DNA of 64,000 nt from Axinella damicornis (Eukaryota > Porifera > Demospongiae > Axinellida > Axinellidae). The notes beneath the pieces are model-generated. The model saw nothing but the letters and a program-made list of their open reading frames with translations, searched no databases and was not told the DNA's origin. Where the stretch lies: assembly GCA_963931865.1 (NCBI GenBank), contig OZ007512.1, forward strand, positions 6,690,208 to 6,754,207, read 5' to 3'. A program made the position numbers and the translations under genes. This document shows, piece by piece, positions 1 to 64,000 of this stretch (positions are counted from its first letter, which is position 1; each line of letters begins with the position of its first letter).

Positions 1-442
1 CCATGTTATAGTCTGATGTGTAGAACACTAGTCCAATACCACAATGGACCTCTCATGTATGTGTATGTATGCATACAAATAAGATGTTTCAAAACCGGGA
101 GGGAGGGAAGGAGGGAGGGAGGGAGGGAGGGAGGGAGGGAGGGAGGGAGGGAGGGAGGGAGGGAGGGAGGGAGGGAGGGAGGGAGAGGAGAGAGGGAGGG
201 AGGGAGGCTGATCAACATCCTCTATAAGACCCACATCACATTTCGCGTTGCTTTGTGTCCATCATCATGCATTAATGTTGTATTTTTCATGTTTGTACAT
301 TTTGAATCCCTTTGGCTGTGCCAAGTGTGGACAGTCAAGTGTGCCATGTTATAGTCTGATGTGTAGAACACTAGTCCAATACCACAATGGACCTCTCATG
401 TATGTGTATGTATGCATACAAATGAGGTGTTTCAAAACCAGG
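1..442. repeat. Tandem duplication of a 99-bp flank around a GGGA tract
   Basis: The first 99 bases recur almost unchanged from position 344, giving a tandem duplication with a period of 343 bp. Each copy runs straight into a purine-rich GGGA or GGAT microsatellite at its 3' side (about 99-209 and 443-590). Long frames on both strands here encode only REGG or PPSL repeats and are not genes. Confidence 0.85.
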
Positions 443-610
443 ATGGATGGATGGATCGATGGATGGAGGGAGGGAGTGAGAGAGGGAGGAACGGAGGGAG
501 GGAGGGAGGGAAAGGGAAGTGAGAGGAGGATGGGAGGTAGGAGGAGCAAAGGGAAGTGAGAGGAAGGGAGGAAGAAGGGGAGGGAGGCACACAGGAAATC
601 CAGGCCTCAC

Positions 611-718
611 CAGGTTGGAGTTGAGGCTGCTGTTCAGGCTACTGGTGTCATGTACCAGGGGCTCACGCTCCCCGGTGGCTCCATGCCGGGAGCTGACCTG
701 CTTCGGGGAGCCCTGATC
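611..718 (-). CDS. Candidate internal exon, 36 codons, unknown protein
   Basis: On the minus strand, a good acceptor (ttcccccactgtgcag) precedes a 108-nt open block that ends at a GTGAGG donor, so the exon is phase 0 at both ends. It encodes 36 polar residues rich in Ser, Asn and charged residues, including GEREPLVHDTSSLNSSLNSN. EREPLV resembles an acidic dileucine sorting signal, so a cytosolic tail or loop of a membrane protein is one possibility. The block is more GC-rich than its surroundings. I do not recognise the family, and no neighbouring exon could be identified before the window edge. Confidence 0.4.
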
Positions 719-1093
719 CTGCACAGTGGGGGAAGCAGTACAACGGGTGAATGGGAAACTGAAAGGAAAAAGACAGAAGGAATGGAATACGGAGTCTGAT
801 CGTAGTGAATGGGCACAGAATGGGTGAATGCAAGTATTGAGCTGGGTAAATAAAAATATTGGAAGGGGATAATAGCATTGGAATGGGAGAATAGAAACAT
901 TGGAATGGGCAGACTGAAGTTTCAGAATGGAGGCACGGAGACAAAGTGAGCAGCGAAGAACGAATAGAACGTGAAGCAGTCGCTGAGAGTGTAAGCATGG
1001 AATGGAGAACAACTGTTATGACCGCTATACCTGGGCTGCAACTCGGTCCACTATACCTGGGCTGCCACTCGGTCCACTTTATTAACATGACAG
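719..1093. other. Non-coding stretch
   Basis: Purine-rich sequence with short imperfect repeats of ggaatgggnagaa (780-925) and a duplicated 'ctatacctgggctgc' pair near 1025-1070. No splice-bounded coding block is visible. Confidence 0.5.
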
Positions 1094-1153
1094 GAGCGCA
1101 TGATGACATCATTGTTTTTTCACGTGAAAAAACAATGATGTCATCATGCGCTC
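1094..1153. repeat. Perfect 60-bp palindrome centred on CACGTG
   Basis: The 30-bp arms (GAGCGCATGATGACATCATT onward) are perfectly complementary with no loop, and the centre is CACGTG at 1121-1126. A similar palindrome sharing the GATGACATCA core lies at 60845-60889. Shorter relatives with CAGGAGCGC ends lie near 3548 and 60738. This looks like a small fold-back element family. Confidence 0.9.
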
Positions 1154-1201
1154 TTGACATGGAAGTAGCAAGAATAATTATTTTGTCAACTATACACCTG
1201 T

Positions 1202-1429
1202 GTGGTGTGTGGTAGTGCGTGTGCGGGATTGTGTGGTAAGCGTGCTTGTGTATGTGTGTGTGTGCACATGTGTGTGTGTGTGCATGTGCATGTGCAAAGT
1301 GCGTGCATAATTTATGTGTTCTTGTGTGTATGCAGTACATACATGTATCTTGTATCCAATGTAGCGAGTACCACAGTAACCGTGGTTGCTAAAACAGCAG
1401 AAGCAGCGCAGAGAATGGCTACATAGTAT

Positions 1430-1460
<31 letters not shown>

Positions 1461-1471
1461 GGGGGGGGGGG
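1202..1471. repeat. GT-rich tracts ending in a 28-bp G run
   Basis: Imperfect GT repeats occupy about 1202-1300. A second (TG)n at 1429-1443 runs directly into 28 consecutive G (1444-1471). Confidence 0.9.
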
Positions 1472-2165
1472 TATGATTACACATCCTGACGTAACGTAAT
1501 AATTATACATTATGGCGGCTGGCATTAGAGGGACACTTTCGACTGAAGAAATTTAGTCACACTCCAACACAAACAGCTACTGTTGTCATCCACTAACAGT
1601 AACGTACGCAGGTCAGGGTCATCCTTCGTGCTTGTGTTCTCAGGAATCATGGTGCAGATTCTTTCCTCACCGATCACCGTGATATAGTACACGCTGTGCT
1701 CCTCGTACTGTCTTTATACTGTGCGTGTGTCTGTGTATGTGTGTGTGTGTGTGGGGGGGGGGAGGGGGGGGGGGAGGTTGAAGGTGGGTGGAAAATGCAG
1801 GGGGAGGGGCCGGGGGATTGGAGGGTGAAGGCAGAGGGAGGGGCAATGGCAGGAGGGGAGGAGGTTGAGGAGGGGGTGAGGGGAAAGAGTAGGAGTAGGT
1901 TGAAGAATGCTCTAGGTAATGACAGAATGTGCCATTTGTCCTGTTCAGGAAGAATGTCAGGGGAATGTGGTATCCACAGTAACATAAACATGCACTCTCT
2001 CCTGGTCTGAGCAGACCTATAGAGCAGTCCGACCACTGAGACAAGAGACACAACAGAAAGATAATCCTCACACATGATGAGGTGTGCTCAACGCCTTTAG
2101 CATCAGCACATCACCATAATGCTGTCTACAGATAATGCCAGCATATCAGAGGGTAGGCCTCTGCA

Positions 2166-2198
<33 letters not shown>

Positions 2199-2302
2199 CA
2201 CACACTTACTGTACCTTGGTAACTCTACTTGACGGAATGGACATCTGGTTAAGAAGGAGAAGTAAGCCTCCGTCAATTCCATTAATAGGGACATCACTGA
2301 TT
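1472..2302. other. Non-coding stretch with simple repeats
   Basis: Contains (TG)n followed by G-rich DNA at about 1725-1875 and (CA)n at 2163-2200. The frames of 100-150 aa seen here on either strand are made of low-complexity Pro, Cys or Gly runs. No supported gene. Confidence 0.5.
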
Positions 2303-2310
2303 TGATGAGA

Positions 2311-2510
2311 AGGGAGGGAGGGAAGGAGGGAGGGAAGGAGGGAGGGAGGGAGGGAGGGAGGGAGGGAGGGAGGGAGGGAGGGAGGGAGGGAGGGAGGGAG
2401 GGAGGCAGGGAGGGAGGGAGGGAGGGAGGGAGGGAGGGAGGGAGGGAGGGAGGCAGGCAGGCAGGGAGGGAGGGAGGGAGGGAGGGAGGGAGGGAGGGAG
2501 GGAGGGAGAG
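2311..2510. repeat. (GGGA)n microsatellite
   Basis: About 200 bp of GGGA repeats with GGCA variants at about 2404 and 2453-2463. It generates 88-148 aa low-complexity frames on both strands that are not genes. Confidence 0.95.
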
Positions 2511-2574
2511 GGAAGGTTCTGCAGCTAGTGTGGGTCCACTCCATTTCAATCTTGCAAACTTTGTTTAGAGAACT

Positions 2575-2780
2575 TGAACACTATTGGTCAGTCACTGCTT
2601 CAAAAATTTCGATGCATTCAAAACAGAACAAATCACTTTACAGTGGGGAGTACAAATTTATTTCCTCCCCACTCTAAATCTGGTTCGCCAATGTGGCGAA
2701 CACCAACAGCAGGAATGCAGCCGTGGACCCATGCTATGGTCAAGTCATTCACCACACCCTCTCCGACAATTCTTTAGGTA
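2575..2780. repeat. Dispersed repeat, copy A
   Basis: Diverged copy of the sequence at about 32850-33070. Shared blocks include ggtcagtcactg, aatctggnt, and aggaatgcagc followed by a GTGG(A/G)(C/T)CCA(T/C)GCTA(T/G)GGT segment. The similarity covers about 200 bp in the same orientation. The two short frames here are not conserved as protein. Confidence 0.6.
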
Positions 2781-4223
2781 CTGCTGACAGATGGAGCAAT
2801 CCCAGGTGTAAACATTGCGCAACTCATGCTGCTGCACGAGTTCACAAATCTCCAGAGGTATCCATTCTTAGTCATCTCTAGGAAGCAACAGGCCCACAAG
2901 CAAAGCCGCTTGTCATTGATCCACTTTCAGTGTATCAATACCCATTAGGTAACAATTCTTTAGGTACTGCTGACTAGATTAGGTCCCAGGCCACCAACAG
3001 TGACCAGCTGTTGACACTTGTGAGAGAGGCTATAGTATAGTAGTGCGGTATCTTAGTATCAGTCTTGGGCTAACAATTATCATATTACATGATGATATGT
3101 GGAGTTAGTTGAAGAGTGAAAGTTTATCCATGCCATAAGTGAAGGGCTACTACAGATTGTTCAGCAAACCTCATGGCACAGGACCAGAGTAGTCTCGTCT
3201 CGCATGTCTCGAATCCACGTACTGCAGACCCTTCGACCAGCTGGGCCAGACTTTACATATTCACTTTCAGGATGAGTTCAGTGACGCTGGAGGTATGTGC
3301 ACGTGCACCATTGAAAGGGGTGGGGCTGGACCGGAAATCAGAATTGAATGTAATTAGCTACACGCTGTGCATGACTAAATTACCTAGTCGGGCCAGCCTC
3401 TCGCCGCACCCACTACTAACCCCGTCGAGAGGGTGACTACCATTTACCTCCCGCATCAAGCACATCACTAGCAACTGAACGACTCTGAAGCTTCTGCACC
3501 AACTGTAAGTTCATAAAGAATCATGTCACTCTACTATAGCTAGTTATGTGTAGTCAGGAGCCTCATTATGCGCTCCTGGTGTAGTATAATTTACAGTCGA
3601 TAGTATCAGTACAATAAGTTTTTTGAGTGAGGAGAGAAGACCGAAACTTACAAATTAAGGATGAGACACTTTGCTAGCTTTGTATAGGCATGATACATGA
3701 ATAGGAAAGAAAAGAACAAATGATACAGGTTAATCCTTGTGATGCGATACACTAATTGTGGTATAATATTATGTCAGTACAATGTCATGATGAGTTCTGT
3801 GCATGGGCATTGTACTCTCTGGCTTCCTCCCTCATGTGACAAGAGTTTTACCAATCTGAGTCTCTTGCACGATCCGCACTAATCCTGTTAGTCCTACTGC
3901 ACTGCAGTATTAATATCTTGGTTGTTCCACAAGTGATAGGATCCTGCACACTATCTACAACCTAGATAGTTGCTGGTTGTGTGCTGCAGTTAGCTACACC
4001 GTGTGATCATTGATCATGATCAGCCAATACAGAGCATGCGCAGTTGCAGTCCAGTAATATATGGGGTCATCACCAATTCTGACCGCTGTTACATGCATAA
4101 CCTATCAGCTAGAGGGGTCTTGGGAGATCTGTAGCAGTCCAGTTCTCTTCAAGTGGGAGACAGCTAGTTCTTATATAACAGTAACTGTTATAGTTGAGGA
4201 ATTATTATTCTTTTTCTCTCCAG
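2781..4223. other. Non-coding stretch
   Basis: Mostly unique AT-rich sequence. It includes a small inverted repeat at about 3548-3572 (caggagc ... gcgctcctg) related to the palindromes at 1094 and 60738, and an 87-codon frame at 3173-3436 with no domain or splice support. Confidence 0.5.
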
Positions 4224-4622
4224 CCTCAATATGCCAGCCAGAACCCCTCCACGTATGAGCTCTCCTTCACCCCCACCACCAATTCAAGGGCCACCACCAG
4301 TTGACAGTCCGAGTCAACAACACTGAGATTGCAACATTCCATGTCTTTGTTCACCACCCTCCCACTCAGCTGGGCACTGCAGTGAGGGTGAACGAAACTT
4401 CCGTTGATGTACATTGCAGTCAGTGACACAAAAAACAGTTTGTAACTGAACAGAGCACTTCACAATGCACAGTATACTCAACATTCAGGGCCAGAATGTT
4501 CCCACCATAGGGTCCAAGGGGACACCACCATTTGGGGATGGAAACCCCATTGGAATTGCCACAGATGGTGATGGTAGTGTATACACAGCAACCAGTGATG
4601 ACAAACTGCACATAATGTCAAG
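4224..4622 (+). pseudogene. TRIM-type filamin domain plus NHL repeat fragment
   Basis: A polypyrimidine acceptor (ttctttttctctccag, ending 4223) opens a frame reading QNPSTYELSFTPTTN. After a frameshift near 4276-4283 it continues KGHHQLTVRVNNTEIATFHV ... HHPPTQLGTAVRVN and stops about 4430. From 4465 another frame reads through ...PTIGSKGTPPFGDGNPIGIA and then DGDGSVYTATSDDKLHIMSR to a GTATGC donor after 4622. The first part matches the filamin/ABP280 Ig-fold and the second an NHL propeller blade, in the order known from TRIM-NHL ubiquitin ligases (TRIM71-like). The frame break, the stop and the missing first blades suggest a decayed fragment; an assembly indel plus a missed intron is the alternative. 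Confidence 0.65.
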
Positions 4623-5504
4623 GTATGCATATTATGCACATTTTTGACGTTATGAATTACACAATATTCATGTAACTTGCTTGCACCATTGCACGGTTAT
4701 AAAAATATTTTGAGGACAATTATCAACCTTTCACTAGCAAAGACTGATTTCCGTTCTGGATGTACGGCGAGGTTCCAAACCCCAAGACCAAACTCTCGCA
4801 TCAGAATCACAGACAAAGCAGACTAGCTATATGGAAACTTCAAGTAGTGAATCGTTCATCCTCAGTCATGGGAATGATAGGAAGGATGTCATAGGCTGAT
4901 CCAGCCATGAAGGGAAACTCGAGAAGATTTACTAAATCTGCCAGCATCAAAACTTTCACCTCATTAATTAAGCATGTAACTTACAGTGTAAACTGTCTGG
5001 ACTCATACTACTGACCTTGTTGGAGATGGAAATAGGGATAGCAGAACAGTAAAACATTGGGAAGTAGGGTAGCTATACGGATGATAGCAGTTCAGCATAC
5101 AATCCCATCTCTCCACACAGTACATAGCTACATAATTATATAGTTCATATTATATAGCTACATAATTATATGTATGGCAAAAGGTATCAATAAGTGTCAT
5201 ACGATTTTTAAATCAGCCCGTATGAAGAGAGAATGTAAACAATTGAGCCCTGAGACATAAGGGTGATACCTCTCATGCCAAATCGATTCAAGACAGTTGC
5301 TTTAATTTCATCCAACATTTACTACGATGAGAAAAAGTGAATGAACATTGGCTTGTGGTGAAGTTCATTTCTTTACTGCTTGAGCCTCAAGACATAGTAA
5401 CAATCTTGTGCTATTTCACCAAGTTGATTCATTGATCAGGATGTATGCTACGTTTGAGTGAACTAATGTGTCAACAAAGGGACTGCTTAGTTGGTACCTA
5501 GCGA
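4623..5504. other. Non-coding stretch
   Basis: AT-rich unique sequence with a short tandem duplication of 'atagctacataattatat' near 5145-5171. No continuation of the NHL gene could be recognised. Confidence 0.5.
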
Positions 5505-6205
5505 AAGTTCCTAATCACATTTAGCAGCTTGGCAATGAACTGTATTCATGTCCACTCACGCTTGCAACACAAGTAACAAACCTACAGCCAAAACAGCAGC
5601 TTTTAAAGACTTTGTACCATTACTGTAATTGTGTCATTGATAAAGAAGTGAACGAATTCACACTTGCAGTGAACTTCCCTTGTTAGCACATGATTTTTCC
5701 TGTCCAGTTTGCCTTCCTGTATGCATGACCTTCAAGACATCACATCTTGAATTCTTGTCCCTCAGTATCATTGTCAGGAAATGGTTGTTTTGACAGTATT
5801 TCACTAGGCAGTAATGTTCATTACCAATTAAGCTGCCGAATGTGATTAGGAACTTTAACTCACTAGGCAATTATATCACATTTAGCAGCTTGGTAATGAA
5901 CGTTACTACTACCTAGTGAACTAAAATTCCTAATCACATTCAACAGCTTGGTAATGAACATTGCTGCCTAGTGAGTTAAAGTTCCTAATCACATTCAGCA
6001 GCTTGGTAATGAGCATTACTGCCCACTGAATTAGCGTTCCTAATCAACTATTCAGCAGCTTGGTAATGAACATTACTGCCTACTGAATTAGCGTTCCTAA
6101 TCACATATTCAGCAGCTTGGTAATAAACTGTATGTTTGCCTAGTGAACTTAAGTTTCTAATCCTAACCACATTATAGCTAAGCAGCTTGGTAATCAACTG
6201 AATCC
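5505..6205. repeat. Degenerate ~55-bp minisatellite
   Basis: Four or five recognisable units of about 55 bp lie between 5870 and 6205, each carrying 'cctaatcacatt', 'agcagcttggtaatgaac' and 'gcctagtgaa'. An isolated relative lies at about 5508-5545 and a remnant near 6605-6650. Confidence 0.8.
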
Positions 6206-6802
6206 ATGTCCACTGACACATGCAATGCAATGAGTAGCTGAAACTCTCTGTCAAAGAGCAACTTGTACTATAAAGCACTTTTGAACACACCATTACTGCA
6301 AACACAGCACCTCCTGGGATGATAGGAAAGTGCCAATCATAATTTCCATGTGAAGTGTCACGTTCTTAGTTGCACTCCTCATAGCCAGGAAAATAATTCA
6401 TTCATTGTAGCTGCTGTACTGCTTGAAACTTAATTAGCTACTTCTTAATTCCAGGAGTAATGATTTTCAATGCACACTTGCATTGAATTTCCTTGCTAGC
6501 ATAATAGTAGCTATGTGTGTTCGGCTGTCAAGTTTGCTTTCTGCATGAATTTTGTGGTACCTTATCAACTGACAGCAAACTGTTATGACAGAATGGGATA
6601 CATTGTGAGACTTCCTAATCACATTAGTATCTAGGGTAATGAACTGTAGCCTGTCCACTCACATGACAACAAACTGTCACTTCACTATATTATAGCATAA
6701 TTACTCCACCACCAAAAGCTATTAGTGCTGATTCTTCTGAGTAATTATACTTACGTGTGCATGCATGAGCTGCATGATGGATACATGTATGATGGATCAG
6801 CT

Positions 6803-7065
6803 GACCGACTGTAGGAAGCTATGACCACAAGGGTTGCATGGTTGAACATGACAGGGACTGGCCGATTGCAGGAAGCTATAACCACAAGGGTTGCATGGTT
6901 GAACATGACAGGGACTGTAGGAAGCTATGACCACAAGGGTTGCATGGTTGAACATGACAGGGACTGTAGGAAGCTATGACCACAAGGGTTGCATGGTTGA
7001 ACATGACAGGGACTGTAGGAAGCTATGACCACCAGGATTGCATGGTTGAACATGATAGGGACTGG
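6803..7065. repeat. ~50-bp minisatellite, five units
   Basis: Five near-identical units contain 'gactgtaggaagctatga' and 'ccacaagggttgcatggttg'. The second unit has a short insertion (ggccgattgcagg). No gene overlaps it. Confidence 0.9.
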
Positions 7066-8318
7066 TGTGCGACTACATAAGGTGGAGTAAGACCCGAGAC
7101 TTGCATGTGCTCAGCTCTTGTCTCCATTGCACGTATCAGCCAGAAGCCACCATCAAAGTTCACTTTCACGTTCACTTTCAATATTTGTGCAACTTCCACA
7201 GGTGTTTGCTTCCGTGTGGATAACTGCATTGTACAACTCGTACACCATTCCTGTTCTACTCAGAATCGGATTGCTGTCTTCATCAAGGAGGAAAGTCCTG
7301 GTCATCAGTGTCCTTTGTCACGCCATGCAAACCATGGTATGTCACTTCATGTTTATGCCAGTATAGTAAGGCCATACGGGCAGACTGGAATCACAGCTAT
7401 TCCACCCCCACTATCTGTGGGAATTCCTAATAAACAGCCCTAGCAAGACCCTTGCTCAGCTTGGCACGTTGGCCGGTGTCACATTAATCTGTCGGATAGA
7501 ATCTACCAGTTTACCAGTGGATTCGAAAGTAAAATTGGGAGATGCAAACCACAGCTTCTAGCCTGCAGTTAAGATAGGATTGGAGTCGCTAGCAGATCGG
7601 ATCCGCTCTGGATTGGATTTTCGGGAGATCAGATCCTCTGCGATACTGGCTTTGGTGTGAGTGTACTGTTACTACTGTACGGTGATTCACTGGCAATCAA
7701 TAATGGAGGCTTCTCAGTCACAGCTTACCAGTTCAGCAGCAGGAAGGAGGCACAGACTGTGGCCTCTTTAGCATAGCATTAGTGTTAGATGAGATGGAGT
7801 TCGGCCAAGGAAAGATGGGTAGCCACCTCCTAACGGCCACCAGCTATCTACTCCCACAAGACATAAGCCTAACCACGTGATCACGCTATTGACCATGTTA
7901 CGTGTGGGATGCCTGATATTTTCACACAAGGTGCAGTGTGAGTTTCGCTCATCTTGGTTTCTCTTTAGGACCTATGTCACCTGAGTTGGACAAAATTAGG
8001 CTTATGTCCAGTGTGAAATGAATAAATGCACAATTGATAACTGCTTGTTTTACCTTTTAGCTAACACCTGTTAATTATACTGCCCAGATCGAAACTGTTA
8101 AAGGTAAGATCACAGATAGGATTTTCGATCCACTGCATGTGACTCCGGATCTGTCAAAGCTTCAGAGTTCCATTTGAGAGGCAAAGTTCTTGATCGCATT
8201 GCATTGATTTCATTAATGGACTGCAACCTGCATGTTATTAATTGAGGAACTCCTGGGCAATAAAGTGTGGATGAAATTCATGATGTAATGTAATCACCAA
8301 GCAATGAGTATCAGAGGA
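7066..8318. other. Non-coding stretch
   Basis: Unique sequence. The 112-codon frame at 7105-7443 has no recognisable domain or splice support. No supported gene. Confidence 0.45.
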
Positions 8319-8750
8319 AGAAGTGAGCAGTAGTACACTGTATCACATGACGATGCTGTGTGCTACGGTGTACTGCAGAAGTGAGCAGTAGTACACTGTA
8401 TCACATGACGATGCTGTGTGCTACGGTGTACTGCAGAAGTGAGCAGTAGTACACTGTATCACATGACGATGCTGTATGCTACGGTGTACTGCAGAAGTGA
8501 GCAGTAGTACACTGTATCACATGACGATGCTGTGTGCTACGGTGTACTGCAGAAGTGAGCAGTAGTACACTGTATCACATGACGATGCTGTGTGCTACGG
8601 CGTACTGCAGAAGTGAGCAGTAGTACACTGTATCACATGACGATGCTGTGTGCTACGGTGTACTGCAGAAGTGAGTGGTAGTACACTGTATCACATGACG
8701 ATGCTGTGTGCTACGGTGTACTGCAGAAGTGAGCAGTAGTACATGTATCA
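8319..8750. repeat. 58-bp minisatellite, about 7.4 units
   Basis: Unit GAAGTGAGCAGTAGTACACT... with a 58-bp period. Copies differ by only one or two substitutions (for example GTGTGC/GTATGC and AGCAGT/AGTGGT), so the expansion is recent. Confidence 0.95.
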
Positions 8751-10417
8751 CATGATGTTATATGAGCATGACTCACTCTCAAGGACATGTGCTCATATTT
8801 ATAGAGCCAGCGATTTTTGAACCCAGCCATAGCATATAGTATGTATACTAGTCAATAGTATACACAGGCTGGTGCTATATATAGGTGTGGAATTCAGTTT
8901 GGTGATGTTTGTGTAGCTACAATCACTCCAAACTTACATGGTCCTGTGTTGTTTAGGCCACTTCGTGCTACTGGTTTCTGCAAACGTGAAAATCCCCCCA
9001 AACAGAAAAGAAACACAAGCATTTTTCTCACTCAAGCAAAAACACTATACTCTAGTCTAACCATTTTCTCTCCTCCCACCTTGCTTTCTTTATATAGCTG
9101 ACCAAGGCAATCATGAAACCTTCATTGGACTGTGAATTGCAATGACTCTATACAATAGTTAGCTGTGATAGCCAAGCAGTGACAATGATTAGGCCGACAT
9201 GCAATATTTTACAAATTAATGTATGCTGTATATGACAGTACAGAGTAACAGTTTCATGCATCCTCACCAAGGCAATCATGAAAATTTAATCGTCATTGGA
9301 CTGCGAACTAATCAATGAATGACTCTACAATAATTAGCTGAGATAGCCATGCAGCACGTTAGCTAGATGCACTAATGTGGTCAACCTCTTATTGTATTCA
9401 CTGCTCATGCCAATGTTATCTACTAGCCACTGCTAATGCTAATGCGGTCAACCCAAGAGCTCATAACAATATGGGTTCCACTACCGCCATCTCCGAATGA
9501 CGTAGGCAATCAGTGTGGTCTACACACTTGTTCAGGGGGGGGAGGGAGGGATGCATGCATAATTATAGTAAAATAAAATTTTTCCGCCCTTCGCGCGGAC
9601 TGATCGCCGCTTCGCAGCTCTGCGCACCGCCTTCGGCGATGCGCTGTGCACGTGCCGACCAACCTGCTGAACCCCACTTTCAAAATTTCTAGATGTTTGA
9701 AATGTAAGAGCAACTTACACTGTTCAGTGCATGGCTAAATATTATCTGCAGCACACTAATAAAGATCAGTTTGTCTGCAGAAGTCATGCACGTTGGAGAA
9801 GGCTGGGCTGTTTGAATGGCGATCAAACAGCCCAGCTTGTTCATAGCCGTTATAGTACAGGTAGCAAAATGAGTTTGACTAGCTATGCAGTGCCAAGAGG
9901 AGAAGTGTAGTATCTCTAGACCATGTGCTGCAGTTAGGGTGGTTAGCATCCTGGGTCTGTTCGAGTGAGAGTACTGACCACCATACAGTCTGACGGACTG
10001 CAGTACAGACCAGCTCTCTGGATCGAGTGCACGTCGTGTGAGGGGGAATGGTGTTGGATCTTCTTAAGTAGATGTTATATCCATTCTACAGACCTGTCAA
10101 GGTCGGCAGCCTCACTTGTCAATGAGTGGAGACCCCACCTCAAAATGAGTGAGATTGGCACAAAATGAGTGAGACCCCATGAACACCCATCCAATTTAAA
10201 CTCATGACACAATAAATACCATTCACAATGACGAATTTGACCTGTGAAGGTCAAGGTCAAGGCAGAAATTCATGACTAAATAAACATACAACATGCAGTT
10301 TCTAAACAACTTCACTATAAAAAACCGAACCTTAGCGGCTATATATAGCTGTTGATACAAAACAACACAAAAAGTACAGAACAAAACAAAACAAAAAAAC
10401 AAACAAACACAATAAAT
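8751..10417. other. Non-coding stretch with hairpins and a GC-rich block
   Basis: Holds a partial duplication of 'accaaggcaatcatgaaa ... cattggactg' (9100-9150 and 9268-9310), a CG-rich block at 9580-9655 (ccgcccttcgcgcgg ... cgccttcggcg) that looks like a SINE or MITE end, and a hairpin at about 9804-9841 (ggctgggctgtttg ... caaacagccc). No coding signal. Confidence 0.5.
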
Positions 10418-13400
10418 AACAAGTGAGTCTTTAAAAGACTTGATGGGTCTCGGCACGACTTGGTGTCAGCTGGAATCATGCAGAGGACATGGCAGCTGTT
10501 TAACCCTTTATGACTGCAAAACCTGTTAGCTATGAGACTTTCAGCTAGAACCTTCTGGAGGTTCTGTGTGATCATGAGCAAGGGGTGGGTCAGGGTGAGG
10601 AGAGAATGTTCACCCAAAGGGTGAAAGCAGTACGGTCGTGTCTGTGCTTGATGCTTAGTCAGAGCCAGGTGGGTCGTTTTAATTTTAATTCATAAATGGA
10701 CCTAGACAACACCTTGGCCAATTCTTATCTATCTAGCTATATGTACATATAGGGTCATTCCATGTCAAGTCAACACAAAAAAATCATCATCTCTTCCGAT
10801 TTTGACGAAACTTGGTGAGCATGTTAGTTCTATTAAGAAACCACTGCACACCAAATTTCAGCTTCTGAAGTGCTATAGCTTTTCAACTGTAACAAATTTA
10901 ATTTTGGCCTCAGGTGCCCATTTTGGACCGCGTGCCATGACTGAAATACCCATATCTTCTGATGTGATCAACGTAGAGAGTTGCAACAAGGATTTTCTCG
11001 AAGCTCTTGAAAGGCTCTTTCATTTGGCATATAATAATATGATGTTTGATCTAATTAAAGTTCAAAGGTTATGTAATCTGACCTTTGACCTTGGTTCTGG
11101 AAAAACGGAAGTTTTGATTTTTTTCAAACTTTTTTTACAAAGACCTTGAACCTACATGTGTTTATTCACCAAGTTTTAATTTGGGACTACAATGGGAACA
11201 GCAGCTATAGACCAAAATGTAGTAGCATGTGTACGTTTTTTGTATTCATGCTACTACATTTTGGTCTATAGCTGCTGTTCCCATTGTTGTCCCAAATTAA
11301 AACTTGGTGAATAAACACATGTAGGTTCAAGGTCTTTGTAAATAAAGTTGGAATAAAATCAAAACTTGTTTTTCCAGAACCAAGGTCAAAGGTCAGATTA
11401 CAAAACCTTGGTTAATTGAGAGACCACTCCACACTAAATTTCTACTTCCTCAGTCTACAACTGCACTCTTGACCGTAATTGCCTGTTTTTACACCACATG
11501 CCATGCATGACTCAAATAGCTACCTAATGCGATCTGTACAGAGACATTTCTTTAAAGTAGTTGTAATGCACTCTTGTAATCTGACATGTTTACCTTAATG
11601 ATATGTCGAAATCTGACCCTTGACCTTGGTTTTCACTTTGAATATGCGTGGTTAATAAGGCGACACATGCACACGGAGGAGGGTTTGGCTGGCATCAAAC
11701 ATGATTATACAGTACTTGGATTTGTCTGCTGCAACAGTGATTGCAAAAATCTCCACTGCATTATTTCCTGTTGTGACAGCAGACTGAAGTTATATTTTCA
11801 ACCGGCTTCTGAAAGCCCAAAAACAATCTTAAGTACTAGAGGTAGATGGAAAGATGGTATACAGCTGGAAGTGGTCTGATTACTCACCACCTAACTGAGG
11901 AATACAGACTAGCGGCAGCTTTACTCGGTGCATGGGTCTTTAATATTCTTTTCAACCCTGTGCAAGAACCTTTGTGCAAATGGGGATTTGATACTTATAC
12001 GTACTACATACAAGTAATGTATTCAAGATTATAGGCCATGATCATCATTTGGTTGAGAGAAAAAGACTTAGCTAAATACTGCAATTAGCTACCATCTGCA
12101 AGGTTTTTCATCAAAAAAAATGCTTGCAACTGAATTGTGTGATGACCTCGCATAGTGCATGCGCCCTATAGTACTTGTGCAGCTGATCTCCACAGCATCC
12201 AATGGTATATCTCATAGACTAAGTGCGTGAACCTTGCTTGTTGGTGAGAGCCTGAATGAGTCCTACATTAGTAACTTATCCCGACACCTTAATAAGGTTT
12301 CAAGCATGAGTGTAGCTGCATGATTGTGCACGTTCAGGTGGCTAGTGACGAACTAGTCAGAGTAAGGAGCTACACTGGACTCATGCAGATGTAGTGAGTG
12401 AGACAAGCATGTCCGTGAAGAGGGTACTGTCATGTGCTGCACTACGCTAATACGAACGGAGGCGTCATAGAGACTGTCAGACCTCTGCACAACAGGACTG
12501 CCCATGTAGGTGAATATGGGGGCAGTAGCTGAAGCAAGTGAAGCCAGTTACTTGTAAATAAAGCAATTCTACGAAAGGTCGCACATACACACTGACACAG
12601 ACAGCAAGCTGAGCTGCAACTGAAGAGCTATATATGGTTCAGAGATTAATAAAACTAGGCAGGTTAGTAATCATGATGGGTTTTAGACCCATTATCTGTG
12701 TATGCTATGTGCACATAATATTATTTTGTGCACATATTTCGTACATGCTACTACATTTTGGTCTATAGCTGCTGTTCCCATTGTAGTCCCAAATTAAAAC
12801 TTGGTGAATAAACACATGTAGGTTCAAGGTCTTTGTAAAAAAAGTTTGAAAAAAATCAAAACTTCCGTTTTTCCAGAACCAAGGTCAAAGGTCAGATTAC
12901 GTAACCTTTGAACTTTAATTAGATCAAACATCAAATTATTATATGCCAAATGAAAGAGCCTTTCAAGAGCTTCGAGAAAATCCTTGTTGCAACTCTCTAC
13001 GTTGATCACATCAGAAGATATGGGTATTTCAGTCATGGCACGCGGTCCAAAATGGGCACCTGAGGCCAAAATTAAATTTGTTGCAGTTGAAAAGCTATAG
13101 CACTTCAGAAGCTGAAATTTGGTGTGCAGTGGTTTCTTAATAGAACTAACATGCTCACCAAGTTTCGTCAAAATCAGAAGAGGTGAGGATTTTTTTGTGT
13201 TGATTTGACATGGAATGACCCTATATAGATAGAGCTGAGTGTGTGTAGTTAGTATGGATGAGTGAGTATTCATTGTCCTGATTTAGGTGAAGCAGTCTTG
13301 GTAATAAGTGGATTCATGAGCAGCCATGCAAAACCCATAATCACTTTTGAGGATATACTTGCAGGCTATAAATAGGTTTGACACCCTATTAGAGCAGGTT

Positions 13401-14017
13401 GCTGCACTTGCGCGGGCGCATTGCGAAAAGCGACGTACGTACGTACAACATACGTACTCGCACGTACGTACATACGTACGCATCCAGCACTGTGTCTCGG
13501 CACTTCGGTGCCGAGACAAAAATAGGAACAAAATATAAAACAGAATATAAAATTCGTTGTTGCCTCAAGCTGAGAACTTGAACACTTGTCATGTAAGTGG
13601 GTATAATTGAATCAACCATTGAGAAACCTGTCAGTATCCACTTAGGGAAGTCAATGAAATGCTTACTACATAGCTAGTGCTTCAGTGTTCAAAGGGAGCC
13701 AAAATCAACAGGAACATGCGCGGTGCAAGTTGTTGTCTAGGTCCATTTATGAATTAAAACGCCCACCTGGCTCTGACTAAACATCAAGCCCAGACACGAC
13801 CATACTGCTTTCACCCTATGGGTGAACATTCCCACCTCACCCTGACCCACCCCTTGCTCACACAGAACCTCCAAGGATATTGACGCTGACTTAAGCTGAA
13901 AGTCTCATAGCTAACAGGTTTTGCAGTCATAAAGGGTTAAACAGCGGCCATGTCCCCTGCATGATTCTAGCTGAGTCGTGCCGAGACACATCAAGTCTTT
14001 TTAAAGACTCACTTGTT
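10418..14017. mobile_element. Large nested fold-back element, 3.6 kb
   Basis: The outer arms (10418-10710 and 13733-14017) are inverted copies beginning AACAAGTGAGTCTTTAAAAG. Inside them, a second inverted pair of about 470 bp (10755-11240 on the plus strand, 12745-13225 on the minus strand) is nearly identical. A third truncated inverted copy at about 11245-11400 forms a long hairpin with the end of the first. The arms contain frames of 115 and 149 aa that differ at only three residues, but they show no domain and simply mirror the DNA identity. I could not find a clear target-site duplication. It may be a fold-back transposon or an inverted duplication of a non-autonomous repeat. Confidence 0.75.
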
Positions 14018-14417
14018 CAATCAGGTTCAAGTAGCTATCTGCGATGTTTCATTTTGTTTCGTCAATGAGTGGCACCTCCGAGTTGATTCGCTTAGCTGAT
14101 TAGGTATGCATATTCAGGGAAAACATTTTGTTGCTGTGTAGAATATAGTACGTGAGGTACCGGTGGATAGGAAACCTTGGTAGTATACGGGATAGTAAAC
14201 GGATAATTGCTTATCAGTCCTAGTAATGGCTCTTTTAGCTACAATAATATTATGGTCTTCATAACTTCAACTTCAGTACAGACTATGAAGTGCTTTGCAG
14301 CCAAGTTGTAAAGAGGGGTCATTTGCATTTACACAAAAACATAATGGAGTTAATGTCATAGCATGCAGAATCAGGACAATGGAACGGTGCAGTCATATGA
14401 TGACAGTTCAACGACAC
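14018..14417. other. Downstream flank of the Death-domain/kinase pseudogene
   Basis: No coding signal. On the minus strand this is the 3' flank of the locus that ends at 14418. No obvious AATAAA was identified with confidence. Confidence 0.4.
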
Positions 14418-14707
14418 CTACAAACCTAATGCACTCTTAACCTGTTCAGCGAGCTCTTCTTGTTCTGAGTCAATCAACAGTTCGATCAGGTTTCCACATG
14501 TGGCATCCGGACTGTCCAGCCAAAGCGTGAACATCTCCTGACAGCAGATGACTGGACCACTCTGTGCGTGTGCTGCTTCAATGCACCGAACCTCTTGCCC
14601 CCTGGGATCAAGGTCGAGGAGTAGCCCAAACTGCTTCCAGTCTGGAGCGATGGCCTTGACAATCTCAATCTTTTTCCCTATAGAGGTCTTGAGCCTCAAT
14701 AGCTGGG
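14418..14707 (-). pseudogene. Last exon: C-terminal Death domain
   Basis: The acceptor AG is at 14708-14709, and the phase-1 entry joins the preceding ACTG end to give Ala. The intact frame reads IGKKIEIVKAIAPDWKQFGL, then CIEAAHAQSG, CCQEMFTLWLDSPDATCGNL and IELLIDSEQEELAEQVKSAL before the stop. The pattern WxxFGxxL, then WLxSPxATxxNLIELL and ELAEQVKxALG, is typical of the Death fold, which pairs with other Death domains in receptor-proximal complexes. This exon itself is unbroken. Confidence 0.85.
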
Positions 14708-14765
14708 CTATCCTGGGTTTTGAGTTTGCGAAAACAAGAACACAAAATCCGATGCAGTCAATACA

Positions 14766-14842
14766 TAGCCTCGTTCCTAGCCCCCTCCCAGCTTCCCGCC
14801 GCTACGGTACTGCAACTGATGAAAAGCTGGGCAGGGAGGCTA
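14766..14842. mobile_element. Small TAGCCTCG-ended element in an intron
   Basis: Ends TAGCCTCGTT ... AGGGAGGCTA are inverted, with inner arms 'agctt' and 'aagctgg'. It sits in the last intron of the kinase pseudogene. A duplication is not clear (gtcaataca versus tcagatgca). Confidence 0.6.
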
Positions 14843-14915
14843 TCAGATGCACAGCTGTAGGACATCTTATTTACACACTATTGGATGTGTCAGTGATACA
14901 CACAGTCATGCTTAC

Positions 14916-15030
14916 CAGTGGTGAATGCTCCACTGGGACTGGGTCTGTTTGGCAGTGGATGGCTAGGGGCATCAGATAGAGGTGTGTCTTCATTCAGCAT
15001 CACCGAGATCTCTTCAAAACTTGGTCTGGC
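14916..15030 (-). pseudogene. Kinase C-lobe end and linker exon
   Basis: The exon is bounded by a ctccag acceptor and a GTAAGC donor, with phase 0 entry and phase 1 exit. It reads ARPSFEEISVMLNEDTPLSD and then a Pro/Ser-rich linker. Joined to the previous exon it completes the subdomain XI signature RCWHMEAK-ARPSFEEI. Confidence 0.85.
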
Positions 15031-15123
15031 CTGGAGTTAAGCATCGATATCACCATAATGATTGACATGCATTCGCACACACACGGATTATAATGACCAC
15101 ATAGATTCTTTAAACTTGCATAC

Positions 15124-15198
15124 CTTTGCCTCCATATGCCAGCAGCGATTCAATAGTTTCGCTAAATACCACTCGCACGTCTTAGGAATGGGTGGTCG
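15124..15198 (-). pseudogene. Kinase subdomain XI exon
   Basis: This 75-nt, phase 0/0 exon reads RPPIPKTCEWYLAKLLNRCW followed by HMEAK and ends at a GTATGC donor. The RPPIP ... RCW motif is characteristic of tyrosine-kinase and tyrosine-kinase-like C-lobes. No lesion is seen in this exon. Confidence 0.85.
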
Positions 15199-15341
15199 CT
15201 ATAGCAACAGAAACACAAGGAAATACAAACATCAACAAGAAATGTTCATCTAAGACATATCCTCAAATTCGCATCTAGTTCAGTGCTCAAAGTCTGAGTG
15301 ATCAAAGGAATATTTAATAAACTTCAATGGCCATGTTCTGT

Positions 15342-15695
15342 TAGCCTCGGTCCCAGGCTCTCTCCTCAAAAAAACGGGGCGAGCTGGTCCGGCAAACAAA
15401 CCACAGTGAACAGTGAGATCAGACCAGTGGCCCTCTCACACACCCTGTCAACTGCCTTTCGCCAACCATTGAGAGGTACTCTGTCCCGGAGCGTTCAGTT
15501 CTGAGTCTACAATTCGTGCATTAGCACGGCAGTGAAGGTAAACGCCTACAAAATATTCACGTGTTCACATGGTTTTGTTCTGCAATCTGATTGGTTCCGC
15601 CAGATCCAGGCGCCGGAAGTCAACAGGTTTTCACGTGAATGTTATCAGGTGCTCTCCTCCCCCGGTTTTGAGGAGAGAGCCTGGGAGCGAGGCTA
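15342..15695. mobile_element. TAGCCTCG-ended MITE with 9-bp duplication, 354 bp
   Basis: The terminal inverted repeats start TAGCCTCGGTCCCAGGCTCT and extend about 30 bp. The flanks carry the perfect 9-bp direct repeat ATGTTCTGT at 15333-15341 and 15696-15704. It is inserted in a kinase intron between 15198 and 15870. No transposase frame is present, so it is non-autonomous. Confidence 0.92.
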
Positions 15696-15869
15696 ATGTT
15701 CTGTATGCAGCTGTAGCTAGCAATAAAGGAGACTCTTTTGAGGTCTGACAGAGTGGAAAAGGATGAAAGCAGTGTGAAATGATGCCATTTGCTGTTCAAA
15801 AAGTCCGTAGTCCAGGCAATAATTCAGTCCAGCGATTAGAGACACCCCTGGAGGTAGCTACTAGTATAC

Positions 15870-16009
15870 CTTTCCTTCCATAACTTCATTCATCACTAAA
15901 AATGGAGGGATACATCAGAGAATGGCTGTTGCAGAGTCACAAGCTCCCAGAGGAAAATTCCATAGGAATAGATGTCACATGACTTAGAGACTGGGCTTCT
16001 TTTCATCAT
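15870..16009 (-). pseudogene. Kinase subdomain VIII-X exon with 1-nt deletion
   Basis: After a tttctttcag acceptor the frame reads SKSCDIYSYGIFLWELVTLQ and QPFSDVS. It then loses frame, resuming FLVMNEVMEGK up to a GTATAC donor. The exon is 140 nt, whereas 141 nt (phase 0/0) would restore the reading, so one base is missing near 15900. DIYSYGIFLWELVT is the conserved F-helix region. Confidence 0.85.
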
Positions 16010-16241
16010 CTGAAAGAAAATGGGCAAAGAGACTCTCAAGTCGTCTGTAGAATAAGCCATTAGCGTAAACCCTTTGCTCATAAGAACGGTATGGAGCAGA
16101 AAGCACTGCTGAATCTGACGACCACACAACCATTATTTGTGTGCTTGCTCAGTTTGGTCACACCTGTAACCTCACAAGGAATTCTGTTAGTCTGGGTCCT
16201 CAACAACCAGTCTCTTTGGCCAAAGACTGTTCGGGTATATT

Positions 16242-16445
16242 ACTGTGAACTAAAAATTAGTTAGCAGTCTTTGTCTGCACAAACTTCATCAACATACAAT
16301 GCGACGTTTCGATCCCAAAGGATCTTCGTCAGGCAAGTATAGCAAAGTGCTTGCCTGACGAAGATCCCTCGGGATCGAAACGTCGCATTGTATGTTGATG
16401 AAGTTTGTACAGACAAAGACTGCTAACTAATTTTTAGTTCACAGT
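16242..16445. repeat. 204-bp hairpin (inverted repeat) in an intron
   Basis: Arms of about 90-100 bp (ACTGTGAACTAAAAATTAGT onward) are nearly perfectly inverted around a short loop near 16336-16350. The arms contain the 'gatcgaaacgtcgcattg' motif. It lies in the kinase-pseudogene intron between the DFG exon and the next. Confidence 0.9.
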
Positions 16446-16625
16446 AGCTACTAGCTACATATACAAGGGCATATGAGAAACAACACCAGCATGATCGTCA
16501 GAGCAACTGGAAGCTATCGCTGTCCTTAACTAGCTGTATAGGCTCACAACTGATAGTTCCACGAAGCCACGTATAATGCATGAGCTATTGATAAACGTTA
16601 TAGCTTAGTGCTTATTTCCGCCCAC

Positions 16626-16712
16626 CTCTGGGGCCATCCAGGCATAAGTTCCAATGGCTGTTGTTTGCTTTGCTATGTGTTCCAGTCTCCGAGCTGAACT
16701 GAGGTCGCAGAT
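16626..16712 (-). pseudogene. Kinase activation-loop exon (DFG position, APE)
   Basis: Taken from the most proximal ttcag acceptor, this 87-nt phase 0/0 exon reads ICDLSSARRLEH, a middle segment, then TAIGTYAWMAPE, and ends at a GTGGGC donor. It joins the upstream VLVRSDLNAK exon to give NAK-ICDLSSARR, where ICDFGSARR would be canonical. The Mg-binding DFG is DLS here and DLG in the repeat units next to it. The acceptor and first 19 nt have been amplified into the adjacent minisatellite. Confidence 0.85.
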
Positions 16713-16926
16713 CTGAACAGAGGTCGCAGATCTGAACCGAGGTGGCAGATCTGAACCGAGGTCGCAGATCTGAACCGAGGTCGCAGATCTGAACCGAGGT
16801 CGCAGATCTGAACCGAGGTCGCAGATCTGAACCGAGGTCGCAGATCTGAACCAAGGTCGCAGATCTGAACCGAGGTCGCAGATCTGAACCGAGGTCGCAG
16901 ATCTGAACCGAGGTCGCAGATCTGAA
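16701..16926. repeat. 19-bp minisatellite built on a splice acceptor and DFG codons, 12 copies
   Basis: Twelve 'cagatct' units of 19 bp (GAGGTCGCAGATCTGAACC on the plus strand). Read on the minus strand each unit is TTCAG followed by ATCTGCGACCTCGG, which is the 3' splice site and the first codons (ICDLG) of the kinase activation-loop exon. The unit length equals the distance between the intron-terminal TTCAG and a TTCAG inside the exon (the Gly-Ser-Ala codons), so slippage or recombination at this microhomology explains its birth. Since 19 is not a multiple of 3, all frames stay open and give a spurious 19-residue repeat frame. Confidence 0.93.
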
Positions 16927-17060
16927 ACACAGTATTTGATAGCTTATGCAAGGACATACGTTCAAGCATTGAATGGAGTGTACAGCTATTCTAATAGGTT
17001 TCCATTCATTATTACTGTTGCTATCTAACACTTTACTGAGGTATGCATCACATACGTTCT

Positions 17061-17357
17061 CATGATACAGCTAGTACACCTGATGCCTAGGAGACCACAT
17101 GATACAGCTAGTACACCTGCTGCCTAGGAGACCACATGATACAGCTAGTACACCTACTGCCTAGGAGACCACATGATACAGCTAGTACACCTGCTGCCTA
17201 GGAGACCACATGATACAGCTAGTACACCTGCTGCCTAGGAGACCACATGATACAGCTAGTACACCTGCTGCCTAGGAGACCACATGATACAGCTAGTACA
17301 CCTGCTGCCTAGGAGATCACATGATACAGCCAGTACACCTGCTGCCTAGGAGACCAC
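17061..17357. repeat. 37-bp minisatellite, eight units
   Basis: Unit CATGATACAGCTAGTACACC + tgctgcctaggagacca, with a 37-bp period and very low divergence between copies. It lies in a kinase-pseudogene intron. Confidence 0.95.
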
Positions 17358-17516
17358 ATGTGTGGCTTCCTGCCAAATCTGACCCTCAACTGAATGCTTT
17401 CTCTGGGACTGATGCCTACTGTCAGCCACAAGCTGAACAAAGATCTACTTTGTTTAGGGAGGTCAGTAAAAGTGTTCAGCCGTGTACGTAGCTTGTAAAC
17501 TCATCTGACAGTGTAT

Positions 17517-17861
17517 TAGAGCTGCAACAATATATCGGCATGTCGATATATCGCAATACTGACAGTCACAATATGATATGAATACATCCTATTACAGTAT
17601 CGATATATCGAAATATCGTGATATATCATTATATCGACTTTAAAATTTCAATACCCATCCAAAACGGCATCACTTGTTTGTTTGCAATAAGTAAACATGA
17701 AGTTGTAATGACAGTAACGACCTCTTTCATACATTCCTCACTCTGACCTGTCCTTCAGCTTAACATAATTATGTTGATGTATCGCAATACGTCAATATAT
17801 TATCGCAATACATCAGGTGCAATATATCGATACAGCAAAACACAATATCGCTGCAGCTCTA
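17517..17861. mobile_element. hAT-type MITE, 345 bp, 8-bp duplication
   Basis: The ends TAGAGCTGCAACA and TGCAGCTCTA are inverted, and both sides carry CAGTGTAT (17509-17516 and 17862-17869). The interior is rich in atatcgatatatcg. An 8-bp duplication with a GAGCTGCAAC-like end fits hAT non-autonomous elements. It lies in an intron. Confidence 0.8.
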
Positions 17862-17953
17862 CAGTGTATTCAGTGATTAGTTGTGATCAGCTTTGGGACT
17901 GCATGGCACCAACGCAGAATGTATCCATTACACAATTATCATTATTTGCATAC

Positions 17954-17982
17954 CTTGGCGTTCAGGTCGGATCTAACAAGGA
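17954..17982 (-). pseudogene. Short kinase exon (beta 7-8)
   Basis: A 29-nt exon between a gtgtag acceptor and a GTATGC donor. The phase-1 G of the previous exon completes Val, giving VLVRSDLNAK, which follows HxDLKSSN in the kinase fold. No lesion is seen. Confidence 0.75.
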
Positions 17983-18108
17983 CTACACGGGAAGATGGAG
18001 ATATGCAATGTGAATTCTTAAGGACATCGATAAGGATACGTACCCACCACGGCCAGTCACATGTAGATACTATTTAGCTAGTGCTGAGACATAAACTTCG
18101 TAAATACC

Positions 18109-18229
18109 TAGCCTCTTTCACCACAGCATTTGTCGCTTGCAGTACGTACTGTATACTAACGCATCAGTTACCGTACTGCAAGCGACAAACAGTGAGGTGC
18201 ATGAGAAGGCCTGCATGGGAATGAGGCTA
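18109..18229. mobile_element. TAGCCTC-ended element beside a splice donor
   Basis: Ends TAGCCTCTTT ... GAATGAGGCTA, inner arms 'tttgtcgcttgcagtacg' and its complement. The flanks GTAAATACC and GCATATACC match at 7 of 9 positions. The right flank overlaps the donor of the HRD exon at 18236-18238, so the insertion occurred within a few bases of that splice site. Confidence 0.75.
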
Positions 18230-18237
18230 GCATATAC

Positions 18238-18295
18238 CATTGCTTGACTTCAGATCTCAATGGATAATATTCTCGGCTGAAAAGATAGATCATTC
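18238..18295 (-). pseudogene. Catalytic-loop exon with stop in HRD
   Basis: The acceptor ttgttcttcacag and donor GTATAT bound 58 nt. Reading in phase with the previous exon gives GMIYLFS, an extra C, then ENIIH-stop-DLKSSN. The family pattern is YLHSxxIIHRDLKSSN, so the HRD arginine codon has become TGA (a CGA to TGA change is the simplest explanation) and one base is inserted just upstream. Either change would abolish kinase activity. Confidence 0.82.
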
Positions 18296-18445
18296 CTGTG
18301 AAGAACAAAGTGAAATTCAATCATTTACCACATCACGGTTACCACTGTTGCAGGCCAACCCTAACGTACTGCATTCTAAGGCTACATGTCACAAGCCATT
18401 CACTATCAACAGCTATGATCTGACACCCCCCACTCTAGTACGTAC

Positions 18446-18544
18446 CTTCCACCACCTCCTTTGCCCACAGTAACCTCTGAGGTAGTGAGGATCGTTTGTA
18501 CTCCTTGTGGATGTAGTCATAGATGGAACCATTTTCAGCAAACT
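18446..18544 (-). pseudogene. Kinase hinge / D-helix exon
   Basis: A 99-nt, phase 1/1 exon with a ccttgcag acceptor and GTACGT donor. It reads (E)FAENGSIYDYIHKEYKRSSL and PQRLLWAKEVVE, the hinge to helix E segment of a tyrosine-kinase-like domain. No lesion is seen. Confidence 0.85.
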
Positions 18545-18830
18545 CTGCAAGGAATTTCACTGAAGAGATAAGCTAGCCAGTAGCTACAATAGCAGCGAAC
18601 ACTCGTGGTGCACGGCCATGGGTATGTCTTGACTACATGGCTATGTGTGTAATGGTCATTGTAATTCCTAGCAGTTTTAATTATATAATTATGCTCAAAG
18701 CACTAGAAATATAAGGCACCATACGCATATATACTATCAAGCATGGAACTGTGCAAGCATTCCTATTGTGGGATGAGGAAATTTGCTCACATCAGCTCAA
18801 CGGCTTAAGCCTAGCTGGCGATCGGCAAAC

Positions 18831-18918
18831 CTGTGACAATGTAGTGCAGGTTCCTCTCTTCGACAACTCCATAGCATTTGATGATGGAGGGATGATCCAG
18901 TGAGCTGAGGATTCCAGC
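18831..18918 (-). pseudogene. Kinase alpha-C to beta-5 exon
   Basis: Reads AGILSSLDHPSIIKCYGVVE and ERNLHYIVT up to a GTTTGC donor, phase 0 in and phase 1 out. The HPSIIKCYGVV motif is the beta-4 strand. The helix-C position usually written EVEIL is EAGIL here, so the Lys-pairing glutamate may already be lost (GAA to GGA). Confidence 0.82.
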
Positions 18919-19004
18919 CTAGACAGAGGTAGTGTGGTAAACCATAGCGCACTAGCCAACTGAGTAATGGTGAGCACATGTAAATTGATTTTCAGCAAGT
19001 TTCA

Positions 19005-19215
19005 TTATATACACCTATGTACGTACTTAAAGGGAGAGATCATCTCTCTGTTTTCACCTGGTATAAGTGTCATGCACCATGTATAAGTGTTTATGTTGGC
19101 ATAATAGTTCACACTTCCACAATACATAGTTAGGCATTCTCCATTGAACCTCAGAGTCGTTATAGATGTCTGAATCAACTGGAAATGCTCTGATTTCAGC
19201 ATTCCGATTAAACCT
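19005..19215 (-). other. Possible decoy or relic kinase-like exon
   Basis: A minus-strand frame LKSEHFQLIQTSITTLRFNG resembles a degenerate alpha-C/beta-4 segment, between the VAIK exon and the intact 18831-18918 exon. It may be a decayed duplicate exon; it may also be chance. Confidence 0.2.
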
Positions 19216-19293
19216 ATACGACATAGTAGAATCTTTGCGAGCCTTCCCTGTTATACTATCTATGCTAGTTGCTATGACAACACGGTAGCTTAC

Positions 19294-19457
19294 CTCTCTT
19301 TCATCAAATTCTATCAAGGTCTTGATGGCCACAATCTTTTTCCTAGATATCCATCGTCCCTTTGACACTGCTCCGTATATCCGCCAGCTCCGACCTTCTC
19401 CATGAACTCCAGGTCAGAATAGTGTTCCACCCAACCTTTGATCTCGCTCTGACCTCC
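19294..19457 (-). pseudogene. Kinase N-lobe exon: Gly loop and VAIK
   Basis: Begins after acattacag, reads GGQSEIKGWVEHYSDLEFME and KVGAGGY, then breaks because two extra bases (TA) follow GGATA near 19375-19381. It resumes in another frame as GAVSKGRWISRKKIVAIKTL and IEFDERE, ending at a GTAAGC donor. The Gly-rich loop and the VAIK lysine are recognisable. Entry phase is also off by one relative to the preceding Death exon. Confidence 0.82.
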
Positions 19458-19563
19458 CTGTAATGTCAGACATAGCTACACCAGGGAAGGTTTTGTATTG
19501 CAATGACATCATCTACTCGGGTATTGTATAACATGAAAATAGTCACACGATTTACTTCCGTAC

Positions 19564-19822
19564 CTTTGATGTATTTGGCGGTGACTTCATCTGCCAACTT
19601 GTACAGCTTCATGTTCTTCAGTGTCTCCGCAACCACCTTCCATGAAGCGGTGGGGGATCTCACATAGTGGTTGATGATAGACTTCATTTTCTGCCTGGTA
19701 CAGCCTTCGGGTCTCCTCTCGCTTAGAGTATGGCACACCAAACCTGAAGCGCATATCGTCCCAGCGGTCTTCTTCCCCCTTCACCACCACCATGAGGTTG
19801 TCAGTGGTGAGGGTGGGGTCAG
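19564..19822 (-). pseudogene. Third Death-like module, frameshifted
   Basis: The frame starts DPTLTTDNLMVVVKGEEDRWD and DMRFRFGVPYSKREETRRLY, then shifts near 19690-19700 into KMKSIINHYVRSPTASWKVV and AETLKNMKLYKLADEV before a GTACGG donor. It aligns with the two upstream modules (TLTVEN ... W ... GVPxSKxxE ... SPxASW ... LADE). The usual ccctcag acceptor is here cacccag, offset by three bases. Confidence 0.75.
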
Positions 19823-20292
19823 CTGGGTGGGAGACAACACAATATGCATCTCAAAATGGATACCTCAGAGTCTTCAGTGTCAGTATAGTATGAAAACTAG
19901 CTACTGATCAAGTTTCCATTTTATGCTCACCATTTCCCTATCAATTTCTCTTATGTTGCTGATGGGATTTGCAAGTAGCTACCATTCTTCTGTAGCTATA
20001 GTGCAATGCAAACCTTGTACTATGAGCTATCCGCAACTCACAAAACAACAGCATAGCTACATCATTGGAACTGTGTTCTATACGAGCCAATTGTAGCTAG
20101 TGAATTTAGTGCATGCACTGTCCAGGGACAAGTTGTGTATTATGATCAAAGTGACGAAACTAGCCATGCTGTAATTTGACCAGTTCTCCTTCCAATGAGT
20201 TGAGAAGCAATGTGTTTCTGCAGATTTAGTGCTGTCCAGGAGTTCAGTAACGCTGCAGTGGAATGCAGTTTATTGACAAGAAATGTACATAC

Positions 20293-20565
20293 CTTTCGGT
20301 AGGTATTGCTTCGTCATTGCTGCTGCTCTCTCCTCTCCATCCTCGTACAGTACCACTGCCAGCTTCTCCCATGAGGCATCTGGGTCAGTGTTGACCCAGT
20401 ATTCTCCCAATAAATGACGCTTCTCTGTCTCAGAGGATGACTGCCACTTGATTTCCTGTAGCTTGGAGTTGAGGACACCAAGGCCACATCTGAGGAAAGC
20501 ATCTCCTTTCACCACCCTCTCCCAGTCTTCCACCTCCGCCACCTTCTCCACAGTGAGGGTGGGGT
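20293..20565 (-). CDS. Death-like module exon (intact, in decayed gene)
   Basis: The acceptor ctccccctcag and donor GTATGT bound exactly 273 nt, phase 1/1. It reads DPTLTVEKVAEVEDWERVVK, then CGLGVLNSKLQEIKWQSSSE, KRHLLGEYWVNTDPDASWEK and LAVVLYEDGEERAAAMTKQY. Its six-helix pattern, with GVxxSKLxEI ... DPxASWxxLAxxLY, fits the Death superfamily. Symmetric phase 1/1 exons of this kind can multiply by exon duplication, and the neighbours at 21033 and 19564 are clear relatives. The frame is unbroken, but the downstream gene is not. Confidence 0.8.
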
Positions 20566-21032
20566 CTGAGGGGGAGACACAAGAGGACAGTGAGGAGAAC
20601 AGCCAATAAACAATGAATGTTGTGTCCATCCCAGTCTGTCTCAACTAAAGGCTAAGCCACTTAACTGTGGCATGGTAGCTTCATCTATTTTACTTCAAAT
20701 TTGTCGTGAAGGAAACAGACTGACAGACTATACATGCAGGCTGGTATAGATATGCATGTCTGTGAAATACTTCATGCATCTCAGCACTATGAATACTGTG
20801 GCATCCCAGTTCCATAAAAAGAGGAGCCCCAGTATATATAGTTCCAGGGTATCTGAAGTGTGACAGGTAATACTATGCATAACTATAGATGGGCATACAA
20901 ATGTGACCTGAGTGCAGGGCAGGATTGGTTTCCTAATGCTAAAGGCACTTGGAAATTGCACAGGCAGGGTATTGGTGGGCATGCATGAGGATGAAAACAC
21001 CACATGCAGGACACAAGTCCAATTTCAGCTAC

Positions 21033-21318
21033 CTTTTGGCAAGTACTGCTTTGCCATTCATTGCAGCTGCTCTCTCCTCTCCCGCCTCGTAAAGAACTCG
21101 AGCCAGCTTTATCCAGAAGGCATTTGGGTCAGCATTAACCCAGTACTCTCCCACGGTACAGCTCTTGTCCTGTTCTGAGGACGACTGCTGCTTGGTTTCC
21201 TGTAGCTTGGAGTTTGGAACATCAAGGCCGTGCCTGAGTCCATCTCCACGGGCCACCCTCTCCCAGGCCCCTTCCTCCCCCATCACCTCTGCCACATTCT
21301 CCACAGTGAGGGTGGGGT
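21033..21318 (-). pseudogene. First Death-like module, 4-nt insertion
   Basis: Same acceptor context and N-terminus (DPTLTVENVAEVMGEEGAWE) and same core (GLDVPNSKLQETKQQSSSEQ, GEYWVNADPNAFWIKLARVL) as the module at 20293. The exon is 286 nt rather than a multiple of three, because AATG is duplicated in the final helix (ATGAATGGC versus ATGGC). This shifts the end AKQYLPKG out of frame. No more modules are recognisable upstream, so the gene start is missing. Confidence 0.78.
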
Positions 21319-21856
21319 CTGAGGGAGAGACACAAGCAGAAGGGGAGGACAGTGAGGAGAACAGCGAATTAACAACACTTTGTTCATTCCAGTCCATCAG
21401 CTAATCCACCCCATGCAGTCAGGAATTAGTCATGCACAGGAGAGAGCTCTATGATACATAATTATGCCTGTCCTATTTCGTCTGGTCTACTGGCTTATAT
21501 CAATGACGTGACGACGGCATTGGGATTTACTGATGCGTCTGTCTTACAACAGAGTTGTACATGAGGGAATTTCCGGCTTTATTGGCAGTTCTGTCACGAT
21601 TAGCTAGTTGTTGCAATTCAGTTTCTCCTGCCATCAGCAGATGAAGCACTGCCACTCACATAATTATCCATGATTACCTGTGGTCTACCGCAGCTAGTCC
21701 TGCTGTTGAGTGTCACCTAAAGGTGATGTTCACGTCATCATCATTATGTATACAAACTTATTACCAACACAGAGTGTGTGTATATAATTCACTGTTAAAG
21801 TGATCAATTACCCTTCACCACTATGTAATCGTAACCTCTTGCATTCTATATAGCTC

Positions 21857-22220
21857 ATGCTGGCACTGGTGGCGGTACTGATCGGTACCAGCTAGGAGCT
21901 CAGTAGCACTGGTGGTGGTACTGACCAATGTAGACGGTACCAGGAGCTCAGTAGCACTGGTGGTGGTACTGATCAATGTAGACGGTACCAGGAGCTCAGT
22001 AGCACTGGTGGTGGTACTGATCAATGTAGACGGTACCAGGAGCTCAGTAGCACTGGTGGTGGTACTGATCAATGTAGACGGTACCAGGAGCTCAGTAGCA
22101 CTGGTGGTGGTACTGATCAATGGAGACGGTACCAGGAGCTCAGTAGCACTGGTGGTGGTACTGATCAATGGAGACGGTACCAGGAGCTCAGTAGCACTGG
22201 TGGTGGTACTGACCAACGGA
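21857..22220. repeat. 48-bp minisatellite, about 7.5 units
   Basis: Unit CACTGGTGGTGGTACTGATC + aatgtagacggtaccaggagctcagtag. Because 48 is divisible by three, the frames on both strands stay open as 16-residue repeats (STTTSATELLVPSxLI). No coding context. Confidence 0.95.
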
Positions 22221-22362
22221 GACCAGACACACTTGGCTACTTACTAGTCTCATTCACAGGCCTACCCAAGTAGCTATATGAATATACCACTAGCTAATAG
22301 GTAAGCGGAAGCATTCTGTATAAAACAGGAGGAAATGGGGAACGCAAGGTCACCAGGCCTGA

Positions 22363-22497
22363 CAGAGTAAATACCTTTCAGAATATACGAACTTGGATGA
22401 AAGAAAGCTCTTGGGGTCAACCTGTGGAGACAGAGTAAATACCTTTCAGAATATACGAACTTGGATGAAAGAAAGCTCTTGGGGTCAACCTGTGGCG
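22363..22497. repeat. 69-bp direct duplication
   Basis: Two near-identical copies starting ACAGAGTAAATACCTTTCAG, at 22363 and 22432. The second copy's end abuts the next TIR element. Confidence 0.9.
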
Positions 22498-23083
22498 TAG
22501 CCAGAACTGTAGAATTTGTAGGGCATGCACTACAGGGGCACGCTGCTGAAGGCAGCGAAAAAAAATTTGCCTTCATTTTCAGTTATCAGGATGGGCTCTC
22601 GTGGCACCTTTGTGCTTTGTACTGCAAGTTCCAGATGTATGAGAATCGATGCTGCAGAGAGACGTTATCTGGTGAAGGTTGGTCACCGTCTATCGACAGC
22701 ACGTCTGTCAACAGGTCAGTGCCTTCTAGTCACGGTGTAGCTCTGGCACTGGGCACCGTAGCAATTTATGTCTGCAGTAAGCATGTGAATTGGGTCTGGG
22801 GGGCCTGCCCCCCAGAATTTGACACCACCTGAGATCATTTTTGCATGCAATCTTGGGATGCAACTTACCACCAAACCTACAGCCAGTGTGTCTCACTGTT
22901 CGGGGAAGTGCTCGGGGAAGTGCGACTCAGCCATGACTCCACATGGCTGCTTACTACGTCGACCGCTGCTGGGGTCTCAGGACTGACTTAACACTACTAC
23001 CTAGCTGCTACTGGCAGGGCGGGCATTTTGACCGTCAGGCAGGGTCTGTGCACTGCTAGGCCCTGCCGTAGATACACCACTGA
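22491..23083. mobile_element. CNGTGGYGTA-ended MITE, about 593 bp
   Basis: The left end TGTGGCGTAGCCAG and right end CTACxxATACACCACTGA are imperfectly inverted. Both flanks carry GGTCAACC (22483-22490, 23084-23091). The left boundary is ambiguous because ggtcaacctgtgg also occurs in the preceding duplication. The 123-codon frame inside has no recognisable domain. Confidence 0.55.
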
Positions 23084-23183
23084 GGTCAACCTTTGATGGT
23101 GCCAGTGTGAAGTGTCAGCTCGTCAATCCATGATCCATGCAACAGTGTACGTAGCTACAAGGTCCCCAATGCTGCACTGGTGA

Positions 23184-23762
23184 TAGTCTCGCAAGCCAGC
23201 CTCTTTTTCTACGAGGGGGCGCGCGCGGAGGGGGGAGGGAAAAAGAGTCTGGTGACTTAAGCCAACATTTCGTTTCCCAGTGGAATGCAATCAACTGTAA
23301 CAAATGAAAAAGTCACATGATAGCTATCCAACTATTGCCTACTACTTTCAAATGTGCGACTGCGAAGCGAGTTGGAGGAGGCTCGCGAAGCTCTGGAGAG
23401 TAGTAACCGTTGAAAGGTGAGCCAGGGAAAAGCCTTCAGCAGTATATATATACGTAGTAACAAGGCGATTTTCCAGTGCCGGTTAGAAGACTCACGAGTA
23501 CATCCCGTCCGCTGAAGGAGTTCTTCACTGCTAATTCTTGCTTGGGGCACAACCTTGGATAGCCTAGTTGCGCTTTGCAGCGATGGCAATCGCACGCACT
23601 GTCTCTGAATTACGCTATGAAAATCATGTGACTGCTGCAATCTCATTGGCTCTACCCACATTCCGGCAGAGAAAACGAAATGTTGGCTTAAGTCACCAGA
23701 CTTTTTCCCTCCCCCCTCCGCGCGCGCCCCCTCGTAGAAAAAGAGGCTGGCTTGCGAGACTA
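23184..23762. mobile_element. TAGTCTCG-ended element, 579 bp, 9-bp duplication
   Basis: The terminal repeats begin TAGTCTCGCAAGCCAGCCTC and stay inverted for about 90 bp, including a GGGGGCGCGCGCGGAGGGGG block. Perfect 9-bp duplication CACTGGTGA at 23175-23183 and 23763-23771. The interior has no recognisable transposase, so it is non-autonomous. Confidence 0.95.
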
Positions 23763-23795
23763 CACTGGTGAGGGATAGGACTTCAAGGGGTGGTG

Positions 23796-23841
23796 TAGCC
23801 TCGTTCCCAGGCTCTCTCCTCAGAGCCTGGGAATGAGGCTA
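23796..23841. mobile_element. 46-bp TAGCCTCG mini-hairpin
   Basis: Just the two ends, TAGCCTCGTTCCCAGGCTCT ... GAGCCTGGGAATGAGGCTA, nearly back to back. Flanks GGGGTGGTG and GGGGAGGTG match at 8 of 9, supporting genuine insertion of a minimal element. Confidence 0.75.
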
Positions 23842-24299
23842 GGGGAGGTGGTGGTGATGGTGGGAGGGAAGTAGATGACCCCACACCTTCTAGCTATGTT
23901 ATGACCACACTGACTACTGGGCATCCACCACATTAACCTCAAGTAGTGGGTAGAATACCTCCAAAAGCTTACTATGCTATGCATGACTTAAAAATAATCT
24001 AAGTCACTAGCTACATGTACACTCGACTCTGATCTGTCTAGCTAGTCTATATTTTGCAACAGTTGAATGGAAAAGCATTCAGTCCTACACGTAATGGCGG
24101 AATACTGACCTCACCTTCATTCCAAAACTTCAGAAGGAGCATGCCAATTTCACGGAATAGCCTGTCGCCTCTTCACTACAGCAAGTCCGCTACCGTACCA
24201 CAGTACCATGCCAGTCTGAGTCTCGCAACCCGTTTACTTGAGTGCAGCCGTGACCTTTGAACCGCGGAGGCGCGCGCAACCGGAAGCGGGTTTAAAAGC

Positions 24300-24990
24300 T
24301 GAATTTGTAGCAAGTTTTGGCGGGAAGTCGGGATGGCACACTCGATAAGCACTTGCTTTGCAGCCTGGGGGTTGAGTGTTCGCCTCCCCAATAACCGAGT
24401 ACGAGTCTGGGCCACTCCGTACACACCGGTTCCTGACTTCCCCGCCTAGCAGCCGGAGTACGCCGGTTCCCATCTGACCACCGAAGCTAAAGAAAGGTGT
24501 TCTGGTTGAAAGCAGGTTAGCCTCCTGTGATTCCAGTCACCGGCGCCTATCCAGCGCTCCTGAGGCTTACACTTCGGTGTCTGACCTGTCACGGAGGGGT
24601 AGGTGTGTTGCTAGGTTGTATTTTTTTCTTTTTTTCCCCCTTCTTTTTTTTTCTTTTGGTTGAGTGTTCATTCAGGGCTGCTATATATAGCACCAGGAGC
24701 TTATGAGCGGCGAAGCCGCGATAGCATAAGTATAGCTCATTCTTTTTTTTTTCTTTTCTTTTTTTCCCCCCTTTCTTTGTTTGTTCTTTTGGGTGTGTTC
24801 AATCGGGGCTGCTAGACTATGTAGGCTTATTCTTTTTTTTTCCTTTTCTTTTTTCCCCCCTTTCTTTTTTTTCTTTTGGGTGTGTTCATTCAGGGCTGCT
24901 ACAAGTATGTAGACTATAGGCTTATTTTTCCCCCCTTTCTTTTGGGTGTGTTCATTCGGGGCTGCAGCAAGTATAGGCTTATTCTCCCTT
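24300..24990. repeat. Possible SINE head with T-rich tandem tail
   Basis: From about 24320 the sequence 'gggatggcacactcgataag' followed by 'gggttgagtgttcg' loosely resembles pol III A and B boxes. It is followed by three or four ~90-115-bp tandem blocks of T-rich DNA, each ending in 'cttttgggtgtgttcattc' and 'gggctgct'. The SINE reading is tentative; the tandem T-rich blocks are clear. Confidence 0.45.
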
Positions 24991-25744
24991 CAGCTGATTT
25001 TGCTGTTAACTCAATTCGTCTATATACATTGCAATATTGTTTCCTTTCACATAACTTATAGTTATCGACACATGCATATCCCCACACCCCTGATAGACAG
25101 CTGTTCACACTAGATTTTCTATTCGGCTATAGCACGTTTACTGACACAATCATAACATAGCCATGCACAGATCGTGCTTTATACGTTGCAAAGTCATAAA
25201 ACCTGGCCGGCCCCTAGTAACAGTATTGTCTGGCGCATGGGGAATAAACACAGGACCTAATTATCACTGCAGTCGTCATCGCCTGAAGTACATTCTGATA
25301 AGAGTTAGCATGCAACTAATATTCAGGGTGCAAGGGGGGTCTTGTCAGGTAAATTGTCTGATGCCATTGTACAACCTCAGTTTCAGCTGAAGATTATAAA
25401 ACATGCACCGTCCAAATGGGTCAGCCTGCATGTACAGCTATATACGTATAATTATGGAGTTAGGTAAGAGAAAGGTAACATTTATAGTTTGTGAACGATG
25501 TATGACTTGCAACTTTGGGGCGCCTGCAAATTAATTTTAACTGCATGCCTGTATTACTATGATGAAGAGACTAGCACCACCTCCACTTAAACCCAGTCCA
25601 TATAGATATATATCGATCATTGTGCAGGCCGGATTAATTAGTATAGGCTGCGCCGAAAGCCCTTTCAGTTCTGAAAGTGGGTATATGTATTGCCTCATTA
25701 ATCGGATACAACTATGCACGCAAATTAATGATATTGTGACCATC
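24991..25744. other. Non-coding stretch
   Basis: AT-rich unique DNA with many tatata and gcatg motifs. The frames of 60-75 codons have no support. Confidence 0.5.
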
Positions 25745-25828
25745 TAGCCTCGTTCCCAGGCTCCCCCCTGTGCGTGCGGTGAAGAAAAATACGGCGTGCG
25801 CAGGGGGAGGAGCCTGGAAACGAGGCTA
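25745..25828. mobile_element. 84-bp TAGCCTCG MITE with perfect 9-bp duplication
   Basis: Ends TAGCCTCGTTCCCAGGCTCC and its inverse CCTGGAAACGAGGCTA enclose about 45 bp. Flanking direct repeats GTGACCATC at 25736-25744 and 25829-25837 are perfect. Confidence 0.93.
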
Positions 25829-26443
25829 GTGACCATCCACTTGAACCAGTTGTCATCATGCACCCAAAGTTATCACCATAATATATGGTTGACCAAAACA
25901 TTTATGTAGTGGAAGTCATGTGATATGCATGATTGAAGTTTGTGGTGTCAGTTGCTGGCTGGGGTCACGTGGGGTGATATGATCAGAGATCTCTTCGAAT
26001 CTGCTACTGCAAACGGTCAGGAGTGGATGACTACCCCTCAGCAGAACCGCCAGCCTGGGAGAGAGGCAGATCAGAGCGGTCAATGTGGTTCACACCAACT
26101 AAGCATTCAATTGGTGCCTAATATGCTAGGTGTCTTGAACTAGGAGTGAGATACGAAGCTGGGATTAGCACACTTGTGATCAGCATGAATGGAGCATTCC
26201 AATGAATCCATGGATTAAATATAACCTTTTGGCCGACCTTGATTTTTGACAAAAATGTGACCGAGATTTTAAGGACATCATTGGAAAGCTCTTTTTATGT
26301 TGACCACAACGGCACAATCCTCAGCTTCAAATTTGTATTCCATTGAACATTAGTGTACTGGTGCTTGTCACTGGAAGTGTGTTCTCTCCCTCTTCTCCAT
26401 TGCCTTCAAATGCATGGAGGGAATACTCAGAAAGAAGAAGGCT

Positions 26444-27297
26444 ACGGAAGCCGAGAGCGACATTAATTCTGTTCACGTTGTTCGGTTCACGTTCACGTTG
26501 CATGTTGCGACATTTTCTGCGTCACCTAGCTTGTCCAGAGCAAGGGCGCGGCGCTGCATCACAGTTGTAGACTACCTTGAGCCGCTGGTTGATGACGGTG
26601 TGCAGTTTCAAGTTCATAGCTAGCTCATCTTCCGCTCAGTGTGCAGTTTATAAGTTCGTAGTACGTAGCTAGCTAGTTCATCCTCGTGAAGATAAGCTAT
26701 CAAAGAACTTGTGAAACTGCACAGCGTCATCGCTCAAGGTAGTCGATGCAGCGCCACATCCTTGCTCTGGACAAGCCATGTGAGCCAGGCTGAAGGAAAA
26801 ATGCAACATATATTGTAGCGACCTGAAGCTGAACAGCAGAGACATTGTGTACTGAACAATGATATGTTATATTGTCTTGTAAACATATGCACCTGAGTTA
26901 TATATCTGATTTGGCGTTTGTGTGTTTGGCCCTGATTTTGTACTATTCTACTCTATTATAAAAAGGCTCAGTCCTTTGTACACAACTCTGTTCAGGCACA
27001 TATTCTGCCATCCGCCATTCAATCACTTGTCCATGGCCAGCTGCGCATAGCCGTGTGGAATATTACAGTATCATTGTATCATAATCTGCATGCTTGGTTT
27101 GTGGTTTTGTAGCTTCTTTGGCCATTATCTTGCTAGTGCATCAGTGAACCGAACAACGTGAACGTGAACCGAACAACGTGATCATGAACGTGAACCGAAC
27201 AACCCTTCAAGCACAGGGGGAGTCTGGTTCCGAGACTAAATTTAAACGCGAAACGTGAAAGCGCAACGTGAACAGAAATGTCGCTCTCGGCTTCCGT
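26444..27297. mobile_element. Fold-back element, 854 bp, 8-bp duplication
   Basis: The inverted ends start ACGGAAGCCGAGAGCGACAT and continue into GTTCACGTTG-rich subterminal repeats. AGAAGGCT flanks both sides (26436-26443 and 27298-27305). Inside, a second inverted pair (tgtccagagcaagg with ccttgctctggaca, about 26530-26620 and 26710-26775) makes a nested hairpin. No transposase seen. Confidence 0.85.
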
Positions 27298-27747
27298 AGA
27301 AGGCTGACACCGAGATTATCCTAGGGTTCAAATGAGCCGTGATGTCTGCAGAATTACCACTTGTGACACTGGATTCAGAAGCATGGAGCAACAGACAACT
27401 CGACACCTTTACTACCTGGCTCCACCTTCCTATGATGATACTATATAATATCAGATCTGAATGTGCAAGCCACATCAGGTCTTGCAAGCCACACCCCCAG
27501 TGCTGACAAGAGATGGTGCTAATCTGAATGGTACAAACACACCACCAGTAATAGCAGATGAACTTCAGAGCTAACAGTGCAGAAGAGAGTACTAGTGTGA
27601 AGCGACTGAGCTTAATGTCGCGTGTCACAACTCATCACCCTCGATCGATCCACCTTCATACCGTACCACTGGCTTCAGCCCAGGGTCCACTAATAACAGT
27701 TCTACTAATTCTCTTTTGATAATTACTACTACTAATGAAAAGCACTA
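27298..27747. other. Non-coding stretch
   Basis: The 128-codon minus-strand frame at 27242-27628 overlaps the end of the fold-back element and has no domain or splice support. Confidence 0.4.
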
Positions 27748-27915
27748 AAGTGCAAACCCTCGGCGTTTGGTAGCTTTCTTAGGCTCACAATCATCACTGC
27801 AACGTGCCCTCCTTTTACACGCAAAGGCATGGCCACAATCACAAACCGCCCTCTTCGCATGCACTGTACTACTGCACCACACTTTGGACATGTCTTTCTC
27901 AGACGCATAGACCAT
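27730..27915 (-). pseudogene. Zinc-ribbon-like relic, frameshifted
   Basis: One minus-strand frame reads RKTCPKCGAVVQC. After two extra bases (near 27863-27870) the other frame continues HAKRAVCDCGHAFACKRRAR and CSDDCEPKKATKRRGFAL, ending in a stop. CPxC ... CxCGxxF is a zinc-ribbon arrangement. I recall similar CPKC/CxCG modules from multicopy, probably transposon-linked proteins of sponges and cnidarians, but cannot name the family. Confidence 0.5.
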
Positions 27916-28201
27916 ACAGACTCCATTGTCAGCCACCAGCGGCAGTAGATACCAACCAACAGAGTTCTCGCCAGAAATCTACATCCAAATGGTGCATGAT
28001 GTAATCATTATGAACTACAATTGTAGTGCATACGTGAATACACGCAGAAGAGCCTCATGCGAAGCGAGTGGGCATTGTCGTATTCACAGCCTGGTAAAGA
28101 TATTCATGTAGCTCACTCTGACTAGGTAAGTATATTCATGAAGCAACCAGGAAACCCATAATCATTTGCAAGTACGCCTGGAAAATTGCACGTTGGACAA
28201 A

Positions 28202-28219
28202 ATGGCAGACATTATCGCG
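28202..28219 (+). CDS. Possible tiny first exon
   Basis: ggacaaaATGG gives a reasonable start context. Six codons (MADIIA) then meet a GTAAGC donor. Nothing downstream could be joined with confidence, so this may be chance. Confidence 0.15.
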
Positions 28220-28667
28220 GTAAGCAAGAAGCGCTCTAGCTTCCTAACTAAGTATTTTTAGGAAAAACGCCAGTTTTAAATCCATGTATGTATCCCGCTT
28301 GTACCGCTAGTGCCTTTAGTTCTACGTTTACTAGCACCAGTTGGCAGATAAGTTTCTTGGACAAACAGACAGACAGACAGACAGACACACAAAACGACTA
28401 CAGTAACCCTGTGCGCATGCGCGCCGAGGGTTAATAACTTCTGGTGAGGACTTTGTACAGAGTTGATTTGAATGAGTTTCAACTTCGGTTATTCGCTCTA
28501 TACTTCATTATGTTCGAATAAGATTTTGTACGATTTATGAGCACTGAATTCAAAGGAAATTGATTTGTGACAATCATGTTCTTGTATACAAACAACTTGG
28601 GCATACTATACTACTGCTGGTGGTGAGAGATATAACGGGACCAAGAACGCCATGGAGGCGGTCCAGC

Positions 28668-28784
28668 AGAGAGGAGCATCCGTGTTTGGAGGTGGACGCG
28701 GCTGGCTGGATTTACTTGCTAACTTCTCATGTATTCTAACGTGGAGATGAGACCAGCAGGTAGAAGCACATTATTTTTGTGGAT

Positions 28785-28823
<39 letters not shown>

Positions 28824-29984
28824 ATGTGTGTGTGCGTGTGTGCGTGTGTGTATGTGTGTGTGTGTGTGTGTGTGTGATAGGTGACTATACTATGTGGGAA
28901 CGGCCTGGGAACGAGCTCGAGGCTATGACAATGTATTGTACATGCTAACTACTGGCCACTTGCTGAAGATTGAGAGCCAGGGTTCAGATTGTAGAGGACA
29001 AAGAGACTAGAATGGCAGAGAATGGAGTGGAGCACTGACCATCCTTGTTCACAGCTGGGGAGGATGACGAAGATGATCAGGAGCACCTCCACCAGTACCA
29101 GGAAGATGATGATGAAGGACAGGAACACTCACAAGATAGTCAGGTCTCCAAACCGGCTGTAAACCCTAGACCAGTTTTGATCACTGCAGTGTGTGTGTGC
29201 GTGTGTGTGTGAGTGTGCATGTGTGGTATATGTGTGTGCATGTGTGGTATATGTGTGTGCATGCGTGGTATATGTGTGTGTTTGTGGGGTGGAGGGGGGG
29301 GAGGGGGTATATATATGCGTCACATCACTCAACTTTGCATTTACCATAATTATTTATGCTAAAACTCCATAGGTGGTGGAGATTCCAGGAAATGAATTTT
29401 CACCATTAGAATAAACAAAAATGGGCTCAATTAATTGCCACCATCTGCATTTGGCGAGAAATCACTTGTGACTGTTGAGGCTATACCATTTCAGGAAAAA
29501 ACGGGCATCAACTGACATGCTGCATTTGGAGGTTTGTTCCAGACTGACTAATAGTGAACTCCCTAAATGTATACTTTGAAATTCATGTTGTTATGGTAAG
29601 TACATTTCCTGGTATTGGATTTACAGAGAATAATTAGTGAACAGGGCTACACCTTAATTGGATTATGAAATTCCACTTCTACCCTTAGATAGAGCTGTGT
29701 ACCATTAGAATAAACGTGTACCACTAGGCCATGAGAGAGTTATGAAACAGGTTGAAGATCCACCAGCTGTGAGTGGTACGAGGGATAGGCTAAGTGTACA
29801 TGACTACACCTTAAATTGGATTATGAAATTCCAGTTCTACCCTTAGATACGAGCTGTGTGTGTCACTAGGCCATGAGAGAGTTAGGTTGAAGATCCAACA
29901 CCACCGAGGTGGTAGGGGGATATATAAAATAAAAACGGGAAGGCGTGGGAGCATTTCTCATGTGAGTGATATCACATATCAGGT
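28668..29984. repeat. Segmental duplication, copy 1
   Basis: Nearly collinear with 51894-53576. It shares the 'ccagcaggtagaagcacatt' block, GT microsatellite, an acidic/transmembrane-like block at 29053-29145, the 'accaccgaggtggtaggggg' block and the junction with the 82-bp satellite. Copy 1 lacks a B-box-bearing segment and most of a TAGCCTCG element present in copy 2. No supported gene inside. Confidence 0.9.
28786..28878. repeat. (GT)n microsatellite
   Basis: About 93 bp of GT with GC and AT interruptions. Further GT and GTGGTATAT repeats follow at 29187-29290. Confidence 0.95.
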
Positions 29985-29990
29985 GATAGC

Positions 29991-30562
29991 AAGGGCGCAT
30001 CGACCCTAACGGGAAGAGGGCATGCAACTCTCGTATTGACTCTGCAAACGGCAAAATCCAAATGCGGCCACCGGATATATTATTTTTAGACATTGGTATA
30101 TGTGAATGAATGCAATTATCTGATTACGTGGAATATCGCAGAGCAGGCCAGAGGAGCTAGATCGAGCGCGTAGAGTGGATGAATGCCATCCACGTTTTGA
30201 CAACTGGAAACAACGTGCCCGTCCGTCCTACATGCGGCAGCCATTGCACGCAGGTGCCGTAGGCTTCGCTCGGGACCGTCTCCACTGAATGACATGGTTC
30301 ATTGGCGAAACTGAGGCAAGGAGAAGGCAGTGGTAAGCGCCGTCCAGGGTAACAGCAGTGAGTTTAGATAGAAGTTCATTGACTTACTAGAGAATGGAGA
30401 ACTGTGGCTGTGACTAGCGCGGTTAGCGTGCCAGAGCTGCGCGCGCCGCGGATATGAAATAAACAATGTAGCACGTGATTTCTAAAAATAGAATTGATTT
30501 AGATTATGCCGCTTGCGGAGTTACATGCCCTCTCGCCGCCTTCGGCGGCTCGATAAGCCCTT
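29991..30562. mobile_element. AAGGGC-ended element in the 82-bp satellite, 572 bp
   Basis: The ends AAGGGCGCATCGACCC and its imperfect inverse (GGCTCGATAAGCCCTT) continue inward as 'gagggcatg(c/t)aactc'. Both flanks carry GGTGATAG, followed by C (left) or T (right), the satellite sequence itself, so insertion was into the first satellite unit. No coding capacity seen. Confidence 0.7.
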
Positions 30563-30953
30563 GGTGATAGTAAGACCTGAGACATCACATTCCAGTAGTG
30601 CTTGCTCAGTGAGCCCACTCATTAATTCATTATCATAGTCACGAGGTGATAGTATGACCTGAGACATCACATTCCAGTACTGCTTAATTTATTATCATAG
30701 GCATGAGGTGATAGTATGACCTGAGACATCACATTCCAGTAGTGCTTGCTCAGTGAGCCCACTCATTAATTCATTATCATAGTCACGAGGTGATAGTATG
30801 ACCTGAGACATCACATTCCAGTACTGCTTGCTCAGTGAGCCCACTCATTAATTCATTATCATAGGCACGAGGTGATAGTAAGACCTGAGACATCACATTC
30901 CAATACTGCTTGCTCAGTGAGCCCACTCATTAATTCATTATCATAGTCACGAG
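30563..30953. repeat. 82-bp satellite, block 1 left part
   Basis: Unit AGGCACGAGGTGATAGTAAG + acctgagacatcacattcca + gtactgcttgctcagtgagc + ccactcattaattcattatcat. About five units, one with an internal deletion. It continues beyond the inserted transposon at 32006. Confidence 0.95.
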
Positions 30954-32005
30954 TAGTCTCGGCCCCAGACCCAAACCAACCCCAGCGCGGATCGCTTCCA
31001 GTATCACGCACGGGGAGGGAGGGTCTGGCCAAGTTGCTACATGAGAACATTATGGGATGCAGCATGCCGCAATCGTTCTGAATAGTAATTGGCCGGTGCA
31101 AGATTACAACTCAAGTAGGTGCGAGAAAACTCAAAAGTGCACAGCGGAGCTACGGGTATACCTGTATTGAACAGTTAGCTGTCCTACCGGAGTATAGCTA
31201 CAGCTTCTAAGCTAGGGCTTTACAACCTATGCCAAGTCTGTTGCAGCAAGATACCATCTACGCTAATGTCAAAGATGAGGGCGGAAGCTTAGGTACAAGG
31301 GTGGAGAACTCGCCATTTCTCAATGCAGTGTGACTCAGACATTCCTGGTGTTGAGATCTCTCTCTCTCCACTTGCTACTGCCTCCGGGCTAAGAATGCCT
31401 CCGTTCTCTACCCTTCTGCCGATGACTCCGCCCCGATTTTCGGCACTAACGCCAACTCCATCCAGGTAGCACAAAGAGTCCACGGTCTACATCATGTCAG
31501 GAGGCCATGAGCGCCGCTCCTGGTTGAACATGAACACCTTCAGAGGGTTCATTACAACGACAATCAGCTCCCACTGACACTACAGGAGGCAGGCATCCAC
31601 TACAGCGGAGCGACATTCCAATTCTGCCTGTCGGAATCGATACAAAATTCAAACCATGCAACAGTTTGTCCTTTCACCAGCTCTCTCGCGACTTCGAGCT
31701 GTTCCGACTTCACCGTAGCTAGTGACCGTCGACCCCAGTTGGCTAAATACAGCTGTAATCGCGATCTCGACCACTTGGTCGACTCGTACATGTACAGTAG
31801 CTAGCTAGAATGAATAATTAGCATACTGCGCACGTGGCGTGAACATTCCAAACGTAATTACTAGCCAATCAACCAATCAGATTCAGCCCTCTGAAATTCC
31901 GCGGACGACTAATTTTTATGTCGCAACTTGGCCAGACCCTCCCTCCCCGCGCGTGATACTAGATGCGATCCGTGCTGGGGTGGTTTGGGTCTGGGACCGA
32001 GACTA
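30954..32005. mobile_element. TAGTCTCGG-ended transposon splitting the satellite, 1052 bp
   Basis: The terminal repeats start TAGTCTCGGCCCCAGACCCA and stay inverted for about 85 bp (CTGGCCAAGTTGC at the inner end). The 9-bp duplication AGTCACGAG lies at 30945-30953 and 32006-32014. The interior has minus-strand frames of 63-64 codons (31289-31483, 31600-31791) without recognisable domains, so it is probably non-autonomous or a deletion derivative. Confidence 0.95.
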
Positions 32006-32650
32006 AGTCACGAGGTGATAGTATGACCTGAGACATCACATTCCAGTACTGCTTGCTCAGTGAGCCCACTCATTAATTCATTATCATAGGCACGAGGTGA
32101 TAGTAAGACCTGAGACACCACATTCCAGTACTGCTTGCTCAGTGAGCTCACTCATTAATTCATTATCATAGGCACGAGGTGATAGCAAGACCTGAGACAT
32201 CACATTCCAGTACTGCTTGCTCAGTGAGCCCACTCATTAATTCATTATCATAGGCACGAGGTGATAGTAAGACCTGAGACACCACATTCCAGTACTGCTT
32301 GCTCAGTGAGCTCACTCATTAATTCATTATCATAGGCACGAGGTGATAGCAAGACCTGAGACATCACATTCCAGTACTGCTTGCTCAGTGAACCCACTCA
32401 TTAATTCATTATCATAGGCACGAGGTGATAGTAAGACCTGAGACATCACATTCCAGTAGTGCTTGCTCAGTGAGCTTACTCATTAATTCATTATCATAGG
32501 CACGAGGTGATAGTAAGACCTGAGACATTACATTCCAGTACTGCTTGCTCAGTGAGCCCACTAATTAATTCATTATCATAGGCACGAGGTGATAGTAAGA
32601 CCTGAGACACCACATTCCAATACTGCTTGCTCAGTGAGCTCACTCATTAA
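32006..32650. repeat. 82-bp satellite, block 1 right part
   Basis: About 7.8 units of the same satellite as 30563-30953, with alternating variants (cccactcatt/ctcactcatt and gtagtgc/gtactgc). Ends inside a unit at the next minisatellite. Confidence 0.95.
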
Positions 32651-32815
32651 GTGAATAACCAGCACTAGCACAGACCCTTGCTAGTGGAGGGGTCTGGTGG
32701 ATAACCAGCACTAGCACAGACCCTTGCTAGTGGAGGGGTCTGGTGAATAACCAGCACTAGCACAGACCCTTGCTAGTGGAGGGATCTGATGGTGAACAAC
32801 CAGCACTATAGCACA
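32650..32815. repeat. 47-bp minisatellite, 3.5 units
   Basis: Unit GTGAATAACCAGCACTAGCA + cagacccttgctagtggaggggtctg. It contains an internal inverted repeat (cagaccc ... gggtctg). Confidence 0.9.
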
Positions 32816-32849
32816 GATCCACGGAATTTTGATCTAACAACAGTAATTT

Positions 32850-33070
32850 AATGCAATTGGTCAGTCACTGTTCAAAATTCAATCTTCTACTAAACCAATC
32901 ACTTTTGAACTGATGGCATCATGCCGAAAGTATTTCCTTCTCGTCAGTAGAATTCAAAATCTGGCTGGTCATTCTTTCCCCATCAATGCTGACAACAGGA
33001 ATGCAGCTGTGGGTTCACGCTAGGGTAGAGTTATTCACCAGACCCTTCGTGCTGTTGTTCTCTTGCTTGC
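32850..33070. repeat. Dispersed repeat, copy B
   Basis: Diverged copy of 2575-2780 in the same orientation. Not coding. Confidence 0.6.
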
Positions 33071-33562
33071 CCCACCCCCTCCACTGGTCAGTGAAGGGTC
33101 TGGAAACCAAACTGGCTGCAATATGCTTGGAATGTACTAAAACACTTCCCTGATAATAACTATCCTACCTTTCATTTCTCAGGACATGAAAGACAAAGAA
33201 GAAGAATCCCTGCAGGGACGGTGGGGGAGGGAAACATGAGCAACCTTCCACATCTTACCCATCTTTGCAACATCAGAGCAAAAACCGAAAAAGTCAAATT
33301 GGAGGCCACTTACAACTCTTTCATCTCAGAGTGTGTCTAGTACAATTAGCACCATGTACCAGGTTTATAAGTGGTGTGGTTGCAGGCTTTTAGCTTCCAG
33401 GTTGCTAGGATACTAAGTGCAACAGAATACAGATAACCTGGTGAATACAGGACATTGTGGGGTGAGCATGAGCAATCTGCATGTATATATTTTAGACAGC
33501 GAGGAGAGATAGAGAAGAGATTGAGTGTCAGTGAGGGTTGCAATAGCTAGAGGAAGTTTGCC
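33071..33562. other. Non-coding stretch
   Basis: Unique sequence with no splice-bounded coding block recognised. Confidence 0.4.
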
Positions 33563-34042
33563 ATGGCTATTGGTGGCACCAGTCTAGCTGGGTTAGGCAC
33601 AGATTGTCATGTCAGTATAACTATTCAGCCCTTCCTTCCTGGTCTCGTTTGGTGCTCTTTGCTGTTTTCTTCTGCACATTCTCAGCCTCGTTCCCCACTA
33701 ATGCATTCCTCCTTGCCATCCAGCATTGATGCACAATGCACCACCGAGTACAAGTCTGAATTATCCTGTTATGTGCTTGCACCAGATGAACGGTATCAAT
33801 ATGAAATCGAGCTACGGAAGTGTAACAATGCTTTAGGGGGCAACTGCACCCCTGGTAGCCGCATTGCAACCGGTTGCAACTCGCTGGTCGCACAAGCTAG
33901 GCGTTGCAGCTCATTCAAATTAACTCACATGTCATGTGAGGACCATGCTCAGTTGATCAAGTCAACAATGGCGTCCAAAGGGAAGACAAGAACTTATCAC
34001 AGCACTCACAACTTCCCCAGCACGGTGACTTTTGGCATGTGA
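33563..34042 (+). CDS. Hypothetical Cys-containing frame, 159 codons
   Basis: The frame opens with a plausible start (gccATGGCT) and contains a hydrophobic stretch LPGLVWCSLLFSSAHSQ, then a Cys-bearing region (CTTEYKSELSCYVLAPDERY, KCNNALGGNCTPGSRIATGC). This could be a secreted or extracellular module, entered after the 'cacattctcag' acceptor at 33685 or translated from the ATG. A possible downstream exon at 34265-34428 reads APGEYLKKLLESTTCQFQYT and CNIAISCYTQSGKG, also Cys-rich, and recurs in diverged form at 36480-36590. I do not recognise the family. The whole may be a chance frame. Confidence 0.3.
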   Translation: MAIGGTSLAGLGTDCHVSITIQPFLPGLVWCSLLFSSAHSQPRSPLMHSSLPSSIDAQCTTEYKSELSCYVLAPDERYQYEIELRKCNNALGGNCTPGSRIATGCNSLVAQARRCSSFKLTHMSCEDHAQLIKSTMASKGKTRTYHSTHNFPSTVTFGM

Positions 34043-34264
34043 GCGTCAGTGAACGATAGTGATCTCAGCTGTGTGGTCAGAATCTTTGTGGGGCCTTAAT
34101 AAGAGCTGTACGGGCAATGAACTTCGAAGAAAGCGATCGAACAATGACGGCCGACAGTACTACAAAAGCACTCCACTATCAGGTGAGTTTCAGCACCAAA
34201 ATTGTATAATGTAATGTTCATAATGTTCACATTATGCTTTTTCCTGCGTGCACCACACCTATAG

Positions 34265-34380
34265 GCACCAGGAGAATACCTGAAAAAGTTACTTGAATCA
34301 ACAACCTGCCAGTTCCAGTACACGTGCAATATAGCAATCTCATGCTACACACAAAGTGGTAAAGGATTTGTTAACTACAA
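34265..34380. repeat. Duplicated block, copy 1 (copy 2 at 36480-36595)
   Basis: The block 'gccagttccagtacacgtgc' + 'aatatagcaatctcatgcta' recurs at 36510. Together with 35375-35650 versus 36597-36900 ('gaacagcctatgtaccccaa'), it shows an old local duplication of about 1.2-2.2 kb offset, with unrelated insertions in copy 1. Confidence 0.8.
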
Positions 34381-34590
34381 CAACAGAATGTCCCTACTAC
34401 ACATCATATGCAGACGTACATTGTGAGAGGACACTCTACCATTACCTGTTGACCGTTTGGTCCAGATATCCCGGAAGATTGCATACCAAAGAGGACGATA
34501 TGATAGAAGGACAGTCTGTGGTGGAATTAGACAATATGAACTCCTTGTTATGACCATGACTAATTGGGGTGAGTCTGAATGAGCCCCATA

Positions 34591-35209
34591 TACCGTATAG
34601 CGGGAAAATTTGGCGGGCGTTAAATTTGGCGATTTCAGCTAAAACGCCGTATTTTTTAATTTGGCGAATTTTAAATTTGCCGATTCGATCCTCGACACAA
34701 ATAACGTAACGGAAATGATGTAAGCCTCAGCGTGAGGCGCTCAGTGTGAACTATTATTTCAACTATGTCATGTATCGACCGAGTGCGACCAGTTAGTTAC
34801 CAGCTAACCATGGAGACCTTCGAAGTAGAGTCTGAGAGATGTGTCAGAGGCCATCATGTTTTCCATACCGTTTGGAGACCCACCGTCCGAGAACGGCGAC
34901 TGGATTGCGCTGTGGCGGTGATGCGCTCGAGCGCAATCATTGGCCACGTCCCTCATACTCTCGTTAACGGCTTGTAGTTCCTTCCCGGAGAGAGAGGAAA
35001 CCCCGATATCGCGTTCTCTACAGCAGCTGAGTCTTTTCTGAAAATACTGGTAACAAGCGCTACCGTACGTATGTATATTACTAGTAATGTGCGCGCACAT
35101 GGCCGGCTGGGGTGGGGTTTAATATTGGCGGAATTTAAAGGCAATTTTTTTTTTTGCACCGCCACATCGCCAAATTAAAACCCCCGCCAAATTTTCTCGC
35201 TATACGGTA
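34591..35209. mobile_element. TACCGTATAGCG-ended MITE, 619 bp, TA target
   Basis: Ends TACCGTATAGCGGGAAAATT and the inverse are flanked by TA on both sides. Subterminal TTTGGCG/AATTTGGCGA repeats follow. A TA duplication suggests a Tc1/mariner-type or similar mobiliser. A solo relative of the left end (TACCGTAAAATGAAGTATTT) lies at about 38263. The 98-codon frame inside has no domain. Confidence 0.8.
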
Positions 35210-35788
35210 TACAAGTTTGCTGAGCTACGTACAATCATATATTTGTACATTTTCGTACATTGTGCCGTAGCTGTAAATCAGTTGCAGCTTAGGGCTAATT
35301 AGCTAACCTTAGAGTTTTACGTGTTCTTGTGTCATCATTAATTCAAACCACAAACGACTTCGCAACTTGGAGATCAATTGAGACACAAACTATGAACAGC
35401 CTATGTACCCCAACAAGGACGGAGACTATAGTGTGCAATGGGGTCTAGCGCATGTACTAAAGAAAGGGGTGTACTTTCACCTGTTCAAACCATCTCCTCA
35501 TGTCCTGCTGAGCACATGGTGTGCATAGCTGTAAGCCATCATGGTATGATGTGCCTGTTACACTTTTTCAGCAATAGCCTGAGTAACAGTTCACATGCGT
35601 GTACTTTTGTGTCGTACTATGTGTCTAAGGCTGTGATATGCTCAGTCACATTCTGACGATGATCATGTTCAACTACAGTAACGCTGCGGTTTCCATCACT
35701 TCGGTGTACACTAACCAATATGGCCATTAGCAGCTTGGGTGCTTATCCAAGTAAACTTTGCCCTTATACGGGAAACTGAGCCTGAACT

Positions 35789-35826
<38 letters not shown>
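35789..35826. repeat. 38-bp poly-G run
   Basis: Uninterrupted G run. Length in the assembly is unreliable. Confidence 0.95.
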
Positions 35827-35829
<3 letters not shown>

Positions 35830-36217
35830 TCTTTTCCAGGAGGGTGCTTGATCTGTCACAAGTCCACAGTATTGGACAAGTCCACAGTATTGGACAAATG
35901 CACAGGGAAAGAGTCACCTTCAGTTGAACACTGCGAAGCAATCAGTGCAACTTGGGGGTGCTATTCATCTCAGAATCTATTTTGACAGGATTGCTATACC
36001 GCTGATCAATGATATAAAAGGGACCTCACCATCCTTCGGGAAGCGGTACGATCCTACCAGTGTGTCCTCCGGCTGAACCCGCTCCACTGTCAACGCTGAA
36101 GAGAATAATATCCAGTCATAGGCTTTCAGACCCATCGGATGTATAGGTAAACATTATTGCTGGACAAAAACTATTCCAACGACCGACCTGCCACAATAGG
36201 AAAATAACAGCGGGAAC

Positions 36218-36221
36218 AAAA
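36218..36221 (-). terminator. Pol III T4 terminator of tRNA-Phe
   Basis: Four T on the minus strand directly after the discriminator base. Confidence 0.8.
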
Positions 36222-36294
36222 TGCCGAAACCCGGGATTGAACCAGGGACCTTTAGATCTTCAGTCTAACGCTCTCCCAACTGAGCTATTTCGGC
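36222..36294 (-). tRNA. tRNA-Phe: tRNA-Phe (GAA)
   Basis: On the minus strand the 73-nt gene folds as a complete cloverleaf. The acceptor GCCGAAA pairs with TTTCGGC and A73 is the discriminator. The D arm is GCTC-AGTTGGGA-GAGC. The anticodon arm TTAGA-CTGAAGA-TCTAA has anticodon GAA. The T arm is CCTGG-TTCAATC-CCGGG with one wobble pair. No intron. TTTT follows the 3' end immediately (36221-36218), which is the expected pol III terminator. The internal A box (TAGCTCAGTTGG) and B box (GGTTCAATCC) are intact, so this looks like a functional gene. Confidence 0.97.
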
Positions 36295-36900
36295 AACTGG
36301 TAACTTCTCCGGTAACTTTATCCTACCACAGAGTGGTGCAGAGGCATGTGGGGTATGCACACACGATATGCAGTCCAAGGTATGCGCTGTGAACTATGAC
36401 CAATGTGTGCTACACTATTTGATACTGTCATCGTCAACATTGATTTCTGGCGTAGACCACACCTATGGGAACTCCTCTAACCAGGTGAATTCCTGAAAAG
36501 GTATTAGAATCAACAGCCTGCCAGTTCCAGTACACGTGCAATATAGCAATCTCATGCTACACACAAAGGGGTAAAGGATTTGCTAACTACAACCATACTT
36601 GGAGATCAATTAATACACGAAATATGAACAGCCTATGTACCCCAACAAGGATGGAGACTATAGTACATGATGGGGCCTAGAGCATGTCATAAAGACAGGG
36701 GAGTACTTTCACCTGTTCAGCCATCTCCACATGTCCTGCTGAGCACATGGTGTGCATAGCTAGAAGCCATCACGGTATGATGTGCCTGTTACACTGTTCC
36801 ACCCATAGCCTGAATCACAGTTCCCATGTTGTTACATGCGTGTACGTTTTGTGTCCTTATCTGTGTCTGAGGCTGTGCAATGCTCGGTCACATTCTGACG

Positions 36901-37747
36901 ACGATCATGTGCATACAACTGCTCCACATTCTGCACATGCACTCACTCACACTCGTCCCACAATGTCGTACATTTCATCCAGTTAAATCATTTAGCCTCT
37001 TTATTAGGCACACATCATTAGTAAGCACGTATGTGCTTTCCGTGGGAGTATTAGTGCATGAACATATGAAGGTGAGACTAGAGAGCTTCACTATTTGTGC
37101 ACATGCATTAACCAGGCATAACTTGGGAGGTATCCCGACTCATGGAGAGCAAGTCGCAGCCTACAAGTGAAGCAGCCACCCTTGCTCCCTAGCATGCAGG
37201 CTCCTCAGTGTCAACTTACAATGCAGGGGAAGCGTATGCAACTAGGCTTTTGAAAGTTCTCACACATACACATATCTACGCTTGCTTGAACTACACAATC
37301 ACTTGATTTGACTATTTCAGGTTCCCCTACCCAATTCTGTCGGTCTGCTCCCACCAGTACGGTCTTCACTCTGGTCACACAGCAGCTGAATAGGTATCTC
37401 CACCATAGTAGAGGTGTTAGCTGGGAATACAGAGAGAAGGTATACAATCAATCGAATATCCCTGGAAGGGAGGCATCAATAATCTTATGAAGACAGCCAT
37501 TAACAATTGTGGAAAGGCCTGTCAGTTTTCACAACCAGACCACAAACTGCCCCTTCTCAGGCTACATGGAAGGAGGCTTAGTATCTGCTGCTGGTGCATA
37601 CATAAACAACCACATGACTTGGGGTATACTGGCAACCCACATTGTGAGCTTACTTAATTGCAAAGTATTAGTCATTATACAAGAAGGTATCAATAGCAGT
37701 GCCCATAGAAATTGTGATGGTCGCAAAGGACCAGTAGGTAGGAAGGG
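36901..37747. other. Non-coding stretch before the RT fragment
   Basis: Unique sequence. The 97-codon frame at 37509-37802 runs into the RT fragment below but has no domain of its own in its first part. Confidence 0.4.
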
Positions 37748-37990
37748 TGCCATCAGTGTGGAAAGATACGAATGTCGTCCCACTGCACAAACGTGGGGAT
37801 AAGTCGGATGCCAAGAACTATCGGCCCATCTCGCTGACATCTGTCAGTGGTGTCTAAAGTCATGGAAAGGATAGTTCGACAGCACGTGTATGATCACCTG
37901 TCCACTAATGGCCTTGTTTCCGATGCCCAGCATGTCCTGACAAAATCACGTGGTTAGTTATCATTCCTAGCATTCTTGAACGCATATAAA
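37748..37990 (+). pseudogene. Non-LTR retrotransposon reverse-transcriptase fragment
   Basis: The frame reads VPSVWKDTNVVPLHKRGDKS and DAKNYRPISLTSV. After one extra base (near 37850) it continues VVSKVMERIVRQHVYDHLST and NGLVSDAQH. The motif VVPLHKRGDKxDxxNYRPISLTSV is the N-terminal part of LINE-type reverse transcriptases. No palm-domain ADD box and no endonuclease are found nearby, so this is a short dead remnant. Confidence 0.85.
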
Positions 37991-38927
37991 ATGTGTACTC
38001 GATCATAGCATTGGACTACACCAGGGCGCTCAATCTGTAAATGCTCTACTGAGTATCAGTGTACTGCGACTGCAAAAATCTTCAAAATTGGCAGAGGGTG
38101 CCCCAACTAAATCAACTTAGCAGTACAAGTGTACAGCCTATACTTACAAGCTCACTGATTCGCAATTAAAAGTGCATCACGTGATCGTGTTCTCCCTCCT
38201 CTGGGCTATACCAATATACCTACGTACGTAAGTGCAAAGGCCCAAGGGATTCTCTATCACATACCGTAAAATGAAGTATTTTGGGGGGCGTGAAATTCGG
38301 GCGAAACAAAAAAAGTTCCATGCGATTTTAAGTCGCCTTACACGTACATGGTTCACCCCGGGACTCAACATGGTTGGAAGATCAAAGCGATTGGGCAATG
38401 GTGGAGGCTGCATCTAGTTATGTAATGCTATATAGGTGGTGAGGGCTACCATCCCTGTAAGTAGATCCATAGTACTCCGCTTCATGCCCAGTAGCTTATG
38501 AAGGTGATCGAAATGCACCTGCACACCTTCACTGCAAACTGGAAAGAGAGTGAGAAGGCTTCTTTAGAGAACCAAAAGTTACCTTTGAAAAGCGTTTTGC
38601 AAAGAATGCAGTATGTTCATACTTTTTTGCTGAAGATTCACTCAGGAAGTCAGTTGTTTAGGTCTTGCAGGTCTTTTTTGTGGCCGAGTTTCGGCAGAGT
38701 AGCAGAATGGTTGTGGTTAGCACCTATGCATCATCAGTTACTGGGATCCACCAGTCTGCTTGTTGCTAGGCAACTTGACAGAGCCATCTCCAAAGCACAC
38801 TAGCTACAAATGGTAAGATATTGGGCAGTACAAAACAGTCCTTAGAGCTTTCAGTAAACCTGGCAATGATGAATGTGCTGGTTTCAACTTGCCCTCAGGA
38901 TGACAAATTTGGTCAATCATAAGTGAA
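37991..38927. other. Non-coding stretch
   Basis: Includes a solo TACCGTAAAATGAAG end near 38263 related to the MITE at 34591, and a 101-codon frame at 38498-38803 without support. Confidence 0.45.
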
Positions 38928-39417
38928 CTCTAACCACTATGAGTGGCAGATGTCATTCAGCACAGACTGGTGGGTACTCTAACCACTATGAGTGGCAGAT
39001 GCCATTCAGCACAGACTGGTGGGTGCTCTAACCACTATGAGTGGCAGATGCCATTCAGCACAGACTGGTGGGTACTCTAACCACTATGAGTGGCAGATGC
39101 CATTCAGCACAGACTGGTGGGTACTCTAACCACTATGAGTGGCAGATGCCATTCAGCACAGACTGGTGGGTGCTCTAACCACTATGAGTGGCAGATGCCA
39201 TTCAGCACAGACTGGTGGGTACTCTAACCACTATGAGTGGCAGATGCCATTCAGCACAGACTGGTGGGTACTCTAACCACTATGAGTGGCAGATGCCATT
39301 CAGCACAGACTGGTGGGTACTCTAACCACTATGAGTGGCAGATGCCATTCAGCACACACTGGTGGGTACTCTAACCACTATGAGTGGCAGATGCCATTCA
39401 GCACAGACTGGTGGGTG
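38928..39417. repeat. 49-bp minisatellite, ten units
   Basis: Unit CTCTAACCACTATGAGTGGC + agatgccattcagcacagactggtgggta. Exactly ten copies, almost identical. Confidence 0.97.
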
Positions 39418-40576
39418 CTAATCCAAGCCTATACAGGCCGCAGACTCATTCCCTTCACTGCGTTCTTCAGTCTACTCAGAGTACTCCAGTAGACTTCGTT
39501 GCCTGTCAGGTTTCATAATGTACTTGTGACAATAAGATATTAACCCATTCCTCATTGTAATATTGCTTGATCATACTGATGCCCGGCCTAGGCCCGGGTG
39601 GATCCGGGTTTGGCTACGCCACTGCCTAGGTGATAGGAAAGTTGTTCCATATGTAGCCAGAATTCTCCAGACTCAAACCTAGAGCTCATAAACTAATTCA
39701 AAGGTTACAATCATGTACACGTTTTTCAAGGAGCTGGCTTGGGGGTTGTGCTTAATTAGGAAAGCACACAAATATCTCCACAATTGCCTCTATGTGTTTA
39801 CAAGGTGGCTACAGTACTCTGACAGCCAAGGAAACAACCACAGGAGACACTATCTGCAGACAGGCAGGAACAGTAGCTGTCAGACCTGCTCTGTCATCAC
39901 CACCAAGTTGTGCACCATGCGTTCGAATCTGTGGTTATTTCCAAACCAACAGGCACCCTTTAAGCAGCAGAATTGCTGACAAAGCTAAATATGAAACTTC
40001 AAATGCTCCCACCACAGACTGAAACAGGCAAGTGAACAGTTGTTACATGGAGAAGCACTGATGCCTGTCCAGTAGTATTTACAGGGACATAGTTTTTCCA
40101 CATCATTTGCTTATGAGCTGTCCATAACTGTGTTAGCAACAATTCCAGGCTTCAGAACCCAGACATTGTCATCCCTGCAGGGACACCAGGTTACCACCCA
40201 ATAAATATCAAAAGAAGCACTTACTCATGTCTCAATGACGTCAGTGCTGGAATTCACACATACTGCAACGATCCAAGTTCCCAGTGTCAACCTCCTCACA
40301 GCCGTTGCCAGGCGACTGTGGGCTAAGATTTGTAGAATCTAGAAGCAGAAATAACAGAGCAGAGCAACACTGTCATTATTGTTAGGCCCACATGACGAAA
40401 TGTCAACTCAGTGGTAAACACTTGCTTTGAAAATAGAACCAAATTTTGCAGGATACAAAATCCACACTCCCCAACCTGATGACTAAACGCTGCTGTTAGA
40501 CACAACATGCACAGCACTTATCAACACCATAAGTAGAATTAACTCATGAATCCAACCAAGCATGTACACCTATCAC
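39418..40576. other. Mostly non-coding, weak Cys-containing frames
   Basis: Frames at about 39792-40022 and 40212-40323 on the plus strand contain scattered Cys (for example CLNDVSAGIHTYCNDPSSQC), which could be extracellular-module remnants. No splice pair convinces. Confidence 0.3.
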
Positions 40577-40995
40577 CTGGATGCCTCCATTGAATATGAA
40601 ACACAGAATAGTCACTAGTGTACGGTGTTGAAGGAGTGAGCATTTCACATTCAGCAGTCAGGTTCGACGTCAGGTTTCTCTCAAACATGATCTGAGCTAG
40701 ACCTTCAGGAACTATGGCTGCATCACCGGGACACCTAAAAAGCGCTGAGTAACCGTCTGCTCCGGTGCCAATATTGCTCACACTCTGGTTGCGAGGCTCT
40801 GCTTCACACAGAATGGCATCACCTGGGCTACCATTCATGGTCTCCTGGCCACAGAAGTAGCTGCTGGCACTCAACAAGACAGCACTGCCGATCACCTCTA
40901 TCTCAATCACATTCACCAGGTAGCGTTAGTTCCCGTGTTATCCACTATGCCAGAGCATTGATCTGGATACTCATGGAATTCCTCAACTACGCAAG
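40577..40995 (-). pseudogene. Candidate extracellular-module exon, one base short
   Basis: On the minus strand, tttctatcctcaaattcag opens a block reading CVVEEFHEYPDQCSGIVDNT-GTNAT. After a 1-nt loss it continues VNVIEIEVIGSAVLLSASSY, FCGQETMNGSPGDAILCEAE and later NLTSNLTAECEMLTPSTPYT, to a GTGATA donor. The observed 419 nt would be 420 with one base restored, giving a symmetric phase 1/1 exon of 140 codons typical of shuffled extracellular domains. Six Cys and several N-glycosylation sequons fit a secreted or membrane protein. I cannot name the domain. Confidence 0.4.
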
Positions 40996-42641
40996 CTGAA
41001 TTTGAGGATAGAAAAAATAACTGAAACCCATTTAAACACACGCTGACTACAGTACAGCACTGCAGAATCCTTGCAACACAGAGTGCAGTAATTTCCTTAT
41101 ATGGAGGGGACTAAGTGGCATACCTTCCATATAAGGTAAGTTACTGAGCTCTGTGGTCTACTAAAGTGTAACAAGGATTTCGCAGAACCCTGTATACAGT
41201 TCTTGCATACCAGGAATACACACCAGATACAGAAATTTGGGTATATTATACAACCATTCCAAATTTGGGTAGATCTAAGAACTAAGTGCAGCTGATTAGG
41301 AAAATGTTGCATGACAAAGGAAGACTTAACTGGTTTGAATTAGTTAGCTAGAATTAGCAACACAACAGGTAAAAGGGGTTCACTCATACAAGAGCCAAAT
41401 AAGATTAACGCCAATTCCATGGGAACAAGCTCCAATCTCGGACATGATTACGCATGAAGTTGAAGTTAATTTGGGCAACTGCAATAGCAGGGAACGAGAA
41501 AGGGGACCAGTGGGAACACAAAAATGTTGCAGTACGTTGCTATCATGTTACGACATGCACGAATGACAGGGTATTCAGGTTGACTCAGGTTCGTGCAGCA
41601 CTGATGAACAACTTGCCATCCTGAAGCAACCACAAGTAGCTCAGATCAGTCAATGACCGCATAGTCATTTGTCTCTGTACTCAACACGGAATTTTTCACT
41701 GCACGCTAAAGTCTAGTAATAGCCAGTGCTGTGCCAACCAGACTGGAACCACACTGGGAGCACAATTGGTTTCAGGCTGCTGCACCCGGGTGATGCTTGC
41801 CTCAATTTGATAACTTCTCAGAAAGATCGAAGATAACAACTGTGTCACAATTAGTTGGCAGCAATGAATCTGATTACTGACCAACCATAGTATAATTTCA
41901 AACAGTTACTATAATTATATGTACATGTAAAACAACAATTTTGTTTCTCCTATATCTACAGATTACACTCCTGGTAGGGGGAAAATTGTGCCGCGTAAAT
42001 AACCTAAATAACCTAATCAAACCTCACAGCACGCAGGAAAGGTCTACAGAGATTCTGACTACACCGTCGTGATCGCTATCATGCAATTAGACATACGCAT
42101 AATAATTGTGCCGAAACTCACTTTGGTGGTGGAGATACGGGCGCTTTTGTCGTGGCGTCAGCCGCCATTGCTCGCCGCTCTCTTCGACTTCCGGTGGCAG
42201 TACCGTTCTTAGGAAGGCACACGAAGATTCTGACCACACGGCCGTGATCACTGTTGTTCACTGACGCTTACATGCCAAAACTCACCGTGCTGGCAAAGTT
42301 CTGTCATAACTTCGTGTCTTCCACCACTGCTAGCGATCGACTGAGAGTGGTTGCCACGTGGCATGTGCATTAATTGGGAATAACTGCGATTACTTAGCTT
42401 GCGCTACGCGAGTCGCAGCCAGCGTTGCAACGGCTACCAGGAGTGCGGTTGCCCGTCGGTAATAATAAAATGTGATTACAAGCGATTACCAAATAACTTT
42501 AGTACAAGTAAGAACAACCACTGTAACTCAAGATTATATATAAGGTATGGGTGAGCATTAATTACATGGCTAATTAATCCTGAACAGCTAAGCACCAAAA
42601 TCAATTTCCTACACTGGTTGTGAATGAAGCCACGACCAGTC
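40996..42641. other. Non-coding stretch
   Basis: Unique sequence without recognised exons. A short duplicated motif (aaataacctaaataacctaa) lies near 41998. Confidence 0.45.
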
Positions 42642-42650
42642 TAGGAAATT

Positions 42651-43313
42651 GGCCGTGGTGCCGAAAACCCGGACCGGACCGGACCGGACCGACCGGAAGT
42701 AGTTAATTAGTGCTTCCACAGGTAGAGAAAATAGTTTACTTTGGCATTGCTTCGTGCAGGGAAGTCAGAGAACAGTTTAGTCTCGCGAGTTGGCTGATTT
42801 GCACAGTATTTTGAAGCCATGAAGCGTTAGCGAGGTACCCGCGTGGCCAAGTCGGCTGGTAGTGGCGAGAGCTCGAGGCTGGCTCGCGAGACTAGCAACG
42901 ACTTGGAATTTGAGGATAACTTGAAGGAGGCAACCAGACATTAGTTGGCATTTTACGGTTAATTGCTAGGCAAGTCAGAGAGCAGAGCCAAGCGAGTGTG
43001 AGTAATCTATACTACAAAAGCATCGAATACTAGTTATTCTAGGCCTACTGTCCGTGAGACTTGCCCCCTGCTCTGCTAGCTATAAGCTTCACATAAATGC
43101 AACGCAAAGTACAAATGCAGTAGCTATAATGCAGACAGTACCTTCGCTGAAGCTACTTCAGGTCCCACGAAACTCCTCCAGCAGTTGCCTGTAAGTGCTA
43201 CATGGTTATTAGTTTGCGCAAATATCCGAGTCGTTTAGCTAAGTCGTTCTACGATAATTATTGCTATTTCACTTCTGGTCCGGTCCGGTCCGGTCCGGGT
43301 TTTCACCACGGCC
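42651..43313. mobile_element. GGCCGTGG-ended element, 663 bp, 9-bp duplication
   Basis: The inverted ends GGCCGTGGTGCCGAAAACCC ... GGGTTTTCACCACGGCC are followed by subterminal arrays of GGACC/GGTCC repeats (42671-42705 and 43276-43298). Perfect 9-bp duplication TAGGAAATT at 42642-42650 and 43314-43322. Interior contains 'tagtctcgcgag' motifs but no transposase. Confidence 0.92.
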
Positions 43314-43392
43314 TAGGAAATTCACTCTCATTGTAAAATTTTAACAGCTGTTGAATGACAAACTTGACCTTATATAGAAGGTAATGAGCTGA

Positions 43393-43491
43393 AACTAATG
43401 TATGCAAATCCTTAGTTGTACATGCATGCTAGTGTGTATATAATATACACACTAGCATGCATGTACAACTAAGGATTTGCATACATTAGTT
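43393..43491. repeat. Perfect 99-bp palindrome
   Basis: AACTAATGTATGCAAATCCT onward is perfectly inverted around a single A at 43442. It abuts the next palindrome, sharing T43491. Confidence 0.95.
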
Positions 43492-43549
43492 GCATGCAGC
43501 TATGGCGTAATTTCGGTAATTTACCGAAATTACGCCATAGCTGCATGCA
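43491..43549. repeat. Perfect 59-bp palindrome
   Basis: TGCATGCAGCTATGGCGTAA onward is perfectly inverted around one T at 43520. Directly adjoining the 99-bp palindrome. Confidence 0.95.
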
Positions 43550-43667
43550 CCAATAATCTGTGGATTTTGGGATGGCTCGTTGCTCTGGCTTGTTGATAGC
43601 TTTATTGCTAGCTACTGTACAGCATTACTGCATGGTAACAACCCACCTGTGAACGTCCAAGAAATAT

Positions 43668-43859
43668 CTACAAAGGCAGGCATGTTGGAGCTTCTGCTAA
43701 GATATCGGTTGCTGTCATATCAATTGCAAGTACAGCTCGACCGGTGGGGAGAATCTTGTCCTCATCAATACACTCAACAATGACGCTGTTCCTCGTGCAG
43801 TTATTGGAGTTCTGTGAAGGCGATGAGTACCGACTGTAGCTGCTTCCATTGGCGATGCT
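43668..43859 (-). CDS. Candidate terminal exon, unknown family
   Basis: A strong acceptor (gttgtgttattttcttcttgttag) precedes a 64-codon open frame ending in TAG. It reads SIANGSSYSRYSSPSQNSNN, CTRNSVIVECIDEDKILPTG and RAVLAIDMTATDILAEAPTC. The paired Cys in NNCTRNSVIVEC and the polar content suggest part of an extracellular domain. The upstream partner is not identified. It could equally be an exon truncated by a mutation to stop. Confidence 0.35.
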   Translation of the reverse strand, partial: SIANGSSYSRYSSPSQNSNNCTRNSVIVECIDEDKILPTGRAVLAIDMTATDILAEAPTCLPL

Positions 43860-43987
43860 CTAACAAGAAGAAAATAACACAACCATCTGTGGCTCACTAG
43901 GTTCCAGGTAGGGGAGCTCAAGGCACAGTGCCCGATTCAGGCCAGGCCAAAATCTCCCTGCTGTTTCACCGCCACTTGTCAGGCGAC

Positions 43988-44287
43988 ATGAGGGTACACG
44001 AGATATTTCTACTCGCTGTTCTGTCAGTCTTCGGCATTGGATTGGCTCCGGGCTGCCTGCCCCGACAACGACAGGAGATGCTCACTTGCTCCGTACTTTG
44101 TCCCAGCGCTACATCCTCCTCGACAACAGGGCAGTTTAGCTCCGCCTACTATTATCGCAGCAGTGCTAACGTAATTATGGCCGACTTAAAAGGCAATCAC
44201 CATCCTCATGATAGTCTCGCTTGGGCCAAGCCGGAACAGGAAATTACGGACCATGTCAGACAACCTGAATCCGTTCTTGAGGAATGA
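43988..44287 (+). CDS. Hypothetical short secreted protein, 99 codons
   Basis: Starting at the second ATG (gacATGAGG) the frame begins MRVHEIFLLAVLSVFGIGLA-PGC, a convincing signal-peptide shape. About 75 residues of no recognised family follow, with three Cys and many Ser, ending VLEE-stop. No splice sites are needed. No known domain; the minus strand has a competing open block. It may be a real small gene or chance. Confidence 0.25.
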   Translation: MRVHEIFLLAVLSVFGIGLAPGCLPRQRQEMLTCSVLCPSATSSSTTGQFSSAYYYRSSANVIMADLKGNHHPHDSLAWAKPEQEITDHVRQPESVLEE

Positions 44288-45131
44288 TGGTGTCTTCAAA
44301 TAATCATCTCCGTCAGGTGCATAGCTACACAATCTGATATAGTGAAGCAATCACCTACACGCCCACTCTCAGTAACAGTGCAACCAATGATGCAAGGCAA
44401 AATTGATATTGCACTGAGTGGTAGCTTGGATGCTTTGGTGAAACAAAGGTCCGTCCTACAGTCACTACATCACATCCTCCTTGATAAACACCCCAGAGGA
44501 ACATGCGCCTGTAGTAGAAACATCCTATGGGAACGCTACCTTAGTAGATCACTAATGCATCACCCCAGAACCTATAATCATTCCACAATTCACCGTGACA
44601 ACCTGAATGCAGACATAATTTGCCAAGTAGCTCTGTGTACCCAGCAAACAGCTGCAGTGGTTCTCGTGGCCTCGATGCAGATACATTGAGAATTATTCTT
44701 TTTACTCAAGTTAATGCAACATAACTGCATACTGAGCAGGTCAGACTCAGATATCTAATAATGAAAGTCGTTCTAGAAACATACACTACACAGATGAGTA
44801 ACACTAAAGGAAGTCACAATCGTACCATTAAAAGACCAGAATTGACTACTGTTGGATACCAGCCTGTTAGCAAACAAGAGCGGACAACAGTCCAAGGATC
44901 TATGAAGTCGCTCACAAAGACTAGTCAGTGCCAACGAGCTTACCTGAGCTTTTGGCCAGGTACAATCTTCATTGGGGAGCTCTGACAACAACTTTCGTCA
45001 TGCACTGTCAATGACAATAGAGTCAGTGCTGCCGCGTGATTCGTCTTTCTCCACATTGATCAGACCTCCTAAACAGCTGCTGAACTGACAGACATCAAAC
45101 ACATGAAAAAAACAGTTCTGCGCATGTAGCT
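44288..45131. other. Non-coding stretch
   Basis: The 115-codon frame at 44342-44689 and smaller ones lack splice or domain support. Confidence 0.4.
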
Positions 45132-45280
45132 ATTCCATTCCAGTATTCCAGTATTCCATTCCAGTATTCCATTCCACCATTCCATTCCACTGAATGTAGA
45201 CACCCATAATAATTGGGGAGGGTGACGGTGGGAGGGTGATGGGTGGAGGGTGAGGGTGAAGAGTGAAAGCAGAAGGGTGT
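45132..45280. repeat. ATTCC and GGGTGA simple repeats
   Basis: (CCAGTATTCC/ATTCC)n at 45132-45192, then GGTGGAGGGTGAGGG repeats at 45218-45280. Confidence 0.85.
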
Positions 45281-45479
45281 GGGGGTACACGACAAATTTT
45301 AAAAAAATGTTACTGGTGTCCAAGGTGGAGTTTGCCCATTTTACAGGTGGAATCCTTGGATGTGTTCGGACTTTGAAACTGAAGCTCTACAACTTCAACA
45401 GGATGTCAGTTGCATAGATAAAGTCTCAAGGTCTACCACTCAAGAAGAAACCTTTTCTAGTTGATCTTGCAGCACCTTA

Positions 45480-45815
45480 TAGCACAATGTAGCTATTCCC
45501 CCAGCAAAGTCAGTGAAATACCAGTCATCAATTGCAATTTCAAACAATTTTCTTGGCTTGTACAATAGAATGTCATCAGCATATAGGGTGAATGTGCAAC
45601 ATCTGATATACTTCAGGAATAGGAGAGGGCCGAGTATGGATCCTTAAGGGACCCTGGAGCTGACTGGGGTTGCAATGCCGTCCAATACAGCCCTCTGTGT
45701 CCGGTTGGTGAGATAGTCAGTGTTAGTCACAGAACCATTGGAGAAGGGATCCAGTATAATACCAGTGTTGGCTAGGGAGGATATAAGTTTGTCAAGGGGC
45801 ATTGACAGTGATGAA
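45480..45815 (-). pseudogene. LINE reverse-transcriptase palm fragment with ADD box
   Basis: Minus-strand pieces read PLDKLISSLANTGI, (after a frame change) QWFCD, then DYLTNRTQRAVLDGIATPVS, SRVP-stop-GSILGPLLFL and CCTFTLYADDILLYKPRKLF. VPxGSILGPLLF and LYADD are reverse-transcriptase motifs of non-LTR elements. The glutamine before GS is a stop, and the region between LLFL and YADD is deleted, so it is dead. It is on the opposite strand from the 37.8-kb fragment and covers a different RT segment. Confidence 0.9.
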
Positions 45816-47070
45816 TACTGCTTGAGTGTGTTGGTCCATTTGTTCTTCTCCTAAGTAACTAATTTTCAGATCACTTGAGAGCGCATTTGTAGCTGGCTGA
45901 CTAATCCCCATAGACAATTCTAGGTACGCATGAGACCAACTCGAGGCCTGAAGAAATATGAGCTTGGAAACATTAGCTAAGCTACATGTAACCATAACTT
46001 TTCTGGGGCATAGCTAATCGATGGTGCGCTGTTAGATTGAGAGTCTCTAATGCTCAATTCATGCCTGTCCTGGGTTCGAATCCCACATTTCCGTACTGCA
46101 AGCAATGAAAAGCTGGGCATGGGCTGGGAACGAGGCTACAGTACTAAAGACCTTGTGTTTCTCTATTGATGGGTGCATTATAGTGCAGTTTCAAAAAGGA
46201 ATTTGCCATCTGCCCTTCTGAAAAAGCCATTTATGGTAACTCAAGTGAGTTCAGTGATGATGTCACCACCTTCCCGGCCGCCAATAATGGGGCTCAGGAC
46301 CATACCTGCACGAAAACCTCTTGCATTTAAGATGCATCATTTCTGGGTTATCAAGTCACAATGAACAGAACTAATGAATCAACCTGCACTGCTCGGATTT
46401 AGCTACACCGGCACAAATTATCGCGTGCATGCAAGACAACTGTTCACTGATAGTGATGGCAGCATTGGCCAGTGATCAAGCGGAGCCAACAGCAGCACCA
46501 ACATGAATTGTACAAGTGAGAGTGAACATAATTGCCACTGACACCAAAGACAGTTCATTGAGTACTCTTTGGTGAACATCAGTCAAAATTTCAATTTCAT
46601 CGTTGTGTCATAATAATTATTATGAATGTAATTGGGAAACTGATTTAAAGTAGGGGGAGGGTTCCAACCAACGACTGGCTTGCTGGGCTCGACTAGCTAC
46701 GAGTAGTCCGAATCTGCCACAAAGTTTGTGACCGAGATGTAAATAACACAACATTTCGACCTGAGTAGGTCTTCATCAACTGCATGATTTAAAACACAAT
46801 TGTTATTTGCATGTGTGCATACAAGAATAGACAACTTTTTGAGCAGCTATAGTATCCTCACCACTGGAATAATATGGAAGCTATCCTTTCTGATATACTG
46901 CTGTATGCATACATAGCCATTGACTGCATCCACAACAGCATGTCTTGCCTCAATTCTATTTTTTTTTTGCCTGGACATTGCATGTCTATTGCATTACCCA
47001 GTAGGGCTTAGCTGCTGCTTTGTGCATGAATGACATCATAAGGAATAAAAACTTAGCTGGATTATTTCAC
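45816..47070. other. Non-coding, with tRNA-like B box and dispersed repeat
   Basis: At about 46016-46075 a stretch ending 'ctgggttcgaatcccaca' has a clear pol III B box and may be a SINE head; a solo TAGCCTCG right end follows at 46125-46139. A dispersed repeat at about 46170-46345 is related to 60085-60240 (shared gtgagttcagtgatgatgt). Confidence 0.5.
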
Positions 47071-47170
47071 TAGCCACATTCCCAGGCCTCCGTGCCCAGC
47101 GTTTGTAACTTTTTGTAATGCAAGCGACAAGAGCTGGCCATGGGCGTGGAGGCTGCAGGGAATGAGTCTA
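47071..47170. mobile_element. TAGCC-ended 100-bp element
   Basis: Ends TAGCCACATTCCCAGGCCTC and the inverse GGAATGAGTCTA with the shared 'gcaagcgaca' interior seen in the 18109 element. No clear duplication. Confidence 0.55.
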
Positions 47171-49548
47171 CATTTCAGTGATTTCATTACATTATAATTC
47201 TTGTCAGATACAAGAATACTTGGACGAAGCTCAGTTAATATTGCACAAACTGTTCCAATGTGCAAAATGTTGTGCTGCAGTAACTGCAAGACCACCTAGG
47301 AATTTTCTGCTGTGTAGGTGGTAATAACAATTCAATAGAATAAACTATAGCTTATCTGCACTTCATTTGCTGAAATTACTAGTGAATATGCATAATGGTT
47401 ACAGTACGTTATTATTAGCACAACAACACTTGTTCCACTTTTCTGTACTAAGCAAATGAACAAAGACTACTAACTGGTGTCATGATCGTTATGGAGCTAG
47501 GAGTTAGCCCCTTCACAAAGTATAGACACGGTAACGTTAACGTGGGTGTCATGTGTATGCAGTTTAGCTGCATTTTTAATTTGTCATACCGGTACATTAG
47601 TGAGGCAATTATGAGACAGGGTATATATTATGTACTATGAGACACCTCAGTTTTGGATTATGTATATATTATAGCTAGCTACACGCCACCAGCATAGAAG
47701 ATTCTGCTAGAACTACTTCATTCAAACACGCTTGTTGGCATTCCGGTAGTGAACATTATGAATTATATTGGACAGTCAATCAGACCTACCCTCACAATTT
47801 CATATACTTGCCAATTGAATGTTTTGCACCATTTAAATGATAGAGGATACAATAATGTTCAGTTTAACAGATCAACTATAACAGATAAGGCAACCAACCT
47901 GAGAATACTCCAATCATTGCTTCAGTACAAAATAATTGCACAAGTCATGGATGGAATCGACTTGCAATAGCCAATTAGTACTATTGCTGGTATTGAGAGA
48001 GCTTCAGATTTACCCAATATCACATGACTGCACCAATGAAGATGCCACGTATTTGGGAGGCAGCCTCAACCTAGCTCATGCATTTCCCAGTGCAATAATT
48101 GTTCCAGTTATATTTATGTGGGTCAGTTATGTAAGTGCACTTCAGGTCACACTCCTGATGTGTCAGTATTATTACCTCATGCTTTAAAGTGCTCTTGTTG
48201 TCTCTGTGCAGCACCCCAGTATACACAGAGAGTTCACCCTGACTGTACACAGCCATCTGTTGCACGTTTGACACATGTACATTTGCTGCTCCATGACACA
48301 CCTTTTGGCCAATCTTCCCTGCACATCACTAGTAATCAGTGTGGCATTCTGCTGTAGGTGACAGCCTCCTGCAATGCCTAGGCAGTACGCAGTACTCCTT
48401 GATATCATAGCGGCGGTCGGACAGACCTCCTCCAGGATTCCCAGACTCTTCACACCTTGGAGATGAGACGCTGCATGGTCTAGTAATCCCATGCATGCAC
48501 TCCTAACATCTGCAGCATGCAGCAAAAGTGCACATGTACATGTACAAAGTAACGAATATCCACCCAGTCAGACTGCACTGATATGGCACTAAGGCACGTT
48601 GTTCCCTGCTATTGTTCCTGCGTTAAAGAAACTACTCATCAACAGCAACAGCAAGATGATCGTTACAACAGCCAAACAATGAACTGTCCCTTCTCTGACA
48701 ATCTACTCTCAAAAGTCAGCTATATAGAGGCCGGTCACCTATCTGTTCCAATCCCATACTTCAGTGCCATCTCTCATGCTCTCTTCCACTTCCACAGTGT
48801 AGTTCCTGGAATACTTATCCCGCCACACTGTATGTTGCACCTTGGTGCGTGGCACATAGTAGTGCTGAGTGTAAACCATCACGGTAGGTATAATTGGTAC
48901 CTGCATGGAATCAAACATGCATCATTACTCTGCATGCAGTTCATGCATGGTGACTGGACAATTAAAATATTTGTACGTAATTATGGAGCACAGCTACATT
49001 CCAATACCTCAATTCAACATTCTGTAGGAATGCGTACTGTACCTGTATATGTACTGGCTGATCTATTGTAATGGTGCACCGATATTCATTTTTTCCGATA
49101 CTACAGATACCAGTAGATCAACCTCCAAGTACTGGCCAGTACCGATACTGATACCAGATGTAGGTACTGAAGCATCAAAATGACAACAAAAAGTACATAT
49201 TAAGTGAGAATACAAGTTTGCAGAGCATTAATGTTTTTAATGCACGAGGGCAATCTATAGCGGTCGAGGGCGAGATAATGCACGAGCTGAAGGCGAGTGC
49301 ATTATCCACCCAAGACTGTTATTGTTGAACAGAAACGCTAGCATGGGTTGCATGCAAACGGAACGAGAAATTCTCCATGTGTATACAACCTGAATGAGGT
49401 TGGAATGGCATGGAGAAAGGCTACATGTAGAAGGAGGAGGTGGCATGGCCTGGAGACAAGGCTAGAAGAAGGGAGGTTGGAATGGCCTCTGGATGAGAAT
49501 AGCAAATTGAATGGCCATGCCTGTAGACAGTACAATTCCATAGCTTAC
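47171..49548. other. Long stretch without a supported gene
   Basis: Contains a solo hAT-like end at about 49070-49170 (aatggtgcaccgatattc ... ccagtaccgatactgatacc) and a hairpin-prone 'atgcacgaggg ... gagtgcattat' at 49236-49305. The 162-codon plus frame at 48583-49071 has no domain. The minus frame at 48184-48525 has CxxC pairs but no convincing exon limits. Confidence 0.4.
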
Positions 49549-49619
49549 CAAAGAGGGCATTTGCCGTGCTGATCTCTCTTGAATACACGTTCTCATAAAT
49601 CTTAACTGCAGCCAACAGC
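49549..49619 (-). CDS. Candidate exon of unknown family
   Basis: A very good acceptor (cattcttctttctcag) and donor (GTAAGC) bound 71 nt on the minus strand. The only open frame enters after one base and reads LLAAVKIYENVYSREISTAN-ALF, leaving in phase 1. It lies downstream of the SH2 exons on the same strand and might belong to that gene, though the phases do not join directly, so at least one exon would be missing between them. Confidence 0.5.
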
Positions 49620-49825
49620 CTGAGAAAGAAGAATGTGCACGGTTTGATGCAAGTCAATCTACACACATCATCAAGAGATATTGTGCTCAGCAGAGCATGT
49701 ACCCCATTATGGCCTAATGCCTTAATACAGCTGCACGACGAGATAGCAAGGGCCTACCGATTTTAATACAGTAATGAAGTAAAATGAACTAGCTTTCTCG
49801 TAAAACAGTGAACTTGACACACACG

Positions 49826-49886
49826 GGAGGAGGGAGGGAGGGAGGGAGGGAGGGAGGGAAAGGGGGGGGGGGGGGGGGGGGGGGGG
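49826..49886. repeat. GGGA microsatellite and 25-bp poly-G
   Basis: (GGGA)n at about 49826-49861 followed by 25 G (49862-49886). Confidence 0.95.
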
Positions 49887-49974
49887 TGGGAGGGAGGTAT
49901 GGAGGTATGAATGCACCTACATGTATGCTTCTTGCATGTTGATGTAATGCCATGCTTGCAATGAGTTCCCATAC

Positions 49975-50093
49975 CCGAGTCTCCACTGATGATAGGCAAA
50001 GCGTTCCATGAGAGTATCAGCGTCCGGAAACTTCCCAAGACCAAAACAAAAGTGGCGTCCATCCCAGATGACACGATAGTGCTTCACAGAATT
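49975..50093 (-). CDS. SH2 domain exon, C-terminal half
   Basis: The minus-strand frame from 50093 reads NSVKHYRVIWDGRHFCFGLG and KFPDADTLMERFA, then shifts in the last part into PIISGDSG before a GTATGG donor. SVKHYRV ... G.F.FG.GKFP..D.LMERF is the second half of an SH2 domain, which binds phosphotyrosine peptides; the following PIISGDSG recalls adaptor-type SH2 proteins. The frame change between ERFA and PIIS, seen as one or two bases, suggests decay or an assembly indel. The FLVR arginine exon is not found. Confidence 0.65.
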
Positions 50094-50100
50094 CTTACAT

Positions 50101-50275
50101 CAGTAGGTAGAAGGGAAGGAGAGGTTAAGGTGGGAGGGAGAGGTGGGGGAAGGTGGAGGGAGAAGGGGGAGGAAGGGGAGAGGAGGACACGAGGGGGACA
50201 AGAGGAGGAGGAAGCGGAGAGAGAATGGGCGAGGAGAGGAGATGAAGGGAGAGGGAGAGGAGGATAAGATGGGTG
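50101..50275. repeat. Purine-rich GGGAGAGG tract
   Basis: Low-complexity AG-rich DNA in the intron between the two SH2 exons. The plus-strand Gly/Arg/Glu-rich frame is not a gene. Confidence 0.8.
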
Positions 50276-50302
50276 TCAAATTAGGATATACAGATGGAGT
50301 AC

Positions 50303-50343
50303 CTCACAAGTGTCAGTGAGTAACTGTTGTCCTCACATCCACA
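50303..50343 (-). CDS. SH2 domain exon, central strand
   Basis: After cattttgttacag a 41-nt block reads CGCEDNSYSLTLVR and meets a GTACTC donor. NSYSLTLVR matches SH2 strand betaC, directly before the VKHYRV strand of the next exon. The junction phase (2 out, apparently 0 in) does not fit perfectly, so one boundary or base is wrong. Confidence 0.55.
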
Positions 50344-50350
50344 CTGTAAC

Positions 50351-51370
50351 AAAATGATAATATTATGAATGACTGTGCATGATTCTAGCCTTAATTGTTC
50401 CCAGGTTCCACTGAATTCGTTTCACAGTGGGAGACCACTGTGTGACTGGTAGTCACAATCTGTGATCAGCAAAAATATTATACTGGCTGTGACCATTAAC
50501 TATTTTCATTCCAAGTTTGCCTGCAATGGATTACCACTAGACCTTGACAAATTGTGTTCTAAAGGTATTTTCGAATGAAATAGTTCACACTGCATCCTTC
50601 CGTGAGGATGTAAAGTTGTTGGTCCCTGGCTATCTGCTTTGAATAGGCTCTGCCTTCTCCAGGCCCTCGTTAGCCACAGTCATCCCGTGAGACACAATTA
50701 TCTATCTCTGTAAGGGTGCTTATCGATCCCTGTGTTAGATTCCATTGGACAGCTAGCAGCAGTGTATATGCATGTGGTCAGTGCTCAAAAGAGCGCAATC
50801 ATTATTACCAGCTGCATTTGTCCTGGGGTGCAAATGCATTGTACTAGTCCTAGACATCATCAGTGATAAAGATTGAAGGAATATATTATTTCACCTGTAC
50901 AAGCATCATGCAGTTACTGATCCTATACATGCCTCCCTGTAAGAGGAAGGTATTTCATCTATTAACTCTTTACCAACCAGCAAAAACCCTGTCTTAATGT
51001 ATAAATTCCCTGTATAATCTTTTATGGGCTTATGGGAGCTCATGACAGTATTTGTCATCATTGGTTGGTAAGGAGTTAATCATGGCTCCTTCGGCTTGTC
51101 AACCCTCTATCATCACCATCATCAAGAGATCACCTTGGTGCCATAACCAAATAGTGCAGTCAGCACAAAACACACACATTATAATACCAAAAGCACCAAC
51201 ATAACCCCACCCACATAGCTAACAGGATTATAACAACAAATATCTGCAAGGAGAGCAAATCAAGTCTACCAGATAATACAGTACAAGTAGCTGAGCTCAG
51301 CTACTTCCCCTTCGTTCGCCTACAGTGCGTAATCCGGCGCCGGACAGCTTTCTGTGCAGACTGCAGAGCT
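50351..51370. other. Upstream of the SH2 exons, nothing recognised
   Basis: The missing N-terminal SH2 exon (with FLVR) was looked for here on the minus strand and not found. AT-rich unique DNA. Confidence 0.4.
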
Positions 51371-51373
51371 GCT

Positions 51374-51640
51374 CCCCGATTGCGTCCGCTTCAGCTGCTG
51401 CTCCCCAATTGCGTCCGCTTCAGCTGCTGCTCCCCGATTGCGTCCGCTTCAGCTGCTGCTCCCGGGCCCGATTGCGGCATCCACTTCAACTGCTGTTCCC
51501 CCTTTGCCTCCGCCGCTGCTCCCCGATTGCGTCTGCTGCTCGCCGCTTGCATCCGCTTCAGCTGCTGCTCCCGATGGCGTCCACTTCGGCTGCTACTCCC
51601 CGATTACGTCCGCTTCGACTGCTGCTCCCTGATTGCGCTT
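51374..51640. repeat. ~29-bp minisatellite (CCGATTGCGTCCGCTTCAGC type)
   Basis: Irregular units of 'gattgcgtccgcttcagctg' + 'ctgctcccc' with deleted variants. It gives overlapping open frames in all three plus frames (92-122 codons), the mark of a stop-poor repeat rather than a gene. Confidence 0.9.
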
Positions 51641-51775
51641 GTTGGATTCCAGCCCATGCCCAGACCTAATGTTCTCGAACATTCTTCGCGGAGTTTGAGG
51701 TTCAGTAAAACAATTAAAGTACGAAGGTCGCGCGTCACTATAGTCTAGTCCCGCCCCACGAACATCCCACTTCCG

Positions 51776-51777
<2 letters not shown>

Positions 51778-51808
<31 letters not shown>
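51778..51808. repeat. (CA)n microsatellite
   Basis: About 15 CA units. Confidence 0.95.
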
Positions 51809-51816
<8 letters not shown>

Positions 51817-51893
51817 CACGTTAAAATCTTAATATATTGATGAGTGCCACTACACTATAGCACAATGATGGCAATTATCAAGACTGCCAGCTG

Positions 51894-52119
51894 ATCCAGC
51901 AGAGAAGTGCATCCGTCAATGCGGTGTTTGGAGGTGGACGCTCATTTCTGGCAATCGAAACATTGCTGGTTCGAATCCCACCAAGCCATACATCATGAGA
52001 TTTCATTTCTGGCTGGCCGGATTTACTTGGTCAGTTCCAACTCCTCATGTATTCTAGCGTGGAGCTGAGACCAGCAGGTAGAAGCACATTATTTTTGTAG
52101 ATCCTGTGTGTGTGTGTGT

Positions 52120-52179
<60 letters not shown>

Positions 52180-53576
52180 TGTGTATGTGTGGATGTGTGT
52201 GTGTGCGTGTATGTGTGTGTGTGCATGTGCGTGTGTGAGTGTGTGTGTGTGTGTGTATATGTGTGTGTGTTGGGGGGGGGGGGGGCAAAAGCTCACTTGT
52301 GTGTGACAATGTTTGCCTCGTTCCCAGGCCATTCCCCTTTGCCAGTATTTCATCGCTTGCAGTATGAAATACGTGGGGGAAGGCCTGGGAGATGTGGTCA
52401 CGTGCGATGACGTCAGGTAGACAGATTAAAATACCTGTTTCGCATTGATCCGCCCCCGGCATTGTGAACAACGAACGGTATCGATCGTCCGCTCTGATAT
52501 CCAGCTATTGGACGGACAGTACAACACAGGACGTTGAGATTCTTCATTGGGCACCGCCCTCCGTGTGTCTACCATGTGTCTACTTGATGGCATCGCACGT
52601 GACCAGATCTCCCAGGCCTTCCCCCGCCGTATTTCATACTGGAAGCGATAAAATGCTGGCAGTGGGAATGGCCTGGGAATGAGCTCGAGGCTATGACAAT
52701 GTATTGTACATGCTAACTACTGGCCACTTAAGCTGAAGATTGAGAGCCAGGGTTCAGATTGTAGACGACAAAGAGACTAGAATGGCAGAGAATGGAGTGG
52801 AGCACTGACCATCCTTGTTCACAGCTGGGGAGGATGACGAAGATGATCAGGAGCACCTCCACCAGCACCAAGAAGACGATGATGAAGGACAGGAACACTC
52901 AGAAGATAGTCAGGTCTCCAAACCGGCTGTAAACCCTTGACCAGTTTTGGTCACTGCAGTGTGTGTGCATGCGTGGTATATGTGTGTGTTTGTGGGGGGG
53001 TATAATTATGCGTCAGATCACTCAAAGAATGCATGTCTTTGCATTTACCATATTTATGCTAAAACCCCATAGGTAATGGAGGTTCCAGGAAGTGAATTTT
53101 TACCATTAGAATAGACAGAAATAGGCTCACCATCTGCATTTGGAGAGAAATTTTGTGACTGTTGAGGCTATACTATTCCAGGAAAAAAACGGGCATCAAC
53201 TGCCATGCTGCATTTGGAGGTTTGTTCCAGACTGACTTAACTGTGTACTCTGTAAATGAAATTCATGTTGTTATGGTAAGTACATTTCCTGGTATTGGAT
53301 TCACTGAGAATAATTAGTGTACAGGGCTACACCTAAATTGGATTATGAAATTCCACTTCTACCCTTAGATAGAGCTGTGTGTGTCACTAGGCCATGAGAG
53401 AGTTAGGTTGAAGATCCAACACCACCGAGGTGGTAGGGGGATATATAGGATTAGCCTCATTCCAAGTCATATTCCGTATTTAGGCACATATTATACATGA
53501 AGTGTGTGAAGAGCAGCAAAATTAAAACGGGAAGGCGTGGGAGCATTTCTCATGTGAGTGATATCACACATCAGGT
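51894..53576. repeat. Segmental duplication, copy 2
   Basis: Counterpart of 28668-29984. It contains a 'tgctggttcgaatcccacca' B-box segment at about 51967-51990 that is absent from copy 1, a complete TAGCCTCG element at 52313-52693, and the GT microsatellite at 52105-52272. It is followed by its own 82-bp satellite block. Confidence 0.9.
52313..52693. mobile_element. TTGCCTCG/TAGCCTCG element with nested inverted repeats, 381 bp
   Basis: Left end TTGCCTCGTTCCCAGGCCAT, right end the inverse ending CGAGCTCGAGGCTA. Each half is itself a hairpin (ggccattccc ... gggggaaggcctggg), and the halves are mirror images. Perfect 9-bp duplication TGACAATGT at 52304-52312 and 52694-52702. Only the right end survives at 28900-28925 in copy 1. 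Confidence 0.88.
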
Positions 53577-53699
53577 GGACATAGGAGAGGTGATGCCCAA
53601 CCACAAATAAGTTTCAGCACTGGCCAAGCACATGCAGTTTAGCCTCAAGCGTCTGGACTATTGGGACTACGTATGACTAACGAAGTGAAGCATAACATG

Positions 53700-54210
53700 A
53701 CCTGATAGAGACACACATTCCAGCACTGCTTGCTCAGTGAGCCCACTCATTAATTCATTATCATAGGCACGAGGTGATAGTAAGACCTGAGACATCACAT
53801 TCCAGTACTGCTTGCTCAGTGAGCTCACTCATTAATTCATTATCATAGGCACGAGGTGATAGTAAGACCTGAGACACCACATTCCAGTACTGCTTGCTCT
53901 GTGAGCTCACTCATTAATTCATTATCATAGGCACGAGGTGATAGTAAGACCTGAGACATCACATTCCAGTGCTGCTTGCTCAGTGAGCCCACTCATTAAT
54001 TCATTACCATAGGCACAAGGTGATAGTAAGACCTGAGACATCACATTCCAGTACTGCTTGCTCAGTGAGCTCACTCATTAATTCATTATCATAGGCACGA
54101 GGTGATAGTAAGACCTGAGACATCACATTCCAGTATTGCTTGCTCAGTGAGCTCACTCATTAATTCATTACCATAGGCACGAGGTGATAGTAAGACCTGA
54201 GACATCATTC
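53700..54210. repeat. 82-bp satellite, block 2
   Basis: About six units of the same satellite as at 30563-32650, again at the right edge of the segmental duplication, so the satellite was copied with it or seeded both sites. Confidence 0.95.
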
Positions 54211-54950
54211 TAAAAGTGAGTTTGCACATTGTCAACTTACTGATGCTGATGGGTCTCCCATAGCCGGCCAGTAGTAGTTCGAGAGTCTAGCCCCTGCACT
54301 CAGTGACCAGCGTGGTGAGCATCATTGCTTGTACTGGTGTGTGGAGTGAGTGTGTGACGGGAGGAGGAAGAGAACAAGGGATGAGTGTGTCTACATGTAC
54401 AACTGCAGCTGTGAACCTTGACCCCTAGCCTCGTTCCTAGGCCACTCGACCTCATGTATGGTCTGGGAACCAAACTACCTTGCTTATCACCTTGTGTGAA
54501 GGAAGGGGTGGGATTTCAACACAAGATATATAAGTAGTTTGTCGTGAGAATGCCCAACATATTATACAAGAAACTGACAAACTGCGAAATGGCAAAAGTA
54601 GTTAGCTACTGAGATGCATGTCACCCACCACAATCATGTCACGAAGAAAGTCTTCAAACGAGATGAAATCATTTTCATCGATTCTGGGGAATAGCCTCGA
54701 GCAGTTTGGTGATCACATTTCACCTAGTGCATGGCAACCCTTATAGTTCAGCTTACACTGTTCAACAGACAATTGCTTGAGGGTGATTAGGCACAGGTAC
54801 ACAGACCCTTGCAGGCTGCATGGTTTCAAAGGTAGATAGGTGGGATCTCTCAAGGATGTGATTGAATTAGCACTCTCTCTCTAAACACAAATTGAATGAG
54901 ACCCCACCTATCTACTTTACCTCTGGTCAGCCAACCACTGGAGGTCAGTA
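54211..54950. other. Non-coding stretch
   Basis: Includes a solo TAGCCTCGTTCCTAGGCC end at 54427. No gene seen. Confidence 0.45.
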
Positions 54951-55640
54951 TTTCTAACCTTCTGTACATCCTAATGCAGTTCCTCTTCGCCTACAACTGT
55001 GGACAGACAAGCTAGAAGTGATGGAAGACTGGCACTCCACCGCGTGGTCCTTTCCATCGGTCGGAGCAGAAATGGCTAGTTGCTGGATTCACCCGACAGT
55101 AGTCTCGCAGGCCAGCCCACTTCACAGAGTAACAGTAGGTCTCCATCCGGACTAATGGCTCAGAGCACCTGCTTCTCTAACTACTCGGGCAAGAGTCCTG
55201 TGGGTACAACGATACCTATATATAACCGATACTCATCACTCCCATATACAAATTATCAGGCAGCCCTGTCTCCCATACCACTCTCTGGACAGCATGGTTG
55301 ACCTTTCAAAGGTCAAGTAAAGGTCAAGTATGTGGTCAAGAAAGTGGAGTGGGATATCAGGTTGTATATGTGTACACGCGCTGGCCTCCTTCATGTCTAG
55401 CATTCTGTGCACTGGTTGAGGTGATTTGGTTGAAGTGTCAAGCACATGACCAGCAGCAGGAAGTTGTGCATAGATATCATTTGACTCCTACAATTCATAA
55501 GCATGTGTCCACAGTGCCTACTAATGATGATGAATGCTGTTTATACAGCTTCTGCCCACATCCATGTTTGGGCAATATGCAACAAGCAGCAAAACATTTT
55601 CAAAAAAGGATTTAGTGACAGCCTGTTGAACTCCACATCT
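54951..55640. repeat. Local duplication, copy 1 (copy 2 at 56780-57400)
   Basis: The blocks 'aactgtggac(a/g)(a/g)ac', 'agtagtct(c/t)gcaggccag', 'acatgaccagcagcaggaa' and 'cttctgcccacatcca' occur in the same order in both copies about 1.8 kb apart. Frames in both copies share some peptide similarity (HDQQQE ... STVPTN ... FCPHPxLGNMQQ) but have stops and no known domain, so the coding status is doubtful. Confidence 0.75.
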
Positions 55641-55748
55641 TGAAAAAGCTGAGGAAATGCCAATTTGTACAGCCAGTGAACAGCTCTTGCTCAAAGACAT
55701 ATTTTAGGGAGTTTCCATCAATGTGGATGTGGGCATGTGCAGTAGCTA

Positions 55749-55826
55749 TAGCCTCGTTCCCAGGCTCTCTCATACGTGATCAAAAATTGAGAGAAAGGGG
55801 GAGAGCCTGGCCTGGGAACGAGGCTA
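55749..55826. mobile_element. 78-bp TAGCCTCG hairpin element
   Basis: Ends TAGCCTCGTTCCCAGGCTCT and CCTGGGAACGAGGCTA, with no convincing duplication (cagtagcta versus cacatctaa). Confidence 0.7.
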
Positions 55827-56006
55827 CACATCTAAACAGTAATGGAGAACCCAGAGGTTGATTGCATGTTGAGTGGTCAAATGTCCTAGCAATTCGAACC
55901 TCCGTTACATAGACAGAAGATGATTGCATTCACCACGCAATGCATTATGCTTCCACCAAACCAATCATACTAGAATGGTATGTTGTATTGCCAACCAAAG
56001 TTTTAT

Positions 56007-56027
56007 CCCCCCCCCCCCCCCCCCCCC
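56007..56027. repeat. 21-bp poly-C run
   Basis: Homopolymer in a pyrimidine-rich context. Confidence 0.95.
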
Positions 56028-56209
56028 TCCCAATTCCTCACACCCATCTTCTCCTTCTCTTCCCCTCACCTGTCTGACAGAGTTGGTGCTGACATCCACC
56101 CTCAGTTCACTATCCTCTCAGGTCATGCAACACGTCCTGAGGAGAGAAGGGAGGCCGGAATTACATTTGAACAAGATCACTTGCATCAGTAATACAGTAC
56201 ACTGTGGTG

Positions 56210-56252
56210 TAGCCTCATTCCCAGGAGAGGAGTCTGCATGGGAATGAGGCTA
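56210..56252. mobile_element. 43-bp TAGCCTCA mini-hairpin
   Basis: TAGCCTCATTCCCAGGAG ... GGGAATGAGGCTA with flanks ACTGTGGTG and ACTTTGCTG (7 of 9 identical). Confidence 0.65.
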
Positions 56253-56319
56253 ACTTTGCTGGAGAAGCTGACTGCAGTGTTCTTTCCAGAGGTTCAGTTC
56301 GAGGGGGTGATGATGGATG

Positions 56320-56650
56320 CTTGTGTGTGTGTGTGTGTGTGTGTGTTGTGGGGGGGGGGGGGGGGGGGACAATGGATCCTTGTGTAAGGGGGAGGGGGTG
56401 ACGATGGATGCTTGTGTAGGGGAAGGGGGGAGGGGTGACGATGGATGTTTGTGTAGGAGGGTGACGATGGATGCTTGTGTAGGAGGGGAGGGGGTGATGG
56501 ATGCTTGTGTAGGGGGACAGGGTGATGATTGACGCTTGTGTAGGGGGGACAGGGTGATGATTGATGCTCGTGTTGGGGGATGGGTGATGATGGATGCTTG
56601 CGTAGCGGGAGGGGGTGACAATGGATGCTTGTGTAGGGGGAAGGGGTGAT
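56320..56650. repeat. GT, poly-G and GATGGATGCTTGTGTAGGGG minisatellite
   Basis: (GT)n then 19 G (56350-56368), followed by about nine irregular units of 25-35 bp. Long Pro/Ser/His frames on the minus strand derive from it. Confidence 0.9.
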
Positions 56651-56779
56651 GCGTGGGTGTGGTATGTTTTCCTTGTGGCCCGTCCCATCACGGAGATATG
56701 AGTGTGGACGGAGGGGTGTTCAAATTCCTCATTACCATAATTATGGGTAAATGGAAATATGTCTGCCTCCACTTCCGGA

Positions 56780-57400
56780 GAGAATTAGCTAGCTTCTTTG
56801 ATGCCCTGATATGTCACTCTCCATATTCATGTCAGTTCGTCTTTATCCAAAACTGTGGACGAACATGTCAGAAGTGATCAAAGACAGCACTCCACCTCGT
56901 ACACAGTAGTCTTGCAGGCCAGTCACTGTGCAGGGTCACAGCAGATCTCCATCAAGACAATGCACCTGTTTCCCCAGCAGTTCTGGCAAGAGTCCTGTGG
57001 GTACAACAATACCAATAGTGATTCAGTCCCATACTCATCACTCCCATGTACGTACTATCAGCCCTGTCACCCACTCAACTTTTTGAACCAAACACTTGGT
57101 CTTTCAAAGGTCAAACAAAGGTCAAGAAAGTGGAGTGGGAGATGAGGCACATGCCCAGGGCCTTCATGCCTAGCCTTCTGAGCACTGCACATTTGCTGGA
57201 TGGTGATTTGGTTGAAGCACATGACCAGCAGCAGGAAAGTGCTAATTGTGTATATCAAGCATCTCCTCCAGATGCTGCACTGCTTAAGCAAGTGTCCATA
57301 GTGCCTACCAATGGCTTACGATACAACTTCTGCCCACATCCAAGATTGGGCAATATGCAACAGCTGTCTTGGGCCTGGATCTCTCCCTGCTGACTTTGAT
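56780..57400. repeat. Local duplication, copy 2
   Basis: Diverged copy of 54951-55640 in the same orientation. Confidence 0.75.
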
Positions 57401-57912
57401 CTGTATCCACAGCTTTTACTGAATCAGAGATACAGACAGCACTGCTGAAACCCCACCCACCAAGCAGAAGTACTAGCATCTCCCCAGTCTAGCTGCCAGC
57501 CCGTCTTAATTCTCCCGGTCAGCTACTTCATGCAGCAAGCCCTGTGTAACAACTAGCTACATGACCATACCCACAGGGTCGTTTCTTGCGAATTTCCTAG
57601 GCAAACAAGACAGTCACCTCTTCCTTTCCTTTATTTTCCCTCCCCCTCCGCTCAGTTCTCTCTCTTCACTTACCTTCGACTACATGGAAAGCTCACAGCA
57701 TCGTCTGCCTTTGTTGAGCAATCTCGGTCTGGTTCCAACGCCAAGCCATGTCATGGCATGGGGTCTGGGCACCATCGTGTAATGGGTAGTTTTCCACTGA
57801 GGCTGGTAGTATGGGCCACTTGCAGCAACAACGATTGTCCAGCTGATTTGTAAACTGTCATCCCCCGCTCAATAATAATATCTAACCTGGACAGCCACTG
57901 GCTTGTAATAGC

Positions 57913-58694
57913 TAGTCTGGATCCCAGACCCAACCGGCGAGCGAGTAAGGGTCTGGCGAATAACCTAGCCCGGAAGTATCTAGCTGGAATGTGGATGAAG
58001 CCCTTTATTTGCAACCATATACATGTAGCTAAGTAGGTGATATCCTTCGCAAGGCTTCTCGTAGTACTGACGTGGAGCGAACCAAATATGCCGTGTAAAG
58101 TTTGTTCAGACAGCAGCAACTTGCGCCACTTGTGGGTTGCGGAGCAGTGACTCAGGGCTTATGTATATATAATAGCTGGAATTGTCACTTCTTCACACCG
58201 CTCAAGGCGTCCACATCTTGCTGGAGCTCCCATACAAATTCAGAGGTAACTCCTTTCACGGAGAATTTCGCCCGTTGCTGCATCATCAGTGCTGTGAGAG
58301 GCGACACGCATATGGCAATTGAGGGATGCTCTGTTTCTCTCAAGAAGTCGAAGGCAAGCGACAGAAGCGCATAACAGTATGACTTCCCGTAACCCGTCGG
58401 CAGGGCAACAAATACGTCTTTTCCGCTAAAAAACTGTTAGATCGCCTCTCTCTGTTCCCTCTTTAGGCTTGCCAATCCAACAGCCTTCATGGCGTGGTCG
58501 ATCGCGGCGTTTATATTCACGTTCGAGTATATAAAATTGTGCATTCGCCATCTTCAAACGATCACTGATTGCACTTCACACGTCATTTTCCCTAATCAAC
58601 ACTCACGGCTGCATTCCAACCTCTAAGACACTTCCGGGCTAGGTTATTCGCCAGACCCTTACTCGCTCGCCGGTTGGGTCTGGGATCCAGACTA
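57913..58694. mobile_element. TAGTCTGG-ended element carrying a helicase fragment, 782 bp
   Basis: Terminal repeats begin TAGTCTGGATCCCAGACCCA and stay inverted for about 65 bp (through CGAATAACCTAGCCCGGAAG). Perfect 9-bp duplication TGTAATAGC at 57904-57912 and 58695-58703. Related in its end sequence to the element at 30954. The interior holds the RecQ-like fragment listed next. No transposase found. Confidence 0.95.
58185..58544 (-). pseudogene. RecQ-like DNA helicase N-terminal fragment inside a transposon
   Basis: From an ATG at 58544 the frame reads MHNFIYSNVNINAAIDHAMK, AVGLASLKREQREAI-stop-QFF, then SGKDVFVALPTGYGKSYCYA, LLSLAFDFLRETEHPSIAIC and VSPLTALMMQQRAKFSVKGV, and ends in a stop at 58187-58185. 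LKxxQREAI is the RecQ motif 0, LPTGYGKS the Walker A box, and VSPLxALMxxQ motif Ia. The DEVH box and all later helicase motifs are missing, so about one sixth of the domain is present. One internal TAA (58437-58439) breaks the frame. Its position wholly within the terminal repeats shows it as cargo or as a remnant of the element's own helicase gene. Confidence 0.88.
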
Positions 58695-58703
58695 TGTAAT
58701 AGC

Positions 58704-59130
58704 TAATCAGTACTTTACTTTAGTTTCAGGCTTGTCTACAGAGTCAGCTACAGGGACAGCAACAGAGGGAGCGCCAATGGCCGAGGGCCTACCGGAGAAG
58801 GCCAACGCCATCGGAGGCCGAAGAAAAACGACAGAGACGGAAGCACGCTCACCATGGTCCACAGTTTACGCGTGAACAGATCGGTTCCCGCCAAAACATG
58901 TTTGACCACGGTTGTCAGCCAATCAGATCAATGCATTGCCGCGCGTGCACAGCTACTCGCACGCGCTACCGGCAGAGCTTCTGCGAGTATATAAAGAGAG
59001 CAAAGTTGTGTCCAAGCCATTCGGGTTAGGTTTAGCTCAGGTGAGGTTTAGGTGAGGTGAGCCCTCACCCTAACCTTACCTGAGCTCAATACCTTTCACC
59101 GCCAGGGTACATGTAAGTTCAGGTATAGGT
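58704..59130. other. Non-coding, with an imperfect palindrome
   Basis: At about 59026-59092, 'ttaggtttagctcaggtgag' folds with 'taaccttacctgagctcaa'. No gene seen. Confidence 0.5.
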
Positions 59131-59335
59131 AGTGGGGGGTGGGAGCATGGGAGGGTGGGAGCATGGGAGGGTGGGAGGAGCATGGGAGGGTGGGAGGGTG
59201 GGAGCATGGGAGGGTGGGAGCATGGGAGGGTGGGAGCATGGGTGGGTGGGAGCATGGGGGTGGGGCTGGGGTGGGAGCATGGGGGTGGGGCTGCATGTGG
59301 GTGCATGGGGGTGGAGCTGCATGTGGGTGGAATAT
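59131..59335. repeat. 16-bp GGGAGCATGGGAGGGT minisatellite
   Basis: About a dozen irregular units, grading into 'gggggtggggctgcatgtgg'. The Met-Gly-Trp and Pro-rich frames on the two strands are repeat artefacts. Confidence 0.92.
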
Positions 59336-60737
59336 GGGTTGGAGTATGAGTTAACTTAATGTGTATACCAGTGAATGGCCCAACATACAAACACACTGAA
59401 AGTAAGAATGCGTACTCAACTGTGGTACTGCTACCTATCGTTGCTCAATTCGAATAAGATGAGTATAACAGGACTTTTGTTTTGTCACTGTAATTACTTC
59501 TAGTTCACCATGCAGCCTTACTATTATCATCTCATCATTATTTTTTTAACCAAAGTTACTGCTACAGTGAATGCTAAAAACTAGAATGTTGCTTCATACT
59601 GTTGACTTTCATCTCTATACGTTTGCTTAAGCATGATTGTGTAGCCCATTGTACTGAAACTCTGTAAGGCTGATGAATGGCTGTTTAGTGACACTACGTA
59701 TGTAGCTACTGCCTGTTGCGAACCAAACAAGATATTTTATTGTGTAGAGAATCGAGCTCAATAGCTACACTCACACAGGGCAATACTGGCATGATTAACT
59801 AAAACGGTCCGATCAAATGCATAATTATGATTAGCTGCATGGCCGGCCCCACCTACAAAAATGAGGTCACAAAAGAAAAGCAGAAAGACTATAACTAACA
59901 ATGAAATGTCTCCAAAACCACACAAATCTAATGGTACATTAATCCAGGCTTTGACACACCGTCCATGGCCATTTAAGTTGTGAGCAATTCCCTGAAACTT
60001 GCAGTAATGGTGGGGGTGTGCAATTGATAGTCTCTAGTTCCCAATTAACTCGGGCTCTGTCCAGGGTTTGAATCTCTTGGTTTTTCTAATATTCCCTTTG
60101 GCACTCCGGATCCCTTGAGCTATAACTGGAGTGAGTTCAGTGATGATGTGATCACCATATATACGAATAATTAATGGAGCCCATGCAGGACCTGCCTGAA
60201 AACCTTCTGCACTGCATGGAGATGCATGCAGCATTAATATTCCTGCAGTTATGGCCTTATATACACCTCTAGCCATGCATTATAATATTAAACCTCAAAG
60301 ACATGCAGGGCTACATAGAGAAGTACTTACTCTGTAGTGGTTTCAATGTGTGTCTGTATTATCATATCTCTCCCACACAACTCCTGCAGAGACTAGCAGG
60401 ATGGTGCAGTGCATGTGCCATCATAATTATTTGTCAGGAGACATTCGATCAACTCTAAAATTCTAGCCAGCTGCTATGAAACACTTCTGCGAAACTGTTC
60501 TTGAGACTATAAAATCTCTCTTTCATGGACAACTCAATTGCTGTTCATGGCATCCCACCCTCACAATTAAATTCCACTTCCCAACTGACTTGACCAGCTC
60601 ACCACACCTGGTGAACCTACTCACTATACTCACACTCTGGCCAGTACACGATGAGTTTACTTATACCGGTAGTGTGATTGTACTAGTACGTCTGTGTATG
60701 TTTTGTCAGGTACAAGACTTGTAATTATGACTGCGTA
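59336..60737. other. Non-coding stretch
   Basis: Contains the dispersed repeat at 60085-60240 related to 46170-46345. No gene supported. Confidence 0.45.
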
Positions 60738-60889
60738 AGAGCAGGAGCGCACAATGAGGTATCATTAATTTTTGCGCTCCTGGTAAGACAGTTGAAAGAG
60801 AATAATGTGTGGAAGCAACCATAATCTGTGGTGAATAGCAACAAGAGTGCATGATGACATCACGGTGATGTCATCATGCACTCTTGACA
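60738..60889. repeat. Two neighbouring fold-backs of the GAGCGC/GAGTGC family
   Basis: The first pairs CAGGAGCGCA with TGCGCTCCTG across about 25 bp (60738-60782). The second is a perfect palindrome 'aagagtgcatgatgacatca' around a single G (60845-60889) and shares the GATGACATCA core with the palindrome at 1094. Confidence 0.85.
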
Positions 60890-61532
60890 ACAAGTGTATA
60901 AAGACATAAAGAAAAGTTTCAGGTTTGCATGATGAAACAAACTCGGTGACTAATCATTTGCAGATGTTGCCCAAGTATTCAGAACAACCAGAATATCTTA
61001 AAACTTGGTCTGGCCTGTGGAAAAAGACGTTGTGCGTGTGCAGGTAAATGTCAGCAGATCACAGACAATCGTATAATTTATATCAGTATGTGGTAGCCAC
61101 ATATATAATTAGCTGGCAGGCACTGGCATCACAAAGTATGAAGGTTGTGCGAGTCACTGGTCCACGAAATACCCACTGGTTTACTCATACACAGTATGTA
61201 TGAAGGTCCAGGGTCACTACCCCAACTACTACTAGCCCAGAACATCCAATCATCTGGCTGACACACACACACACACCGTTTAAAATCTAATGATAGATTA
61301 CACACCTTTGGTTCCATCATCCAGCAGTGAGTCAACAGCTGTGCTAAATGTCTCACACGTCTCAGGAATCGGTGGGTGCTATAATAACAGAAAGAGTGCC
61401 AGAAAGTCAAGTTCATAATTATGTCATCCATATTATTATATACACCATGTGCATGGGCCACAGTCGTGAAGGGTTGCTTTACAAGTCATGTGATCTCTTC
61501 CTGGGCCAGGGTCAGATGTACATTATAGTTAT

Positions 61533-61640
61533 ATCACGCCTAGGAGAGATGTATCCGGTTTACAGTCACGAGCACGAGGGTGCGAAACGCCCGAGTGCGA
61601 GTGACTATAAACCGGATACATCCCGACTAGGCGTGATCTA
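61533..61640. repeat. 108-bp imperfect hairpin
   Basis: ATCACGCCTAGGAGAGATGT and its near-inverse GTATCCxxxxTAGGCGTGAT frame 'gggtgcgaaacgcccgagtg'. It looks like a small MITE inserted in the intron of the second kinase relic. Confidence 0.8.
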
Positions 61641-62150
61641 ACTGGCTTATCTCATGTTGATTACTGTTGCTACGTCATACTACAGCACGGTTGCTACGGA
61701 GTCTCCTTGGTAACTGCTTGCGTCATACTGCAGCACGGTTTAGTCTGGCTTCAGTTCAGTGTGTGTTAGCTAGCTAGCTGGCTGTATAGTAGTTGATGTC
61801 GTCGTTGAGAAGCAAGTAGCTAGTTGTTCGCACGATTCTCGAGGAGTATTGGGCCTATATTCAGTGACGGGTGGCGTGACAGCGAGTGATTTCGAAAACA
61901 GGACGACTCCCACGTTGGAATTACGAAGAAGGGCCGTCTTCGATGTTAGTCAAAGCGGTTTAAACGTAGAAGGAAAGCGAAGAGAGAAGCCTAGTGCTCC
62001 CGTAAATGCAAAGGGACTGAAGACAAAATGACTGAACGTGAGGTGAGCTGTAAGGATCTAACTCCGTTAGTTTCTGGTCTCCGTGGTTGGTTCTGGCCGC
62101 GCAAGAGTGTGCTTACAGCATGAAGCAAAGCGATAGTAGCCGAAAGCTCT
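61641..62150. other. Non-coding stretch
   Basis: Short duplication 'gttgctacgtcatactacag / ctgcttgcgtcatactgcag' near 61666-61735. The 60-codon frame at 61849-62031 is unsupported. Confidence 0.45.
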
Positions 62151-62241
62151 GTGCCGACCGTCCATCTATCGCATAGACCCATAGCGCTAGTAGCCAAAAG
62201 CTCTGTGCCGACCGTCCATCTATCGCATAGACCCATAGCGC
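62126..62241. repeat. 58-bp tandem duplication
   Basis: Two copies of 'agctctgtgccgaccgtcca' + 'tctatcgcatagacccatagcgct'. Confidence 0.9.
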
Positions 62242-62517
62242 TTACGCGCGAATACCTAGCTACTTCTCAACTGTTGATCTAGACTACAGACACATGAACA
62301 TTCTCCCCTGATCTGTGTGAAATACAGTGACTTTTGATGTTCACAATGCTACGAACAAGCGGTTGAACAAACCGTGAACAGTGGGGCTTCCCAGGGCATG
62401 TATCAAACATCAAAGGGATATACATGCCCTGGTCCAGGGAAATACATCAAAGGGAAATACATCACCCTTGTTGCTGTAGCGCGTATACAGTGACTACCGG
62501 CACGTTTGATCCGCCCA

Positions 62518-62820
62518 CGCAACATGATCTCTTCCTGGGCCAGTGTCAGCTGTACTGTGGTTTACAAGTCACATGATCTCTTCCTGGGCCAGGGTCAGCT
62601 GTACTGTGCTTTACAAGTCATATGATCTCTTCCTGGGCCAGGGTCAGCTGTACTGTGCTTTACAAGTCACATGATCTCTTCCTGGGCCAGTGTCAGCTGT
62701 ACTGTGGTTTACAAGTCATATGATCTCTTCCTGGGCCAGTGTCAGCTGTACTGTGGTTTACAAGTCATATGATCTCTTCCTGGACCAGGGTCAGCTGTAC
62801 TGTGCTTTACAGGTCATCAT
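62518..62820. repeat. ~50-bp minisatellite, six units
   Basis: Unit TGATCTCTTCCTGGGCCAGT + gtcagctgtactgtggtttacaagtcaca. An isolated founder-like unit lies at 61478-61522, 1 kb away. Confidence 0.93.
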
Positions 62821-63239
62821 CTATTCCACTCTCATACAACAAAGTGTGGTCTGGATTTGAGCATCAATAACATTGTGCACAGTGAGTCTTGCACTGTTCC
62901 AATGAATCCACACACAGTGACACTGCAGTACACTTGTTGGTAGTTTCGGTGGAAGTCAGCATTCCTCAGCCACACTAACTACCATCTTTGTCATGTAATG
63001 TATGCTTTCATTAGGATGAGCCAATAGGTAGCTACCCATACGAGCAGTCAGGGAACGGGGCTGCATGGCTATAAGTATGAGGTGGCGTATGAGTCCAGTC
63101 AAGCATGAGAATTATGTCCGAAACATTCTGAAATGTAAGTTTGCCCAATCAGCAAATTACACTATCAGGAGTGTGGTTGCCGCTTGTCAACTTAGAAATT
63201 CAGGAATTTGAGATTGAAAGGAAAATGTCACTTATGTAC
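62821..63239. other. Non-coding (intronic) stretch
   Basis: Between the two relic kinase exons. No further exon recognised. Confidence 0.4.
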
Positions 63240-63683
63240 CTCTCCTGCCACAACTTTCTTCATCACCATGAATGGCGGGAAAACATCAGAAAATGGCTGT
63301 TGGTGTGTCAGAAGCTCCCAGAGAAATATTCCGTAAGAATATACATAGAGAGTGGATCTCTCAGCATCATCTGAAAACGACGAGATAAACAGATCGTAAT
63401 TACAATTTCAAGACAGGGCATCCCAGTACAATAATTTAATCAGGTTTTGACAATAAGCAGAGATGAATTTAATTGTGGGTCATTGTCAAGACTGGCACAC
63501 AATGTATGGGAGTGCACTGGTTCAGGATATTGGTGCAGTGTGCTCGGTTAGAGTGTGGCTACTCGGTGTCGTGTTTGCGAATAAGGTCCAGCACAACACA
63601 CAAACCTTGATTCTTCCCCTAGATACACTAATCGCTTCCTGCTTCCCTTTCATCCCAGATCGTGTCAGCCTTGTTTCCAGGCC

Positions 63684-63998
63684 GTAGGAGAAACGGCCTG
63701 GAAAATTTCACGAGTTCAAAATGTTACTTCTGCTGCCAGAGAGTTGGCAGTACCAGTCAGATAGCAGAATGTTGTCACATGACAACAGTAAACCGAATTG
63801 CATCATGTGTTGAAACATCACAGTAACGCCCATTCATCGCAATAGTCGATCGCTCAATCACACTCGAGTACATTGTATCAGCAGGAGGAAATATCAGAAG
63901 TATCACGTGGAGTTCATTATTAATTTTGAATGAGGTATGCAATTACCGTGATGTATACAGTTGAGCTCGTGGAAGTTGCCAGGCCGTTTCTCCTATGA
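63684..63998. mobile_element. GTAGGAGAAACGGCCTGG-ended MITE at the window edge
   Basis: The left end AGGAGAAACGGCCTGGAAAA (63686) and the right end (63961-63996) are inverted for about 35 bp with a few mismatches. The sequence left of it (ccaggccgt) also pairs with the end. A duplication cannot be checked because the window stops at 64000. Confidence 0.8.
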
Positions 63999-64000
63999 GA

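Follow-up and report, generated by a model that had tools for sequence, protein, structure and literature searches.

The start of the activation-loop exon of a kinase gene in the 64 kb window (the whole stretch of DNA that was analysed) carries a tandem array of twelve 19-bp units on the minus strand. It is very probably a boundary-spanning minisatellite similar to the amphioxus 'mirages', which have been reported as minisatellite-like tandem duplications of intron-exon boundaries, splice acceptors included (PMC3087553, PMC3902484); it would have been born by slippage or exchange between the arms of a 5-bp direct repeat, and its host gene would be a duplicate, now decaying, of a TKL-type kinase gene. 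One genome contains the founder state, the 5-bp direct repeat and two arrays that differ in length, so that the slippage origin is directly testable.

Layout of the array and of the kinase gene

The array runs on the minus strand from 16926 to 16694 as 12 units (TTCAGATCTGCGACCTCGG) and a final TTCAG, a size of 12 x 19 + 5 = 233 bp. A sequence-only reading of the window had placed it at 16701-16926; the array is real, and that span was 7 bp short at one end. As that reading described, each unit consists of TTCAG followed by ATC TGC GAC CTC GG (the first 14 exon bases), with base changes in some units: eight of the 12 are identical and the other four carry one substitution each, and three of these four are the units nearest the exon. 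Analysis by TRF gave 97% matches, no indels and a score of 438. In the relatives described below, the unit sequence combines the 3' splice site with the codons that open the activation-loop exon (ICDLG, in ICDLGSARRLE..TYAWMAPE), and the 19-bp unit is accordingly predicted to span the exon-intron boundary, as placed by the single-unit paralogues and the kinase reading frame. The following features were located in the window:

19565..19823, minus strand: upstream exon B, with an 8-nt deletion near 19696
19293..19457, minus strand: glycine-rich-loop exon C, with +1 in the first 30 nt and +2 near 19378
18918-18832, minus strand: kinase exon D
18545-18447, minus strand: kinase exon E
18234..18296, minus strand: catalytic-loop exon F (3' end approximate), with TGA for the HRD arginine at 18259-18257 and +1 near 18272
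16926-16922, minus strand: first arm of the 5-bp direct repeat (TTCAG)
16699..16926, minus strand: 19-bp array of 12 units, each with the 3' splice site and the ICDLG codons
16694..16698, minus strand: last TTCAG, within the Gly-Ser-Ala codons; it forms the second arm of the direct repeat, and L010-L013 have the same layout with one unit
16921-16626, minus strand: exon H if acceptor 1 is used, 296 nt and frame-shifting
16626..16712, minus strand: activation-loop exon H at its ancestral size of 87 nt (ICDLSSARRLEHIAKQTTAIGTYAWMAPE), if acceptor 12 is used
15870..16012, minus strand: kinase exon I; one nucleotide is missing near 15911, a loss private to the window copy

As single-stranded DNA, the array strand was predicted to fold better than all of 200 shuffled sequences (200/200, z -4.4), and the palindrome CAGATCTG is present in the repeat. 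This predicted folding, together with the palindrome, fits what would be expected of a slippage-prone repeat, and is not proof of slippage.

The gene was classified through L011, a paralogue that looks intact and matched the Pfam family PK_Tyr_Ser-Thr (8.7e-49). Among solved structures, the top row was an EGFR-labelled chain and the next three were ZAK/MLT kinases. Among the best 120 of 677 matches in the protein search, the best was an unnamed protein, 48% identical across 43% of the query, and the first named protein was a partial MAP3K20 of Aplysia. By similarity the gene is a putative TKL-type protein kinase, TKL being the group name that we assume for it. Exons A and B, upstream of the kinase domain, matched no Pfam family; we suspect, and do not claim, a death-like domain upstream of the kinase domain. 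At 63240-63344 lies an exon of a further kinase of the same family (74% identical to exon I of L011), with more exons found beyond the window end, in L017.

Founder state and distribution of the array

At least 43 matches, at ~40 places, came from a DNA search with the exon region; the best-matching 12 of these places were compared with the window, making 13 loci. Two of these carry arrays and the other 11 have one unit per exon. In five of the single-unit loci (L010, L011, L012, L013 and L019) the acceptor TTCAG and the TTCAG of the Gly-Ser-Ala codons are 19 nt apart and enclose a single unit, and the first four of these are the best-matching single-unit relatives. The length of the array unit thus equals the TTCAG-to-TTCAG spacing, and that spacing is still single in the nearest paralogues, as the sequence-only reading had proposed. 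That reading had named paralogues without the exact spacing as evidence against such an origin. They do exist, at six of the 11 single-unit loci, and all six match less well than the best four; the second word is CTCAG in L014, L015, L017, L018 and L020 and CTCGG in L016, and the acceptor word of L020 is TTTAG. In L014, a more distant paralogue, the activation-loop exon is duplicated in tandem (2222-2308 and 2814-2888), the two exons lying ~580 bp apart and having identical acceptors.

The 226-Mb assembly was searched with a pattern of two adjacent units (at most 3 mismatches), the reversed pattern serving as control. All 31 matches fell within the window array or one other array on the same contig (C8), and the reversed pattern gave 0 matches, which argues that the array is not due to chance. 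The second array lies at the homologous exon, ~133 kb from the first, and has 21 units in 404 bp. A check set beforehand, for arrays away from the kinase exon, found none with at least two units in the assembly. A dispersed satellite was rejected because no adjacent units occur elsewhere in the assembly, and origin by insertion or from a transposon was rejected because the unit is wholly accounted for by the exon boundary and is single in the relatives. The 13 loci were also scanned for further arrays at exon edges, and beside the two known ones only a 12-bp run of 2.2 copies, next to exon D of L013, was found.

In both copies the two TTCAG words are separated such that the array measures exactly n x 19 + 5 bp, which is the expected product of slippage or unequal exchange between direct repeats of 5 bp. 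The ancestral exon would have had TTCAG at its acceptor and a second TTCAG 19 nt further on, in the Gly-Ser-Ala codons. If the two words misaligned, through replication slippage or unequal exchange, the 19 bp between them would have been copied, and once two units were present, more slippage or exchange could have raised the unit number. The array would then have persisted most likely through the absence of selection against it. We infer both that slippage or exchange was at work and that the array is neutral; since no two-unit intermediate was found among the 11 single-unit loci, the first step is drawn from its end points. With the founder spacing kept single in the nearest relatives, the earlier proposal of a microhomology origin at a kinase splice acceptor is well supported.

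Many splice acceptors end in CAG, and short words containing CAG are frequent in codons, so the same step could happen at other exons.

The two array copies, gene decay and splicing

The array loci sit in a segmental duplication in which the gene blocks flanking the array are 97.9-98.6% identical. Across the last unit and 541 bp downstream, a single base, located in the last unit, distinguishes the window copy from the sister; upstream of the array, 1 of 160 bp differs. Despite this near identity the sister has 21 units and the window 12, so the array is unstable in length, and a C at unit position 12 is found in 9 of the 21 sister units vs 1 of the 12 window units. A 37-bp minisatellite in the intron ~135 bp upstream of the array (window 17061-17360) also differs, with 8.1 copies in the window vs 5.1 in the sister.

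Lesions were called against L011, whose kinase exons stay open over the stretch that includes the glycine-rich loop, HRD and ICDLG and in the exon after it. Common to the window copy and its sister are the 8-nt deletion in exon B, the +1 and +2 insertions in exon C and the TGA in place of the HRD arginine. The exon B deletion, which by itself leads to a stop in the original frame inside exon B, is absent from L010, and the exon C insertions are absent from L010 and L011. Sequencing errors are unlikely, since the main lesions are common to two separate loci. Private to the window are the +1 frameshift in exon F and the -1 in exon I, neither of which the sister has. L010 has damage of its own (a 4-nt insertion in exon B and an 8-nt deletion in exon C), and exons F, G and I were not found in it; in L012 only exons G and H were found. 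With a stop at the HRD arginine and indels in exons B, C, F and I, the window copy does not have the make-up of a working kinase, and the gene is by its sequence a pseudogene. As this gene copy is dead, the bearing of the array on the kinase itself is small.

Most simply, the array would have arisen after the split from the single-unit loci L010 and L012 and before copying to the locus 133 kb away; after the duplication the window copy would have come to 12 units and the sister to 21, with variants that differ between them. The deletion in exon B and the insertions in exon C probably arose on the same branch as the array, and the HRD stop before copying to the second locus. The stop is not dated more closely because the HRD exon was not found in the stretches of L010 and L012 that were compared. 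Upstream of the exon the window is the closer match of L010 (96.9% identity), whereas downstream L010 is 94.8% identical to the window and nearer to L012 (96.5%), which suggests that exchange between copies mixed their histories. In the window and L010 the last unit reads AGT where L009, L011 and L012 have GGT; given the AGT common to the window and L010, the single unit of L010 could be a contracted array, and the first expansion would then be earlier.

Acceptor strength was scored with a crude matrix built from 23 related acceptors of the family, whose own scores were 2.2 to 16.7. On these few, related sites, the added window acceptors scored mostly 2.7 (range 0.4 to 7.1) and the native acceptor -1.5, while the native acceptor of the single-unit relatives scored -1.1 to 3.0. 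As the added sites score at least as high as the native one by this crude matrix, the native site is not a predictable winner on local sequence. The unit contains no stop codon in any of the three frames of the coding strand. Use of the intron-proximal acceptor (acceptor 1) is predicted to give a frame-shifting exon in both copies, of 296 nt in the window, where it runs into a stop, and of 467 nt in the sister. In-frame use of this outermost acceptor was rejected, as it is out of frame in both copies.

These acceptors bear on the order of events. The array could have grown in a still working gene and been the first disabling change, the added intron-proximal acceptors capturing splicing and shifting the frame, and the other lesions following. 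The frame shift from the intron-proximal acceptor in both copies, the scores of the added acceptors and the placing of the array on one branch with the lesions of exons B and C are all consistent with this sequence of events. However, the matrix comes from few related sites and ranks the native site of the single-unit relatives low too, and amphioxus mirages are reported to leave normal splicing undisturbed (PMC3087553, PMC3902484). That the array came first and helped to break the gene is something that could have happened, and we consider it rather unlikely. A broader proposal, in which this genome makes boundary mirages by slippage between the CAG-ending word of an acceptor and a word in the exon, array growth silenced the kinase copy and copy number modulo 3 sets the tolerated splice choice, is improbable.

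The near identity beside the array would also be expected if the two array loci were one locus assembled twice (uncollapsed haplotypes), with 12 and 21 units as alleles. Both loci are on one contig, 133 kb apart, blocks of the wider region are 80 to 98.6% identical with their order broken by large gaps and shifts, and each copy has private differences, so this is quite improbable. Two duplicated loci, each with its own array length, is the reading kept here.

Acceptors 3, 6, 9 and 12 of the window are predicted to keep the frame and the other eight of 12 to shift it; in the sister, 7 of 21 are predicted to keep it. A functional splicing device, in which copy number determines which of the acceptors are frame-keeping and so yields length variants of the activation loop (in-frame insertions after ICDLG from acceptors 3, 6, 9 and 12), is very improbable, since the early stop in exon B and the HRD stop are independent of the array and no choice among these acceptors yields a complete kinase. 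A working splicing ladder was likewise rejected because the gene is broken, and the array looks like a mutational fossil. The live kinase gene with twelve usable acceptors of the sequence-only reading was not borne out, the gene being broken relative to L011 and only 4 of the 12 acceptors keeping the frame. The equivalence of the twelve acceptors put forward in that reading is one of sequence.

Known boundary minisatellites and neighbouring repeats

Mirages have been reported in amphioxus Adh3, the globins BflGb6 and BflGb9, TnC (troponin C) and PGBD5, with 10-72 bp per unit in Adh3, 150-160 bp per unit in the globins and unstable length, two BflGb6 haplotypes having 6 and 3 units (PMC3087553, PMC3902484). 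The window array belongs to this type by structure: its unit spans an exon-intron boundary, its 19 bp lie within the published 10-160 bp (PMC3087553) and its copy number varies. Undisturbed splicing, as reported in amphioxus, accompanies the type and does not define it. Unlike the mirages as reported, it sits in a pseudogene, and its unit is bounded exactly by a 5-bp direct repeat and is single in relatives. The repeat had been put forward as an unusual one for an exon boundary; the phenomenon itself was already known from the amphioxus mirages (PMC3087553), and what is unusual is the legible origin. According to the amphioxus globin paper (PMC3087553), it is unclear how boundary minisatellites are generated; the visible founder state and the direct-repeat mechanism are the additions made here.

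In human segmental duplications, internal tandem repeats are reported to alter gene structure, some at exon-intron boundaries, with an average unit of 30 bp repeated 4 times, transcript evidence and intron formation (PMC2812944). The window array likewise is a minisatellite in recent gene duplicates whose number differs between near-identical copies. In Drosophila, changes of intron position have been attributed to tandem duplication (PMC2891723); unlike that case, the window shows no new intron or intron position. Among the matches listed from the open-licence literature, none dealt with a 19-bp array in a kinase gene or with a sponge minisatellite at an exon boundary.

A near-perfect palindrome of MITE-like form lies in the intron after the array exon (window 16241-16446), with 97-nt arms that are 97% complementary and 12 nt apart. 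Parts of its sequence were found beside exon H in L002, L004, L005 and L006, so that the palindrome probably predates the array. Over the whole window, 33 merged tandem arrays of period at least 10 cover 6.3 of 64 kb, which looks dense; tandem arrays are thus common in the window. One 82-bp minisatellite unit recurs at 30563-30953, 32009-32650 and 53708-54207, and a longer array of it was found in the sister region.
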